DNA of 55,416 nucleotides from an uncultured Methylophilaceae bacterium (lineage in GTDB: Bacteria > Pseudomonadota > Gammaproteobacteria > Burkholderiales > Methylophilaceae), in the NCBI GenBank assembly GCA_905618945.1, contig CAJQTF010000013.1, positions 1 to 55,416 of the forward strand, given 5' to 3'. Below, piece by piece: positions 1 through 55,416 of this stretch. The notes below the pieces were generated by a model. The model was not told the origin of the DNA, did not search any database, and saw only the letters and a program-made list of their open reading frames with translations. The position numbers and the translations under genes are program-made. Position 1 is the stretch's first letter, and each line of letters starts with the position of its first letter.

Positions 1-189
1 TTCACTAGAATTAAAGTCCATTTTAAAGTTAGGGTTTTCTAATAATGATTTACTATCAGGAGAAGACATTCCAGAAATCTCTGATGAGTTAATAGAGTCG
101 CTAATACTTTCTACGCTATCCGCAAAGGATAATGAGGAAAAGATTAAAAAAACTAGTAGAAACATTACTTTTATTGATTTTATCAACAT
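1..189 (-). CDS. Secreted protein of unknown function, N-terminal part only
   Basis: Not recognised. An open frame of 63 codons starts with ATG at 189 and runs off the left edge of the window, so only the N-terminus is visible. The first 23 residues form a clear signal peptide: Lys4 and Lys7, then a hydrophobic core rich in Leu, Val and Phe, then a cleavage motif SFA before Asp. The visible mature part is rich in Ser, Asp and Glu. A GGGAG ribosome binding site lies 6 bases before the ATG, which supports this start. It follows the TlpA-like gene on the same strand with a 66 bp gap and may be co-transcribed with it. An exported or periplasmic location is inferred. Confidence 0.6.
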   Translation of the reverse strand, partial: MLIKSIKVMFLLVFLIFSSLSFADSVESISDSINSSEISGMSSPDSKSLLENPNFKMDFNSSE

Positions 190-255
190 AATAAACTCCC
201 GCAAGTTAAAATTACTTATTAACGTTACGCTTTTTCTTAATTATTGTAAAGTTTC

Positions 256-768
256 TCAATATAAAGCTTCTAGCTGATTTATTATTTCTTTTTTATCCCA
301 ATTTATTTCTCCTTCTAGTACTGCTACTACTTTTCCTTTTTTTACAATAAAAGTAGATGGAAGTCCTCTAATGAAAACTGCATTAGCAAACTCATTCGAT
401 GGATCGAAAAAAATATTTAGATTTTTAATATTAAGTCGTTCGTAGTACTTTTTGATAATTGCACTCCCTCCGCCATCCTGGCTTAAAGGTAAAATATAAA
501 ATTTTTTTTTGTTAAGTTTTGCTGCGAGTCTATCGAGAGAGGGCATCTCTCTTAAGCATGGCGCGCACCAAGTTGCCCATAAATTAATAATAATTAACTT
601 CTGTTCAAAATCTTCAATTTTTATTTTAGTATTTTTATGGTAAAAACTAACTTGACTAACGTCTATTTGATTCCTAAATTTTATAAAATCATATTTTGAT
701 TCAGCAAATATATCTTTAAAAAATATAATGTAGATTATATAAAATAAGAGTAAGTGTAGTTTTTTCAT
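256..768 (-). CDS. TlpA/ResA-like periplasmic thioredoxin-fold protein
   Basis: A 170-residue protein with an N-terminal hydrophobic signal or anchor (residues 5-22) followed by a thioredoxin-like domain. The redox motif Trp67-Cys68-Ala-Pro-Cys71 is intact, and the cis-proline loop GLPSTF (Pro137) is where it should be. Family members (TlpA, ResA, DsbE) reduce or isomerise disulfides in the periplasm, often for cytochrome c maturation or oxidase assembly. No cytochrome maturation gene is adjacent, so the specific substrate is unknown. The gene ends 66 bp before the secreted protein at the left edge, which could be a partner. Length is normal for a single-domain TlpA protein. Confident as to fold, not as to substrate. 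Confidence 0.85.
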   Translation of the reverse strand: MKKLHLLLFYIIYIIFFKDIFAESKYDFIKFRNQIDVSQVSFYHKNTKIKIEDFEQKLIIINLWATWCAPCLREMPSLDRLAAKLNKKKFYILPLSQDGGGSAIIKKYYERLNIKNLNIFFDPSNEFANAVFIRGLPSTFIVKKGKVVAVLEGEINWDKKEIINQLEALY

Positions 769-843
769 AAGACGAGTTTACCCCCAGACAATTAAGTGGG
801 CAAATGGGTGTCGCATACTAGAATACAATGCAGTTTAAATGTT

Positions 844-867
844 AAGTGGTACACGAAGTGGTACACG
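844..867. repeat. Perfect tandem 12-bp repeat downstream of ssrA
   Basis: The 12-mer AAGTGGTACACG occurs twice back to back (844-855 and 856-867) in the gap between the tmRNA terminator and the TlpA-like gene. It is outside any coding frame I can support. Tandem short repeats beside a tmRNA 3' end can be integrase arm-binding sites left from an integrated element, but no integrase is present here, so that reading is speculative. Confidence 0.7.
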
Positions 868-893
868 ATTTAATGTTTTCAGAGAGTAGATGT

Positions 894-920
894 AAAAAAA
901 CCCTTAAGAATCAAGGGTTT
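894..920 (-). terminator. Rho-independent terminator of ssrA
   Basis: The 8-bp stem AAACCCTT (898-905) / AAGGGTTT (913-920) with a 7-base loop is followed on the minus strand by a run of seven T (894-900). It lies 13 bases past the tmRNA 3' end. Confidence 0.85.
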
Positions 921-932
921 AATTATAAAAAT

Positions 933-1287
933 TGGTGGAGCTGGGGGGAATCGAACCCCCGTCCGCAAATCCTCTACAGATAGGTCTACATACATAGCTA
1001 TGTTGTTTATGTTTAACTTCTACTCCACCAACAAGCAAGCGAATATAAAAGCGAGTTACCTTAGTTTAAGAAATTATTAAGTAACCCAATAATCTCCGAG
1101 TCTCTCTTTATGACGCTGTAACCCGAGCGAGTGACATATCGGGACAGCGTTTAGCTGGAATTAAGCAGCTAAAGCGTAGTTATCGTCATTTGCGATTACT
1201 TTTTTTTCTAGTTTATTTACGAGGTACCTAGAAGCCTCGGTATGCACTATTCTGCTTTGTAACCCACGTCGAAACCTGGTCAGCCCC
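933..1287 (-). ncRNA. ssrA: tmRNA (transfer-messenger RNA)
   Basis: A one-piece tmRNA of about 355 nt. The 5' end GGGGCTGACC (to 1287) pairs with the 3' acceptor strand AGCTCC, and the 3' CCA is encoded (933-935). The T-arm has the expected GGTTCGATTCC loop. The tag reading frame is at 1161-1193 and encodes ANDDNYALAA followed by TAA, preceded by the resume-codon Ala. This closely resembles proteobacterial tags ending in ALAA. With SmpB, tmRNA rescues ribosomes stalled on broken mRNAs and marks the products for proteolysis. smpB lies 19 bp upstream on the same strand. Confidence 0.97.
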
Positions 1288-1306
1288 AAAACAAGTTTTT
1301 ATTATA

Positions 1307-1762
1307 CTACTTTCCTTTGTTGGCTGAGCGCATGATCCTATTTTTCTCACGATTCCAGTCTTTTTCTTTTTCTGTAGCTCTCTTATCGTATTGTTTCTTT
1401 CCTTTTGCAAGGCCAATCTCACATTTAACAAAGCTGCCTTTATAGTGCATATCTAAGGGGACTAAAGTAAAGCCAGATCTTTCTACTTTACCAATCAACT
1501 TAATAATTTCCACATTATTCAAAAGTAGCTTTCTAGTCCGAATATTATCTGGGTTAATATGAGTAGAAGCACTTCCCATTGGTGTAATATGGCAACCCAA
1601 AAGAAAAATTTCTCCTCTTTGAATAATCACATACGCTTCTTTAATGTTTGCACGCCCATCCCGAATGGCTTTAATTTCCCAGCCTTCAAGGACGATACCT
1701 GCCTCATACCTATCTTCAATAAAGTAATCATGAAAAGCTTTTTTATTTTGGATAATACTCAT
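1307..1762 (-). CDS. smpB: SsrA-binding protein SmpB
   Basis: A 151-residue SmpB, the usual length. It binds the tRNA-like domain of tmRNA and delivers it to stalled ribosomes. Family signatures are visible: [20 protein letters not shown] at the start, then [19 protein letters not shown], and a basic C-terminal tail (about 120-151) ending in [12 protein letters not shown]. That tail enters the empty mRNA channel in known structures. The gene lies just upstream of ssrA on the same strand, so protein and RNA partner are likely co-expressed. It is divergent from ratA, with 58 bp shared upstream. Confidence 0.97.
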
Positions 1763-1785
1763 TTAATTATTTATCATTTAAAAGT

Positions 1786-1791
1786 TATAAT
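1786..1791 (+). promoter_or_regulatory. Candidate -10 box for ratA-rnfH
   Basis: A perfect TATAAT lies 29 bp before the ratA start in the 58-bp divergent gap with smpB. The matching -35 position (TTTAAT at 1763-1768) is poor, so this is only a candidate. Confidence 0.35.
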
Positions 1792-1820
1792 TGTACGCTA
1801 CCTTTAATCGATTTTAATTC

Positions 1821-2255
1821 ATGATTACTATCAAAAAAAATGCATTTGTATTTCATAGTAGAGAAAAAATGTTCAACCTTGTTGATCATGTTGAGGATTA
1901 TCCAAATTTCCTTCCATGGTGCGGTGAGGCTGAAGTTATAGTGCGTACAGGAAAAATAACTGAAGCTAAAATTTTAATTAATTACCACAGTGTCAAACAA
2001 TCTTTTACAACTAGAAATGCTAAGACATTTCCTTCCAAAATGAATATTAATCTAATTAAAGGACCGTTTAAAACTTTAAAGGGTACATGGAGTTTTGTTG
2101 AAATTGAAAAAGATACTTGTAAAATAGAATTTGAACTGCAATATGAATTTAGTAACTATATTTTAGATAAACTGATATCTCCAGTATTTAATATGATTGC
2201 AAATACTTTTATAGATAATTTTATTGCTAAAGCAAATGAGGATAAAAATGTCTGA
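1821..2255 (+). CDS. ratA: RatA-family START/SRPBCC-domain protein
   Basis: A 144-residue single START-like (SRPBCC) domain. The motif VEDYPNFLPWCGEAEVI near residues 24-40 is the usual signature of the RatA/Coq10 family. RatA in E. coli was described as inhibiting 70S assembly by binding 50S subunits; relatives of the Coq10 type bind ubiquinone. The pairing with rnfH is a conserved arrangement in proteobacteria (often smpB / ratA-rnfH), as seen here. Its TGA stop overlaps the rnfH start (ATGTCTGA, 2248-2255), so translation is probably coupled. Function beyond the family level is uncertain. Confidence 0.88.
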   Translation: MITIKKNAFVFHSREKMFNLVDHVEDYPNFLPWCGEAEVIVRTGKITEAKILINYHSVKQSFTTRNAKTFPSKMNINLIKGPFKTLKGTWSFVEIEKDTCKIEFELQYEFSNYILDKLISPVFNMIANTFIDNFIAKANEDKNV

Positions 2256-2550
2256 AAAAATAATGATTGAAGTTTCTTATGCCTTACCAGACAAGCAAAT
2301 TATTATCCCAGTACTAGTTAATGAGGGTATTTCTGTCAAAGAAGGAATTGAACTTTCAGGGGTTCTTACAAAATTTGAAGGTATAGACCTATCAAGTAAT
2401 CTAGTTGGTATTTTTGGAAAGCTCACTACATTAGATAAAACCCTTAGAAATCTCGACAGAATAGAGATTTACCGGCCTCTTGCAGCTGACCCCAAAGAGA
2501 TTAGGAGAAAAAGAGCAGCTAAAGGTAAAGAAATGAAAAAAGGTAACTAA
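2248..2550 (+). CDS. rnfH: RnfH family ubiquitin-like protein
   Basis: A 100-residue beta-grasp (ubiquitin-like) protein of the RnfH family. Signatures are IEVSYALPDKQ at the N-terminus, VGIFGKL near the middle, and DRIEIYRPLAADPKEIRRKRA at the C-terminus. The start was set at ATG 2248 and not an earlier in-frame ATG at 2224, because a GAGG ribosome site (2239-2242) fits it and it overlaps the ratA stop, a typical coupling. The name comes from rnf electron-transport operons, but most copies, like this one, sit with ratA and no rnf genes. The molecular role is not established. Confidence 0.88.
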   Translation: MSEKIMIEVSYALPDKQIIIPVLVNEGISVKEGIELSGVLTKFEGIDLSSNLVGIFGKLTTLDKTLRNLDRIEIYRPLAADPKEIRRKRAAKGKEMKKGN

Positions 2551-2586
2551 TTTTAGGTTTTACTCGATTTCATTCTATCTTTTCTG

Positions 2587-2592
2587 TATAAT
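2587..2592 (+). promoter_or_regulatory. Candidate -10 box for guaB
   Basis: A perfect TATAAT is 26 bp before the guaB ATG in the 68-bp gap after rnfH. No convincing -35 is visible. AAGGA at 2608-2612 is the guaB ribosome site. Confidence 0.45.
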
Positions 2593-2609
2593 TTCGTTTT
2601 GCGCGATAA

Positions 2610-4079
<1,470 letters not shown>

Positions 4080-4115
4080 TGCAAAATTTAACAAGCACTA
4101 ATCAAGCTCAGTAGT

Positions 4116-5675
4116 ATGGATAAAATTTTAATACTTGATTTTGGCTCACAATATACACAGCTCATTGCCCGACGTATAAGGGAATTAAACGTTTATTGTG
4201 AAATTTTTCCTTTTGATATTGACTTCAAAAAAATTGAAAACTTCAAAGCGAATGGCATTATCCTTTCAGGTGGCCCAAATTCAGTATACGAAGAAAAAAT
4301 GCCTTCAGCACCCCAAGAAATATTTAAACTTAACATCCCTATTCTAGGTATTTGTTATGGAATGCAAACTATCGTTAACCAATTAGGGGGTAAAGTCGAA
4401 ACTAGTTCTGAACGTGAATTTGGTTATGCAGAGGTTCGTGCACATGGGCATTCAAGTTTGCTCAGTAAAATACAGGATAAAACCAACAAAGATGGTCATG
4501 GATTAATTGATGTTTGGATGAGTCATGGCGATAAAGTTACAGACCTTCCTGAAGGATTTAAAATTATTGCGAGTAATAGATCCACACCAATAGCGGGGAT
4601 TGCAAATGAAGAAAAAAATATCTACGGATTTCAATTCCACCCTGAAGTTACTCATACCCCTCAAGGCTCAAAAATAATAAAAAGATTTGTAATTGAAATT
4701 TGCCAAAGCGAAGCGAGCTGGAACATGCCCGATTACGTTGAAACTGCAGTGAAAAATATTAAAGAAATAGTTGGAAAAGATGATGTAATTTTAGGGTTAT
4801 CAGGTGGTGTCGACTCATCCGTAGCTGCAATGCTTATTCATAGAGCTATCGGCAACCAATTAACTTGTATTTTCGTAGATAACGGACTATTACGACTAAA
4901 TGAAGCAGAAATAGTTATGAAAACCTATAACAAAAACTTAGGTGTAAAAGTTATACATATTGATGCGACGAAAAAATTCATGAATGACCTCATAGGAATT
5001 AGTGATCCTGAAAAAAAACGAAAAATTATAGGCAGAGATTTTATTGAGGTTTTCCAAGAAGAAGCAAAAAATATTCCAAATGCAAAATGGTTAGCCCAGG
5101 GTACTATTTATCCAGATGTTATTGAATCAGCTGGCGGTAAAACTAAAAAAGCCCACAACATAAAGAGTCATCATAATGTTGGCGGACTTCCAGACACACT
5201 GAACTTGAAACTCTTAGAGCCATTAAGAGAGTTATTTAAAGATGAGGTTAGGGAATTAGGTATTGCTTTAGGGCTTAAAAAGGAAATGGTTTATAGGCAC
5301 CCTTTTCCTGGTCCAGGTCTTGGGGTAAGAATTTTAGGGGAAGTTAAAGAAGAGTTTGCCAACTTACTTCGCCAAGCAGATGCTATATTTATTGAAGAAT
5401 TAAAGAGAAGTGGTTGGTATGATAAAACCTCGCAGGCTTTTACTGTATTTCTTCCAGTTAAATCAGTTGGGGTAATGGGTGATGGAAGAACATATGAATA
5501 TGTTGTATCACTGAGAGCAGTCGTAACCTCAGATTTTATGACAGCTGAGTGGGCAAAATTACCTTACGACCTTCTTGGTAAGGTATCAAATAGGATTATT
5601 AATGAAGTAAAAGGTATTAACAGAGTTGTATATGATATTTCAGGAAAACCACCAGCCACTATTGAGTGGGAATAA
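4116..5675 (+). CDS. guaA: GMP synthase (glutamine-hydrolysing)
   Basis: A 519-residue GMP synthetase that aminates XMP to GMP using glutamine and ATP. The N-terminal class I amidotransferase domain has Cys80 (LGICYGMQ), His175 and Glu177 (FHPEVTHT). The ATP-pyrophosphatase domain has the P-loop SGGVDSS (229-235). The C-terminal dimerisation domain ends in the family tail [12 protein letters not shown]. No strong ribosome site precedes the ATG, so it may be translated by coupling within the guaB-guaA transcript. The next gene starts 4 bp after its stop. Confidence 0.98.
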
Positions 5676-5679
5676 GTAA

Positions 5680-6678
5680 TTGGATCCATTAACACAAGGC
5701 GTAATAGGCGCAGCCCTTCCACAATCGATAAGCAATAAAAAATCACTTGGAATAATTGGTATTTTAGGATTTCTATCTGGCTTAGCCCCAGATTTAGATA
5801 TATTTATACGATCTGAAAGCGACCCAATATTATTTTTAGAGTTTCATCGCCAATTCACACATTCGCTTATATTTATACCATTTGGGGGGTTGATATGTGC
5901 ATTAGTTCTTTATTATCTTATAAGTAAAAGATTCAAGATTAGCTTTAAAGATACATGGATTTATTCAACACTGGGCTACGCAACTCACGGGCTTCTGGAT
6001 GCATGTACAAGTTATGGGACATTGCTTTTCTGGCCATTCAGTCAAACACGAATCGCGTGGAATAATATATCAATTATTGATCCATTATTCACAATTCCTT
6101 TATTGATACTAATAGTTACAGCAGGGCTAAAACAAAAAAAAATTTATGCATTTATAGCTATATTATGGGCAATTTTTTATCTATTGCTAGGTGTATATCA
6201 GAAAAATGAAGCTATAAAAGTTGGAAAAATAATTGCAAAAAGTAGAGAGCACATTGTTACAAGAATAACTGTTAAACCAAGTATTGGAAATTTATTATTA
6301 TGGAAGTCTATATATGAGACTCAGGATAAATTTTATGTAGACGCAATAAGATTAGGTTGGAGTCCAAAAATATTTAATGGAGAAAGTATTGATAAAATTA
6401 ATATTCAATCTGCATTTCCATGGTTAATGGTAAAATCTCAACAAGCAAAAGATATAGAAAGATTTAAATGGTTTAGCAATGGTTATATTGCTATTAATCC
6501 AAAAAATAAAAATCAGATTCTTGATATCCGCTATTCAACATTGCCAAATAAAATTGGTGGGCTTTGGGGTATAGAGTTAAGTAAGGAAAAAGAAAGGAAT
6601 GATCATGTTAAATATATTACAAATCGAACTATATCAAAGAAGAGATTTAAGATTCTCACAGAACTTTTATTTCATTAA
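5680..6678 (+). CDS. Membrane-bound metal-dependent hydrolase (YbcI/YdjM, DUF457 family)
   Basis: A 332-residue membrane protein. The start is a TTG at 5680, four bases after the guaA stop. It gives the family's typical opening DPLTQGVIGAAL, and no other in-frame start lies near, so the TTG is well supported. Conserved acidic and histidine motifs are PDLD (37-40), HRQFTHS (56-62), THGLLDACTSYGT (about 102-114) and IIDP (132-135), arranged on hydrophobic segments as in the putative membrane metal-dependent hydrolases. After about four N-terminal membrane segments there is a soluble C-terminal part of about 150 residues. Substrate is unknown. Co-transcription with guaBA is likely. Confidence 0.8.
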   Translation: MDPLTQGVIGAALPQSISNKKSLGIIGILGFLSGLAPDLDIFIRSESDPILFLEFHRQFTHSLIFIPFGGLICALVLYYLISKRFKISFKDTWIYSTLGYATHGLLDACTSYGTLLFWPFSQTRIAWNNISIIDPLFTIPLLILIVTAGLKQKKIYAFIAILWAIFYLLLGVYQKNEAIKVGKIIAKSREHIVTRITVKPSIGNLLLWKSIYETQDKFYVDAIRLGWSPKIFNGESIDKINIQSAFPWLMVKSQQAKDIERFKWFSNGYIAINPKNKNQILDIRYSTLPNKIGGLWGIELSKEKERNDHVKYITNRTISKKRFKILTELLFH

Positions 6679-6726
6679 TTTAAATAGAAATATTGATATA
6701 AATTCATAATAAATATAGGAAAAATT

Positions 6727-7338
6727 ATGATTGCTTGTCTTGATCTTGAAGGAGTATTATTGCCAGAAATATGGATTGAATTCGCAGAAAAATCAGGAAT
6801 TAATGAGCTAAAAATAACCACTAGAGACATTCCAGATTATAGTAAATTAATGCGGATGAGACTTCAAATTCTCCAAAGTCATAATTTAAAAATAAATGAT
6901 ATTCAAGAGGTGATAAAAACTCTTAAGCCGCTAAGGGGGGCAAAAGAGTTTTTACTGTGGCTCAAGTCTGAATTTGAAGTAATCATTCTTTCGGATACGT
7001 TTTATGAGTTCTCAGGCCCACTTATGAAACAACTAGATTACCCCACTCTGTTTTGCCATCAACTAGTAATTGATAGCAAAGGTACCATAGTAGATTTTCA
7101 CCTAAGACAAGAAGATCAAAAAACAAAAGCTGTAAAAGCTTTACAGGGGTTAAATTTTAAAGTTATATCTGCAGGGGATTCCTATAATGATACTGGTATG
7201 CTGAAACAAGCAGATAGTGGGATTCTTTTCTGTCCACCAGAAAGCGTCATTAATGAATTTCCACAATATCCTATTGCCAATAATTATAGAGACTTTAAAG
7301 CTTTGCTATTAAGTTCGCGTGAAAAACTGCTACGATAG
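6727..7338 (+). CDS. thrH: Phosphoserine phosphatase / homoserine phosphotransferase ThrH
   Basis: A 203-residue HAD-superfamily enzyme. It begins IACLDLEGVLLPEIW, the ThrH signature, where Asp6 is the nucleophile and the usual second Asp is Glu8 (DxE). HAD motif II is Ser89-Asp-Thr, and the metal motif is GDSYND (150-155). ThrH of Pseudomonas hydrolyses phosphoserine and can transfer its phosphate to homoserine, linking serine and threonine synthesis. A TAGGA ribosome site lies 6 bases before the ATG. It runs with the guaBA strand and precedes the Gre-like gene by 25 bp. Confidence 0.93.
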   Translation: MIACLDLEGVLLPEIWIEFAEKSGINELKITTRDIPDYSKLMRMRLQILQSHNLKINDIQEVIKTLKPLRGAKEFLLWLKSEFEVIILSDTFYEFSGPLMKQLDYPTLFCHQLVIDSKGTIVDFHLRQEDQKTKAVKALQGLNFKVISAGDSYNDTGMLKQADSGILFCPPESVINEFPQYPIANNYRDFKALLLSSREKLLR

Positions 7339-7363
7339 AAATAATTTAGATAAATAATGAAAT

Positions 7364-7885
7364 ATGAGTAGAGCATTTATTAAAGAAAATGATTTAGAGC
7401 ATGCGGGCATTGATATTCCTGAGCGCTCAATTAGTCATGAAAAAAATTATGTAACTCCAACAGGCCTTAAAGAGTTGCGAAATGCAATAGATAATTTAGA
7501 TAAAGAGCGTCAATCATTTTCTGATAATGAAGATTCAAGTGTTAAGCAAAAAAAAATGCGTGTTGAGCGAGAAATTAGATATTTTTCATCTAGACTAAAG
7601 TCTGCAATATTAGTCGACCCTTTAAATCAAAATAAAGAAATAATCTTATTCTCTGCAAAAGTTAAAGTTTTATCAATCGATAATAAAAGCTACGAATTTG
7701 AGATTGTTGGTGAAGATGAGGCAAATATTAAAGAAAATAAGATAAGCTATCTCTCGCCTATTGCAAAATCATTAATCGGAAGCAGAATTAATGATGAAGT
7801 TGTTTGGAATAAACCGTCTGGAAATGAAATATTAACCATAACTAATATATACTACTGCGGGCAAACAAACCCCAATCATTTTTAA
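7364..7885 (+). CDS. GreA/GreB-family transcription factor with shortened coiled coil
   Basis: A 173-residue Gre-fold protein. The opening MSRAFIKENDLE and the KNYVTPTGLKEL segment (about 27-38) match a GreB-like branch of beta- and gammaproteobacteria. The C-terminal globular domain (about 95-165) is well kept (IVGEDEA, ISYLSPIAKSLIGSRINDEV). The N-terminal coiled coil is about a dozen residues shorter than in E. coli GreB and lacks the GDRSENAEY segment at the tip that holds the acidic pair needed for RNA cleavage. It may therefore bind the RNA polymerase secondary channel without normal cleavage activity. That is inference from sequence. It is not a safe match to canonical greB. Confidence 0.8.
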   Translation: MSRAFIKENDLEHAGIDIPERSISHEKNYVTPTGLKELRNAIDNLDKERQSFSDNEDSSVKQKKMRVEREIRYFSSRLKSAILVDPLNQNKEIILFSAKVKVLSIDNKSYEFEIVGEDEANIKENKISYLSPIAKSLIGSRINDEVVWNKPSGNEILTITNIYYCGQTNPNHF

Positions 7886-7907
7886 TTTATAAGTTTAAGG
7901 AAAATTA

Positions 7908-9497
7908 GTGCTAATTACCAATGGCATCACCATGCAGTTTGGCTCAAAACCATTATTTGAAGAAGTCTCAGTTAGGTTCGGTGAGGGAAATCGATACGGC
8001 CTAATTGGAGCGAATGGCTGTGGAAAATCTACTTTTATGAAAATATTAGCAGGGGAATTAGAACCAACAAGTGGTAATCTTGCTTTAGATAACAAAGAGC
8101 GTATTGCATGGTTAAGACAAGATCAGTTTGCTTATGAAGATCTACTTGTAACAAATGTGGTTATGATGGGTCATGAAGCAATGTGGGAAGCTAACGAAGA
8201 AAAAAATAGTTTATACGCCAATCCTGATGCAACAGATGATGATTATATTCGAGCTGCAGAATTGGAAACAGTTTATGCTGAATATGATGGTTATACTGCC
8301 GAATCACGTTCTAGCGAGTTATTAAGTGGTGTAGGAATACCGAATGAGCTTCACAATAAACCAATGAGCGAAGTTCCGCCAGGTTTAAAATTAAGGGTGC
8401 TTTTGGCGCAAGCTTTATTTGCTGATCCTGAAATACTTTTACTTGATGAGCCAACTAATAATTTAGATATTAATACTATTAGATGGTTAGAAAATATCCT
8501 TAATAATCGCAATTCAACAATGATTATTATCTCGCATGATCGACATTTTTTAAATCAAGTTTGTACGCATACAGCAGATATGGATTATAGGAAGCTAACT
8601 ATCTATCCTGGAAATTATGATGACTTTATGGAGGCTAGTACCCTTGTAAAAGCTCAGCAACTAAAAGAAAATGAGAAAGCAAAAGCACAAATTTCTGAAT
8701 TACAAGAGTTTGTGAGAAGGTTTTCAGCGAATGCATCAAAAGCAAAACAGGCTACTTCAAGGGCTAAACAAATAGATAAAATTAAGGTAGAGGAAATGAG
8801 GCCGTCGAGCAGACAATATCCTTACATTCGATTTGAGTACGATGAGAAGGATAAACTTTATCGACAAGCATTAATTGTAAATAAATTAAGTCATGGCTTT
8901 GAAGAACCATTAATTAATAATGTAAATTTTATGGTTGAAGCAGGTGAAAAAATTGCAATCATTGGTGAAAATGGTATTGGGAAATCAACTCTTTTAAAAA
9001 TTCTTGCTAATATAATTAGTCCTAATGATGGATCAATTAAATGGGCTGAAAAAGCTAAAATTGGCTATTTTGCCCAAGACCATTCTGATGATTTTGATTC
9101 GGGTGTCTCAGTTTTTGATTGGATTACCGAGCATCGTAAGTCTACAGACGATGATCAGAGTATTCGTAGCACATTAGGTAGATTATTATTTTCAGGTGAA
9201 GATTTTAAAAAGAAAGTTGATGTCTTATCTGGAGGTGAACAGGGTCGAATGCTCTTTGGCAAACTAATGCTTTCACAAACCAACATATTACTCTTAGATG
9301 AACCGACCAATCATATGGATATGGAGTCCATTGAGTCATTAAATACGGCACTTGAAAAATACAAAGGAACTTTGTTTTTTGTCAGTCATGATAGGGAATT
9401 TGTTAGCTCTATTGCTACCCGAATTTTAGAAATCAAGTCAGATGAAATAATCGATTTTACTGGAAATTACGAAGATTACATTGCTAGCCAAGTTTAA
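7908..9497 (+). CDS. ybiT: ABC-F ATPase, YbiT type
   Basis: A 529-residue soluble protein with two ABC ATPase domains and no membrane segments. Walker A motifs are GANGCGKST (about residues 34-42) and GENGIGKST. Walker B segments are [11 protein letters not shown] and [11 protein letters not shown], and the second signature is LSGGEQGRM. The charged P-site-tRNA-interaction linker lies between the domains (about 245-300). Overall similarity is to E. coli YbiT, including [10 protein letters not shown] and [26 protein letters not shown] proteins bind the ribosome E site and act on translation. The start is GTG at 7908, supported by AAGGA 6 bases upstream. Its stop lies 1 bp from that of convergent typA. 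Confidence 0.93.
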
Positions 9498-9498
9498 A

Positions 9499-11310
9499 TT
9501 AATCCGTTTTTGCTGCTCTTTTTCTCTCGTGCTCAATAAGATAGCGCTTTCTAATTCTTAAAGATTTTGGTGTTATTTCCACAAGCTCATCGTCATCAAT
9601 AAATTCAACAGCATATTCTAGAGTCATCAGGATTGCAGGGACAAGTCTTACTGCCTCATCTGTGCCAGATGAACGAACATTAGTTAGCTGTTTTCCTTTT
9701 ATGGGATTTACGATGAGATCGTTATCTCGACTATGAATTCCTATAACCATACCTTCATATAATTTTTCACCAGGCGAGACCAACATTCTACCTCTCTCCT
9801 GTAATTTCCATAAAGCATAAGCAACTGATTCGCCTTTTTCCGAAGAAATTAAAACGCCATTACGTCGACCTGGCATTTCAGATTTTGCTAGCGCATAATT
9901 CTCAAAGATATGCGACATTACCCCTGTTCCGCGAGTCATTGTTAAAAATTCGCCTTGAAACCCTATTAAACCTCTTGCTGGTATTAGATATTCTAAACGG
10001 GTACGACCTAAACCATCAGACTCCATATTGGTAAGCTCACCCTTACGCCTGCCTAATTCCTCCATAACTGCACCTTGGTTATCATCATCAATATCAACGG
10101 TGAGATTCTCATAAGGCTCGTGTCGTTTGCCATCAACTTCACGATATACTACGCGTGGTTTACCTACAGCTATTTCAAAACCCTCCCTACGCATATTTTC
10201 TAATAAAATAGTTAAATGTAATTCACCTCTACCAGAAACTCTAAAAACATCTGCATCAGACGTATCTTCAACCCTAAGAGCTACATTAACTAACAATTCT
10301 TTTGTTAACCTATCTCTAATCTGTCGACTGGTTACAAATTTACCCTCTTTACCGGCTAAAGGGGAACTGTTCACCATAAAATCCATCGTTAAGGTTGGCT
10401 CATCCACTGGAATTATTGGTAGGCCAGCTGGTTGCTCTGTATCCGCTATTGTTAGGCCAATACCAATATCTTCAAGCCCAGTAATAATTGCAATATCTCC
10501 AGCTTGAGCTTGTGTAACCCCTACTCTATCAAGACCTTTAAATCCAAAAACTTCATTTATTTTCCCTTGGCTAACTTTTTTATCACCAGACATAATTGCA
10601 ACATTCATGCCTGGCTTTAAAATACCATTACGGATTCTTCCTATCGCCATTCGGCCTGTATAAGAAGAATAATCAAGTGCTGAAATTTGAAATTGAAGGG
10701 GGGCTGTTGGATCACCTTCAGGTGACTCTACGTGTTTTAATATAACTTCAAAAAGAGGATTCATATTATCTGACTCTTCTTTTTCATCTAACTTAGCAAA
10801 GCCATTTATTGCTGAAGCATAGATGATTGGAAAATCTAGCTGTTCATCTGTAGCACCTAAATTTGCAAATAAATCAAATGTTTGATTAATAACCCAATCA
10901 CAACGGGCTCCTTGTCTATCAATCTTATTTATTAAAACAATTGGTTTCAACCCTAACGCTAAAGCCTTCTTTGTTACAAATCGAGTTTGTGGCATTGGGC
11001 CTTCAACAGCATCTACTAAAAGGACTACCCCATCAACCATCCCCAAAACTCGCTCAACTTCCCCACCAAAATCAGCATGGCCAGGAGTGTCTACAATATT
11101 AATATGAGTATCTTGATAAGTAACAGCTGTATTCTTTGCTAAAATAGTTATACCACGTTCTTTTTCAAGTTCGTTCGAATCCATAACTCGCTCATTGACT
11201 TGCTGGTGTTGAGCAAATGTTCCGGATTGTTGTAGAAGTTTATCAACAAGAGTTGTTTTGCCGTGATCAACGTGTGCGATAATTGCAATATTTCTTAATT
11301 TGCGAGACAT
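9499..11310 (-). CDS. typA: Translational GTPase TypA/BipA
   Basis: A 603-residue ribosome-binding GTPase. The G domain carries AHVDHGKTT (G1), ERGITI (G2), DTPGHADF (G3) and NKID (G4). EF-G-like domains III and V follow, then the TypA-specific C-terminal domain with the [13 protein letters not shown] region. BipA assists 50S biogenesis and is needed under stress and cold in enterobacteria. Length is typical. It ends 1 bp from the convergent ybiT gene with no terminator visible between them. An extended -10 element lies upstream. Confidence 0.97.
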
Positions 11311-11338
11311 GGGATACCAAAAAAATTATTCAGCGCGG

Positions 11339-11347
11339 ATTTTAGCA
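11339..11347 (-). promoter_or_regulatory. Candidate extended -10 promoter for typA
   Basis: On the minus strand TGCTAAAAT (extended -10) lies about 28 bp before the typA ATG. No -35 match is visible, which extended -10 promoters can tolerate. Confidence 0.4.
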
Positions 11348-11382
11348 TAAAAATTACCGAAACCGGCTTAAAGGGTTGTGAA

Positions 11383-12582
11383 TTACTTAAGCTTTACGCT
11401 TAAAAGTGACTTAGCTTCTTGAGCTTTTGATTTTGCTTCGTCAATATTCTTGCCTGTAGATAAAATCACACCCATTCTTCTCTTTTTAAAAGATTCTGGT
11501 TTGCCAAATAATCTTATATCAACTCCATCTATTGCTAATGCTTTTTCTATTTCATCATAAATAACAACATTAGAATCATGCTCTCCATATATAACTGCGC
11601 TAGCACCAGGTTTTATTAAAGATACATTTACTGGTAATCCTAAAATTGCTTTTGCATGTAACTCAAATTCAGATTGGCTTTGCGTTGCCATCGTCACCAT
11701 TCCAGTATCATGAGGTCTGGGGCTGACCTCAGAAAACCATACCTCATCTTTCTTCACAAACAATTCAACGCCAAAAATTCCCAAACCCCCTAAAGCATCT
11801 GTAACTTTCTTAGCTATATCTTGTGACCTAGCTAAAGCTTTTTCTGTCATTACTTGTGGCTGCCAACTTTCTACATAGTCTCCATTCTCTTGTCTATGGC
11901 CAATTGGCTCACAAAAGTGTGTTAAAAATTTCCCCTCTTTATTTTTTGCTCTCACGGTAAGTAAAGTAATTTCATAATCGAAATCAACTTGCCCTTCAAC
12001 AATAACTACTCCTTGATCAACGCGACCAGATTTGGCTGCATGCTCCCAAGCTCCTTTTATCTCGGTTGACTCCATTATTCTTGATTGACCCTTACCTGAA
12101 GAAGACATAGTGGGCTTTATAAAGCAAGGAAATCCTATTTTTGAATCTATAGCAGATTTAAGCTCAGCAAGATTTTTAGCGAATGCAAAAGGAGATGTTG
12201 GTATATTCAGTGTTTCTGAAGCTAACTTTCTAATCCCCTCTCTATTCATTGTAAGCTGAACTGCTTTAACACTTGGCACTATAGTTATATTACTTTTCTT
12301 TTCTATTTTAGCTAAAATATCTGTGTTGATTGCTTCGATTTCAGGAACGATATAATGTGGCTTTTCTAGATTAATTAAAGACTCTAAAGCTTCTGAATTA
12401 GTCATATCAATAGTGTATGCTCGATGAGCAACTTGATGGCCAGGAGCATTTTTATAACGATCTACAGCAATTACTTCAACGCCCAGCCTTTGAAGGGAGA
12501 TAATTACCTCTTTACCAAGCTCACCACTTCCAAGGAGCATTATTCTAGTAGCGGAAGTGCTTAATGGGGTACCAATTTGCAT
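11383..12582 (-). CDS. purT: Formate-dependent phosphoribosylglycinamide formyltransferase PurT
   Basis: A 399-residue ATP-grasp enzyme that makes formyl-GAR from GAR, formate and ATP in purine synthesis. The N-terminal GSGELGKEV loop (about 18-26), the ATP-grasp SSSGKGQSR loop (about 158-166) and the C-terminal [14 protein letters not shown] motif are intact. It uses free formate rather than formyl-tetrahydrofolate. That would suit a methylotroph with formate in its C1 metabolism, though PurT is also common elsewhere. A perfect TATAAT lies 27 bp before the start. It follows the outer-membrane receptor operon with a 68-bp gap. Confidence 0.97.
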
Positions 12583-12608
12583 ATTAGAATCTCTTATTAT
12601 TAATTCGT

Positions 12609-12614
12609 ATTATA
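12609..12614 (-). promoter_or_regulatory. Candidate -10 box for purT
   Basis: A perfect TATAAT on the minus strand, 27 bp before the purT ATG, in the gap after the OprC-like gene. The -35 is not convincing. Confidence 0.35.
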
Positions 12615-12650
12615 AGAATAGATAGCTGGTCTGATCTGATTGTTAGTATA

Positions 12651-14879
12651 TTATAAATCAATAGTTAATCCAAGATTGAATGAGCGCCCCATCCCAGGCA
12701 TACCTTGAGTGTTAGATAATCCAGTCATCATTGTTGCCCCTTGCCCAACGTAACTTCCACCTAGAGGGTCTATATAGTATTTATCAAATAAATTTGTTAC
12801 ACCAATACTTAATTGGGCGTCCTTATAATCATAAGTTGAAAATACATTTATCAATCCATAGCTAGGCGTTTCTAATTCATTCCTTATTTTAGATAAGTTT
12901 GTTTTATTTTTAACTAAACTCGCTTCTAAGCGGTTAGACCATTGGCCATATTTTTGCTCTAATGTTAATTTTATATTTGCTGGCATTACTCGATATAAAC
13001 TATCATTTGCTACCGTATTCTTACCTCTACTGTAGCTAAACGAACCCTTCAAAACTATATCTCCATACTCCTTAATACTTGCCAATGATTGATAGCCTGA
13101 GAGGTCAAAACCATATATTCTTGCTACCTGGTTATCCAAACTCAGCGTTGAAAATCCATCACTTCTGGACATGCAAGATTTCCCAACTTCGCTGCATACA
13201 ACTGCATCAATGTAATCATCTACATAAGTAAAATATGGTGTTACTTTAAATGACCAATTTTCTTTAGTTTTATCATGCCAATCTGATGAAGCACTGAAAG
13301 TGTGTGCAGTTTCTGGCTTTAAGTTAACATTTCCAACATACCCATTTCCATCGCCATAAGTATTATTCATATTTGCTGCCATCAACCATGTAGACCAGGT
13401 ATATCTTTCATATAAATTCGGGCTTCTTGTCTTCATGGCATAACCCATCTCGTAACTTTGCTCCTGATTAACGATATATTCTCCCAGTAAGGAAACATCT
13501 ATATTATGATCATTTTTCGAGCGATTAGAGCTATTAAACGCTGTTGAATTATTTAGTTGGTTATGAGTTGTTGATCCAGTTGAATTGTTATTATTGTAAC
13601 CATGCACAGCTCCTGAATTACTCCTAACTAGCCCATATCTTAGACCAATCGAAGAGTTAAGATCAGGCGTCCATGACTTCAACCATTCTGCAAAAATATC
13701 AAATCTATCGCGTTCTCCATTATTAATATTCTGAAATGTATTTGGTGACATTGGACCCGTACCAGACTTAGTCCACCAATCCTCTAAACGATATCTTTGA
13801 AATTCAGAACCAATAGTTAACAGATCTTTTTGAGAGAATAAAATATCTGCCTTTACATTAAAGCCTAGATTATGTCCTTCAGCATTCATAGGCATTCCAA
13901 CAACATTCATTGAATACGCTAATTGTTTATCTTGGCCAAAATTATGAGAATGTTGGGTTTTTTCATTATAAAATCTAGATTCTAATTTTCCCCAATCATA
14001 ATTATTTTGATACGCCATGTTGATTTTAATAACTTCGTTCTTTGTTGAATCCATTCTTTGATTAGAAAAGCCTTGGTAGGGTGTATTTTGATAGCCCAAT
14101 TTAATATTAAATAATTGATTGTCTTTACGAGATCCGACCGTAATCATATGATTACCATCCTTAAATGCAGATGACCCAACTTCATCACCATCAATAAATC
14201 CTCGACCGGTTGCAGCTAATCCTGAATCTTTAAAATGTTTAGCTGCTTTAAAATTTTTAGCATCAATATAGCTTCCATTATAATTAAATGATAATTTGTC
14301 TGATGCAATACTACTGCTTATATTTACTCCAATTGCTTTATTGTTTGTTCTATAAAAAGTAGAAATTTTATTTTTAAAAACACTCTCGTCACTTTTTCCA
14401 AATTCTGGCTGAGCTGAATTAATGACGACTGACCCACCTATACTATCTCCACCCTGGCTAACTGGCGTTAGCCCTGCAAAAACTTTTATCTGCTCAACAT
14501 TAGAGATATTAATTGAAGATAAAGGGGAATTCATATGGTTTGCACATGTAGATATAAGGTCCATACCATCGACTTTTATTTTAATGCGGTCATCAGCTAA
14601 ACCTCTAATTACAGGCATACTTGAGGTGCCAGCATTGGTAGCACTATTTACCCCAGTAAAGTAATCAAGAAGGGATCCGCTATTATTAGACTTAATTGAA
14701 TTAAACCTAATAAGTTCTTTGTTAATATTGCTGCCAGAAATATAGCTTTGCTCATTTATAGCTGAGCCAGTTACATCTATTGGCAATATATTAATATCCG
14801 TTTCTGCATTAAGCATAGGTGCGAATAACATGAAAGCTGATATTTTTAATACGTTAAAATTTATTTTAGGACTTTTCAT
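12651..14879 (-). CDS. OprC-like TonB-dependent outer-membrane receptor, probably for copper
   Basis: A 742-residue TonB-dependent receptor with a signal peptide (1-25, ends NA before ETD), a plug domain (about 45-160) and a beta-barrel ending in a hydrophobic last strand (LGLTIDL). The plug has Cys112-Ala-Asn-His-Met116 followed by NSPLSSI, matching the CxxxM copper site of Pseudomonas OprC/NosA as I recall it, and the family segment GLTPVSQGGDSIGGSV. The second half of the OprC site is normally HxM; the best aligned position here reads His310-Ser-His312. Copper (or a related soft metal) uptake is therefore likely but with an altered ligand set. It is the last gene of a three-gene operon. 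Confidence 0.8.
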   Translation of the reverse strand: MKSPKINFNVLKISAFMLFAPMLNAETDINILPIDVTGSAINEQSYISGSNINKELIRFNSIKSNNSGSLLDYFTGVNSATNAGTSSMPVIRGLADDRIKIKVDGMDLISTCANHMNSPLSSINISNVEQIKVFAGLTPVSQGGDSIGGSVVINSAQPEFGKSDESVFKNKISTFYRTNNKAIGVNISSSIASDKLSFNYNGSYIDAKNFKAAKHFKDSGLAATGRGFIDGDEVGSSAFKDGNHMITVGSRKDNQLFNIKLGYQNTPYQGFSNQRMDSTKNEVIKINMAYQNNYDWGKLESRFYNEKTQHSHNFGQDKQLAYSMNVVGMPMNAEGHNLGFNVKADILFSQKDLLTIGSEFQRYRLEDWWTKSGTGPMSPNTFQNINNGERDRFDIFAEWLKSWTPDLNSSIGLRYGLVRSNSGAVHGYNNNNSTGSTTHNQLNNSTAFNSSNRSKNDHNIDVSLLGEYIVNQEQSYEMGYAMKTRSPNLYERYTWSTWLMAANMNNTYGDGNGYVGNVNLKPETAHTFSASSDWHDKTKENWSFKVTPYFTYVDDYIDAVVCSEVGKSCMSRSDGFSTLSLDNQVARIYGFDLSGYQSLASIKEYGDIVLKGSFSYSRGKNTVANDSLYRVMPANIKLTLEQKYGQWSNRLEASLVKNKTNLSKIRNELETPSYGLINVFSTYDYKDAQLSIGVTNLFDKYYIDPLGGSYVGQGATMMTGLSNTQGMPGMGRSFNLGLTIDL

Positions 14880-14948
14880 GCTCTATTCATCCAATTTTTA
14901 ATATGCAAAATACTTACTAAACTTGAGTAAGTGGTGAAAATTACAAAT

Positions 14949-15314
14949 CTAAATTGATGGTGGCGCTTGAGGGGGGTTGGCTGTTAAAAATGAATGATTT
15001 TTTATTTTCGGTAAAAAGCTAATTGATTTTGTATGCTCAGATGTAAAAAGGTTTTGAACATCATTAACTTTCTCTATTGAGAATTCATCATCTACTGCAA
15101 AGGTACAAAAAGTACAATGGTTTAAGTTAAATTTATGATCAAGATTATTTATATTTTCGTTTTGTGCATAAATAATCTTTAAGTCATTTGAGGAACAAAT
15201 AACTTGATAATCACTTGACTGACTATCTTCAAAGGCATTAGAAATAATTGGAAGTAGCGATACGAAAAGTATTGCTAAAATTGAAATCCAGTTAGTGAGT
15301 ATTTTATATTTCAT
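14949..15314 (-). CDS. DUF2946-like exported cysteine protein
   Basis: A 121-residue protein with an N-terminal hydrophobic signal or anchor (about 9-27). It has the layout of DUF2946 proteins: a cysteine after the signal (Cys40), a central His-Cys-x-x-Cys (His66, Cys67, Cys70), and a proline-rich end (NPPQAPPSI) like the family's RAPP tail. Similar genes often neighbour TonB receptors and copper-handling genes, as here. It starts 6 bp after the upstream receptor gene and precedes the OprC-like gene by 69 bp. A role as a periplasmic metal-binding helper is inferred from cysteines and context; no function is established. Confidence 0.7.
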   Translation of the reverse strand: MKYKILTNWISILAILFVSLLPIISNAFEDSQSSDYQVICSSNDLKIIYAQNENINNLDHKFNLNHCTFCTFAVDDEFSIEKVNDVQNLFTSEHTKSISFLPKIKNHSFLTANPPQAPPSI

Positions 15315-15320
15315 AAATAA

Positions 15321-17624
15321 TTAAAATGATTTGCTTATGCCTATCCAACCTGCTCTTGGGGCACCTGGAATTACAGAAGCAACATTTCTATCGTCACCAT
15401 GTGTTCTATCAGTTTGAACTCTCGTTTCCGCTAACCGCCCACCAGTTTCATATTTTTGATCAAAAATATTTATAAATTTAGCATGGAAATCCCAACCTTT
15501 ATGGAAGTTATATTGAGAATCAAGATTTACTACTGCATAACCAGGAAGTTCGCCTTGCAATCCTCCGCTAGAATCATGCTGCTGATTTTCGTTACCCATC
15601 ATGTATGAAGATGAAAAAGCAGTCAAAGTCGCACCCAAATTCCATTGAGGTTTAATTTCATAATCTGCTCTAATTTTTAAATGATGCTTTGGTATATTTG
15701 GAAGATAATCGCCATCGCTAACTTGGATTACATCACTACTATTAGAACTATTAACCTCACTAACTAATGTAAAATTAGTTCCGTATTGTGCCATTACAAA
15801 TCCATAATTAATATTTAAATTAAGCTTATCAAATTTTGTTTTAACGCCAACATCTATACCTTTACGTGTCGTTTCTGCTACATTTGTAAAATATCCAAGC
15901 CCATTAGATGCATTAGCATACACAAATAAAATATCATCATGATTAGTAGCAGAATAAATAGAGAAATTCCAACTAGTATCTTTTGTAACTACACCACTCA
16001 CTCCGCCTTCTATAGTTTTTGCAACAACTTGATGAAGTGGTGGATCATCTGCCATCTGTGTAGGCAGATTACAAGGTTGTGCTGGATTAGCACAACCTAA
16101 TTCTATGCTGGTTGGTGCCCTACTTGATTCACTATATGAGCTATAAGCTGTTAAAATTTTATTTGGTTGATAAGTTACCCCTACAGATGGGTTGAAACGC
16201 TCAAAATGATGTTTGCCTGTTAAGCTGGCAGAAGAGCCCGGACCATTAAAAGTATCTCGATTATCAACTTGAACATGGTTGTAGCGAATAGCTGTATTAA
16301 TACTTAACTTATCATTATAAGAATGAGTATTTGTTACAAATGCACCATAAGTCTTTGTCTTCCCTGTTAAGCCAGTTGACACTTCAATATCGTCTGGTGT
16401 TCCACCAATATGTCCACTTAATGCTAAATGTAGGTGTTCTTGTTCGCTCTGCTTGAATTTAATTTGTGAATATTCAGCTGAAAATCCAGCAACTAGTTGA
16501 TTACGTCTGCCGCGCCAATCCTGATCTAAAGTTGTTTGTAGATTTAAACCGAATGCATCTTGTAATGTATTTGTTCTATTTATGACGCCTTGATTTAAAT
16601 TTTCAGCATCAGATCTAGACAGTGCCTGCTGTGCTGCAGTACATTCGCTATCATCATAAGCATCTCCATCACAAAACTCATCGTTTAGATCTCCATTAAA
16701 TGTTGCTCTATCTGATCTCTTATAGTAAATATTTCCTGCCATCATTGTCTCTTCATCAAAAAAATGTGACATATTTAAAGCTACTTGGCTATATTCATTT
16801 TGAGTTTCATCCTCAAGTGTATGAATACCATCGCGCTTAGATCCAAGTAGATCTTTAGGAGTCAATCCATTACCAATTAATATATTCTGAGCCCCTGTGT
16901 AACTAAATTCATATCGAGACATTTCAGACTCAACTCCTAATTTTCCAAAAAGCTGATTTACATGCGAAGGTGAAAATTTTCTCCAGCCATTTTCAGTAAA
17001 ATGCTCGTAGCCAATATAATAATCTACATTACTATTATCAAAAACTCCTCCAGCTTCGACAACCTGACTATTTCTTGCCCATGAGCCAGCAGTTACATCT
17101 ATATTTTTTTGTTTAAAATTTTGACCACTTTTTGTTTGCATCGACATTGATCCGCCCAGAGTATTAAGGCCATAAACAGGATTAGATCCAGCAATTACCT
17201 GCATATTATTTATAGCAAAATTTGGTATTAAGTCCCATAAAACAGTATTACTAAAGGGTTGATTAGCTCTAATACCATCGATATAAACTGATAGTCCTTG
17301 AGGGTTTCCTGAAATTGGTGTGGCATTGTATCCACGAAAATTGAGCTCTAACTGGAAAGGGTTTCCGCCAACCTCGTTAACTGTTACCCCTTGAAGATTA
17401 TTAACCATATAATCTGCAATAGTAGCGCCTGACTGCTTACCTAAGTCACTTGCTTTTACAGTTTGAATATTTGCAGGCACCATACTTTTTGGTAGCCCAA
17501 TGGAGGGTAACGGGGACGAAGAATATACATCAATCGTTCCAGTTGTTATATTTTCTTCTGAAAGTGCAGGGAATCCACACAAAAGTACTATTGTTAAAAA
17601 TATAATTTTTAATTTTTTAAGCAT
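15321..17624 (-). CDS. TonB-dependent outer-membrane receptor, substrate unknown
   Basis: A 767-residue receptor with a signal peptide (1-22, PALS before EEN), a likely TonB box near residues 29-36 (GTIDVYSS), a plug domain and a 22-strand-type barrel ending in Phe. The plug carries FRGYNATPISGNPQGLSVYI, WDLIPNFAI and GSNPVYGLNTLGG. These are shared with a large proteobacterial receptor group of unassigned ligand. It is the first gene after a strong promoter and is followed within 6 bp by the DUF2946 gene and then the OprC-like receptor. A metal or metallophore substrate is inferred from these neighbours only. Confidence 0.85.
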   Translation of the reverse strand: MLKKLKIIFLTIVLLCGFPALSEENITTGTIDVYSSSPLPSIGLPKSMVPANIQTVKASDLGKQSGATIADYMVNNLQGVTVNEVGGNPFQLELNFRGYNATPISGNPQGLSVYIDGIRANQPFSNTVLWDLIPNFAINNMQVIAGSNPVYGLNTLGGSMSMQTKSGQNFKQKNIDVTAGSWARNSQVVEAGGVFDNSNVDYYIGYEHFTENGWRKFSPSHVNQLFGKLGVESEMSRYEFSYTGAQNILIGNGLTPKDLLGSKRDGIHTLEDETQNEYSQVALNMSHFFDEETMMAGNIYYKRSDRATFNGDLNDEFCDGDAYDDSECTAAQQALSRSDAENLNQGVINRTNTLQDAFGLNLQTTLDQDWRGRRNQLVAGFSAEYSQIKFKQSEQEHLHLALSGHIGGTPDDIEVSTGLTGKTKTYGAFVTNTHSYNDKLSINTAIRYNHVQVDNRDTFNGPGSSASLTGKHHFERFNPSVGVTYQPNKILTAYSSYSESSRAPTSIELGCANPAQPCNLPTQMADDPPLHQVVAKTIEGGVSGVVTKDTSWNFSIYSATNHDDILFVYANASNGLGYFTNVAETTRKGIDVGVKTKFDKLNLNINYGFVMAQYGTNFTLVSEVNSSNSSDVIQVSDGDYLPNIPKHHLKIRADYEIKPQWNLGATLTAFSSSYMMGNENQQHDSSGGLQGELPGYAVVNLDSQYNFHKGWDFHAKFINIFDQKYETGGRLAETRVQTDRTHGDDRNVASVIPGAPRAGWIGISKSF

Positions 17625-17656
17625 TATGAATTGGTTATTTTCTTTGATTAATCAGA

Positions 17657-17685
17657 ATATTAGCAAAATTATTTATAGTTGTAAA
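17657..17685 (-). promoter_or_regulatory. Sigma70 promoter of the receptor operon
   Basis: On the minus strand: -35 TTTACA (17680-17685), a 17-bp spacer, and -10 TAATAT (17657-17662) preceded by the extended element TGC. It lies 33 bp before the receptor ATG and fits the consensus well. I see no clear metal-regulator box around it. Confidence 0.65.
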
Positions 17686-17712
17686 TTAATAAAACTACTG
17701 AGTATTAGCATT

Positions 17713-19071
17713 TTAATTGCTTATCCAATTAATATCCCAACCATCTTCTTCTTTATCAGCTTGAAATTTAAAATGTACCCCAAAGTCAGGCACTGCAACT
17801 AACTCATTTTCTGAGAATACCAAAGGCATTAATTGCCTCTTCCAAGGAGGTATATTAGAAGTCTGTAATAGATATTTAAGTGTTCTCGTTGGCTGATTAT
17901 TTTTTGGTTTAAAGCTTTCTCCTCCATTTCTATTTTGAATAGTTAAAGTTTTAGAGCCGATTTTGGATAAAGAAAACCCAGCTCCCACCGACCTCTTAAA
18001 AATAAGTTTAGAGTTTCCTGGCAACTCAACAACTTTTTCACCTCGCCAGATTAATTCATATGGATCAATTTTTATTTTTTTTTCGACTAAAAAGAGCTCG
18101 TCTCGGTATGCTTTAATACTAATCAATTCTGAAATATCAATATTTAAAAGGGCATCTTTCTTAACATCTTTAATTTGTCTATATAGCTCACTCATAGTTT
18201 TTTTTGAAGGCATCAATTGCTTATTAACATCTAACCACCAGCGAATAAGGTTAACGACTCTTTCCTTTTCCAACACTTTAAGCATAGTCAGAGATAAGCG
18301 CTCTTTATTTTTGGAAAAATAAAGATTCGCGTCCTCTTTTGCAATTGCTTTATGAAGGTTTAAACCTTCAGCAATGTTTTCAGAAGACCTACTAATTGTA
18401 TTTATTATGTCTGGGTATCTAGATTTAATTAAGGGTAAAATTTCTTTTCTTAAAAAGTTTCTTTCAAACTGTAGATTATTATTGCTCTCATCTTCTATAA
18501 AAACTAAATTATTTTCTTTTGCGTAGTCTTCAATTATCTCTCTCTTAATTCTTAGTAAGGGCCTCCAAATAAATCTTTCTCGATCAAAAGTTGGCATAGC
18601 AGCTAATCCACTTAAACCACTTCCTCTGAATAGTTGAAGCATTAATGTTTCAGCTTGATCATTTTGATGATGTCCCAATGCTAAAATACCTTTTCTATAA
18701 ATCTCTAAAACTTGGTAGCGACTTTTTCTTGCTGCAGCTTCAATACCCATAGATAGGTCCTGCTTTATATTAATTTTTTCTGATTTAATTGGAATACTTA
18801 ATTTCTTGCATTCCTTGTAACAAAAAGTAAGCCAATCATCTGCATTTGGGCTTAAATCATGATGAATATGGATTGCATTTAATTTTAATTTTAACTGCTT
18901 TTGAAGCTGGCTTAGTGCGTGAAGAAGAACTATAGAATCGACACCTCCACTTAGAGCAACACTTATATCAAATGGTTTATTATCTAGATTTTTAAAGTAA
19001 TCACTAAATGAATTAATAATTTCAGACAGAATTACTTCGGATTTATTTTTCACTCTCTGTGGTTTGTCCAA
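17713..19071 (-). CDS. tilS: tRNA(Ile)-lysidine synthase TilS
   Basis: A PP-loop ATPase of up to 452 residues that converts C34 of tRNA-Ile(CAU) to lysidine so that it reads AUA. The P-loop SGGVDS is at 41-46 and is followed by [13 protein letters not shown] and [27 protein letters not shown], all TilS signatures. The substrate-binding and C-terminal TilS domains follow. The start is unsure: TTG at 19071 (overlapping accA by 29 bp) or GTG at 19053 (11-bp overlap). The shorter form places the P-loop closer to its usual distance. Overlap with accA implies co-transcription. Confidence 0.95.
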
Positions 19072-20011
19072 AGTTCATCAGTCGAAGATACCTATTAGTA
19101 AGAAGAGAGCTAATTGATTCTTTTTTTAATTTACTTAGCTCTTTTTTCAGGGCATATTTTACATTATTCATTGTTGTTTTAAGGTCTCGATGTGCTCCAC
19201 CTAAAGGTTCTGGAATAATATAGTCAGTTAATCCTAGTTTTTTTAAAACATCTGCAGTAATACCTAATGTTTCAGCAGCGATCTCTGCAGCCTCTTGCTT
19301 CTTCCAAAGAATCGAAGCACATCCTTCAGGCGAAATAACTGAATAAGTTGAATATTTAAGCATCAATAACGAATCAACAACCCCTAAAGCTAAAGCGCCA
19401 CCAGATCCTCCCTCACCTATTACTACTCCAATAATTGGAGTTTTAAGTTCAGACATAACATATAAATTCCTTGCAATCGCTTCTGACTGGCCACGCTCTT
19501 CTGCCCCTATACCTGGATATGCTCCAGGGGTATCAATAAGAGTAATTATTGGGATAGAAAACTTTTCTGCAAGCTTAAAAAGACGAAGCGCTTTACGGTA
19601 GCCTTCTGGACGTGGCATACCAAAATTTCTGTATTGTCTTTCTTTTGTATCCCTACCTTTTTGATGGCCAATTACCATAATTGATTGACCCTCAAAGCTT
19701 GCCAAACCTCCAATAATTGCAGGGTCGTCAGCATAAGTTCTGTCTCCATGTAATTCATAAAAATCAGAAAATATGTGAGAAATATAGTCAAGCGTATATG
19801 GTCGTTGCGGATGTCTTGCGACTTGAGAGATTTGCCAAGGTGTTAAATTATCATAAATTTCATGCAAAGATTTTTCAGACTTCTCTTCTAGTTGTTTAAG
19901 CTCTGTTGCTATATCGAGGGATGGATGATCTTCATTCGCCATTCTAAGGCTGATGATCTTATTTTCTAAACTTTCAATAGATTTTTCAAATTCTAAGTAG
20001 GTAGATTTCAT
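19043..20011 (-). CDS. accA: Acetyl-CoA carboxylase carboxyltransferase subunit alpha
   Basis: A 322-residue alpha subunit of the carboxyltransferase that transfers CO2 from biotin carrier protein to acetyl-CoA, making malonyl-CoA for fatty acid synthesis. An N-terminal helix ([15 protein letters not shown]) is followed by the crotonase-like core. The family segments [51 protein letters not shown] and [11 protein letters not shown] are intact. It sits between dnaE (24 bp upstream) and tilS, the order dnaE-accA-tilS common in beta- and gammaproteobacteria. Confidence 0.98.
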
Positions 20012-20035
20012 ATTTTTGGGTTAAGACTAAAGAAT

Positions 20036-23000
20036 TTAATTATAAAGGATTTTTACATTATCATCATTAAAGGATTCGGTAAGCCCCATAATTAAATCCT
20101 CATGAAGAGAGACCTCCCATTGAGAGCCTAAGATTAACTCAACTCGCCCTTGAGTGTTTTGGTATTCAATTTTAACCTTACACTTCTTATGAGTAGTATT
20201 TAAATCGCAATAAGGTTTAAGTAGTTGCTTAAGTTTAGAAGCATCTGCCTGGCCATTTAAAGATATCTTCAATAAATTTGCTTTTAAGCTTTGGAATGTT
20301 ATCAAATCATAAACCTTGATGGCACTCAATCGATTACCACCACTATAATCATCAACACTCACCCGACCTTCAATAATTATCAATTCATCATCTTTTATTA
20401 AATTATAAGATTGCGTCAGTAAATTATTTCCCAAAAGAGCATCAATCCTTCCCTCTCCATCATCTATAGTAATAATCGCAATTTTACCTCTTGATGATTG
20501 CCTATACTTAACAGATGAGATAATGCCTGCAATCAAATAACTTTCTTGGCGAGGTTTTAATTCAGATAATTTGGTTGATATAAAGCTTTTAATTATTTTT
20601 TTATAATATGAAAAAAGATGTCCACTAAAATAAAACCCTAATGCTACTTTTTCTTCTAAAAGTTGATTTTTTTCTTCCCATGGATTCATTTCAACTAGTT
20701 TTATAGCTTCAATATCGGAGCCTCCAAATAATCCCGCTTGTCCTGCTTCGTTTTTACTTTGTTCCGCCATTTTAATTGCTAAATTAACACTAGCCAATAA
20801 AGATGCTCTATTAGGCTCTATTTTGTCGAATGCTCCTGAGCGGACCAATGATTCGACTACGCGTCGATTTACTTTTGTTAGGTCAAGTCTTGAAGTGAAA
20901 TCAAAAAGCGACCTATAAGGGCCGTTATTTTTCCGCTCGGCCAATATAAGATCAATTGATGAATCGCCTGAGCCTTTTATAGCTCCTAATCCATAAAGAA
21001 TTTGATTATTATTTAATGGAATAAACTTATAAGAACTTTTATTAACATCTGGTGGTAATAATTCAACGTTATTAATTTTACAATCGTCAAATAAAAGATG
21101 AATATTATCTGTATTATTCATATCTGCTGACATTGAAGCCGCCAAAAAAGAAGATGCATGGTGTGCTTTTAAATAAGCTGTTTGGTATGCTATTTTTGCA
21201 TATGCTGCAGCATGAGACTTGTTAAATCCATAACCAGCAAACTTCTCTAATAAATCGAATAGCTCATTAGCTTGTCTTTCATTTAATTTATTTTTAAGTG
21301 AGCCGCTTACAAAGTCTGTACGCTGGGCATCCATTTCTTCTTTATCTTTTTTACCCATAGCTCTTCTCAAGAGGTCGGCACTGCCTAGGCTGTAACCTGC
21401 CACTGCTTGAGCAATTTGCATTACTTGCTCTTGGTATACAGCAATGCCATATGTTTCTTTTAAGATGGATTCTGTTGCGGGATGAGGATAAGTTACTTTT
21501 TGTTGCCCAAGCTTTCTTCTACAGAATTCTGGAATTAAATCCATAGGGCCCGGCCTATAAAGAGCAACTAAAGCAATAATATCTTCAAAACAATCAGGCT
21601 TTGCTTGCTTCAACATATCTTTCATACCACTGGATTCCAATTGAAATACAGCTGTAGTATTTGAGCTTTTTAAGAGATTGAATGTAGCTTCATCATTAAT
21701 AGGAATTTCATTCAAATCAAGAGGACTGAGATTATTCTCATTAAGGATATGGTTTGCATTTTTTAAAGCCATATCAATAATAGTCAAAGTACGTAAACCT
21801 AAGAAATCAAATTTTACTAATCCAACAGATTCGACATCATACTTATCAAACTGACTAATTACCCCCTCCCCGTCAGGCTGACAATAAATAGGTGAAAAAG
21901 CAGAAATCTCAGTAGGGGCAATTAAAACTCCACCCGCGTGCATGCTAACGTTTCGAACTAAGCCTTCGAGTCGCATAGCTAAATCAAATAGCTCTTTAAC
22001 CTCTTCTTCATTTGCAATTCTTTCTTTGATTCTTGGCTCTTGTTCTATTGCCGATTTCAAAGTGATACCTAATTCATTTGGTATTAATTTTGCAATTTCT
22101 TGAACAAAAGGAAATGATAATTGAAGGACTCTCCCAACATCACCAATCGCAGCTCTTGCCGCCATTGTGCCAAAAGTAACTATTTGTGAAACTGAACTAG
22201 ATCCATATTTTTGTTTAACGTAGTCAATAACCTTATCCCTACCTTCCATACAGAAATCAATATCAAAATCGGGCATAGAAACTCGGTCTGGATTAAGAAA
22301 TCTTTCAAAAAGGAGGTTGTACTCTATAGGATCAAGATCAGTAATGCCCAAGCTATATGCTACAACCGAACCTGCACCCGAACCCCTTCCAGGGCCCACT
22401 GGAATCTTATTTACTTTTGCCCAATTAATAAAATCAGCAACAATTAAAAAATAACCGGCATAACCCATTTGATTAATGACGCCTACTTCAAAATTCAAAC
22501 GCTCTTCATACTCAATTTTTTTTTGTTTGTGAATAGCTTTATCCAAAAAAAGTACTCTCAGTCTTTTTTTTAACCCATCTTCTGCTTCGGTCAATAAGTA
22601 ATTGTCAATCTTAATATTATTTGGTGTTGGAAAATTAGGTAAGTAATTTTTTCCCAGGTCAAAACTAAAATTACATCGATATGCGATAGAAACAGAATTT
22701 TGTAATGCTGATGGTATATCTGAAAATAATTCGACCATCTCAGCTTCATCTTTACAATACTGGTCAGAAGTGAATGATTTTGGTCTTCTCCTGTCTCCTA
22801 GAACAAAGCCTTCAGAAATACAGGATTTTGATTCATGTGCCCTAAAATCATCTTCCTTCATGAACTGAATAGGATGAGTGGCTACTACTGGAGTCTTATA
22901 ATCAATGGCAAAATGGAGCACTTGTTTGATGTAACGTTCTTGCTGATCTCTTAGTTCGCCTTGGCCGTGTCTCTGCACTTCAATATAAAACCTATCGCCA

Positions 23001-23497
23001 AACGAATTTTTCCACTGGTTTAGTGCATGTTTTGCCTGCTCTAATTTGTCTTGAAGTATGAGTTGACCAATATCACCGGAAGTTGCGCCAGATAATATTA
23101 TTAAATCCTTATTGAATTCATTCAGCAACCAAGATTTTTTTATCTCGACACGCTCACGATATTGATTTTCTAAATAAGCCTTGGAGAGTAATTTAGAAAG
23201 ATTTTCATATCCCTCCCTAGTTTTACAAAGCGCTAGAATTCGGTAAGGTTCATCCCTCTTGACTTCATTCTCAAGCCAAAGATCGCAACCAATTATGGGC
23301 TTTATACTTTCTTTTGATGCTTTTTTGAAAAACTTAACAGCTCCAAATAGATTACTTAAATCAGTTAAAGCAATTGCTGGCATATTTTTATCAGCTGCCC
23401 GCTCTACATAATCTCCAATTTTCACTATACCGTCTGTGATTGAAAACTCGCTATGACAGCGAAGATGGATATAATGAGATTTATCTAATTTCTGCAT
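20036..23497 (-). CDS. dnaE: DNA polymerase III subunit alpha
   Basis: A 1153-residue replicative polymerase (DnaE1 type). The N-terminal PHP domain begins [13 protein letters not shown] (from residue 11). The polymerase active site has [12 protein letters not shown] (371-381) and PDFDIDF (409-415), whose Asp410 and Asp412 correspond to the catalytic pair. The finger segment [30 protein letters not shown] and helix-hairpin-helix region follow, then an OB fold and C-terminal tail. Length is normal. It is the first gene of dnaE-accA-tilS and is divergent from tpx. Confidence 0.98.
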
Positions 23498-23586
23498 ATA
23501 AATTATTTTACCTTAGAAGCTTTGTTAGAATAGATAGAAATACTAATTTATTTATATATATATTTTTTAATAACAAGGAGAGAAGC

Positions 23587-24090
23587 ATGAGTCAAGTAAC
23601 TGTAAAAGGTGGTCCAGTGAGTATTGGAGGTCAATTTCCTGCGATAGGGGAAACTGTAAAAGATTTTAGTTTGGCAAATAGCAAACGAGAGGATGTTAAT
23701 TTAGCTAGCTTTGGTTCAAAAAGAAAAATTCTAAATATATTTCCAAGTATCGATACACCCACTTGCGCACTTTCAGTCAAACGATTTAATGATGAAGCGG
23801 CTAATTTAAGTAACACAGTTGTTCTATGTATATCCGCCGACCTTCCTTTCGCTCAAAAAAGGTTTTGTGGCGCTGAAGGTACTGAAAATGTTGAAACACT
23901 ATCAGCTTTTAGGGGTATTGAAAAATTCTCAACGGATTATGGTGTAGCAATTTTAGATAGCTCACTTCAAGGTCTTACAACTCGAGCGGTAATAGTTCTT
24001 GATGAATCAAATAAGGTTATTCATTCTGAATTAGCTGCTGATATTGCTGAAGAACCAAATTATGATGCAGCATTAAGCGTTTTAAAATAA
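23587..24090 (+). CDS. tpx: Thiol peroxidase (Tpx-type peroxiredoxin)
   Basis: A 167-residue atypical 2-Cys peroxiredoxin that reduces hydrogen peroxide and alkyl hydroperoxides using thioredoxin. The peroxidatic Cys60 lies in [12 protein letters not shown] and the resolving Cys94 in RFCGAEG, the Tpx spacing. The reading frame stays open for 147 bp upstream, but ATG at 23587 is chosen because a strong AAGGAG site (23575-23580) sits 6 bases before it and the protein then has the family length. The gene is divergent from dnaE and ends 1 bp from convergent rlmL. Confidence 0.97.
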
Positions 24091-24091
24091 T

Positions 24092-25234
24092 TTAAGTTCT
24101 GTTGCTACCAGCAACCATTTTAATTTCAAATAATCTACAATCTAAGGCACCGTTATATAATGGTGTCTTTTTACTTGGGGAAAGGCGCATTAACTTTGGC
24201 ATTCTTAAATCGCTAGTTAAAAAATAAGTACGCCAACCAGAAAGTTTTTGCTTCATTGTTGATGCCCATAATGGGTATGCTCTGGCTAAATCTTCATCTT
24301 CACCAATTCTAACTCCATATGGTGGATTGGTAATCAAGACACCTTCTTTTGCAGGGGCTACAATATCATTAAAACTTTTACGACTTAATTCTACAGCAGT
24401 TTTTAAACCAGCTTCCTCAAGATTACCTTTAGTGACTCGAATAGCTCTTAAATCCTCATCTGATCCATAAATATGGGAAAAAACTAGAGGTTTAATTTGC
24501 GCTTGGTATTCAGATTTAATATTCTTAAAAAGTACAGAATCAAAATCTTTCCAATGCTCAAAACCAAAATTTCTTTTAAGTCCTGGTGCTTTATTCAATG
24601 CAATCATTGCAGCTTCAATTAAAAATGTGCCACTGCCACACATTGGATCTAATAAAGTGTCCCCAGGCTTCCAACCGCTTAAAGCCAATATACCTGCTGC
24701 TAGATTTTCCCTTATTGGGGCTTCAACACTAGATTTTCTAAATCCCCTTTGGTAGAGTGGCTGTCCTGATGTATCGATATATAAATCAAAATAATCAGCT
24801 TCAAGGTAAAGATGGATTCTAATATCTGGGTCTCTAATCTCGACATTGGGTCGAGCATTAACTTGACTTCGGAACTGGTCACAAACTGCATCTTTAATTC
24901 TTAGAGTCATAAAATCAAGACTTTTTAATGGGCACTTAACTCCTGTAGTACTAACCTTAATTCCATGAGATACATTAAATAAATTTGCCCATTTCACATT
25001 AAGTGCAGCGTTATAAAGGTCATCTTCAGTTTTATAATTACCATTCGCAACCCGACAAAGAATCCTTGTTGCAATTCGACTAGTCAGGTTTGCTCTATAC
25101 ATAATTTCAGTTGTTGATTCGAACTTAACCCCACCGTCAACAATTTTAATTTCTACAGCCCCCAAAGATTCTAATTCATCCGATAAAATCGATTCTAAAC
25201 CTCTTGGGCATGATGCAAAGTATTGTAATTTCAA
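24092..25234 (-). CDS. rlmL: THUMP-domain 23S rRNA guanine-N2 methyltransferase, RlmL-like
   Basis: A 380-residue protein with an N-terminal ferredoxin-like plus THUMP region (about 40-155) and a Rossmann methyltransferase domain. The SAM motif is DPMCGSGT (196-203) and the catalytic motif NPPYG (303-307), as in N2-guanine methyltransferases. It matches the N-terminal half of the fused E. coli RlmKL, which methylates G2445 of 23S rRNA. The RlmK half (m7G2069) is absent. The likely job is m2G2445, by homology. It lies downstream of the spermidine-synthase-like gene with an 8-bp gap. Confidence 0.88.
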   Translation of the reverse strand: MKLQYFASCPRGLESILSDELESLGAVEIKIVDGGVKFESTTEIMYRANLTSRIATRILCRVANGNYKTEDDLYNAALNVKWANLFNVSHGIKVSTTGVKCPLKSLDFMTLRIKDAVCDQFRSQVNARPNVEIRDPDIRIHLYLEADYFDLYIDTSGQPLYQRGFRKSSVEAPIRENLAAGILALSGWKPGDTLLDPMCGSGTFLIEAAMIALNKAPGLKRNFGFEHWKDFDSVLFKNIKSEYQAQIKPLVFSHIYGSDEDLRAIRVTKGNLEEAGLKTAVELSRKSFNDIVAPAKEGVLITNPPYGVRIGEDEDLARAYPLWASTMKQKLSGWRTYFLTSDLRMPKLMRLSPSKKTPLYNGALDCRLFEIKMVAGSNRT

Positions 25235-25242
25235 TCTATTTC

Positions 25243-26064
25243 CTAATGGAAGCGAACTTGATTTGAGTTGCCTCGTTTGTTATTTTTAATCAGTCGGCTG
25301 AAATATAACATTAAATCGAGTTCGCAATTCACTTCTAAAGACTTTATTTTTTTTCTTAAAATATCAATTTGGTATTCAGCATTTTTTTCATTAAAGCCAA
25401 AGACAATAACATTGCCTGGTTTACTAGATTCAGTATAAAGAACTTGCCGGTCAAAAACCAAACTAATGCGGTCTCTATACATCGGAGTTTTAGGGTCAGA
25501 GCCCCAAAGATTAATCATAAAAACACCTTTTTCTGATAATACATTTCTACATGATTCAAAATAAGAAATAGTACAAAACTCTTCTGGAAGTCCATAATCC
25601 TCGAAAGCATCTGAGATAAGTAAATCATATTTCTTATCTATTTTTTTTATATATTGAATACCGTCGCCCTGAAGAATATTAAATCTTTTTGATGAAGGTA
25701 ATTTAAAAAAATGTTTTGCAATTTGTATTACTTTTGGATTGAGCTCTAAAACTGTTAATTTTGCTTTAGCAAATAATCTATAAAAGAATTTAGGCATCGT
25801 GCCTCCCCCGAGGCCAATACATAAAATTTCTTTAGGGTTATCCAAGAATAATGAAGCCATTGACATGGCTTGAGTATAGTCAAGTTCTAAGTGAAAAGGG
25901 TTGTCAGTTCGCATTGAGCTTTGAATAGTTGCCGAACCTATATGCATGGAAATAACCCCATCCTGCTCGCTTACTTCAACCTGCATATCTTCAAATTTAT
26001 TTAAAGTAGTTAGTGCTTCATCTTCCAAAAAAAATTTCCCTATAAGTTTTTTTATTAATATCAT
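25243..26064 (-). CDS. Spermidine synthase-like methyltransferase-fold protein
   Basis: A 273-residue protein of the spermine/spermidine synthase fold. It has the GLGGGTMP nucleotide-site loop (84-91), an acidic LELNP segment (106-110), GDGIQYI (133-139) and SDAFEDYGLPEEF (151-163) where SpeE places its catalytic aspartates. The N-terminal beta-hairpin domain is short. Many such SpeE-like proteins in bacteria are not proven aminopropyltransferases, and no speD or speA lies nearby, so substrate is open. ATG follows the hrpA stop directly (TAAATG), so the two are translationally coupled. Confidence 0.75.
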   Translation of the reverse strand: MILIKKLIGKFFLEDEALTTLNKFEDMQVEVSEQDGVISMHIGSATIQSSMRTDNPFHLELDYTQAMSMASLFLDNPKEILCIGLGGGTMPKFFYRLFAKAKLTVLELNPKVIQIAKHFFKLPSSKRFNILQGDGIQYIKKIDKKYDLLISDAFEDYGLPEEFCTISYFESCRNVLSEKGVFMINLWGSDPKTPMYRDRISLVFDRQVLYTESSKPGNVIVFGFNEKNAEYQIDILRKKIKSLEVNCELDLMLYFSRLIKNNKRGNSNQVRFH

Positions 26065-29000
26065 TTATTGATTAATTAGGTCAGTCCATTTTTTCTCAAG
26101 TCTCTTGATAGAAATAGGGTAAGGTGTTTTCAACTCCTGAGCAAATAAAGAAACTCTTAATTCTTGCATCGCCCATTGAAAATCAATATAAGCCTTAGGT
26201 ATTTCAAAATCTGACTCTACAAATGCACTTACTTTTTCAATCCATTTTGTCTGCAATCGATTGACATCTCTAAAAAGATTTTGATCTTTGTTTTGACGTT
26301 GGCTATATTTTTCAATTCGTATTTTCATTGCTAAAAGAAATCTTGGGTAGTTTTTAAACTGTTCGAATAAAAATAAAGGTTTCTCATAGGGCGGAAGTAA
26401 AATTTCTAATTGTTCTTCTACATCATCTACTAATGTTTTCGGTAAAAAATTCATACGATTAATTAAAAGTGATAATTCCTGATACGAGTTAGCTACCTCA
26501 ACCATAATATTGGAATGCTCTACTACAACTTTGCCTATTTTATTTTTTGCAAAGCTAACTAGCTCATCAAATGATTCTTGCGTTCTTGGAATTGATTTTT
26601 CCCAAGCCATAGATTCATCCATAACAACATCAAAAAAATTCTCTTTTAATGAATCGGGTTTAATGTGAGTTCTAAGTTGCAACGCAAAACTATCGAATTG
26701 TGGGGGGAAATTTTTTAAATCCTTAACTCGATCTTTCATTTGTAGCTGAATTAGAGTTTTTACTCCCTCATAATGATTAATTAAAGCATCGCCAGAATTG
26801 TCTAGCACTTTTAAGTTTACAAAATTATTCTCGCTGATTAGGGATGGAAATCCCCTAACAGTTTCTCCATGCCAAACTTTCTCAACAGTCTCTGGAATTT
26901 CAAAATCTGGCCAATAAGTTAAATTTTCTTTTTCAATATCGAAAGCAACCTCTTCAATCACCTCTGAAATTCTTTCTTTATTTTCTTGTTGGAGGGTTAA
27001 TAAATCTCTTGAAGAATCTATTTCATAACCTTTTTCATCAATAATTTCATAATTAATTTTTAAATGATTGGGTAAAGTATCAATCAATTCATTTTCAACT
27101 CGAAAAGAAGTCTTTGTTTTGTTCCTAATAAAACTTGTTAAAGCATCATTAAAGTTAACCTCATAATCGGCTTTTGATAAAAATTCTGTTACTAATTTTT
27201 GTACCGGACCCAACTGAGTTCGTAATGGTTTTGGTAGAGCTTTAATTAAAGTTGAGACTTTTTCACGAATCATTCCAGGAACAAGCCAATCCATTGACTC
27301 CTTATTCATCCGACTTAATGCAGAATATGAAAAAGTAGCAGTTAGTCCGTCATTTGGATGACTAGGCTCAAAACGATATTTAAGTGTCACAGGTATTTCA
27401 TTTACTTTGAGTCTATCTGGATACTGAATATTATCGATTTGATCAGCACTTTTTTGCATTAAATACTCTTTACTCAGAAATAAAAAATTAGGATCTTTTT
27501 GTTCAACACTTTTCCTCCAAAACTCAAAACCCGCTGCATTCATAATATCTGTACTAATTTTGTTTTCATAAAATTGATAAAGGACATCTTGATTAATTAA
27601 AATATCCTGACGTCGAGACTTGTGTTCTAATTTTTCAATCTCATCAATTAAATCTAAATTGTGCTTCCAAAAAGGAGCCTCGCTTTCATACTCCATCTCG
27701 ACCAAGCCCGACCTAATAAATATTTGCCTAGATTCTGAAAGGTTGACTGAGCCATAATGAATAGTCTTACCTGGGTTAATAATTAATCCGTAAAGTAATA
27801 TCTTTTGAGTGGCATCCACTCGCCCTAATTTTTTATTCCATCTTGGATTACTATATTCAAAGTCAGCCAGATGAAAAGCTAATTTCTCAACCCATTTAAT
27901 ATCAATTTTTGCAATGCATTGAGCATAAAGCTTTCCTGTATCAATAATTTCAGCAGCCATAACCCACTTATAATTTTTATTACGGAATAGTTTAGGACCA
28001 ATCAAAAATTTAATGCCACGTGTCCCAAGGTATTCATAACCCTCCGAATCTTTAAAACCAATATTTCCTAATAATCCTGATAAAAATGATAAATGGATTT
28101 GTTCGTAATTTGCATCTTGGTTGCTAATTTTATAATCTAAATCTTCTGACATCTGTAAAAGTTGTTTATAAAGTTCTTGCCACTCTCGCATTCTGTTGAA
28201 AGATAAGAAATACTTTTCACAAAATATTCTTAGCGATCTACTTTTCTGATTTTTTGCTTCTTTTTTAAATAGAATCCATAACCTTAATAAACTTAAAAAT
28301 CCAGATTCTGGATCATGAAATATAAGATGGGCTTTATCAGCCTGGTCTGACTTATCAAAAGGCCGCTCCCTTGGATCTGAAATACTCAAAGCACTTATAA
28401 TCACTAAAACCTCTTTCACACAATTTTGTTTTTTTGATTCTATTAAAATTCGCCCTAAAGACGGATCAAGTGGCATTTTTGCAAGCTGCCTCCCTAAAGG
28501 TAAAATTTTATTTTCATTATCAACAGCACCTAATTCATTTAATAATTGGTAGCCATCTTGAATGAACTTATAAATGGGGGGCTGCAAAAAAGGAAATTGG
28601 TCCACAGCTCCTAAATTTAGCGAGGACATTTTAAGAATAACGGAAGCTAAAGAAGTTCTCATTATTTCAGGGTCTGTAAATTGAGGTCGCCCCTGAAAGT
28701 CCTCTTCTTCATAAAGTCTAATACATATTCCTGGAGCAACTCGCCCACACCTTCCTGCCCTTTGGTTTGCTGAGGCTTGTGAAATTTTTTCAATCAATAA
28801 TTGCTCTATCTTCAATCTCGGGCTATAGCGAACAATTCTTGCGAGCCCAACATCAATTACATACTTAATGCCAGGAACTGTTAAAGAGGTTTCTGCAATA
28901 TTAGTCGTTAGAATAATGCGTCTAATCCCACTGGTTTTAAATATTTTTTGCTGCTCTTTGATAGCAAGTCTAGAATACAAAGGTAAAATCTCAAATTGAC

Positions 29001-29757
29001 TGCCTAGCTGATCAGATAAAAATCTTTTAGTGTCATGAATATCTCTTTCGCCAGGCAAAAAGATTAAAATATCTCCCGTCTGTTTGTCTAAATCATGAAT
29101 TGCCGACAAGACTGCATCTTCAATATCTTCTAAATCCTCATTAGTTTTTTTCCTTAGAGGTTTATATAAAATTTCAACAGGAAATGTTCGGCCTGAAACT
29201 TGAATAATCGGCGCATCATTAAAATGAGATGAAAACTTATCTACATCAATCGTCGCACTTGTAATAATAATTTTTAGATCTGGACGCTTTGGTAATATAT
29301 TTTTTATGTACCCAAGCAAAAAATCAATATTTAAACTTCGCTCATGAGCTTCATCAATAATCAAAGTATCATATATTTTTAGTAAAGGATCATTTTGGGT
29401 TTCAGCTAATAAAATACCATCAGTCATCACTTTAATGGATGAAAGTTTAGATACCTTATCGGTAAACCTTACCTTATAGCCTACCAAGTCTCCGACATTG
29501 GTTTGTAATTCCTCAGATATCCTAGTAGCTACCGAGCGAGCTGCAATTCTCCTAGGTTGAGTATGGCCAATAATTTTTTTAACTCCACGACCAAGGGCTA
29601 AACAAATTTTTGGCAGCTGTGTAGTCTTTCCAGAACCAGTTTCTCCACAAATAATGATAATTGAATTATTTGTAATGGCTTTTTTTATATCTTCAACTCT
29701 CTGACTTACTGGAAGCCCTTCAGGAAATTTGATATTTTTTATAATTGTGTTTTGCAT
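26065..29757 (-). CDS. hrpA: ATP-dependent RNA helicase HrpA
   Basis: A 1230-residue DEAH-box helicase of the HrpA type. Motif I is GETGSGKT (38-45) and motif II DEAH (135-138). SAT (motif III), TNIAETSLTVPG (V) and QRAGRCGR (VI) are present. A helicase-associated winged-helix/ratchet region, OB fold and the long HrpA-specific DUF3418 C-terminal region follow. E. coli HrpA is slightly longer (about 1300). HrpA unwinds RNA, resolves collided ribosomes and affects mRNA processing in studied species. Its stop codon touches the start of the SpeE-like gene. Confidence 0.96.
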   Translation of the reverse strand: MQNTIIKNIKFPEGLPVSQRVEDIKKAITNNSIIIICGETGSGKTTQLPKICLALGRGVKKIIGHTQPRRIAARSVATRISEELQTNVGDLVGYKVRFTDKVSKLSSIKVMTDGILLAETQNDPLLKIYDTLIIDEAHERSLNIDFLLGYIKNILPKRPDLKIIITSATIDVDKFSSHFNDAPIIQVSGRTFPVEILYKPLRKKTNEDLEDIEDAVLSAIHDLDKQTGDILIFLPGERDIHDTKRFLSDQLGSQFEILPLYSRLAIKEQQKIFKTSGIRRIILTTNIAETSLTVPGIKYVIDVGLARIVRYSPRLKIEQLLIEKISQASANQRAGRCGRVAPGICIRLYEEEDFQGRPQFTDPEIMRTSLASVILKMSSLNLGAVDQFPFLQPPIYKFIQDGYQLLNELGAVDNENKILPLGRQLAKMPLDPSLGRILIESKKQNCVKEVLVIISALSISDPRERPFDKSDQADKAHLIFHDPESGFLSLLRLWILFKKEAKNQKSRSLRIFCEKYFLSFNRMREWQELYKQLLQMSEDLDYKISNQDANYEQIHLSFLSGLLGNIGFKDSEGYEYLGTRGIKFLIGPKLFRNKNYKWVMAAEIIDTGKLYAQCIAKIDIKWVEKLAFHLADFEYSNPRWNKKLGRVDATQKILLYGLIINPGKTIHYGSVNLSESRQIFIRSGLVEMEYESEAPFWKHNLDLIDEIEKLEHKSRRQDILINQDVLYQFYENKISTDIMNAAGFEFWRKSVEQKDPNFLFLSKEYLMQKSADQIDNIQYPDRLKVNEIPVTLKYRFEPSHPNDGLTATFSYSALSRMNKESMDWLVPGMIREKVSTLIKALPKPLRTQLGPVQKLVTEFLSKADYEVNFNDALTSFIRNKTKTSFRVENELIDTLPNHLKINYEIIDEKGYEIDSSRDLLTLQQENKERISEVIEEVAFDIEKENLTYWPDFEIPETVEKVWHGETVRGFPSLISENNFVNLKVLDNSGDALINHYEGVKTLIQLQMKDRVKDLKNFPPQFDSFALQLRTHIKPDSLKENFFDVVMDESMAWEKSIPRTQESFDELVSFAKNKIGKVVVEHSNIMVEVANSYQELSLLINRMNFLPKTLVDDVEEQLEILLPPYEKPLFLFEQFKNYPRFLLAMKIRIEKYSQRQNKDQNLFRDVNRLQTKWIEKVSAFVESDFEIPKAYIDFQWAMQELRVSLFAQELKTPYPISIKRLEKKWTDLINQ

Positions 29758-29823
29758 TAAGAAATAGAGTTTAAATTAATCTGAATACTACCAAAAAAAA
29801 TTTCACAATTGAGCTCAATTTTT

Positions 29824-30636
29824 TTAATTAAAATTAAATCTTGGTTTTAGAGTCTGTAAATTAAACTCTTCTAATATATTATCAATTCTTTCAATCGCAT
29901 TACCTTTTTTAGACCCAATATATTCTGCAATTATTAATTCATTTTTCATTGAGTGTTCCCACCCCACTAACTCAGTCACTGTAACTTTATAGCCCTGAGA
30001 TTCTAATAATAAACAACGCAATACATTGGTTAGATGACTACCCATTTCTATTGTATGAATTCCATGCCTCCAAAGCTCTGCTAATGGTTTTTTTAAAGAC
30101 TGGGATTTATTACTCCTTAAATGCTTAGAAATTTCTGCCTGACAGCAAGGTACTAGCAACATATATTTAGCTTTTCTTTCTAATCCAAAATGAATGGCAT
30201 CATCAGTTGCTGTGTCGCATGCATGAAGTGCGGTCACCATATTTACATCGCCAAGAATTAAATCCTTGGAGTCTGATATATCAGAATTAATAAATGACAT
30301 ACGTTCAAACTTTAATTGACGAGCTAAATTTTTTGTATTCTCAACTAATTCATTTCTTGAATCAATGCCAGTGACAGATCCCAATGTATTTTTAATAAAA
30401 AGATCGTACAAAATAAAACCTAAATAAGACTTTCCACAACCGTGGTCAACAATTAAGAATTTCTCATCCTCTTTTTTAATTGCCTCTAAAATGGGCTCAA
30501 TAAAATTATATAAATGATAAACCTGTTTTAACTTTCTTCGAGAATCCTGATTAATTTTGCCATCACGAGTTAGAATGTGAAGTGATTTCAATAATTCAAT
30601 TGATTGCTCAGGTTTGATATCTTCTAGCTTTTGCAT
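29824..30636 (-). CDS. Class I SAM-dependent methyltransferase (Methyltransf_32-like)
   Basis: A 270-residue protein. A helical N-terminus (1-55) precedes a Rossmann domain with the SAM loop VDHGCGKSYLGF (63-74), TGIDSR (89-94) and the segment TALHACDTATDDAI (135-148), then PCCQAE (163-168). This GxGKxYL / LHACD / PCC pattern is that of the Methyltransf_32 group, which includes eukaryotic METTL25 and GSTCD domains. The substrate is unknown; an RNA is a guess. It is divergent from rbgA and stands upstream of hrpA with a 66-bp gap. Confidence 0.75.
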   Translation of the reverse strand: MQKLEDIKPEQSIELLKSLHILTRDGKINQDSRRKLKQVYHLYNFIEPILEAIKKEDEKFLIVDHGCGKSYLGFILYDLFIKNTLGSVTGIDSRNELVENTKNLARQLKFERMSFINSDISDSKDLILGDVNMVTALHACDTATDDAIHFGLERKAKYMLLVPCCQAEISKHLRSNKSQSLKKPLAELWRHGIHTIEMGSHLTNVLRCLLLESQGYKVTVTELVGWEHSMKNELIIAEYIGSKKGNAIERIDNILEEFNLQTLKPRFNFN

Positions 30637-30714
30637 CCCAATAGTTTACCTTAATCTTTAATAGGTCATAATTACATAATATTTTAAATAAAAACTTATA
30701 TTAGGAATGATTCA

Positions 30715-31593
30715 ATGAGTATTCAGTGGTATCCAGGACACATGACTGCAGCCAAAAGAAAAGCAGAAGAGGCTATGGAATTTCATGATGTAATTATTGA
30801 GGTCTTAGATGCCAGAATCCCTGGCAGTTCTATTAACCCAATGATTGAATCAATTCGGACAGCTCGCCAAAGGCCCCACCTAAAGGTTCTTAATAAAGCA
30901 GACTTAGCAGATCCGAAAATAACTGAGCAATGGATAAAATATTTCAACTCCCAACCAAAAACTAATGCGATTAGTTTGTCAGCAAAAAAAACAAATGATG
31001 TTAAAGAAGTATTGCTAAATTGCGAGAAATTAGCCCCTCATAGAGGAACTTCTGTTAAGCCACTTAGAATGTTAATTATGGGGGTGCCGAACGTAGGCAA
31101 ATCAACTATTATTAATGCCTTAAAAAATAAGAAAATTGCAAAAGTTGGCAATGTCCCGGCAGTTACCAAAATGCAGCAAAGAATTGAAATAAATAGTCGA
31201 ATGATACTCACTGACACGCCTGGAATGATGTGGCCAAAAATTACAAACGAATTAGATGGTATTTTTTTAGCTGCCTCACACTCAATCGGAATTAACGCTT
31301 ATGATGAAATTGAGACTGCATTAATCTTAAGTGACACTCTTAAAGAGAGGTATCCAGAATCATTAATAACTCAATATGGCTTTAGGACCCCTATTCCAAG
31401 TGATGAAGAGTTTCTTGGGCATATCGCTAAAGCAAGAAATTTTATTATCAAAGGTGGTAAAGCCAACCTTCTCAAAGCAGCGGTTACTTTTATTAATGAT
31501 TATCGTAACGGAGTGATTGGTAAAATTAGCTTAGAGTCGCCCTCATCAAGAAAGTTGATGCTCGATAATTCCAAAATAAAGCAAGAAATATAA
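30715..31593 (+). CDS. rbgA: Ribosome biogenesis GTPase RbgA/YlqF
   Basis: A 292-residue circularly permuted GTPase. The G motifs appear in the order G4 NKAD (60-63), G5 SAK (89-91), G1 GVPNVGKS (123-130) and G3 DTPG (167-170), which defines the YlqF/RbgA class. The N-terminus WYPGHMTAAKR is the family signature. RbgA promotes late 50S assembly in Bacillus. The C-terminal helical domain (about 225-292) is present. It is divergent from the methyltransferase gene; the accessory envelope cluster begins about 120 bp downstream. Confidence 0.95.
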   Translation: MSIQWYPGHMTAAKRKAEEAMEFHDVIIEVLDARIPGSSINPMIESIRTARQRPHLKVLNKADLADPKITEQWIKYFNSQPKTNAISLSAKKTNDVKEVLLNCEKLAPHRGTSVKPLRMLIMGVPNVGKSTIINALKNKKIAKVGNVPAVTKMQQRIEINSRMILTDTPGMMWPKITNELDGIFLAASHSIGINAYDEIETALILSDTLKERYPESLITQYGFRTPIPSDEEFLGHIAKARNFIIKGGKANLLKAAVTFINDYRNGVIGKISLESPSSRKLMLDNSKIKQEI

Positions 31594-31715
31594 CTTTACA
31601 TTTAAAGTTTATGTTCTATTTGAATTGTGATTATTTTGTGGCTAAATAACAACAAAATTGTATTTAGACTGATTAAAATGTTGAATTTTTAAGTATGTGC
31701 ATTTATAATCAGTTC

Positions 31716-32612
31716 ATGAATTTTATAACGAAATATTTATTCTTCGCACTGGTTTTATTCACAACTCAAGTAAATTCGGTTGATGCAGATAAAGTTAAGG
31801 ACACAGTAAAGAAGGCTGTTAAAGATGAAGCTGTTGGTATCGCATCTTCCTACCTTGAAAAATATTTTGATGTTTTCGAATTAAGTATTGACTCCCCAGA
31901 TGATCTTTCAAGTGCAAGCATACTCGTAGTAAAAGGCCTTTCTGATCCTGATGATATTAAAAATACATGGTTTACCCAAGGAAGCATGTTTGTTAATGCA
32001 GGTCGGGCAACCTTAAATCTAGGTTTGGGATATCGGCGCCTGATGGCTGATGATAAATTGCTACTTGGCGTAAATACTTTTTATGACCAAGAATTTCCTT
32101 ACCGACATGGAAGAGCAAGCTTAGGACTAGAGGCAAGAACTACTGTAGGCGAAGTCAACTTTAATAGGTATTGGGCCACTACTGGCTGGCAGGCTGGGGA
32201 TAATAACTTGAAAGAACATGCTTTAGGTGGTCTTGATCTTGAAATTGGTATCCCTCTCCCCTACATGAACTGGGCTACATTCTATGCAAGGGCATTTAAA
32301 TGGCATAGCGAGACACCTGGAGTAAAAGACTCAATAGGAAATGATCTTTCGTTCCGGGCTGAGGTGCCAGTTATTCCTGGGCTTGCAATTGAAGCTGGTC
32401 ATAGACAATACTCATCTGATGAACCAACTAACAACTTTGTTAAATTTGAATATGATTTAATTCAAGCATTCAAAAAAGAGAAAGCGCCAATATTTACAAG
32501 TTATGCTTACAAAATGGCCAGCATGGAGGGTCAACGCCTCAAGAAGGTAAGAAGAGAGAATAAAATTTACAAACAAATGAAAAGCTCAACTGTCACAGTG
32601 AAAGGATTTTAG
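31716..32612 (+). CDS. Stand-alone inverse-autotransporter beta-barrel (intimin/invasin type)
   Basis: A roughly 298-residue exported protein (start ATG 31716; an ATG at 31695 would add 7 residues; neither has a clear ribosome site). The signal peptide runs to about VNS before VDADK. The body matches inverse-autotransporter beta-domains: repeated strands such as LNLGLGYRRLMADDKLLLGVNTFYD split by turns, HGRASLGLEARTTVGEVNFNRYW, and ALGGLDLEIGIPLPYMNWATFY. In invasin and intimin this barrel is followed by Ig-like passenger domains. Here the protein stops about 30 residues after the barrel, so no passenger is attached. The gene overlaps the next by one base, suggesting the passenger function may be supplied in trans. 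Confidence 0.8.
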   Translation: MNFITKYLFFALVLFTTQVNSVDADKVKDTVKKAVKDEAVGIASSYLEKYFDVFELSIDSPDDLSSASILVVKGLSDPDDIKNTWFTQGSMFVNAGRATLNLGLGYRRLMADDKLLLGVNTFYDQEFPYRHGRASLGLEARTTVGEVNFNRYWATTGWQAGDNNLKEHALGGLDLEIGIPLPYMNWATFYARAFKWHSETPGVKDSIGNDLSFRAEVPVIPGLAIEAGHRQYSSDEPTNNFVKFEYDLIQAFKKEKAPIFTSYAYKMASMEGQRLKKVRRENKIYKQMKSSTVTVKGF

Positions 32613-33562
32613 TGGTTATGACTATTAGAATAACAACAACTTTACTATTACTCATACTGGCAATTTTAATGGCCAATCCGGCCCAAGCAGCTTGCACAAG
32701 AGATGCAGCAGGGGCAATTATTACTGATGCTGATGGTGGAAACAATATGACAAGCGCGGGGGATCAATGTAGTGAAATACCTGACAATTACTTAATAAAA
32801 TTCTTTAAAATGGGTATCTGTACTGCCGACCCAATGAATGCTGCTGGTAATCCAAATTTTTCTTCATGCTCTTTCATGCTTGACAATCCTGATGGCATTG
32901 ATCATGTTATAAAGATGCCAAACGAGGGCAGTCTTCCGACAGGTGATTTTGATATTCCACCAGGCACTTATACTCATATGGTCGGGGTTATGTCTAACAG
33001 ATTCGGTATTAAGCATACAGAAACATTTACTGAAGCACTTAGAGGTTTAACTGGCACAGGAACAACTTGTTGGTCTATTGCGGATAAGGTGACTAATTAT
33101 ACAAATGAAACTGTTAATAATACAACAAACACTCATGATGCAACTGCCACAGATAATGCACCTTCAACTAATGTCCTCGAATGTGGAACAGCTGCAGATG
33201 CTGATCCTGGGTTTAGCTACGAAGTGATTAACGTTTTCAGCAATGCCTGTTCTAATTGGGATGGATACTGGAATAGCGGAACTGGTCGAACTATGTCTAA
33301 TGGAACAGCTGAAGGAAAAATATTAAAAACTGATGAGACTGCGGCCACTGCTTGTACAGACGGTACTAAAATGCTTTGGGTGGTCGAATGGACAAACCAA
33401 AAAGTAGTAACCAAATCATCACAATTTAGTTTAGAGTTTAAGTTAACCGATTCTGTGAGTGTTGACTTAGGAACTGCAGGTGGCGTTGGTCAAGCAGTTA
33501 AGATGGGTGCTGACCCTGTGACATCAATTTTAGAAGTAACTGAGCCAAGCTTAGATCAATAA
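32612..33562 (+). CDS. Secreted eight-cysteine protein coupled to the barrel gene
   Basis: Function not recognised. A 316-residue protein with a clear signal peptide (MANPAQA before ACTR, cleavage near 27). The mature part has eight cysteines (28, 53, 70, 86, 153, 191, 213, 248), an even number suiting four disulfides. It is rich in Thr, Asn, Asp and Gly, with predicted beta-type stretches such as SQFSLEFKLTDSVSVDLG. There is no membrane anchor. The start is GTG 32612 inside the upstream stop (TAGTG), with AAGGA 5 bases before; ATG 32618 is possible. GC content looks higher than in flanking genes. Tight coupling to the barrel gene suggests the two act together at the cell surface. Confidence 0.75.
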   Translation: MVMTIRITTTLLLLILAILMANPAQAACTRDAAGAIITDADGGNNMTSAGDQCSEIPDNYLIKFFKMGICTADPMNAAGNPNFSSCSFMLDNPDGIDHVIKMPNEGSLPTGDFDIPPGTYTHMVGVMSNRFGIKHTETFTEALRGLTGTGTTCWSIADKVTNYTNETVNNTTNTHDATATDNAPSTNVLECGTAADADPGFSYEVINVFSNACSNWDGYWNSGTGRTMSNGTAEGKILKTDETAATACTDGTKMLWVVEWTNQKVVTKSSQFSLEFKLTDSVSVDLGTAGGVGQAVKMGADPVTSILEVTEPSLDQ

Positions 33563-33591
33563 AAAGATAAACTACTAGATGTATTAAGTTT

Positions 33592-33726
33592 ATGAAAGAT
33601 TTAATTAAGTTATTTATTCTTAAAATGGCGCCAAGAACTGCAGTTAAAGAAGCGCTATCTGTTCCCGACTGTAATGATTCATTTTTTGGTAAAAAAACTA
33701 GTTGTAAATTTACTATAAAAATTTAA
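33592..33726 (+). CDS. Possible small protein, 44 residues
   Basis: A short frame from ATG 33592 to TAA 33726, whose stop directly touches the ATG of the next gene (TAAATG). The product opens MKDLIKLFILKM and has two cysteines near its end (SVPDCNDSFFGKKTSCKF). It lies 29 bp after the eight-cysteine protein gene. Evidence is only position and coupling; there is no strong ribosome site, and it could be a chance frame or leader. Confidence 0.35.
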   Translation: MKDLIKLFILKMAPRTAVKEALSVPDCNDSFFGKKTSCKFTIKI

Positions 33727-33993
33727 ATGAAGAAGGTAATTTTTCTTTTACTCTTCGCTTCTTATCAAAATATACTTTCTGCAGAAATCCCATCAAAAAC
33801 CAAAAAAATAATAACAGTAGAAAGTTTGACAGTAACTAAAGAATGTAGAAGTTATAAAGAGATTGAAGGTAAGCAATATTGCGCAAAACGAAGTAGTATC
33901 ACCCTAAACTCATGTGGGCGCATGTCTGATTGGCCATGCATGGAAGAAAACGGCTGCCTAATAATAGACAAATTTACTTTAATAAATAATTAA
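33727..33993 (+). CDS. Small secreted cysteine-rich protein
   Basis: Not recognised. An 88-residue protein with a signal peptide (MKKVIFLLLFASYQNILSA, cleavage near 19). The mature part of about 69 residues has five cysteines (40, 52, 63, 71, 77) and looks disulfide-bonded and extracytoplasmic. It is the last gene of the cluster that begins with the inverse-autotransporter barrel, and it ends 35 bp before the 3' end of the tRNA-Arg gene on the other strand. An envelope role alongside the barrel is inferred from context only. Confidence 0.6.
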   Translation: MKKVIFLLLFASYQNILSAEIPSKTKKIITVESLTVTKECRSYKEIEGKQYCAKRSSITLNSCGRMSDWPCMEENGCLIIDKFTLINN

Positions 33994-34028
33994 TCTAATT
34001 CCAAGTTTAAAGAATTGTCCCCCTATTA

Positions 34029-34103
34029 TGGTACCCTCGACAAGAATCGAACTTGTATCTAGAGTTTAGGAAACTCCTATTCTATCCGTTGAACTACGAG
34101 GGT
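34029..34103 (-). tRNA. tRNA-Arg (anticodon CCT)
   Basis: A 75-nt cloverleaf on the minus strand with a perfect 7-bp acceptor stem ACCCTCG / CGAGGGT, anticodon loop TTCCTAA (CCT, reads AGG), a T-loop of TTCGATTC type and encoded CCA (34029-34031). The 5' end directly follows the stop codon of the aminopeptidase gene, so it may be cut from that transcript. Confidence 0.95.
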
Positions 34104-35570
34104 TTAAATCTTAAATCTTAATTTCATTATTTGGTGGACCATCTTTAATCCAAAGTTAACTCCAAAACCATTTACGTCACTCGATACAGCGCCTAGGCCT
34201 CCTTTTCGATTACTTGAAGATAGATCAATATGAACCCATGGGACATTATTTTCTACGAATCTTCCTAGAAATCTAGCGGCATGAATATGGTCAGGACCTC
34301 CTTCTAAATTGCATTGCTTTATGTCCGCAATTTTACTTTCAAGATCTTCTTCATAATCTTCATCGTAAGGGAATCCAGCAATTCTCTCTCCGGCTTCCGC
34401 ACCTGCCCCAATTGCCATACAGGATAATTCTGGCCGATTACTAATTGCCCCACTATATCGATCTCCCATGGCTACATGCATACATCCAGTTAAAGTAGCA
34501 AAATCAATAATAGCTTTCGGTTTTTTTCTAGAAGCTAAAGTTAAAGTGTCAGCCAATACCATTCTACCCTCTGCATCAGTATGAACAATTTCAATAGTCA
34601 CTCCATTTAATGCCCTAACAACATCATTCTGCTTGTAGGCCTTAGGTCCTATATGATTTTGAGCAATAGCCAGCCAACAATCTAATTTTACAGGTAAGTT
34701 AGCTAATGTAGCCGCCTGAAGTATTCCTAAAACGACCGCTGAACCATTCATATCTTCATGCATGCCATTCATATATTTCGCTGGCTTTAAATTATGGCCG
34801 CCTGTGTCAAAACATATCCCCTTACCAACTAGTGAAATAGTTTCTGTCGCTCCTTTGGGTTCGTATCTTAAATTAACAATTGCAGCATCTTGTGGCTCAG
34901 AACCCTGTCCAACTGCAAAGAATGCACCTGCACCCATTTTCTTTAATTTTGCCATAGGGTATTCCTGCAACTTCCATTTATTTTGTTTTGCTAATTTCTT
35001 AATTTTTCCTCTATAGATGGAAGGAGTTAGTTCATTTGGAGGTGTTATTGTTAACTCACGTGTTAAGGTGTTGCCAACTACAGTTGCTGAAATAGCCTTT
35101 AGATCAATAAGGGGGTCAGTCCCATAAAGAGTAAGCTTATTTAATTGTATATTTTTATTATTTTTTTTATGTGAAGGAAGATTTTGAGTATTTAAAAGCG
35201 TTACATAAACTGCAGCTTCACTCCATAATTTTGAAAGTTTATCTTCCACTTGGCACATAATAGAAATGGCAATAGGTTTTTCATTAACAATCAAGGCTAA
35301 TGTCTTTCTTAGTAATGTATGGCATTGAAATAAATTAATGTTATCTGATGCCATCGCCCAACAAATGATTCCCCCGTCTGGAAGCTCAGTTATAACTGGG
35401 ACTTTTTTTAAATCATTTAATTTCTTTCCAATTCGCTTAAGCTTTATCGCTAATATTTCTTGAAGCGGAAATTTTTTTTGGTTCTCGTCAATAACGAAAA
35501 TGCCGTGAGAAACTTTTTTAATTGTATTCTCTGTTGGAAGCTGATTTTTATTTTCAATTTTTGTAATCAT
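34104..35570 (-). CDS. M17 leucyl aminopeptidase family protein
   Basis: A 488-residue cytosolic metallo-aminopeptidase if started at ATG 35570, which has AAGG 5 to 6 bases upstream; an in-frame ATG at 35600 would add 10 residues without a better ribosome site. The catalytic C-terminal domain has GKGICFDTGGHNLKP (Lys250, Asp255), HEDMNGSA (Asp273) and HTDAEGRMVLADTL (Asp332, Glu334, Arg336), the two-zinc site and bicarbonate-site arginine of the family. It resembles the shorter PepA relatives rather than E. coli PepA with its DNA-binding domain. It cleaves N-terminal residues from peptides. Its TAA stop touches the 5' end of tRNA-Arg. Confidence 0.9.
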   Translation of the reverse strand: MITKIENKNQLPTENTIKKVSHGIFVIDENQKKFPLQEILAIKLKRIGKKLNDLKKVPVITELPDGGIICWAMASDNINLFQCHTLLRKTLALIVNEKPIAISIMCQVEDKLSKLWSEAAVYVTLLNTQNLPSHKKNNKNIQLNKLTLYGTDPLIDLKAISATVVGNTLTRELTITPPNELTPSIYRGKIKKLAKQNKWKLQEYPMAKLKKMGAGAFFAVGQGSEPQDAAIVNLRYEPKGATETISLVGKGICFDTGGHNLKPAKYMNGMHEDMNGSAVVLGILQAATLANLPVKLDCWLAIAQNHIGPKAYKQNDVVRALNGVTIEIVHTDAEGRMVLADTLTLASRKKPKAIIDFATLTGCMHVAMGDRYSGAISNRPELSCMAIGAGAEAGERIAGFPYDEDYEEDLESKIADIKQCNLEGGPDHIHAARFLGRFVENNVPWVHIDLSSSNRKGGLGAVSSDVNGFGVNFGLKMVHQIMKLRFKI

Positions 35571-35731
35571 ATATGACCTTATAAGTTTCATTATAAACAA
35601 TAACTTAAGATAAATATTTACTTAATAAATTATCAAATACTACTTGACCAAACTCTTTAAAAACACGAAAATACAGTTTAGTTAGTTTAATGTTATTTAC
35701 GTTTAAATAATAGACTGCAATTCACCAAATT

Positions 35732-35766
35732 AATTCTAAATAATTTTTAGATAATTAATTAGAATT
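35732..35766. promoter_or_regulatory. Inverted repeat upstream of aceE
   Basis: AATTCTAA (35732-35739) and TTAGAATT (35759-35766) form an inverted repeat with a 19-base spacer, 41 bp before the aceE ATG in the 206-bp gap after the aminopeptidase gene. It might be an operator. The region is extremely AT-rich, so a chance repeat is possible. I see nothing else in this gap except the aceE ribosome site. Confidence 0.3.
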
Positions 35767-35791
35767 ATTTCAATGATAATAAAAATTTCAT

Positions 35792-35806
35792 AGGGGTAGT
35801 ATGTAA
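35792..35806 (+). promoter_or_regulatory. Ribosome site and start-stop element before aceE
   Basis: AGGGG (35792-35796) is followed by ATGTAA (35801-35806), a start codon directly followed by a stop, and then the aceE ATG at 35807. The ribosome site is 4 bases from the first ATG and 10 from the second. A ribosome starting on the first ATG would stop at once and could re-initiate on aceE. Confidence 0.5.
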
Positions 35807-38461
35807 ATGGATTTGCTTCCAGACAGCGATATACAAGAAACGCAGGAGTGGATTGAGTCTTTAAATTCAGTTATTGAAACTGAAGGTACAGAGCGAGCTC
35901 ATTTTTTAATTGAAATGATGATCGATCAAGCCCGTCGTTCTGGTTCAAACCTTCCATACAAAGCAACTACTGCCTATGTAAATACCATACCATCTCACCT
36001 TCAACAAAAGCATCCTGGTAATCCAGATATGGAACGCAGGATTAGAGCTCTAATTCGTTGGAATGCAGTTATGACCGTGTTGAGGGCTAATACAAAATCC
36101 CCTGGCGTTGGCGGCCATATTGCAAGCTTTCAATCTGCCGCTACTCTCTACGATGTTGGCTTTAATCATTTTTTCCGCGGAGCTAATAAAGATTTTGGTG
36201 GGGATTTAGTATATTTTCAAGGCCATTCTTCTCCTGGTATTTACGCTAGAGCTTTCCTGGAGGGGAGAATTAACGAGGATCAACTCAACAACTTTAGAAT
36301 GGAAACAAATGGTGGTGGCTTATCCAGCTACCCCCATCCTTGGCTGATGCCTGAATTTTGGCAGTTTCCTACTGTATCGATGGGTCTAGGTCCAATTATG
36401 GGTATTTACCAAGCCCGTTATCTTAAATACCTTCATGATAGAGGCATCGCAGATACTTCCGATAGGAAAGTTTGGGTTTTCTGTGGTGACGGAGAGATGG
36501 ATGAGCCAGAATCCCTTGGTGCAATATCTTTAGCGTCAAGAGAAAATTTAGACAACCTTATTTTTGTTGTGAATTGTAACCTTCAAAGGCTAGATGGGCC
36601 AGTTAGAGGAAATGGAAAGATTATTCAGGAGTTAGAATCTGATTTTAGGGGTTCTGGATGGAATGTGCTTAAAGTAGTTTGGGGTTCTTATTGGGACCCA
36701 CTCTTTGCAATGGATAAAGATGGCTTACTTAAAAAGCGTATGGAAGAATGTGTTGATGGAGAATACCAAAATTTCAAAGCCAAGGGTGGTGCTTACACTA
36801 GGGAGCATTTCTTTGGAAAATATCCTGAGTTAAGAGAAATGGTCTCAGCTATGTCAGACAGTGATATATGGAGATTGAATAGAGGTGGTCATGACCCTCA
36901 TAAAGTTTATGCTGCATATGCCGCTGCCACTTCACATAAAGGACAGCCTTCTGTTGTCTTAGCAAAAACAGTCAAAGGTTACGGTATGGGTGATGCTGGT
37001 GAAGGTCAAAACATTACACATCAACAAAAAAGTATGGATGTTGAAGCTTTAAAAGCATTTAGAAGTCGATTTGATTTACCTATTAGCGACAAAGAAGTTG
37101 AAAATTTATCTTTCTACAAACCACCAGCTGATTCACCAGAAATTCAATACATGGAAGAAAGGAGAAAGAATTTAGGTGGTCACTTGCCTGCAAGAAGGCG
37201 TAAAGGAAATGCACTTAAAGTTCCAGCACTTTCTGCATTCTCAAATGTTCTAACCAGTTCTGGCGAACGAGAAATTTCTACTACTATGGCATTTGTGAGA
37301 ATTTTAAGCACCTTAGTTCGAGATAAAGAAATTGGTAAATATGTAGTCCCCATAGTGCCTGATGAAGCTAGAACCTTTGGTATGGAGGGGATGTTTAGAC
37401 AGCTCGGCATTTATTCATCAATTGGTCAGCTATACGAACCACAAGATTCTGATCAAGTGATGTTCTACAAGGAACAAAAAGATGGACAAATTTTAGAGGA
37501 AGGAATCAATGAGGCGGGCTCATTTTCTTCATGGATTGCAGCTGCAACCTCATATAGCACAACGGGAATTCAAACCATTCCTTTTTACATCTTTTACTCA
37601 ATGTTTGGATTTCAAAGAATTGGCGATCTAGCTTGGGCTGCCGGCGACTCGAGAGCGCGTGGATTTTTATTAGGAGCAACAGCTGGAAGGACAACCTTAA
37701 ATGGCGAAGGGCTTCAACACGAAGATGGGCATAGTCACTTAATATCAGCAACCATTCCTAATTGTGTATCTTATGACCCATGCTTTGCTTACGAATTAGC
37801 TGTAATCATACAAAATGGGCTTGAGCGAATGATCCAAAACCAAGAAGATGTTTATTACTACATCACCGTTATGAATGAAAATTACCAACATCCTGAAATG
37901 CCAAAAAATATTGAAAAAAATATTATCCAAGGTATTTATAAGTTTTCTGAAAGCAAATTAAAAGCACCTAAAGTCCAACTTATGGGAAGCGGTGTTATTT
38001 TAAGGGAAGTTATTGCAGCAGCAAAAATGCTGGAGTCAGAATGGAATGTTTCTGCCGATATTTATAGCGTTACAAGTTTTACTGAGTTAAGAAGAGAGGC
38101 TCTAGATAATGAACGCTGGAATATGTTGAACCCTGATAAAAAACAAAAAATATCTATAATTCAAGAAATTATATCTGATCAAGAAAGTCCTATTGTTGCC
38201 TCAACCGATTATATGAAGTCATATGCGGAACAGATTGCAAACTTCATACCCAATAAGTTTGTCTCTCTAGGGACAGATGGGTATGGACGCTCAGATAGTC
38301 GTGAAGCTCTGAGAAGCTTCTTTGAGGTGGACAGATATTACATAGTTGTTGCAGCACTTAAAGCTTTAGTTGATAGCAAAAAAATTGATATAGAAATACT
38401 TACGAAAGCAATAAGAAAATATAAAATGAACAATAATAAACCTAATCCGGTTTCCATTTAA
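35807..38461 (+). CDS. aceE: Pyruvate dehydrogenase E1 component (homodimeric)
   Basis: An 884-residue thiamine-diphosphate enzyme that decarboxylates pyruvate and passes the acetyl group to E2 lipoyl domains. The ThDP motif GDGEMDEPES (227-236) runs to Asn256-Asn258. The active-site segments GGHIASFQSAATLYDVGFNHFF (103 onward, in part) and EDGHSH are present. The length matches E. coli AceE (887). Expression may be set by the start-stop element and inverted repeat upstream. It is followed by aceF after 7 bp and lpd after 4 bp more, a complete complex operon. Confidence 0.98.
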   Translation: MDLLPDSDIQETQEWIESLNSVIETEGTERAHFLIEMMIDQARRSGSNLPYKATTAYVNTIPSHLQQKHPGNPDMERRIRALIRWNAVMTVLRANTKSPGVGGHIASFQSAATLYDVGFNHFFRGANKDFGGDLVYFQGHSSPGIYARAFLEGRINEDQLNNFRMETNGGGLSSYPHPWLMPEFWQFPTVSMGLGPIMGIYQARYLKYLHDRGIADTSDRKVWVFCGDGEMDEPESLGAISLASRENLDNLIFVVNCNLQRLDGPVRGNGKIIQELESDFRGSGWNVLKVVWGSYWDPLFAMDKDGLLKKRMEECVDGEYQNFKAKGGAYTREHFFGKYPELREMVSAMSDSDIWRLNRGGHDPHKVYAAYAAATSHKGQPSVVLAKTVKGYGMGDAGEGQNITHQQKSMDVEALKAFRSRFDLPISDKEVENLSFYKPPADSPEIQYMEERRKNLGGHLPARRRKGNALKVPALSAFSNVLTSSGEREISTTMAFVRILSTLVRDKEIGKYVVPIVPDEARTFGMEGMFRQLGIYSSIGQLYEPQDSDQVMFYKEQKDGQILEEGINEAGSFSSWIAAATSYSTTGIQTIPFYIFYSMFGFQRIGDLAWAAGDSRARGFLLGATAGRTTLNGEGLQHEDGHSHLISATIPNCVSYDPCFAYELAVIIQNGLERMIQNQEDVYYYITVMNENYQHPEMPKNIEKNIIQGIYKFSESKLKAPKVQLMGSGVILREVIAAAKMLESEWNVSADIYSVTSFTELRREALDNERWNMLNPDKKQKISIIQEIISDQESPIVASTDYMKSYAEQIANFIPNKFVSLGTDGYGRSDSREALRSFFEVDRYYIVVAALKALVDSKKIDIEILTKAIRKYKMNNNKPNPVSI

Positions 38462-38468
38462 GGTCACT

Positions 38469-39776
38469 ATGCCGACACAAGAAATTATAATCCCTGATAT
38501 TGGTAGCTTTGATGATGTAGATGTCATTGAGGTGTTGGTAAGTGTTGGTGATAGCATAAAAATAGATGACCCTCTTGTTACTCTAGAGACAGAAAAAGCT
38601 TCGATGGATATACCTGCAAGTGCATCAGGGATAATTAAAGAATTAACAATAAAAGTTGGTGATAAGGTTAAAGAGGGTCTCGTGTATGGCTTACTTGAAA
38701 CGCAAGAAAACCCTGAAGAAAAAGTCAAAGAAAAACAAGCTGTAAAAAATCCTGAAGAGAAAATAATACCGCAACCTTCGCGAGCTTCTCAAGAACCGCC
38801 AGCTAAAAAAGAACCAACTCACAAACCTATCCCTATCGGTGAAAGTAACTTAGTTAGCAGTGACAAACCATCTCACGCATCGCCTTCTTCTAGAAAATTT
38901 GCAAGGAGTCTGGGTGTTAACTTAGGCTTTGTAAATGGATCTGGTCTAAAAAATAGAATTTTAATTGAAGATATTCAGGCCTATGTGAAAGGCGAAATGA
39001 GCAAGCCTCGCTCAGAAAACATGGGAAATCAATTTGCACCAATTCCAATGCCAAATATTGATTTCTCTAAATTTGGATCGATTGAAACAAAGCCGCTCTC
39101 AAAAATTAAAAAAATATCTGGGGCAAACCTTCACAGAAATTGGGTAACTGCTCCACACGTAACGCAATTTGATAATGCAGACATTACCGATCTTGAGATC
39201 TTTAGAAAAGATATGCAAAAAGAAGCTGACAAAAAGGGAATTAAACTTACCCTTTTAGCTTTTTTAATTAAGGCCTGTGTTAGCGCTTTAAAAACTTATC
39301 CAGTTTTTAATAGCTCCCTCTCGCCGGATGGTGAGAGTTTAATCTTAAAAGATTATTATAATATCGGGTTTGCTTGCGATACACCCGATGGATTAGTTGT
39401 TCCTGTTGTAAAAGATGCGCTAAAAAAAGATATCCTTGAGATTGCAGAAGATTTAATAAGGCTTTCTGCTAAAGCACGTGAAAGAAAGTTAAAGATGGAT
39501 GAAATGCAAGGTGGTACTTTTTCAATTTCAAGTCTTGGTGGAATTGGTGGTACAAAATTTACGCCAATAATTAATTGTCCTGAAGTGGCTATATTAGGTG
39601 TATCTCGCTCAGCTATGCAGCCAATTTATAATAAAGATAAAAAAGAATTTGAGCCTAGATTAATTCTGCCGCTATCTTTGTCTTACGATCATAGAGTCGT
39701 GGATGGTGCAGATGGTGCAAGGTTTACAAGGCACCTGGAGATGATGTTATCTGACGTAAGGCGTCTGTTACTATAA
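38469..39776 (+). CDS. aceF: Dihydrolipoyllysine acetyltransferase, E2 of pyruvate dehydrogenase
   Basis: A 435-residue E2. One lipoyl domain (1-78) with the lipoylated Lys43 in ETEKASMD is followed by a Pro/Lys/Glu-rich linker, a peripheral subunit-binding domain (about 137-174), a second linker and the acetyltransferase core with DHRVVDGAD (407-415, catalytic His408). E. coli AceF has three lipoyl domains; this one has a single copy. A further lipoyl domain is carried by the E3 subunit encoded next. AAGGT precedes the ATG. Confidence 0.97.
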
Positions 39777-39780
39777 AAAT

Positions 39781-41541
39781 ATGACGAAATTAATTCCCAT
39801 CCCTATTCCAGATATTGGTAGCTTTGATTCAGTAGAAGTAATCGAGGTTATGGTTAAAGTTGGTGATTCTATCAAAAAAGAAGATTCTTTAATTGTCGTG
39901 GAATCAGAAAAAGCGTCGATGGATATTCCATCACCCTTCGAAGGTGTTGTAGAAGAAATTAGGGTTAAGGTTGGGGATCATGTCAAAGAAGGTATTGAAA
40001 TTATAACTATCACCTCGTCTGAGAGTGTAACTGAAAAAATCCCAGAAAAAAAAGCTAAAAATAAAGAAGAGTTAGCTCACAAAGATGAGTCTATAAATAC
40101 CAAGCCCCAAGCTACAGAAAGTAAAACTCCAGATTTAATTTGTGAAGTTGCTGTATTAGGTTCGGGTCCTGGTGGTTACACCGCAGCATTTCGAGCATCC
40201 GATTTAGGTAAAAAAGTTATCCTGATTGAGCGTTATTCAACTATTGGTGGGGTTTGTTTGAATGTAGGTTGTATTCCCTCTAAGGCACTCCTTCATACTG
40301 CAAAAGTAATTACTGATGCAGAAGATACTGCACATCATGGAGTAACATTTAGTAAGCCTAAAATTGATTTAGAGCAATTGCGCAACTGGAAATCAAACAA
40401 GGTTGTTAAAAAGCTTACTATGGGATTATCCCAAATGGCCAAACAAAGAAATGTTGAAATTGTTGAAGGCACAGGTGTATTTTTATCACCACACCAAATT
40501 GAAGTCACCATGGCTGATAAAAGTACAAAGGTAATTAGTTTTGATTCAGCAATTATTGCTGCCGGCTCTCAGCCTACATCAATTCCTGGAACTCCAGATG
40601 ATCCTCGCATTATGGATTCAACGGGTGCACTGGAATTAAAAGATATCCCAAAAAAACTTTTGATTGTCGGAGGTGGAATCATTGGGCTTGAAATGGGCAC
40701 AGTTTATGACGCACTCGGTAGTTCTGTCTCGGTGGTTGAATTAACAGATGGGCTGATACAAGGGTGTGATCGAGATATTGTCAGACCCCTACACAAAAGA
40801 ATGGAAAAACGTTTCGAAAATATATGGTTAGAAACTAAAGTTACAAAAATTGAAGCAAAAAAAGAAGGAATTATGGTTCATTTTGAAGGGGGTAATGCGC
40901 CCAAAGAGGAGATGTATGATCGAGTATTAGTATCGGTGGGAAGAAAGCCTAATGGTCATAAAATAGACGCCGAAAAAGCTGGTGTTAATGTCGACGAGCA
41001 AGGTTATATAGCAGCAAATAAACAAATGAAGACTAATGTAGGCCATATCTATGCAATTGGTGACATTATTGGCCAACCTATGCTAGCTCACAAAGCCACC
41101 CATGAAGGAAAAATAGCGGCAGAAGTAATAGCCGGAGAAAAAGTAGAATTTCAAGCCATGACGATTCCATCAGTCGCCTATACAGACCCAGAAATCGCAT
41201 GGGCTGGGGTTACTGAAGAAGAAGCAAAAGCTCAAAATTTAGAAATAGAAAAATCAGTATTTCCTTGGGCTGCTAGTGGGAGAGCCATCTCAACAAACCG
41301 GACCGAGGGTATGACAAAGTTAATATTCGATAAAAAAACACAAAGAATCATCGGCGCTGGAATTGTTGGGACTAATGCAGGGGAGCTAATAGCAGAAACA
41401 GTTCTATCAATAGAAATGGGTGCAGATGCTCATGATATTGGCTTATCTATCCACCCTCACCCAACACTTTCAGAATCAGTGGCAATGGCAGCAGAAATAA
41501 AAGAAGGCACAATTACTGATTTATATATTAAGAAGAAATAA
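39781..41541 (+). CDS. lpdA: Dihydrolipoamide dehydrogenase E3 with N-terminal lipoyl domain
   Basis: A 586-residue flavoprotein. The N-terminal lipoyl domain (1-78, Lys44 in ESEKASMD) and a charged linker (80-118) precede the E3 core. The FAD loop is [10 protein letters not shown] (127-136), the redox disulfide Cys159-x4-Cys164 ([13 protein letters not shown]) is intact, the NAD loop is [10 protein letters not shown], and the C-terminal HPHPTLSE carries the catalytic His-Glu pair. This lipoyl-E3 fusion is known in Neisseria and other betaproteobacteria. It reoxidises dihydrolipoyl groups of the complex. Confidence 0.97.
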
Positions 41542-41573
41542 AAATTAATTAAGGCCTTAAGTAAGTTAAAAAT

Positions 41574-41602
41574 GCCTCATAATTTTTTTATGGGGCTTTT
41601 TT
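41574..41602. terminator. Bidirectional terminator between lpdA and coaX
   Basis: GCCTCAT (41574-41580) pairs with ATGGGGC (41590-41596), with a T-run (41597-41602) on the plus strand for lpdA. On the other side, A-rich bases (41568-41572) give a short T-run for coaX on the minus strand. Confidence 0.75.
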
Positions 41603-42320
41603 ATATATAAAGCATTAACCCCTCAAAAATTAAATCACCTTCTAATTTAATTCTTGATTTCCAATCGTCTTCAGCTTGTTCAAAGATTAAACTAGCATCT
41701 CCACCAGTTAATAAAATTGGTAGGCTTGATGGTAACTTTCTGCATACAAGATTGATAGCACCTTGAATACTAGTCATTATCCCAGTAGTCACTGCATCTT
41801 TAGTATTCAGACTAGGATAATGGCTCTTGCCTATTTCAGTATCAATTAAGTTCGTACTGTTATTTAACACAGCTAGACTAATTGCTACTCCAGGTAAAAT
41901 CATACCGCCTTTAAAGTGGGCCTTACTCTCCCTATCCAACTCAATCAAATCAATGGTAATGGCTGTTCCTGCATTAATTACTAATAGAGGCCTCTGATAA
42001 AGTTTCCATGCGCCTAATGCCGTTAGCCATCGATCAATACCTAAAGTCTTACGATCTTCATAATCATTAATTAAATATTCATTAGAGATAGGTTTAGTCT
42101 CAATAATCGGACATTTAAACTTTGATAAAATTTCTTTAAGTTTATCTAAAACAACAGAATGATTAACATTGGAAACAATAATTTTATCAATAGATTTAAT
42201 TGATGAGAAGTCAATATCCATGAATTCTTCAACAAGAATTGAATCTGTTAGTAAAATATCTTTATCATCACGTTGTTGCCATTTAATTCTAGTGTTACCA
42301 ATATCGATTAATAAATACAT
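41601..42320 (-). CDS. coaX: Type III pantothenate kinase
   Basis: A 239-residue acetate/sugar-kinase-fold enzyme phosphorylating pantothenate, the first step of coenzyme A synthesis. The N-terminal phosphate loop LLIDIGNTRIKW (3-14), GIDRWLTALGAW and NAGTAITIDLI, and the GGMILPG segment are characteristic. Its ATG overlaps the birA stop by one base (TAATG), and the birA-coaX pair is a common betaproteobacterial arrangement. The gene ends in the bidirectional terminator shared with lpdA. Confidence 0.95.
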   Translation of the reverse strand: MYLLIDIGNTRIKWQQRDDKDILLTDSILVEEFMDIDFSSIKSIDKIIVSNVNHSVVLDKLKEILSKFKCPIIETKPISNEYLINDYEDRKTLGIDRWLTALGAWKLYQRPLLVINAGTAITIDLIELDRESKAHFKGGMILPGVAISLAVLNNSTNLIDTEIGKSHYPSLNTKDAVTTGIMTSIQGAINLVCRKLPSSLPILLTGGDASLIFEQAEDDWKSRIKLEGDLIFEGLMLYI

Positions 42321-43309
42321 TATTCTACTTTCCTCATTGAGACTTCTCCAGATGAAAAAGTTTTGATGCCATCTTCTGTAATCACTTCTAAGGCTCCCAT
42401 ATCATTTACACCATGTTCTTTTCCAGAAATAATTCCGCCATCACCTAAGCTTATTGAAATAGACTGGTCCTGAAAAGCATCGTAACTTTGCCACTCGTCT
42501 TTGAAAGGTTCAAAACTGTTTGATTCAAATTTTGCAAGAACTTCGGTCAAATCTTTAATAATAATTCCCAGGAACTCATTTGAATCAACTTCATTATCTA
42601 TACACTGATTAATACCGATTGCTGGTTGGTCAATTTTAGCGAGTTGGTTTTTTGATAGTTTTAGATTTATACCTATGCCAATTATAGCTGCACTTTGTCC
42701 ATCCATATCACCTTGTAATTCAATTAATATACCTGCAAGTTTTTTGTACCCTTTATCATCTTTAACTAAAATATCATTGGGCCATTTGAGTAATGCTTGA
42801 TTAACATTTATTTTCTTCAAACTCCTAATTAAAGATACACCTACAGCTAAACTTAATCCAGATAGAGCAGCAGCTCCCTTAGTAAATCTCCATAGAAATG
42901 AAAAGGTAAGATTTTCACCAAGAGATGATTGCCATTGACGGCCCCGCCTTCCCTTTCCGCTTGTTTGAATATTGGCAGCAACACAAGAAGCATGAGGATA
43001 AGCTTTTGGAGCTTCTTGCATTAAAAAATTATTAGTCGAATCTACGACATCAAAAACTTTTATATTAAGCCAGCTGGCCATTTCCCCAATAGATTGTTTA
43101 ATCTTTACTTCATCTAGTAACTGGATTGAATGTGATAAAGAGTAACCTTTGCCTCTCACAGAAAATATCTCAACACCTAATTTCTGAGCTTCAGCTATCA
43201 CTTGCCATATCAATACCCGTGACACGTTAAAATTTTTAGCTATAGCCTCACCTGAGTGAAACTTACCATCGCTTAAAATAGAAAGAATTGGAAATAAAAG
43301 TTTATTCAA
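42320..43309 (-). CDS. birA: Biotin-protein ligase and biotin repressor BirA
   Basis: A 329-residue protein with an N-terminal winged-helix DNA-binding domain (about 1-60) and a ligase domain with GKGRRGRQW (118-126), the biotinyl-AMP loop, and KWPNDILV. A C-terminal SH3-like domain completes it. It biotinylates the acetyl-CoA carboxylase carrier protein and, with the helix domain present, may repress biotin genes. It begins 39 bp after blh; that gap has no terminator I can see, so read-through from the retinal operon is possible. Confidence 0.94.
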   Translation of the reverse strand: MNKLLFPILSILSDGKFHSGEAIAKNFNVSRVLIWQVIAEAQKLGVEIFSVRGKGYSLSHSIQLLDEVKIKQSIGEMASWLNIKVFDVVDSTNNFLMQEAPKAYPHASCVAANIQTSGKGRRGRQWQSSLGENLTFSFLWRFTKGAAALSGLSLAVGVSLIRSLKKINVNQALLKWPNDILVKDDKGYKKLAGILIELQGDMDGQSAAIIGIGINLKLSKNQLAKIDQPAIGINQCIDNEVDSNEFLGIIIKDLTEVLAKFESNSFEPFKDEWQSYDAFQDQSISISLGDGGIISGKEHGVNDMGALEVITEDGIKTFSSGEVSMRKVE

Positions 43310-43348
43310 AATTATAAATTAAATAAAATAATATAAATCATACCCTAC

Positions 43349-44233
43349 TTATCTTTTCATAAATTTGATTAGCGAAGGTAGTGACATATGAGCGATAGTC
43401 AAAGACCCTAAAATAGGAAATATTATCGAATAAAAATCAGCATTCCAATATTCACCATATGTAAACCCAATAAAAAGTATCACTGGCGAAGTAAATAAAA
43501 ATATCCATTTTAAATCAATACTCCAATTAAACTTTGAATCGATTAAAGAACGAACTCCATGAAGCCCACAGAAGTAGATAGCAAACCACACAAACGGATG
43601 AGTAAAATATGAAAGAGTAACTAACACTGTCAGTTCAGAAAGAAATAATATATTTTTATTTTTATGCCAATTAATATTTATATTTGATTTAAGAATATTT
43701 TGTATAACAGCCCAATATATTCTAATAATACTGAGTATTAAAACACAATAAATAACGGCAGCAATTGATTCGGGTATCTTCATACCAATTAAATTATAGA
43801 AAATAGATTCAACTATGTCTTTTTTAAACAACATAGGCAGAAAAGTCATTGTAAATCCCCAAGATAGCTTAATATTAATGTCGGATAAATTAAGGAGTTT
43901 TAAGTCTGCATTGCCAAAATGAAAAACTGACATTATAAGTAATATAACTAGACCTATTATTGGAAAATTAATCCACAATAACCACCCAAATAAAACTAAT
44001 ATCAAATATATAGTAAATAAAATAAACCTTTGAAGGTTCTTATTTATACCCTTCCATATCAATTTGCCATCTAATGCGCCATGACTTACTCCAAGTGTCC
44101 CCACAAAAAAAAGAGCAATCCAGATTAAATAATTTAGATAGGTCTCTTCAAAACTTATAAATAAATTAAGAAATAAAAATAATGATGCAAATAAAATAAA
44201 TAATTGTTGATGAATAATAACTTTATTTAACAT
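43349..44233 (-). CDS. blh: Beta-carotene 15,15'-dioxygenase Blh (retinal-forming)
   Basis: A 294-residue polytopic membrane protein of the Brp/Blh family, which cleaves beta-carotene into two retinals. The conserved metal-ligand histidines are visible in GVSHGALD (His51), FHFG (His105), FCGLHGVRS (His225) and IAHM (His282), set among about eight hydrophobic segments. It is the last gene of the crtE-crtI-crtB-crtY-blh run, overlapping crtY by 11 bp. Its product supplies retinal to the proteorhodopsin encoded upstream on the same strand. Confidence 0.95.
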   Translation of the reverse strand: MLNKVIIHQQLFILFASLFLFLNLFISFEETYLNYLIWIALFFVGTLGVSHGALDGKLIWKGINKNLQRFILFTIYLILVLFGWLLWINFPIIGLVILLIMSVFHFGNADLKLLNLSDINIKLSWGFTMTFLPMLFKKDIVESIFYNLIGMKIPESIAAVIYCVLILSIIRIYWAVIQNILKSNININWHKNKNILFLSELTVLVTLSYFTHPFVWFAIYFCGLHGVRSLIDSKFNWSIDLKWIFLFTSPVILFIGFTYGEYWNADFYSIIFPILGSLTIAHMSLPSLIKFMKR

Positions 44234-45359
44234 ATTTTTTTATTAGGCCATGAATCATTAGTTTTTTTGGCATACTTAAGATTATCAAGAAGATGTCACT
44301 CAAGGTTGGGGCATCAGACATGAATCTAATAATTGATTTAATATCAGCATTACTGAACAATTTCATAAATAAGTTTGGTACTTTTTGAGGCCAAAAATAA
44401 CATACTGTTAGGAAAATGCTATCGAACCATTCTAATAGTTTATTTGGTTTAAATTGAAACTCATTTATATTGTCTTGTTTAATTTTCTTTGATTCAATTG
44501 ATTTGACCCATTGAGCAATCCGCATCATTGAGTAACCTGTAGATGGTCTTGCCATCCCAGCAGACAATCCAATCGGTATATTATTATTATTTATAAATTC
44601 CCTATCAAGAATCATTGGGATGATTCCTCTTTCTTCTTTAATTAGTTTAGTACTTTTATATCTTTTAAGTAATTTTTTCTGCAATTTTTTAATATCAATC
44701 AAGGAAGGTCTTTTCGAAAAAAAGGTTGTTTCAACTAATGCACTTTTTTTAGAAAAAGGAAGGGTGTAGGTAAATTCAACCTCTTTTTTATTGTTAGAGA
44801 AGTTCATTAATTTAATTACTTCAGGATCAAATTGTTCATTCTTAGAAACAATTTCATTACCAACGAATGCCTGCTGAAGGCTTGGTGGTGATTCGTACTG
44901 TTCTTTTGAAATTTTATTTCGACTATCAATTAGATACTTAGTCTTTATAGTAACGTTCTTAGTGATAACTTCAATTAAACCTTTATTATTCTTAATTTTT
45001 CTTACATCTAATCCTTGCTTAATTGAAATTTTATTTTTACATTGATTTAGGAGTTCCTTAAGGGTCTCTTTCCCATCAAAGCATTCATATGAATATGGGC
45101 TGATATCCCTACAAATAGTATCATTTTCATATGACACTTCAATCTTTCTCCACACATGTCTTGGCTTTAGATTGTATATTTTTTTAATATCAATTAAATC
45201 AGGCCCCTGCCAGATACAAAAGGTCTGATTAATATTTTTTTTTATACTTTTTTCAATTAATAGAATAGATTGATCTTTATTTTTAAGAATATACCTAGAT
45301 AAAAACATTAAGCTTGAAAGCCCTGCTCCTATAACGACAATATCGTAGCTTTTACTCAA
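44223..45359 (-). CDS. crtY: Lycopene beta-cyclase CrtY
   Basis: A 378-residue flavoprotein that closes both ends of lycopene to beta-carotene. The N-terminal dinucleotide loop is VVIGAGLSSLMF (8-19), and the segment GLSAGMARPSTGYSMMRI matches the CrtY motif with the PxTGYS core. Very Lys- and Ile-rich, reflecting the AT-rich base composition. It starts in a 4-bp overlap with crtB and ends in an 11-bp overlap with blh. Confidence 0.92.
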   Translation of the reverse strand: MSKSYDIVVIGAGLSSLMFLSRYILKNKDQSILLIEKSIKKNINQTFCIWQGPDLIDIKKIYNLKPRHVWRKIEVSYENDTICRDISPYSYECFDGKETLKELLNQCKNKISIKQGLDVRKIKNNKGLIEVITKNVTIKTKYLIDSRNKISKEQYESPPSLQQAFVGNEIVSKNEQFDPEVIKLMNFSNNKKEVEFTYTLPFSKKSALVETTFFSKRPSLIDIKKLQKKLLKRYKSTKLIKEERGIIPMILDREFINNNNIPIGLSAGMARPSTGYSMMRIAQWVKSIESKKIKQDNINEFQFKPNKLLEWFDSIFLTVCYFWPQKVPNLFMKLFSNADIKSIIRFMSDAPTLSDIFLIILSMPKKLMIHGLIKKYVK

Positions 45360-46219
45360 CTGTTATTTACTCCTGGTAAATTCTGAATAGCACTGTGTAA
45401 TTCTGCATTATGAATAGATAACTTATTATATGATTTTTTAGAAGTGAGGATATTAATTAAGGTTATCTTTAATTTTTCAATTTTGGTAATAAATACTCTG
45501 CTGTCTAAATATGATATTTTTTTATTAATAATTTTTTTACCAATAGCTTGATAGAGTTTTGATGCAACTCTAATGGCTAGTGATGTTTTACCTGGTAAGA
45601 ATGGAATGGCATTTTCTGAGCTTGCGTAATACTTATCAGCTAGAATAAGTAATGACTTTTGACAGGATTGAATTTTTTCAAAAGTCTTCTTATTAGAAAT
45701 ATTCACCTGATTTGCTCTTAAATTCCCAACTAAATTCTGAGGTAAATATATCCTACCCATCGCTGCATCCTCTTTTATATCTCTACATATGTTCGTCAAT
45801 TGCATTGCAATTCCTAAATCAATTGCATAATGACGTATCTTAATATTATTTACCTCTAATGCATCACAAACCATTAGTCCAACAATTCCAGCGACTCTAT
45901 AACAATAAACAATTAGTTCATCAAGTGATTTAGGTTGGGTATGCGACAAATCACTTTGCTGTCCCAACATGAATTGATTCACTATCGCCTTTGTTGGATA
46001 AAACTTTTTCTCTAAATTTACGAACTCTTCTATTTTTTTATGGAAATTATCTTTAAAATTTATATTTTGGTTTTTTTCACTACCATCTACTAAATCATCT
46101 ATTCTTCTGCAGAAAGCATATATTGAAAATAATCTTAATTTAATCGATTTTTCTAGAAAAAAAGATGCCCAATAGAAAGTTTTGCCATATTTTTGTATTA
46201 TTTGGACTTGCTTTTTCAT
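45356..46219 (-). CDS. crtB: Phytoene synthase CrtB
   Basis: A 287-residue squalene/phytoene synthase that condenses two GGPP into phytoene. The first Asp motif is DDLVDG (41-46). The second region is NICRDIKEDAAMGRIYLP (143-160) with Arg146, Asp147 and Asp151 of the NxxRDxxxD pattern. It overlaps crtI by 4 bp and crtY by 4 bp, so it is translated within the retinal operon. Confidence 0.95.
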   Translation of the reverse strand: MKKQVQIIQKYGKTFYWASFFLEKSIKLRLFSIYAFCRRIDDLVDGSEKNQNINFKDNFHKKIEEFVNLEKKFYPTKAIVNQFMLGQQSDLSHTQPKSLDELIVYCYRVAGIVGLMVCDALEVNNIKIRHYAIDLGIAMQLTNICRDIKEDAAMGRIYLPQNLVGNLRANQVNISNKKTFEKIQSCQKSLLILADKYYASSENAIPFLPGKTSLAIRVASKLYQAIGKKIINKKISYLDSRVFITKIEKLKITLINILTSKKSYNKLSIHNAELHSAIQNLPGVNNS

Positions 46220-47682
46220 GAATGAATTATGTTGTCGACAACTTTTGCTGAGTTTAGAACTCCAGGAATTCCAGCGCCTGGATGAGTCCCTGCACCTACA
46301 TAATATAGATTTTTATATTTATCATCTTGATTATGAGTTCTAAACCATGCCGACTGAGTTAGTATTGGCGCAATTGAAAATCCACTCCCATAGGGCGTTC
46401 TATAATCATTTTTAAAATCTAATGGCGTCATACAAAATTTAGAAACAGCATTTGTTAAAATACCGGGCATTATGGTTTTATCTAATGAAGCTAATATCTT
46501 CTCAGAAAAGGCTTCTTTAATCTCATTCCAATTGTAGTTTCCTTTTAAATTCGGAACTGGCACCAAAGCATAGTATGAATCGTGCCCTGCAGGTGCAAAT
46601 GACGAATCAGTAGCTGTAGGTCTATGAAGGTATATTGAGAAATCATCAGCTAAGTGGTGCTTATCAAAAATATCTTCTAATAATTCTTTATATCTAGGGC
46701 CCATCCAAATTGTATGGTGTGCGACATTTTTGTATTGCTTTTTTGAGCCAAAAAATAAAACAAACAACCCCATGGAATGTTTGGCATACCTTTTAAGTAT
46801 TTGGTTGTGCCATGATATTTTGCTGTTTTTAAGAAACTCAGTATTAACTTGGATTGGATCAGCGTTGCTCACAACAATATCAGCCTTTATTTCTTTTCCA
46901 TTTAAAAATTTAACGCTTTGGATAGAATTTTTATTGGTAATAAATTCATCAACATCATGTTTAAGATGAATTTTTATATCGTGTCTCTCCATTAATTTTC
47001 TTAATTCTAAAATAAGGTGATTAGTGCCTCCCATTACAAATGATATACCCCACTTTTGTTCTAATGCATGAATTAATGCATAAATTGAGGATGTCGTAAA
47101 AGGATTACCTCCTACCAAAAGTGGCTGAATTGAAAAAGCCTGTCTTAAATTAGGATGTTCTAGATATTTTGAAACAAAACCATAAACAGATTTATATCCG
47201 CCTAATCTTATAATATCTGGTCCGTACCTTAGCATTTTATAAATTTTGTTAAATGGCTCACTAGCTAGTTTTTCATAACCCAGCTCAAAGATTACCTCTG
47301 CCCTTTTAAGCATTTTTATATAACCGTCAACATCTTTTGGGGATATTTGATCAATTCTTTCTAGCATTTTTTCTCTATCAGGGCCGTAATCAAATTCTGT
47401 TCCATCATTAAAATAAAATCGATACCAAGGATCTAATGGCTGAAAAGTTACATAATTATTTATGTCTTCGCCTAGAAGGCTAAATAATTCGTTAAACAAA
47501 TATGGGGCAGTTATAACCGTTGGGCCTGCGTCATGAAGATAGCCATCTTTACTAAATTTTTGCGCCCGACCACCAAGCTCATTTAATCTTTCGTATATAG
47601 CTACGTCATAACCTCTAGCTTTGAAGCGAATTGCTGATGCTATTCCACCTAAACCGCCTCCAATAATTGCTACATTTTTCAT
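46216..47682 (-). CDS. crtI: Phytoene desaturase CrtI
   Basis: A 488-residue FAD enzyme that desaturates phytoene to lycopene. The N-terminal GGGLGGIASAIRFKARGYDV dinucleotide-binding motif and ELGGRAQ follow the family. The C-terminal YYVGAGTHPGAGIPGVLNSA motif is the CrtI FAD signature. It overlaps crtE (upstream) and crtB (downstream) by 4 bp each. Confidence 0.96.
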   Translation of the reverse strand: MKNVAIIGGGLGGIASAIRFKARGYDVAIYERLNELGGRAQKFSKDGYLHDAGPTVITAPYLFNELFSLLGEDINNYVTFQPLDPWYRFYFNDGTEFDYGPDREKMLERIDQISPKDVDGYIKMLKRAEVIFELGYEKLASEPFNKIYKMLRYGPDIIRLGGYKSVYGFVSKYLEHPNLRQAFSIQPLLVGGNPFTTSSIYALIHALEQKWGISFVMGGTNHLILELRKLMERHDIKIHLKHDVDEFITNKNSIQSVKFLNGKEIKADIVVSNADPIQVNTEFLKNSKISWHNQILKRYAKHSMGLFVLFFGSKKQYKNVAHHTIWMGPRYKELLEDIFDKHHLADDFSIYLHRPTATDSSFAPAGHDSYYALVPVPNLKGNYNWNEIKEAFSEKILASLDKTIMPGILTNAVSKFCMTPLDFKNDYRTPYGSGFSIAPILTQSAWFRTHNQDDKYKNLYYVGAGTHPGAGIPGVLNSAKVVDNIIHS

Positions 47683-48650
47683 TGCTTATCCACCATTAGA
47701 CTTTCCAATCTTGTATTGATCTCATCTTTAATTGAGTTTAGAACAGGTTGGACTACTACAGGGACTCTATGAAATTGTTGTTTTGCATCTTCAAGTAAAT
47801 CATTTATATTGATTTTTTGCTCCTGAAAAGATTCTCTATCAATATGATTAATTAGCAATTTAGGATCTTCTTTTATTTTTAGTTTACTTTCTCGATCTAG
47901 CTTATCTATAATTTTAATCAGCATCCCATTTGGATGATTTTTATAAATATCAGTAAAAATCTCTTGATTGATACCTACTAAATTCTCAACATCGTTTAAG
48001 TACTGATAAGATAAACCCAAGTAATTTGTTGCTTCTTTCAGTCCATCACATTCATCAATTGAGCATTCCCGGCATTTAAACATCCCCATCATTGGAAGCG
48101 CGATGAATGGTGAGGTTTTATTAATTGCCATTTTCATATACTGCTGCCATGACATTTCAAATGTATCAAAACTAATATCTTTAGATTGTCCAAAAATTAT
48201 CTCCTTAACTGAACAAGATAGTAATTTTAATAAAATTGTTTGATGCCAACCCTGCTCAATTTCAGTAATCTTTCTAAAAGATTCAGCAATTAGATAATCA
48301 CCTGTACAAATTGCTGCAGAAATACCATATTCCTTCCAAACACTACTCTGACCTCTGCGAAGTGAGTCTTCATCACATACATCATCGTGCAATAAGGATG
48401 CGCTATGAATTAATTCACAGACTACTGCCCAATTGATATACGTTTGACTTGATAAACCTAATAAACCACCCGTAGCTAAAGATAATCTTGATCTTAACCA
48501 CTTACCTTGTGATTCGCCATGATGAGTAAGCCAAGATGAAAGAAACTTATCATCTACATCAAAACTTTTTGCAAATTCATTCTTTACCTTTTCAAGAAAT
48601 TCGTCTGCTTCTGGGGGCACAAAAGATTCATCCCAATAATTTTTCTTCAT
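47679..48650 (-). CDS. crtE: Polyprenyl diphosphate synthase, CrtE-like (GGPP supply)
   Basis: A 323-residue trans-prenyltransferase expected to make geranylgeranyl diphosphate for carotenoids. The first Asp-rich motif is intact (HDDVCDEDSLRRG, Asp89, Asp90, Asp93). The second motif, normally DDxxD, reads Asn219-Asp-Val-Glu-Asn223 (YLNDVENL), so two of its three aspartates are replaced. I checked the codons (AAC at 219). The basic RSRL near 53-56 and KTS (178-180) are present. Activity is likely because the gene heads a complete pathway, but the active site is unusual. It starts 64 bp after the second rhodopsin gene. Confidence 0.88.
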   Translation of the reverse strand: MKKNYWDESFVPPEADEFLEKVKNEFAKSFDVDDKFLSSWLTHHGESQGKWLRSRLSLATGGLLGLSSQTYINWAVVCELIHSASLLHDDVCDEDSLRRGQSSVWKEYGISAAICTGDYLIAESFRKITEIEQGWHQTILLKLLSCSVKEIIFGQSKDISFDTFEMSWQQYMKMAINKTSPFIALPMMGMFKCRECSIDECDGLKEATNYLGLSYQYLNDVENLVGINQEIFTDIYKNHPNGMLIKIIDKLDRESKLKIKEDPKLLINHIDRESFQEQKININDLLEDAKQQFHRVPVVVQPVLNSIKDEINTRLESLMVDKQ

Positions 48651-48714
48651 AACATTATTTAACCATAAAAAAACGTACTGTATAGACCCGCTTTTTTTAA
48701 GAATATGAAAAGAT

Positions 48715-49452
48715 TTAAGCGCCTATATCAGATTTACGTTGAGCAATCATATAGATCATTACACCAAAAATACCAATTGATAATACATCGGCTATTGTAT
48801 AACCAACTTGGATACTTACATAAGAAGCTTCTTGATTAATCATTGGAAATAAATATATGACTGGATAAAAAGCCCATGAAATAATAAGTAGCCATCTTGA
48901 ATTGCTAACTAAACTTTGAACATTTTTTGGTTGTTTTAATATTGAAGGGCCTAAGCCTTCAACTAAACTATAAAGAATATATGCAAATGGAATCATAGCT
49001 AGTGTCCAATAGATCCAACGATCACCTAGTTGGCTTAAGGCAACTGATCCTTCACCCAAGTAGCCTAAAATAACCATAAATATTGCTGCGAAAACTAGTT
49101 TCGTACCTCTAGAATATGTTTCCTCTTTACTTAGTCGCATGACAAGCACTAATTGAAGTAACAGCAAAGGAACAGTTAATAGCCAACCAACATAGCGGTA
49201 AGCAACATTAAATTGAGTACCCGATGCTAAGACCTCACCATATAATAACGTGTAAGCATCATTGAAGCTTTCAAACATTCTTAAGTGATGATAGAAAGCA
49301 ATTAGGCACACCAAACCAGATAATGTGAGAGCCGTCTTATATGCTGGAGCGACTTGCGAGCGCTGTGCAAAAAAGAAAACTGTACTTGCACCAAATGTTG
49401 CTATTGCAAAAGATAACGAGTTATATATTAAGTTAAAATCTACTAGCTGCAT
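48715..49452 (-). CDS. Xanthorhodopsin-like seven-helix protein without the retinal lysine
   Basis: A 245-residue seven-helix microbial rhodopsin homologue of the xanthorhodopsin branch (IAFYHHLRMF in helix B, RYVGWLLTVPLL in helix C, VGYTIADVLSIGIFG in helix G). The Schiff-base lysine position is Ile226 (ATT). The proton acceptor is Gly89 (GGT; usually Asp GAT) and the donor Gln100 (CAA; usually Glu). Arg86, Thr93, His55 and Asp222 are kept. The carotenoid-antenna glycine of xanthorhodopsin aligns with Trp149. The start is ATG 49452 with GGGAGA just upstream, not the in-frame TTG at 49464. It cannot bind retinal by the normal Schiff base. The frame is intact and sits between proteorhodopsin and crtE. 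Confidence 0.93.
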   Translation of the reverse strand: MQLVDFNLIYNSLSFAIATFGASTVFFFAQRSQVAPAYKTALTLSGLVCLIAFYHHLRMFESFNDAYTLLYGEVLASGTQFNVAYRYVGWLLTVPLLLLQLVLVMRLSKEETYSRGTKLVFAAIFMVILGYLGEGSVALSQLGDRWIYWTLAMIPFAYILYSLVEGLGPSILKQPKNVQSLVSNSRWLLIISWAFYPVIYLFPMINQEASYVSIQVGYTIADVLSIGIFGVMIYMIAQRKSDIGA

Positions 49453-49475
49453 CTTATCTCCCAATTTGTATCCTC

Positions 49476-49506
49476 AAAAAAAAACGCGCCATTCTTGGCG
49501 CGTTTT
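49476..49506 (-). terminator. Hairpin terminator between proteorhodopsin and the second rhodopsin
   Basis: Perfect 10-bp stem AAAACGCGCC (49481-49490) / GGCGCGTTTT (49497-49506), 6-base loop, and a nine-T run on the minus strand (49476-49484). It lies 33 bp after the proteorhodopsin stop and 24 bp before the next ATG. It should end most proteorhodopsin transcripts and lower expression of the downstream genes. Confidence 0.9.
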
Positions 49507-49539
49507 CTAAATTACCTTATTCAAGCACTAAAGCTTCTA

Positions 49540-50220
49540 TTAAGCTTTTGAACCTGATGTTGCTGCAGCCCATATAACTACACCGAATGCTATCTTATTA
49601 ACAAAATCAGCTAAGTTATAAATTAAGTTCAAAGTACCTGCATCTGCACTACCGGTATAACCGAGGTAATATCCAAGTGGATATATAGCCCAACCAACAG
49701 TCACAATAAGTCTTAAAGCATTAAATGCTTTTTTACTTGCTGCTGTACCCTTGCTTGCACTTATTTTACTAGCCTCGCCTACGAATATTTCGTAGATGAT
49801 GTATAACCAAGCTATCATACCTACAGTAAAGCCAGACCATAAACCTACGGTACCAACTTCGCCAAGATAACCGGCAACCAACATAACCACTGAGGCAATA
49901 AGTAGACGCCAAAATACTGACATTGCGACAACTGCAATAGCAGCTAGGATTAGATAGAACTCAACAATCTGAAGTGGTACTGTTAAAAGCCAATCTACAT
50001 ACCTAAATACTGTTGGAGAAGCGCCTGTATCTATCCAAATTCCTCTCATATAAAAATAGTGAATTGCTGCTATACCTGTAACCATTGCAGCAACTGTAAG
50101 TGATGTTTTCCATTTCCCTACAGCTCTATCTCTTTCTACCCAGAAAAAAAACGTTGCAGCTACCATTGCCGCAGATAAAAGCCAGAAGCTTACCCCGACA
50201 AAATCATTTGGATCTAACAT
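49540..50220 (-). CDS. Proteorhodopsin, light-driven proton pump, blue-tuned
   Basis: A 226-residue seven-helix retinal protein of the proteorhodopsin type. Helix C reads RYVDWLLTVPLQIVE with Asp76 (acceptor), Thr80 and Glu87 (donor). Gln84 is at the tuning site (105 in the SAR86 protein), where Gln gives blue and Leu green absorption. His54 (partner of the acceptor), Asp205 and the Schiff-base Lys209 (YNLADFVNK) are intact. It has a strong AGGAGAG ribosome site. It pumps protons outward in the light, adding to the proton motive force. Retinal comes from the crt-blh genes downstream on the same strand. GC content is higher than in the crt genes. Confidence 0.98.
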   Translation of the reverse strand: MLDPNDFVGVSFWLLSAAMVAATFFFWVERDRAVGKWKTSLTVAAMVTGIAAIHYFYMRGIWIDTGASPTVFRYVDWLLTVPLQIVEFYLILAAIAVVAMSVFWRLLIASVVMLVAGYLGEVGTVGLWSGFTVGMIAWLYIIYEIFVGEASKISASKGTAASKKAFNALRLIVTVGWAIYPLGYYLGYTGSADAGTLNLIYNLADFVNKIAFGVVIWAAATSGSKA

Positions 50221-50277
50221 ATATAACTCTCCTGTTAAAAAATACTAGTTAAAAAATTTAAAGAATGCTAAGAAAAG

Positions 50278-50307
50278 ATATTAGTTATTTTTTATTAGCG
50301 TCCTCAA
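50278..50307 (-). promoter_or_regulatory. Candidate sigma70 promoter for proteorhodopsin
   Basis: On the minus strand TTGAGG (50302-50307) and TAATAT (50278-50283) with an 18-bp spacer, 57 bp before the proteorhodopsin ATG, in the 235-bp divergent gap with glnS. The rest of the gap holds the palindrome at 50317-50329 and AT-rich sequence. Confidence 0.45.
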
Positions 50308-50316
50308 AAGCACTTA

Positions 50317-50329
50317 CTTATGACATAAG
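50317..50329. promoter_or_regulatory. Palindrome just upstream of the proteorhodopsin promoter
   Basis: CTTATG-A-CATAAG is a perfect 6-bp inverted repeat around one base, 10 bp upstream of the candidate -35. Its position suits an activator or repressor site. No regulator is known to me for it. Confidence 0.4.
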
Positions 50330-50455
50330 CTTAATAATTTAGTTCAAACAATAAAGTACCATACAAATTTCATGTGTGTACTAAGTAAAATACTTAAAAT
50401 CTAATTTAAATTTTTAAAAAGAAGAAGGGGATTAAGTGTAAAATGCACATTAAAT

Positions 50456-52216
50456 ATGACAAATCCTTCACCAACAAACACATTACCATCAAACTTTATT
50501 CGAGCAGTAATTGAAAAGAATATTGAGAGTAATCGCTTTGCTGAAAAAAAATGGAATGGTAAGCCTGGTGATAAATCACATCATAACAAAGGGTCAATTG
50601 ATAAAGCAAAGATACGAACAAGGTTTCCACCTGAGCCAAATGGTTATCTTCATATAGGGCATGCTAAAAGTATTTTTTTAAATTTTGGTTTAGCCAAAGA
50701 TTATAACGGTGCTTGCCATCTACGTTTCGATGATACAAATCCAGAAAAAGAAAATGAAGAGTTCGTAAAAGGAATTATAGATAATATCAAATGGTTAGGT
50801 TTTGATTGGAATTTTAATAATGATTCTAACCTCTATTACGCAAGTGATTATTTCGAACTAATGTATTCTGCCGCAGAATCTTTAATTCATTCCGGTCAAG
50901 CATATGTAGATAAACAAACAGCTGAACAAATAAAAAATAGCCGAGGTACGCTAACAACTCCAGGAAAAGATTCACCTTGGAGGGAAAATCAGCCAGCAGA
51001 AAATTTAAAGTTATTCAAGGAGATGAAATTAGGTAAGTATGAAGATGGGGCGATGGTACTAAGAGCTAAAATTAATATGGCCTCACCTAATATGAACCTT
51101 AGAGATCCAGCAATATATAGAATTAAGCATGCAAAACATCACAAAACAGAAAATCAGTGGTGTATTTATCCCATGTACACCTTTGCACACCCTATTGAAG
51201 ATGCTTTGGAAAGTATTACTCACTCAATTTGCACTTTAGAATTCGAAGATCAGCGACCATTTTATGAATGGTTACTTAAGCAGTTATTAAAAAATGATTT
51301 ATTAAATGAGCCACTTCCTAAACAATATGAATTTGCACGTCTTAATTTAACTTACGTTGTTTTATCAAAGAGGCGATTAATTGAGCTAGTTGAGAAAAAT
51401 CTTGTTAATGGTTGGGATGACCCAAGAATGCCAACTTTAATTGGTGCAAAAAGAAGGGGTTATACGCCAGAAGGTTTTAAATTATTTACTGAGCGTATTG
51501 GAGTTTCAAAAGCAGACTCATGGATTGATTATTCAACTCTAGAGGATTGTATGCGTGAAGTTTTAAATGAATCTTCTAATAGAAGGGTAGCTGTCCTTGA
51601 CCCCTTAAAACTAGTTATTAATAACCTTCCAGAAGAATTTGAAGAAGACTGTCTTGCACCAAATCATCCAAAAAAACCAGAGCTAGGTAAGCGCACGATT
51701 AAGCTAACGAAAGAATTGTGGATTGAAAAAGCAGATTTTATGGAGGAGCCAGAAAAAAAATACTTTCGATTATTTCCAGGTAATCAAGTTAGATTGCGAT
51801 ATGGATATGTTGTTACTTGCACAGGGTGCGAAAAAGATAAAGATGGAAATATAATAAAAGTGTTATGTGAATATCTTCCCAATACAAAATCAGGAACGCC
51901 AGGCTCTGACTCAGTAAAAGTAAAAGGAAATATACATTGGGTTTCAACTAAGTATGCATTAGATGCTGAAGTTTCTTTGTATGACAGATTATTTAAAACA
52001 GAACATCCAGGTAAAAAATCAGAAAATTATCTTGATGATATTAATCTGGAATCAGTTAAAAAAATTAAAATAAAATTGGAAGAAAACTTAGTAAATATTG
52101 AACCTTCGGATCAATATCAGTTTGAAAGGCATGGTTATTTTATTTGCGATCAAGAGAGTACTTCTGAGAATCTCAAAATAAATCGTACTGTCACTCTAAG
52201 AGATACTTGGAAATAA
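50456..52216 (+). CDS. glnS: Glutaminyl-tRNA synthetase
   Basis: A 586-residue class I synthetase charging tRNA-Gln. The motif HIGH is at 66-69 (PPEPNGYLHIGHAKS), and the KMSKS equivalent is VLSKR near residue 305. The catalytic, connective and two beta-barrel anticodon domains follow. It has an insertion of about 26 residues before HIGH relative to E. coli (Lys/His-rich, about 27-52). No clear ribosome site precedes the ATG. Its transcript ends in the bidirectional terminator shared with the rRNA operon. Confidence 0.97.
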   Translation: MTNPSPTNTLPSNFIRAVIEKNIESNRFAEKKWNGKPGDKSHHNKGSIDKAKIRTRFPPEPNGYLHIGHAKSIFLNFGLAKDYNGACHLRFDDTNPEKENEEFVKGIIDNIKWLGFDWNFNNDSNLYYASDYFELMYSAAESLIHSGQAYVDKQTAEQIKNSRGTLTTPGKDSPWRENQPAENLKLFKEMKLGKYEDGAMVLRAKINMASPNMNLRDPAIYRIKHAKHHKTENQWCIYPMYTFAHPIEDALESITHSICTLEFEDQRPFYEWLLKQLLKNDLLNEPLPKQYEFARLNLTYVVLSKRRLIELVEKNLVNGWDDPRMPTLIGAKRRGYTPEGFKLFTERIGVSKADSWIDYSTLEDCMREVLNESSNRRVAVLDPLKLVINNLPEEFEEDCLAPNHPKKPELGKRTIKLTKELWIEKADFMEEPEKKYFRLFPGNQVRLRYGYVVTCTGCEKDKDGNIIKVLCEYLPNTKSGTPGSDSVKVKGNIHWVSTKYALDAEVSLYDRLFKTEHPGKKSENYLDDINLESVKKIKIKLEENLVNIEPSDQYQFERHGYFICDQESTSENLKINRTVTLRDTWK

Positions 52217-52243
52217 GTTAACCAATATTTTTTGTGCTTGGAC

Positions 52244-52276
52244 AAAAAAAAACCCTATCAATCGATAGGGTTTTTT
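52244..52276. terminator. Bidirectional terminator between glnS and the rRNA operon
   Basis: AACCCTATC (52251-52259) pairs with GATAGGGTT (52264-52272), extended by A/T pairs. T-runs lie on both strands (52271-52276 on plus, 52244-52250 on minus). It ends glnS from the left and the 5S rRNA transcript from the right. Confidence 0.9.
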
Positions 52277-52285
52277 AATTTAGAA

Positions 52286-52402
52286 GCTTGGCAGTGTCCT
52301 ACGTTCGCGTGGAAAAAACCACACTATCATCGGCGCTGAATCGTTTCACTATCCTGTTCGGAATGGAAAGGAGTGGGTCCAACTCGCTATGTCCGCCAAG
52401 CA
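52286..52402 (-). rRNA. rrf: 5S ribosomal RNA
   Basis: About 117 nt. The ends GCTTGGC and GCCAAGC pair as helix I, and the conserved CCCACTCC, CCGAACAGG and CGCCGATGATAGTG segments are present. It follows 23S rRNA by a 123-bp AT-rich spacer in which I see no tRNA. Ends are set by pairing and may be off by a base or two. Confidence 0.95.
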
Positions 52403-52525
52403 AACTGTTTGAATTACTAAAACTACAGTAATCCTGAATTTTTAAAATATAAAAGAAGTAAACAATTTTTGTGTATTGATTGCGTTTTGCTTTAGTGTCA
52501 ACCATATCCTTAAGTTTCAAGGTTA

Positions 52526-55411
<2,886 letters not shown>

Positions 55412-55416
55412 TATAA

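Follow-up and report, generated by a model that had tools for sequence, protein, structure and literature searches.

The noK gene, located between the proteorhodopsin (PR) gene and the retinal synthesis genes of an uncultured Methylophilaceae bacterium, codes for a rhodopsin without the retinal-binding lysine. Its identification as a former xanthorhodopsin (XR) proton pump is well supported, and its sequence features suggest that its product could now be a low-abundance protein that binds retinal non-covalently and buffers or delivers it, a reading to which we give a probability of roughly 0.4. The ancestry of noK, the selection acting on it, the conservation of its retinal pocket and its operon slot were established by computational analyses. 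The window analyzed, a stretch of 55,416 nucleotides (contig CAJQTF010000013.1), contains a minus-strand block of seven genes, PR, noK, crtE, crtI, crtB, crtY, and blh (Table 1), which confirmed the placement of the lysine-less gene between PR and the retinal genes made in a first-pass annotation of this DNA. PR has Gln at its spectral-tuning site, a residue typical of the blue type. The noK genomes share this gene order to the extent that their contigs cover it. In one of them (G028; L035, about 7773-11126), the crtI, crtB, and crtY matches lie in several pieces, as if their frames were broken, unlike PR and noK, which are whole there.

Table 1. Features of the PR-noK-crt-blh block and its hairpins (positions in the window).
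Feature	Position	Strand	Evidence
blh, beta-carotene 15,15'-dioxygenase (makes retinal)	43349..44233	-	TIGR03753 above cut-off
crtY, lycopene cyclase	44223..45359	-	PF05834
crtB, phytoene synthase	45356..46219	-	PF00494
crtI, phytoene desaturase	46216..47682	-	TIGR02734 above cut-off
crtE-type polyprenyl (GGPP) synthase	47679..48650	-	PF00348
Weak hairpin + T run 3' of noK	48667..48698	-	fold z -0.5
noK, lysine-less xanthorhodopsin-type rhodopsin, 245 aa	48715..49452	-	ORF, PF01036, residues, model
noK ribosome binding site GGGAG, 5 bases 5' of ATG	49458..49462	-	read from sequence
Intrinsic terminator between PR and noK, 13-pair hairpin, GC core CGCGCC/GGCGCG, T run	49476..49508	-	fold
PR, Asp/Thr/Glu motif, Lys, Gln at spectral-tuning site	49540..50220	-	ORF, family scan, residues, tree

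The noK gene runs from an ATG at 49452 to a stop codon at 48715-48717. An intact rhodopsin homolog had indeed been recognized at this place, its strand being left unstated; the plus-strand translation of the same segment contains many stops, and the mechanically called ORF begins at a TTG four codons 5' of the ATG. The gene has the ribosome site of its own that had been attributed to it, and a G-rich stretch precedes the ATG in 12 of its 13 orthologs (see below), the remaining one, from G010, ending at a contig end. Codons read directly from the sequence agreed with the residue assignments made earlier: the lysine position of helix G is Ile226 (ATT, 48775-48777), the acceptor position Gly89 (GGT, 49186-49188) and the donor position Gln100 (CAA, 49153-49155), and noK thus has none of the acceptor Asp, donor Glu, and lysine of a pump. 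Arg86, Thr93, His55, and Asp222 are all retained and, as had been proposed, so are the seven helices, according to the alignment and to an AlphaFold2 model built from a 22-row alignment (mean pLDDT 87.4; seven long helices). Together with a significant match to PF01036 in a Pfam scan (113 bits, E 1.9e-32, cut-off 24.6), this assigned the protein to the type 1 rhodopsin fold, and with Ile226 it falls outside the retinal-binding members of that fold. The absence of a covalent retinal site had been claimed with the reservation that another lysine of helix G might serve; none was found inside the helix, and Lys240, near the helix end, is common to the 24 lysine-bearing Methylophilaceae relatives aligned.

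Rhodopsins were found in 54 of the 187 genomes of the family. Within the window's genus (OM43-type), 26 of the 31 genomes carried one and five had no match. A PR whose tuning residue is Gln was present in 13 of these 26, and all 13 also contained noK (that of G010 spread over two contig ends); co-occurrence of noK with PR and blh had been put forward for survey, and the pairing with PR is complete in this genus. In the other 13, several genomes of the genus being incomplete and absence of PR being certain only in closed ones, the sole rhodopsin was a lysine-bearing XR, which was complete in 12 genomes, with all of Asp, Glu, and Lys, and a lysine-containing fragment in G004. Alignment across the genus showed Ile (12/13) or Leu (1/13) at the lysine position and Gly (11/13) or Ser (2/13) at the acceptor position of the noK orthologs; lysine and acceptor being gone in all 13, noK is not the artifact of one genome. 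The donor position was occupied by Glu in 10 orthologs and by Gln in three (the window, G017, and G018). Consequently, of the three residues first described as missing, lysine and acceptor are lost throughout, and donor loss does not stand as a characteristic of noK. Gln is present at the donor position also in one XR (L081) of the genus g15. Frameshifts, which had been named as possible evidence against function, were absent from the 13 orthologs (that of G010 being cut by the contig end).

The genus g15, presumably Methylopumilus-type from the PR-XR-crt order described in the consulted part of PMC6794327, carries another PR, accompanied by an XR whose 12 full-length copies all retain Asp and lysine. 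Its thirteenth XR (G086; L084, C36) is split into two frames of 72 and 168 aa, which may be an assembly error of this draft genome. In the survey of the order, few genomes carried any rhodopsin of the queried kind (12 of 399 matched the query), and among these matches noK was not found outside the window's genus: six matches besides the window's genome were in the family set, all with lysine, and the remaining five were lysine-bearing PRs. Two other rhodopsins of the family were observed. One is a second rhodopsin frame adjoining PR in another Methylophilaceae genome (L030, about 393-1011; G046:C15:2592-3281); it is broken by a TGA, and its donor residue is Lys (DTK-like motif). The other (L067; G170:C261:1651-2316) is a divergent rhodopsin that retains the lysine and stands far from the family's other PRs; its tuning residue is Met and its fenestration residue Gly.

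In a 49-row tree, the 13 noK proteins formed one clade (support 99/98) that clustered with xanthorhodopsins rather than with proteorhodopsins, and the lysine column required at least two changes (lysine versus Ile, plus a change from Ile to Leu in G012). The best matches of noK among solved structures were psXR, Kin4B8, xanthorhodopsin, and Gloeobacter rhodopsin (198-201 bits), green PR giving only 95 bits, which indicated that noK derives from XR stock. Its position beside the other Methylophilaceae XRs was weak (82/66), and the AU test kept trees joining noK to its three nearest lysine-bearing lineages (0.177) or to all XRs of the genus (0.445). A tree of a gene that we take from its sequence to be glnS (18 genomes, six with noK) neither showed nor denied the noK genomes as one clade. 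Given this weak placement and the undecided glnS tree, we infer the direction and timing of PR gain relative to lysine loss. Since the lysine loss is one event, the co-occurrence of noK and PR has no independent replicates.

The first-pass annotation had taken noK for an intact gene under selection and had proposed dN/dS as a check. In the calculations made here, as in the XR tree, identical proteins were counted once and both G086 pieces, the G004 fragment, and L055 were omitted. Separate codon models gave dN/dS values of 0.076 for noK, 0.033 for the OM43-type lysine-bearing XR, 0.064 for the g15 XR, 0.048 for blue PR (13 rows) and 0.044 for green PR (10 rows); our own implementation of the codon model matched the IQ-TREE likelihood for noK. 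When 37 sequences were placed on a joint tree, dN/dS was 0.078 in the noK crown and 0.046 in the rest, and setting omega to 1 in the crown was rejected at a cost of about 578 lnL units. The estimates of 0.076-0.079 for noK are thus far from 1, in agreement with selection, and together with the 13 unbroken copies they led us to reject a pseudogene. On the branch joining noK to the other sequences, which spans both sides of the split and whose synonymous sites are probably near saturation, the fit favored an omega of at least 1, its estimate reaching the bound of 20; forcing the crown omega on this branch cost 2dlnL 7.2. With moderate confidence, this points to a burst of change on the branch of lysine loss.

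The retinal pocket was analyzed at the 22 retinal-lining positions of bacteriorhodopsin (BR). The noK clade showed a single change over these sites (21/22 unchanged) versus 0.99 per site elsewhere in the membrane; the lysine-bearing clades showed 0.23 per pocket site versus 1.23 per site elsewhere in the membrane. The counterparts of BR R82, W86, T89, M118, G122, W138, W182, Y185, P186, and D212 are invariant in the 13 noK proteins. Fifteen sites are diagnostic of noK (at most two residues, none shared with the 24 lysine-bearing relatives), and three of them line the retinal: D85 changed to Gly/Ser, A215 to Ser, and K216 to Ile/Leu. The remaining ones, including W137 to Tyr, lie mostly from helix D onward. 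The changes at D85 and K216 are predicted to remove jointly the Schiff-base lysine and the main counterion and, judged by side-chain size alone, the three replacements would leave the pocket unfilled. When only sites invariant in the 24 lysine-bearing relatives were compared, noK kept 16/18 in the pocket versus 54/69 in the rest of the membrane (p 0.51); from these counts, the noK pocket appears not to be relaxed, yet no tighter than equally old sites by the matched test. The conserved pocket residues may serve folding alone.

Two other ways of holding a pigment were considered and disfavored. The fenestration position (BR 138) is Trp149 in all 13 noK proteins, being Trp in 24/24 lysine-bearing Methylophilaceae relatives and Gly in 7/9 outgroup XRs; noK therefore lacks the fenestration glycine of a carotenoid antenna, and the carotenoid binding suggested earlier is disfavored as far as an antenna role is concerned. 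Lysine-less bacteriorhodopsin mutants hold a free-amine Schiff base, and methylamine would be at hand in a methylotroph. A free-amine Schiff base without lysine is disfavored for noK, in which Ile/Leu occupies the place of the lysine and the counterion Asp is lost.

PR and noK are separated by an intrinsic terminator with the sequence AAAACGCGCC-AAGAAT-GGCGCGTTTTTTTTT, which had a fold z of -4.3, none of 200 shuffles being as stable. Its core pattern occurs once in the window's own assembly (1 Mb, 78% complete), and the hairpin lies at the same position in 13/13 noK genomes. Using a threshold of -12 kcal/mol or stronger, a strong terminator was found 3' of PR in 13/13 noK genomes and 3' of noK in 0/13. 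In the OM43-type genomes without PR, a strong terminator follows the lysine-bearing XR (12/12; 9/9 in a rescan), and the one in G004 was also seen by eye. In g15, PR is followed by a hairpin that differs from this one (12/12), and XR never by a strong one (0/12). No strong terminator was detected 3' of crtE, crtI, crtB, crtY, or blh across the genomes used for the slot scan, and in the shuffle control 1 of 860 sequences had one. A generic terminator scan gave 3 sites versus 3.3 expected by chance and missed the PR-noK hairpin, probably because the T run is absorbed into the stem under its rule. The weak hairpin 3' of noK is probably a remnant of the ancestral terminator; G020 still has a hairpin of -10.8 kcal/mol at this place, and G010, G012, G022, G027, and G030 have a short gap only.

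The simplest reading of this arrangement is a pump located 5' of the terminator with retinal synthesis behind it, and noK has apparently left the pump slot for the retinal-synthesis slot. The earlier view of noK as part of one operon with PR and the retinal genes holds as regards the shared block; simple co-transcription with PR does not, given the strong terminator in between. Lower expression of noK behind the terminator would be expected; in the consulted part of a report on an OM43 isolate, rhodopsin transcripts were high and regulated (PMC5120137). Position in this slot is not sufficient to explain why lysine was lost, since the XR of g15 occupies it with its lysine intact. In a slot model comparing three clades only, dN/dS was 0.033 for the XR 5' of the terminator and, behind the terminator, 0.079 for noK and 0.061 for the g15 XR. 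Setting the pump-slot clade apart gained 2dlnL 30.7, setting noK alone apart gained 21.3, and a single rate for noK and the g15 XR cost 3.5, which was not significant; relaxation in noK is therefore not clearly greater than in a lysine-bearing XR of the same slot. This second rhodopsin of g15 (e.g., L110-L113), behind a strong terminator and with raised dN/dS, may hence be a low-abundance protein and not the main pump.

The conserved pocket and the place behind the terminator suggest, as sequence evidence, a role in pigment handling rather than in pumping. The origin of noK is well supported: in one sub-lineage of OM43-type marine methylotrophs, the pump slot 5' of the terminator is taken by a blue-type PR, and the old pump lies behind it with the retinal-synthesis genes. 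This old pump has lost its retinal lysine and acceptor aspartate once and has afterward been kept by strong purifying selection. With its pocket residues retained and without the charged pair for a protonated Schiff base, noK would bind neutral retinal or a close retinoid non-covalently; its abundance would be matched to that of the synthesis enzymes, that is, low, and it would store retinal or pass it from Blh to the abundant PR apoprotein. Non-covalent retinal binding is what the kept pocket, the missing Schiff-base groups, the location of the gene beside the retinal enzymes, and the presence of a PR to feed point to in combination. The more specific form of this proposal, that a disused rhodopsin became a carrier which holds neutral retinal reversibly and feeds PR from the synthesis unit, is offered tentatively and with more doubt. 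We know of no bacterial retinal chaperone.

The main rival explanation is that noK is a pigment-less subunit in a mixed oligomer with PR, tuning its pumping, a speculation of the discoverers of Rh-noK according to the consulted part of PMC10308929; we consider it unlikely, although several observations agree with it. noK is paired with PR in every noK genome, and helices A-C are its most conserved ones (9, 10, and 6 changes versus 25-36 in D-G). These helices form the pentamer interface in this rhodopsin family. In addition, His55, whose counterpart in relatives contacts the neighboring protomer or the acceptor Asp, is kept in 13/13 noK proteins though that Asp is lost. However, helices A-C are about equally conserved in the lysine-bearing XRs (14, 12, and 6 changes), and hence give no special signal; noK is only 29% identical to its own PR and belongs to another pump family; and the strong terminator between both genes makes equal amounts unlikely, a minor subunit being still compatible with it. 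Mirror trees, which are weak evidence (12 of the 13 noK genomes, 11 for crtY and blh), revealed no clear special link between noK and PR, the correlation of noK with PR (0.73) being close to those with blh (0.72) and crtY (0.70) and below that of PR with blh (0.87). Furthermore, in G017 PR groups with one sub-clade (89, quick tree) and noK with another (100/100), which indicates that PR and noK were not always inherited together and would be a sign of recombination between them.

An improbable alternative is that noK is a ligand or ion sensor, its emptied pocket accepting another small molecule. Other lysine-less opsins have been proposed as non-light sensors in the consulted parts of PMC10308929 and PMC4915679, and the loss of acceptor and lysine plus the diagnostic changes, mostly from helix D onward, could remodel the site. 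On the other hand, none of the six proteins neighboring noK matched a transducer, kinase, or chemotaxis family in the family scan, and the retinal-lining aromatics that noK keeps would hardly be needed for a quite different ligand. Quite improbable is a role as a membrane scaffold or partner for the enzymes of carotenoid and retinal synthesis, proposed earlier for CrtI-CrtY-Blh and consistent with noK sharing a block with crtE-I-B-Y-blh 3' of the PR terminator. The proteins of G016 and G017 (L032, L033) disfavor it: compared with the window, their noK is 85-87%, their PR 89-90%, and their crtB only 46-48% identical, which means that the synthesis genes were exchanged or diverged while PR and noK stayed. 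The synthesis genes behind noK thus belong to groups that differ deeply, which suggests, by sequence comparison, an exchange of the crt cassette. Mirror-tree correlations of noK with crtE (0.54) and crtI (0.50) are likewise below that with PR, blh being about equal to PR and crtB reaching 0.64. Finally, that noK is a dying functionless gene, kept for a while by its operon position, would agree with its lost activity, its decayed terminator, and a dN/dS above that of the pump-slot XR, but is highly improbable in view of the rejection of omega = 1 in its crown, the 0/13 broken copies, identities to the noK of the window as low as 66%, which imply long retention, and a dN/dS not significantly different from that of the lysine-bearing XR in the same slot.

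To our knowledge, how bacteria bring retinal, a hydrophobic and reactive aldehyde, from Blh to the opsin is an open question. As a non-covalent retinal binder, noK would be a concrete candidate for this retinal handling in marine OM43-type bacteria, and its close relatives provide a natural comparison, since they keep the gene with its pump residues and differ at the lysine, the acceptor, and the operon slot.

The class of lysine-less rhodopsins to which noK belongs is already known: the name Rh-noK, mentioned in the first-pass annotation, was given in the literature (Yamauchi et al., 2019, Photochem Photobiol, doi 10.1111/php.13114, as cited in PMC10308929 and PMC7714340). In the consulted parts of these two accounts, Rh-noK is XR-related, lacks the retinal lysine, comes from marine betaproteobacteria, and lies in tandem with a functional PR and retinal genes. 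This definition applies to noK, the likeness being one of description. With the lysine restored, Rh-noK is a retinal-binding proton pump according to the part of PMC10308929 consulted. In the same portions of both accounts we found no terminator between the genes, slot shift, or selection history; in the literature searched, no title or abstract reported the slot shift and selection history of noK, and a search for a terminator with the proteorhodopsin and retinal biosynthesis operon gave no match. The main texts of two papers on Methylophilaceae make no mention of rhodopsin. In the part of Salcher et al. (PMC6794327) consulted, Methylopumilus has the lysine in each of its two rhodopsins, and the only rhodopsin of marine OM43 is XR-like, statements that fit g15 and the OM43-type genomes without PR, and not the window's lineage with PR plus noK.

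The nearest relatives of noK are the lysine-bearing XRs of the OM43-type genomes and g15, which share 58-72% identity and the same place 5' of crtE. Unlike noK, they keep Asp and Lys (donor Glu in 23/24, Gln in 1/24), and those of the OM43-type genomes without PR lie 5' of the terminator, noK being behind it. Xanthorhodopsin (3DDL), Kin4B8 (7YTB), psXR (9WFA), and Gloeobacter rhodopsin (6NWD) are 44-46% identical to noK and match its model with TM 0.92-0.94 (0.94 for psXR); these are retinal pumps, whereas noK lacks the lysine and has Trp at the fenestration. The PDB titles of 3DDL and of the Kin4B8 entry 8I2Z give a second chromophore, a carotenoid in 8I2Z. We take that of 3DDL to be a carotenoid as well.

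Flotillin-associated rhodopsins, as described in the consulted part of PMC10308929, resemble noK in being second rhodopsins of streamlined aquatic bacteria, some without lysine, but belong to the proteorhodopsin family and have another gene context, and their pocket residues are predicted to clash with retinal. noK is nearest to XR, and a Pfam scan found no flotillin among the seven proteins of its block. Haloarchaeal opsin-related proteins, according to the part of PMC4915679 consulted, also have the lysine replaced (by Arg, Leu, or other hydrophobics), and their genes are intact and expressed. In contrast to noK, they are kin of sensory opsins, one group adjoining transducers, and their pocket aromatics are lost; the counterparts of BR W86, W182, and Y185 are present in all 13 noK proteins. 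The case of noK suggests that loss of the lysine need not be accompanied by loss of the pocket, as it is in the haloarchaeal and flotillin-associated rhodopsins.
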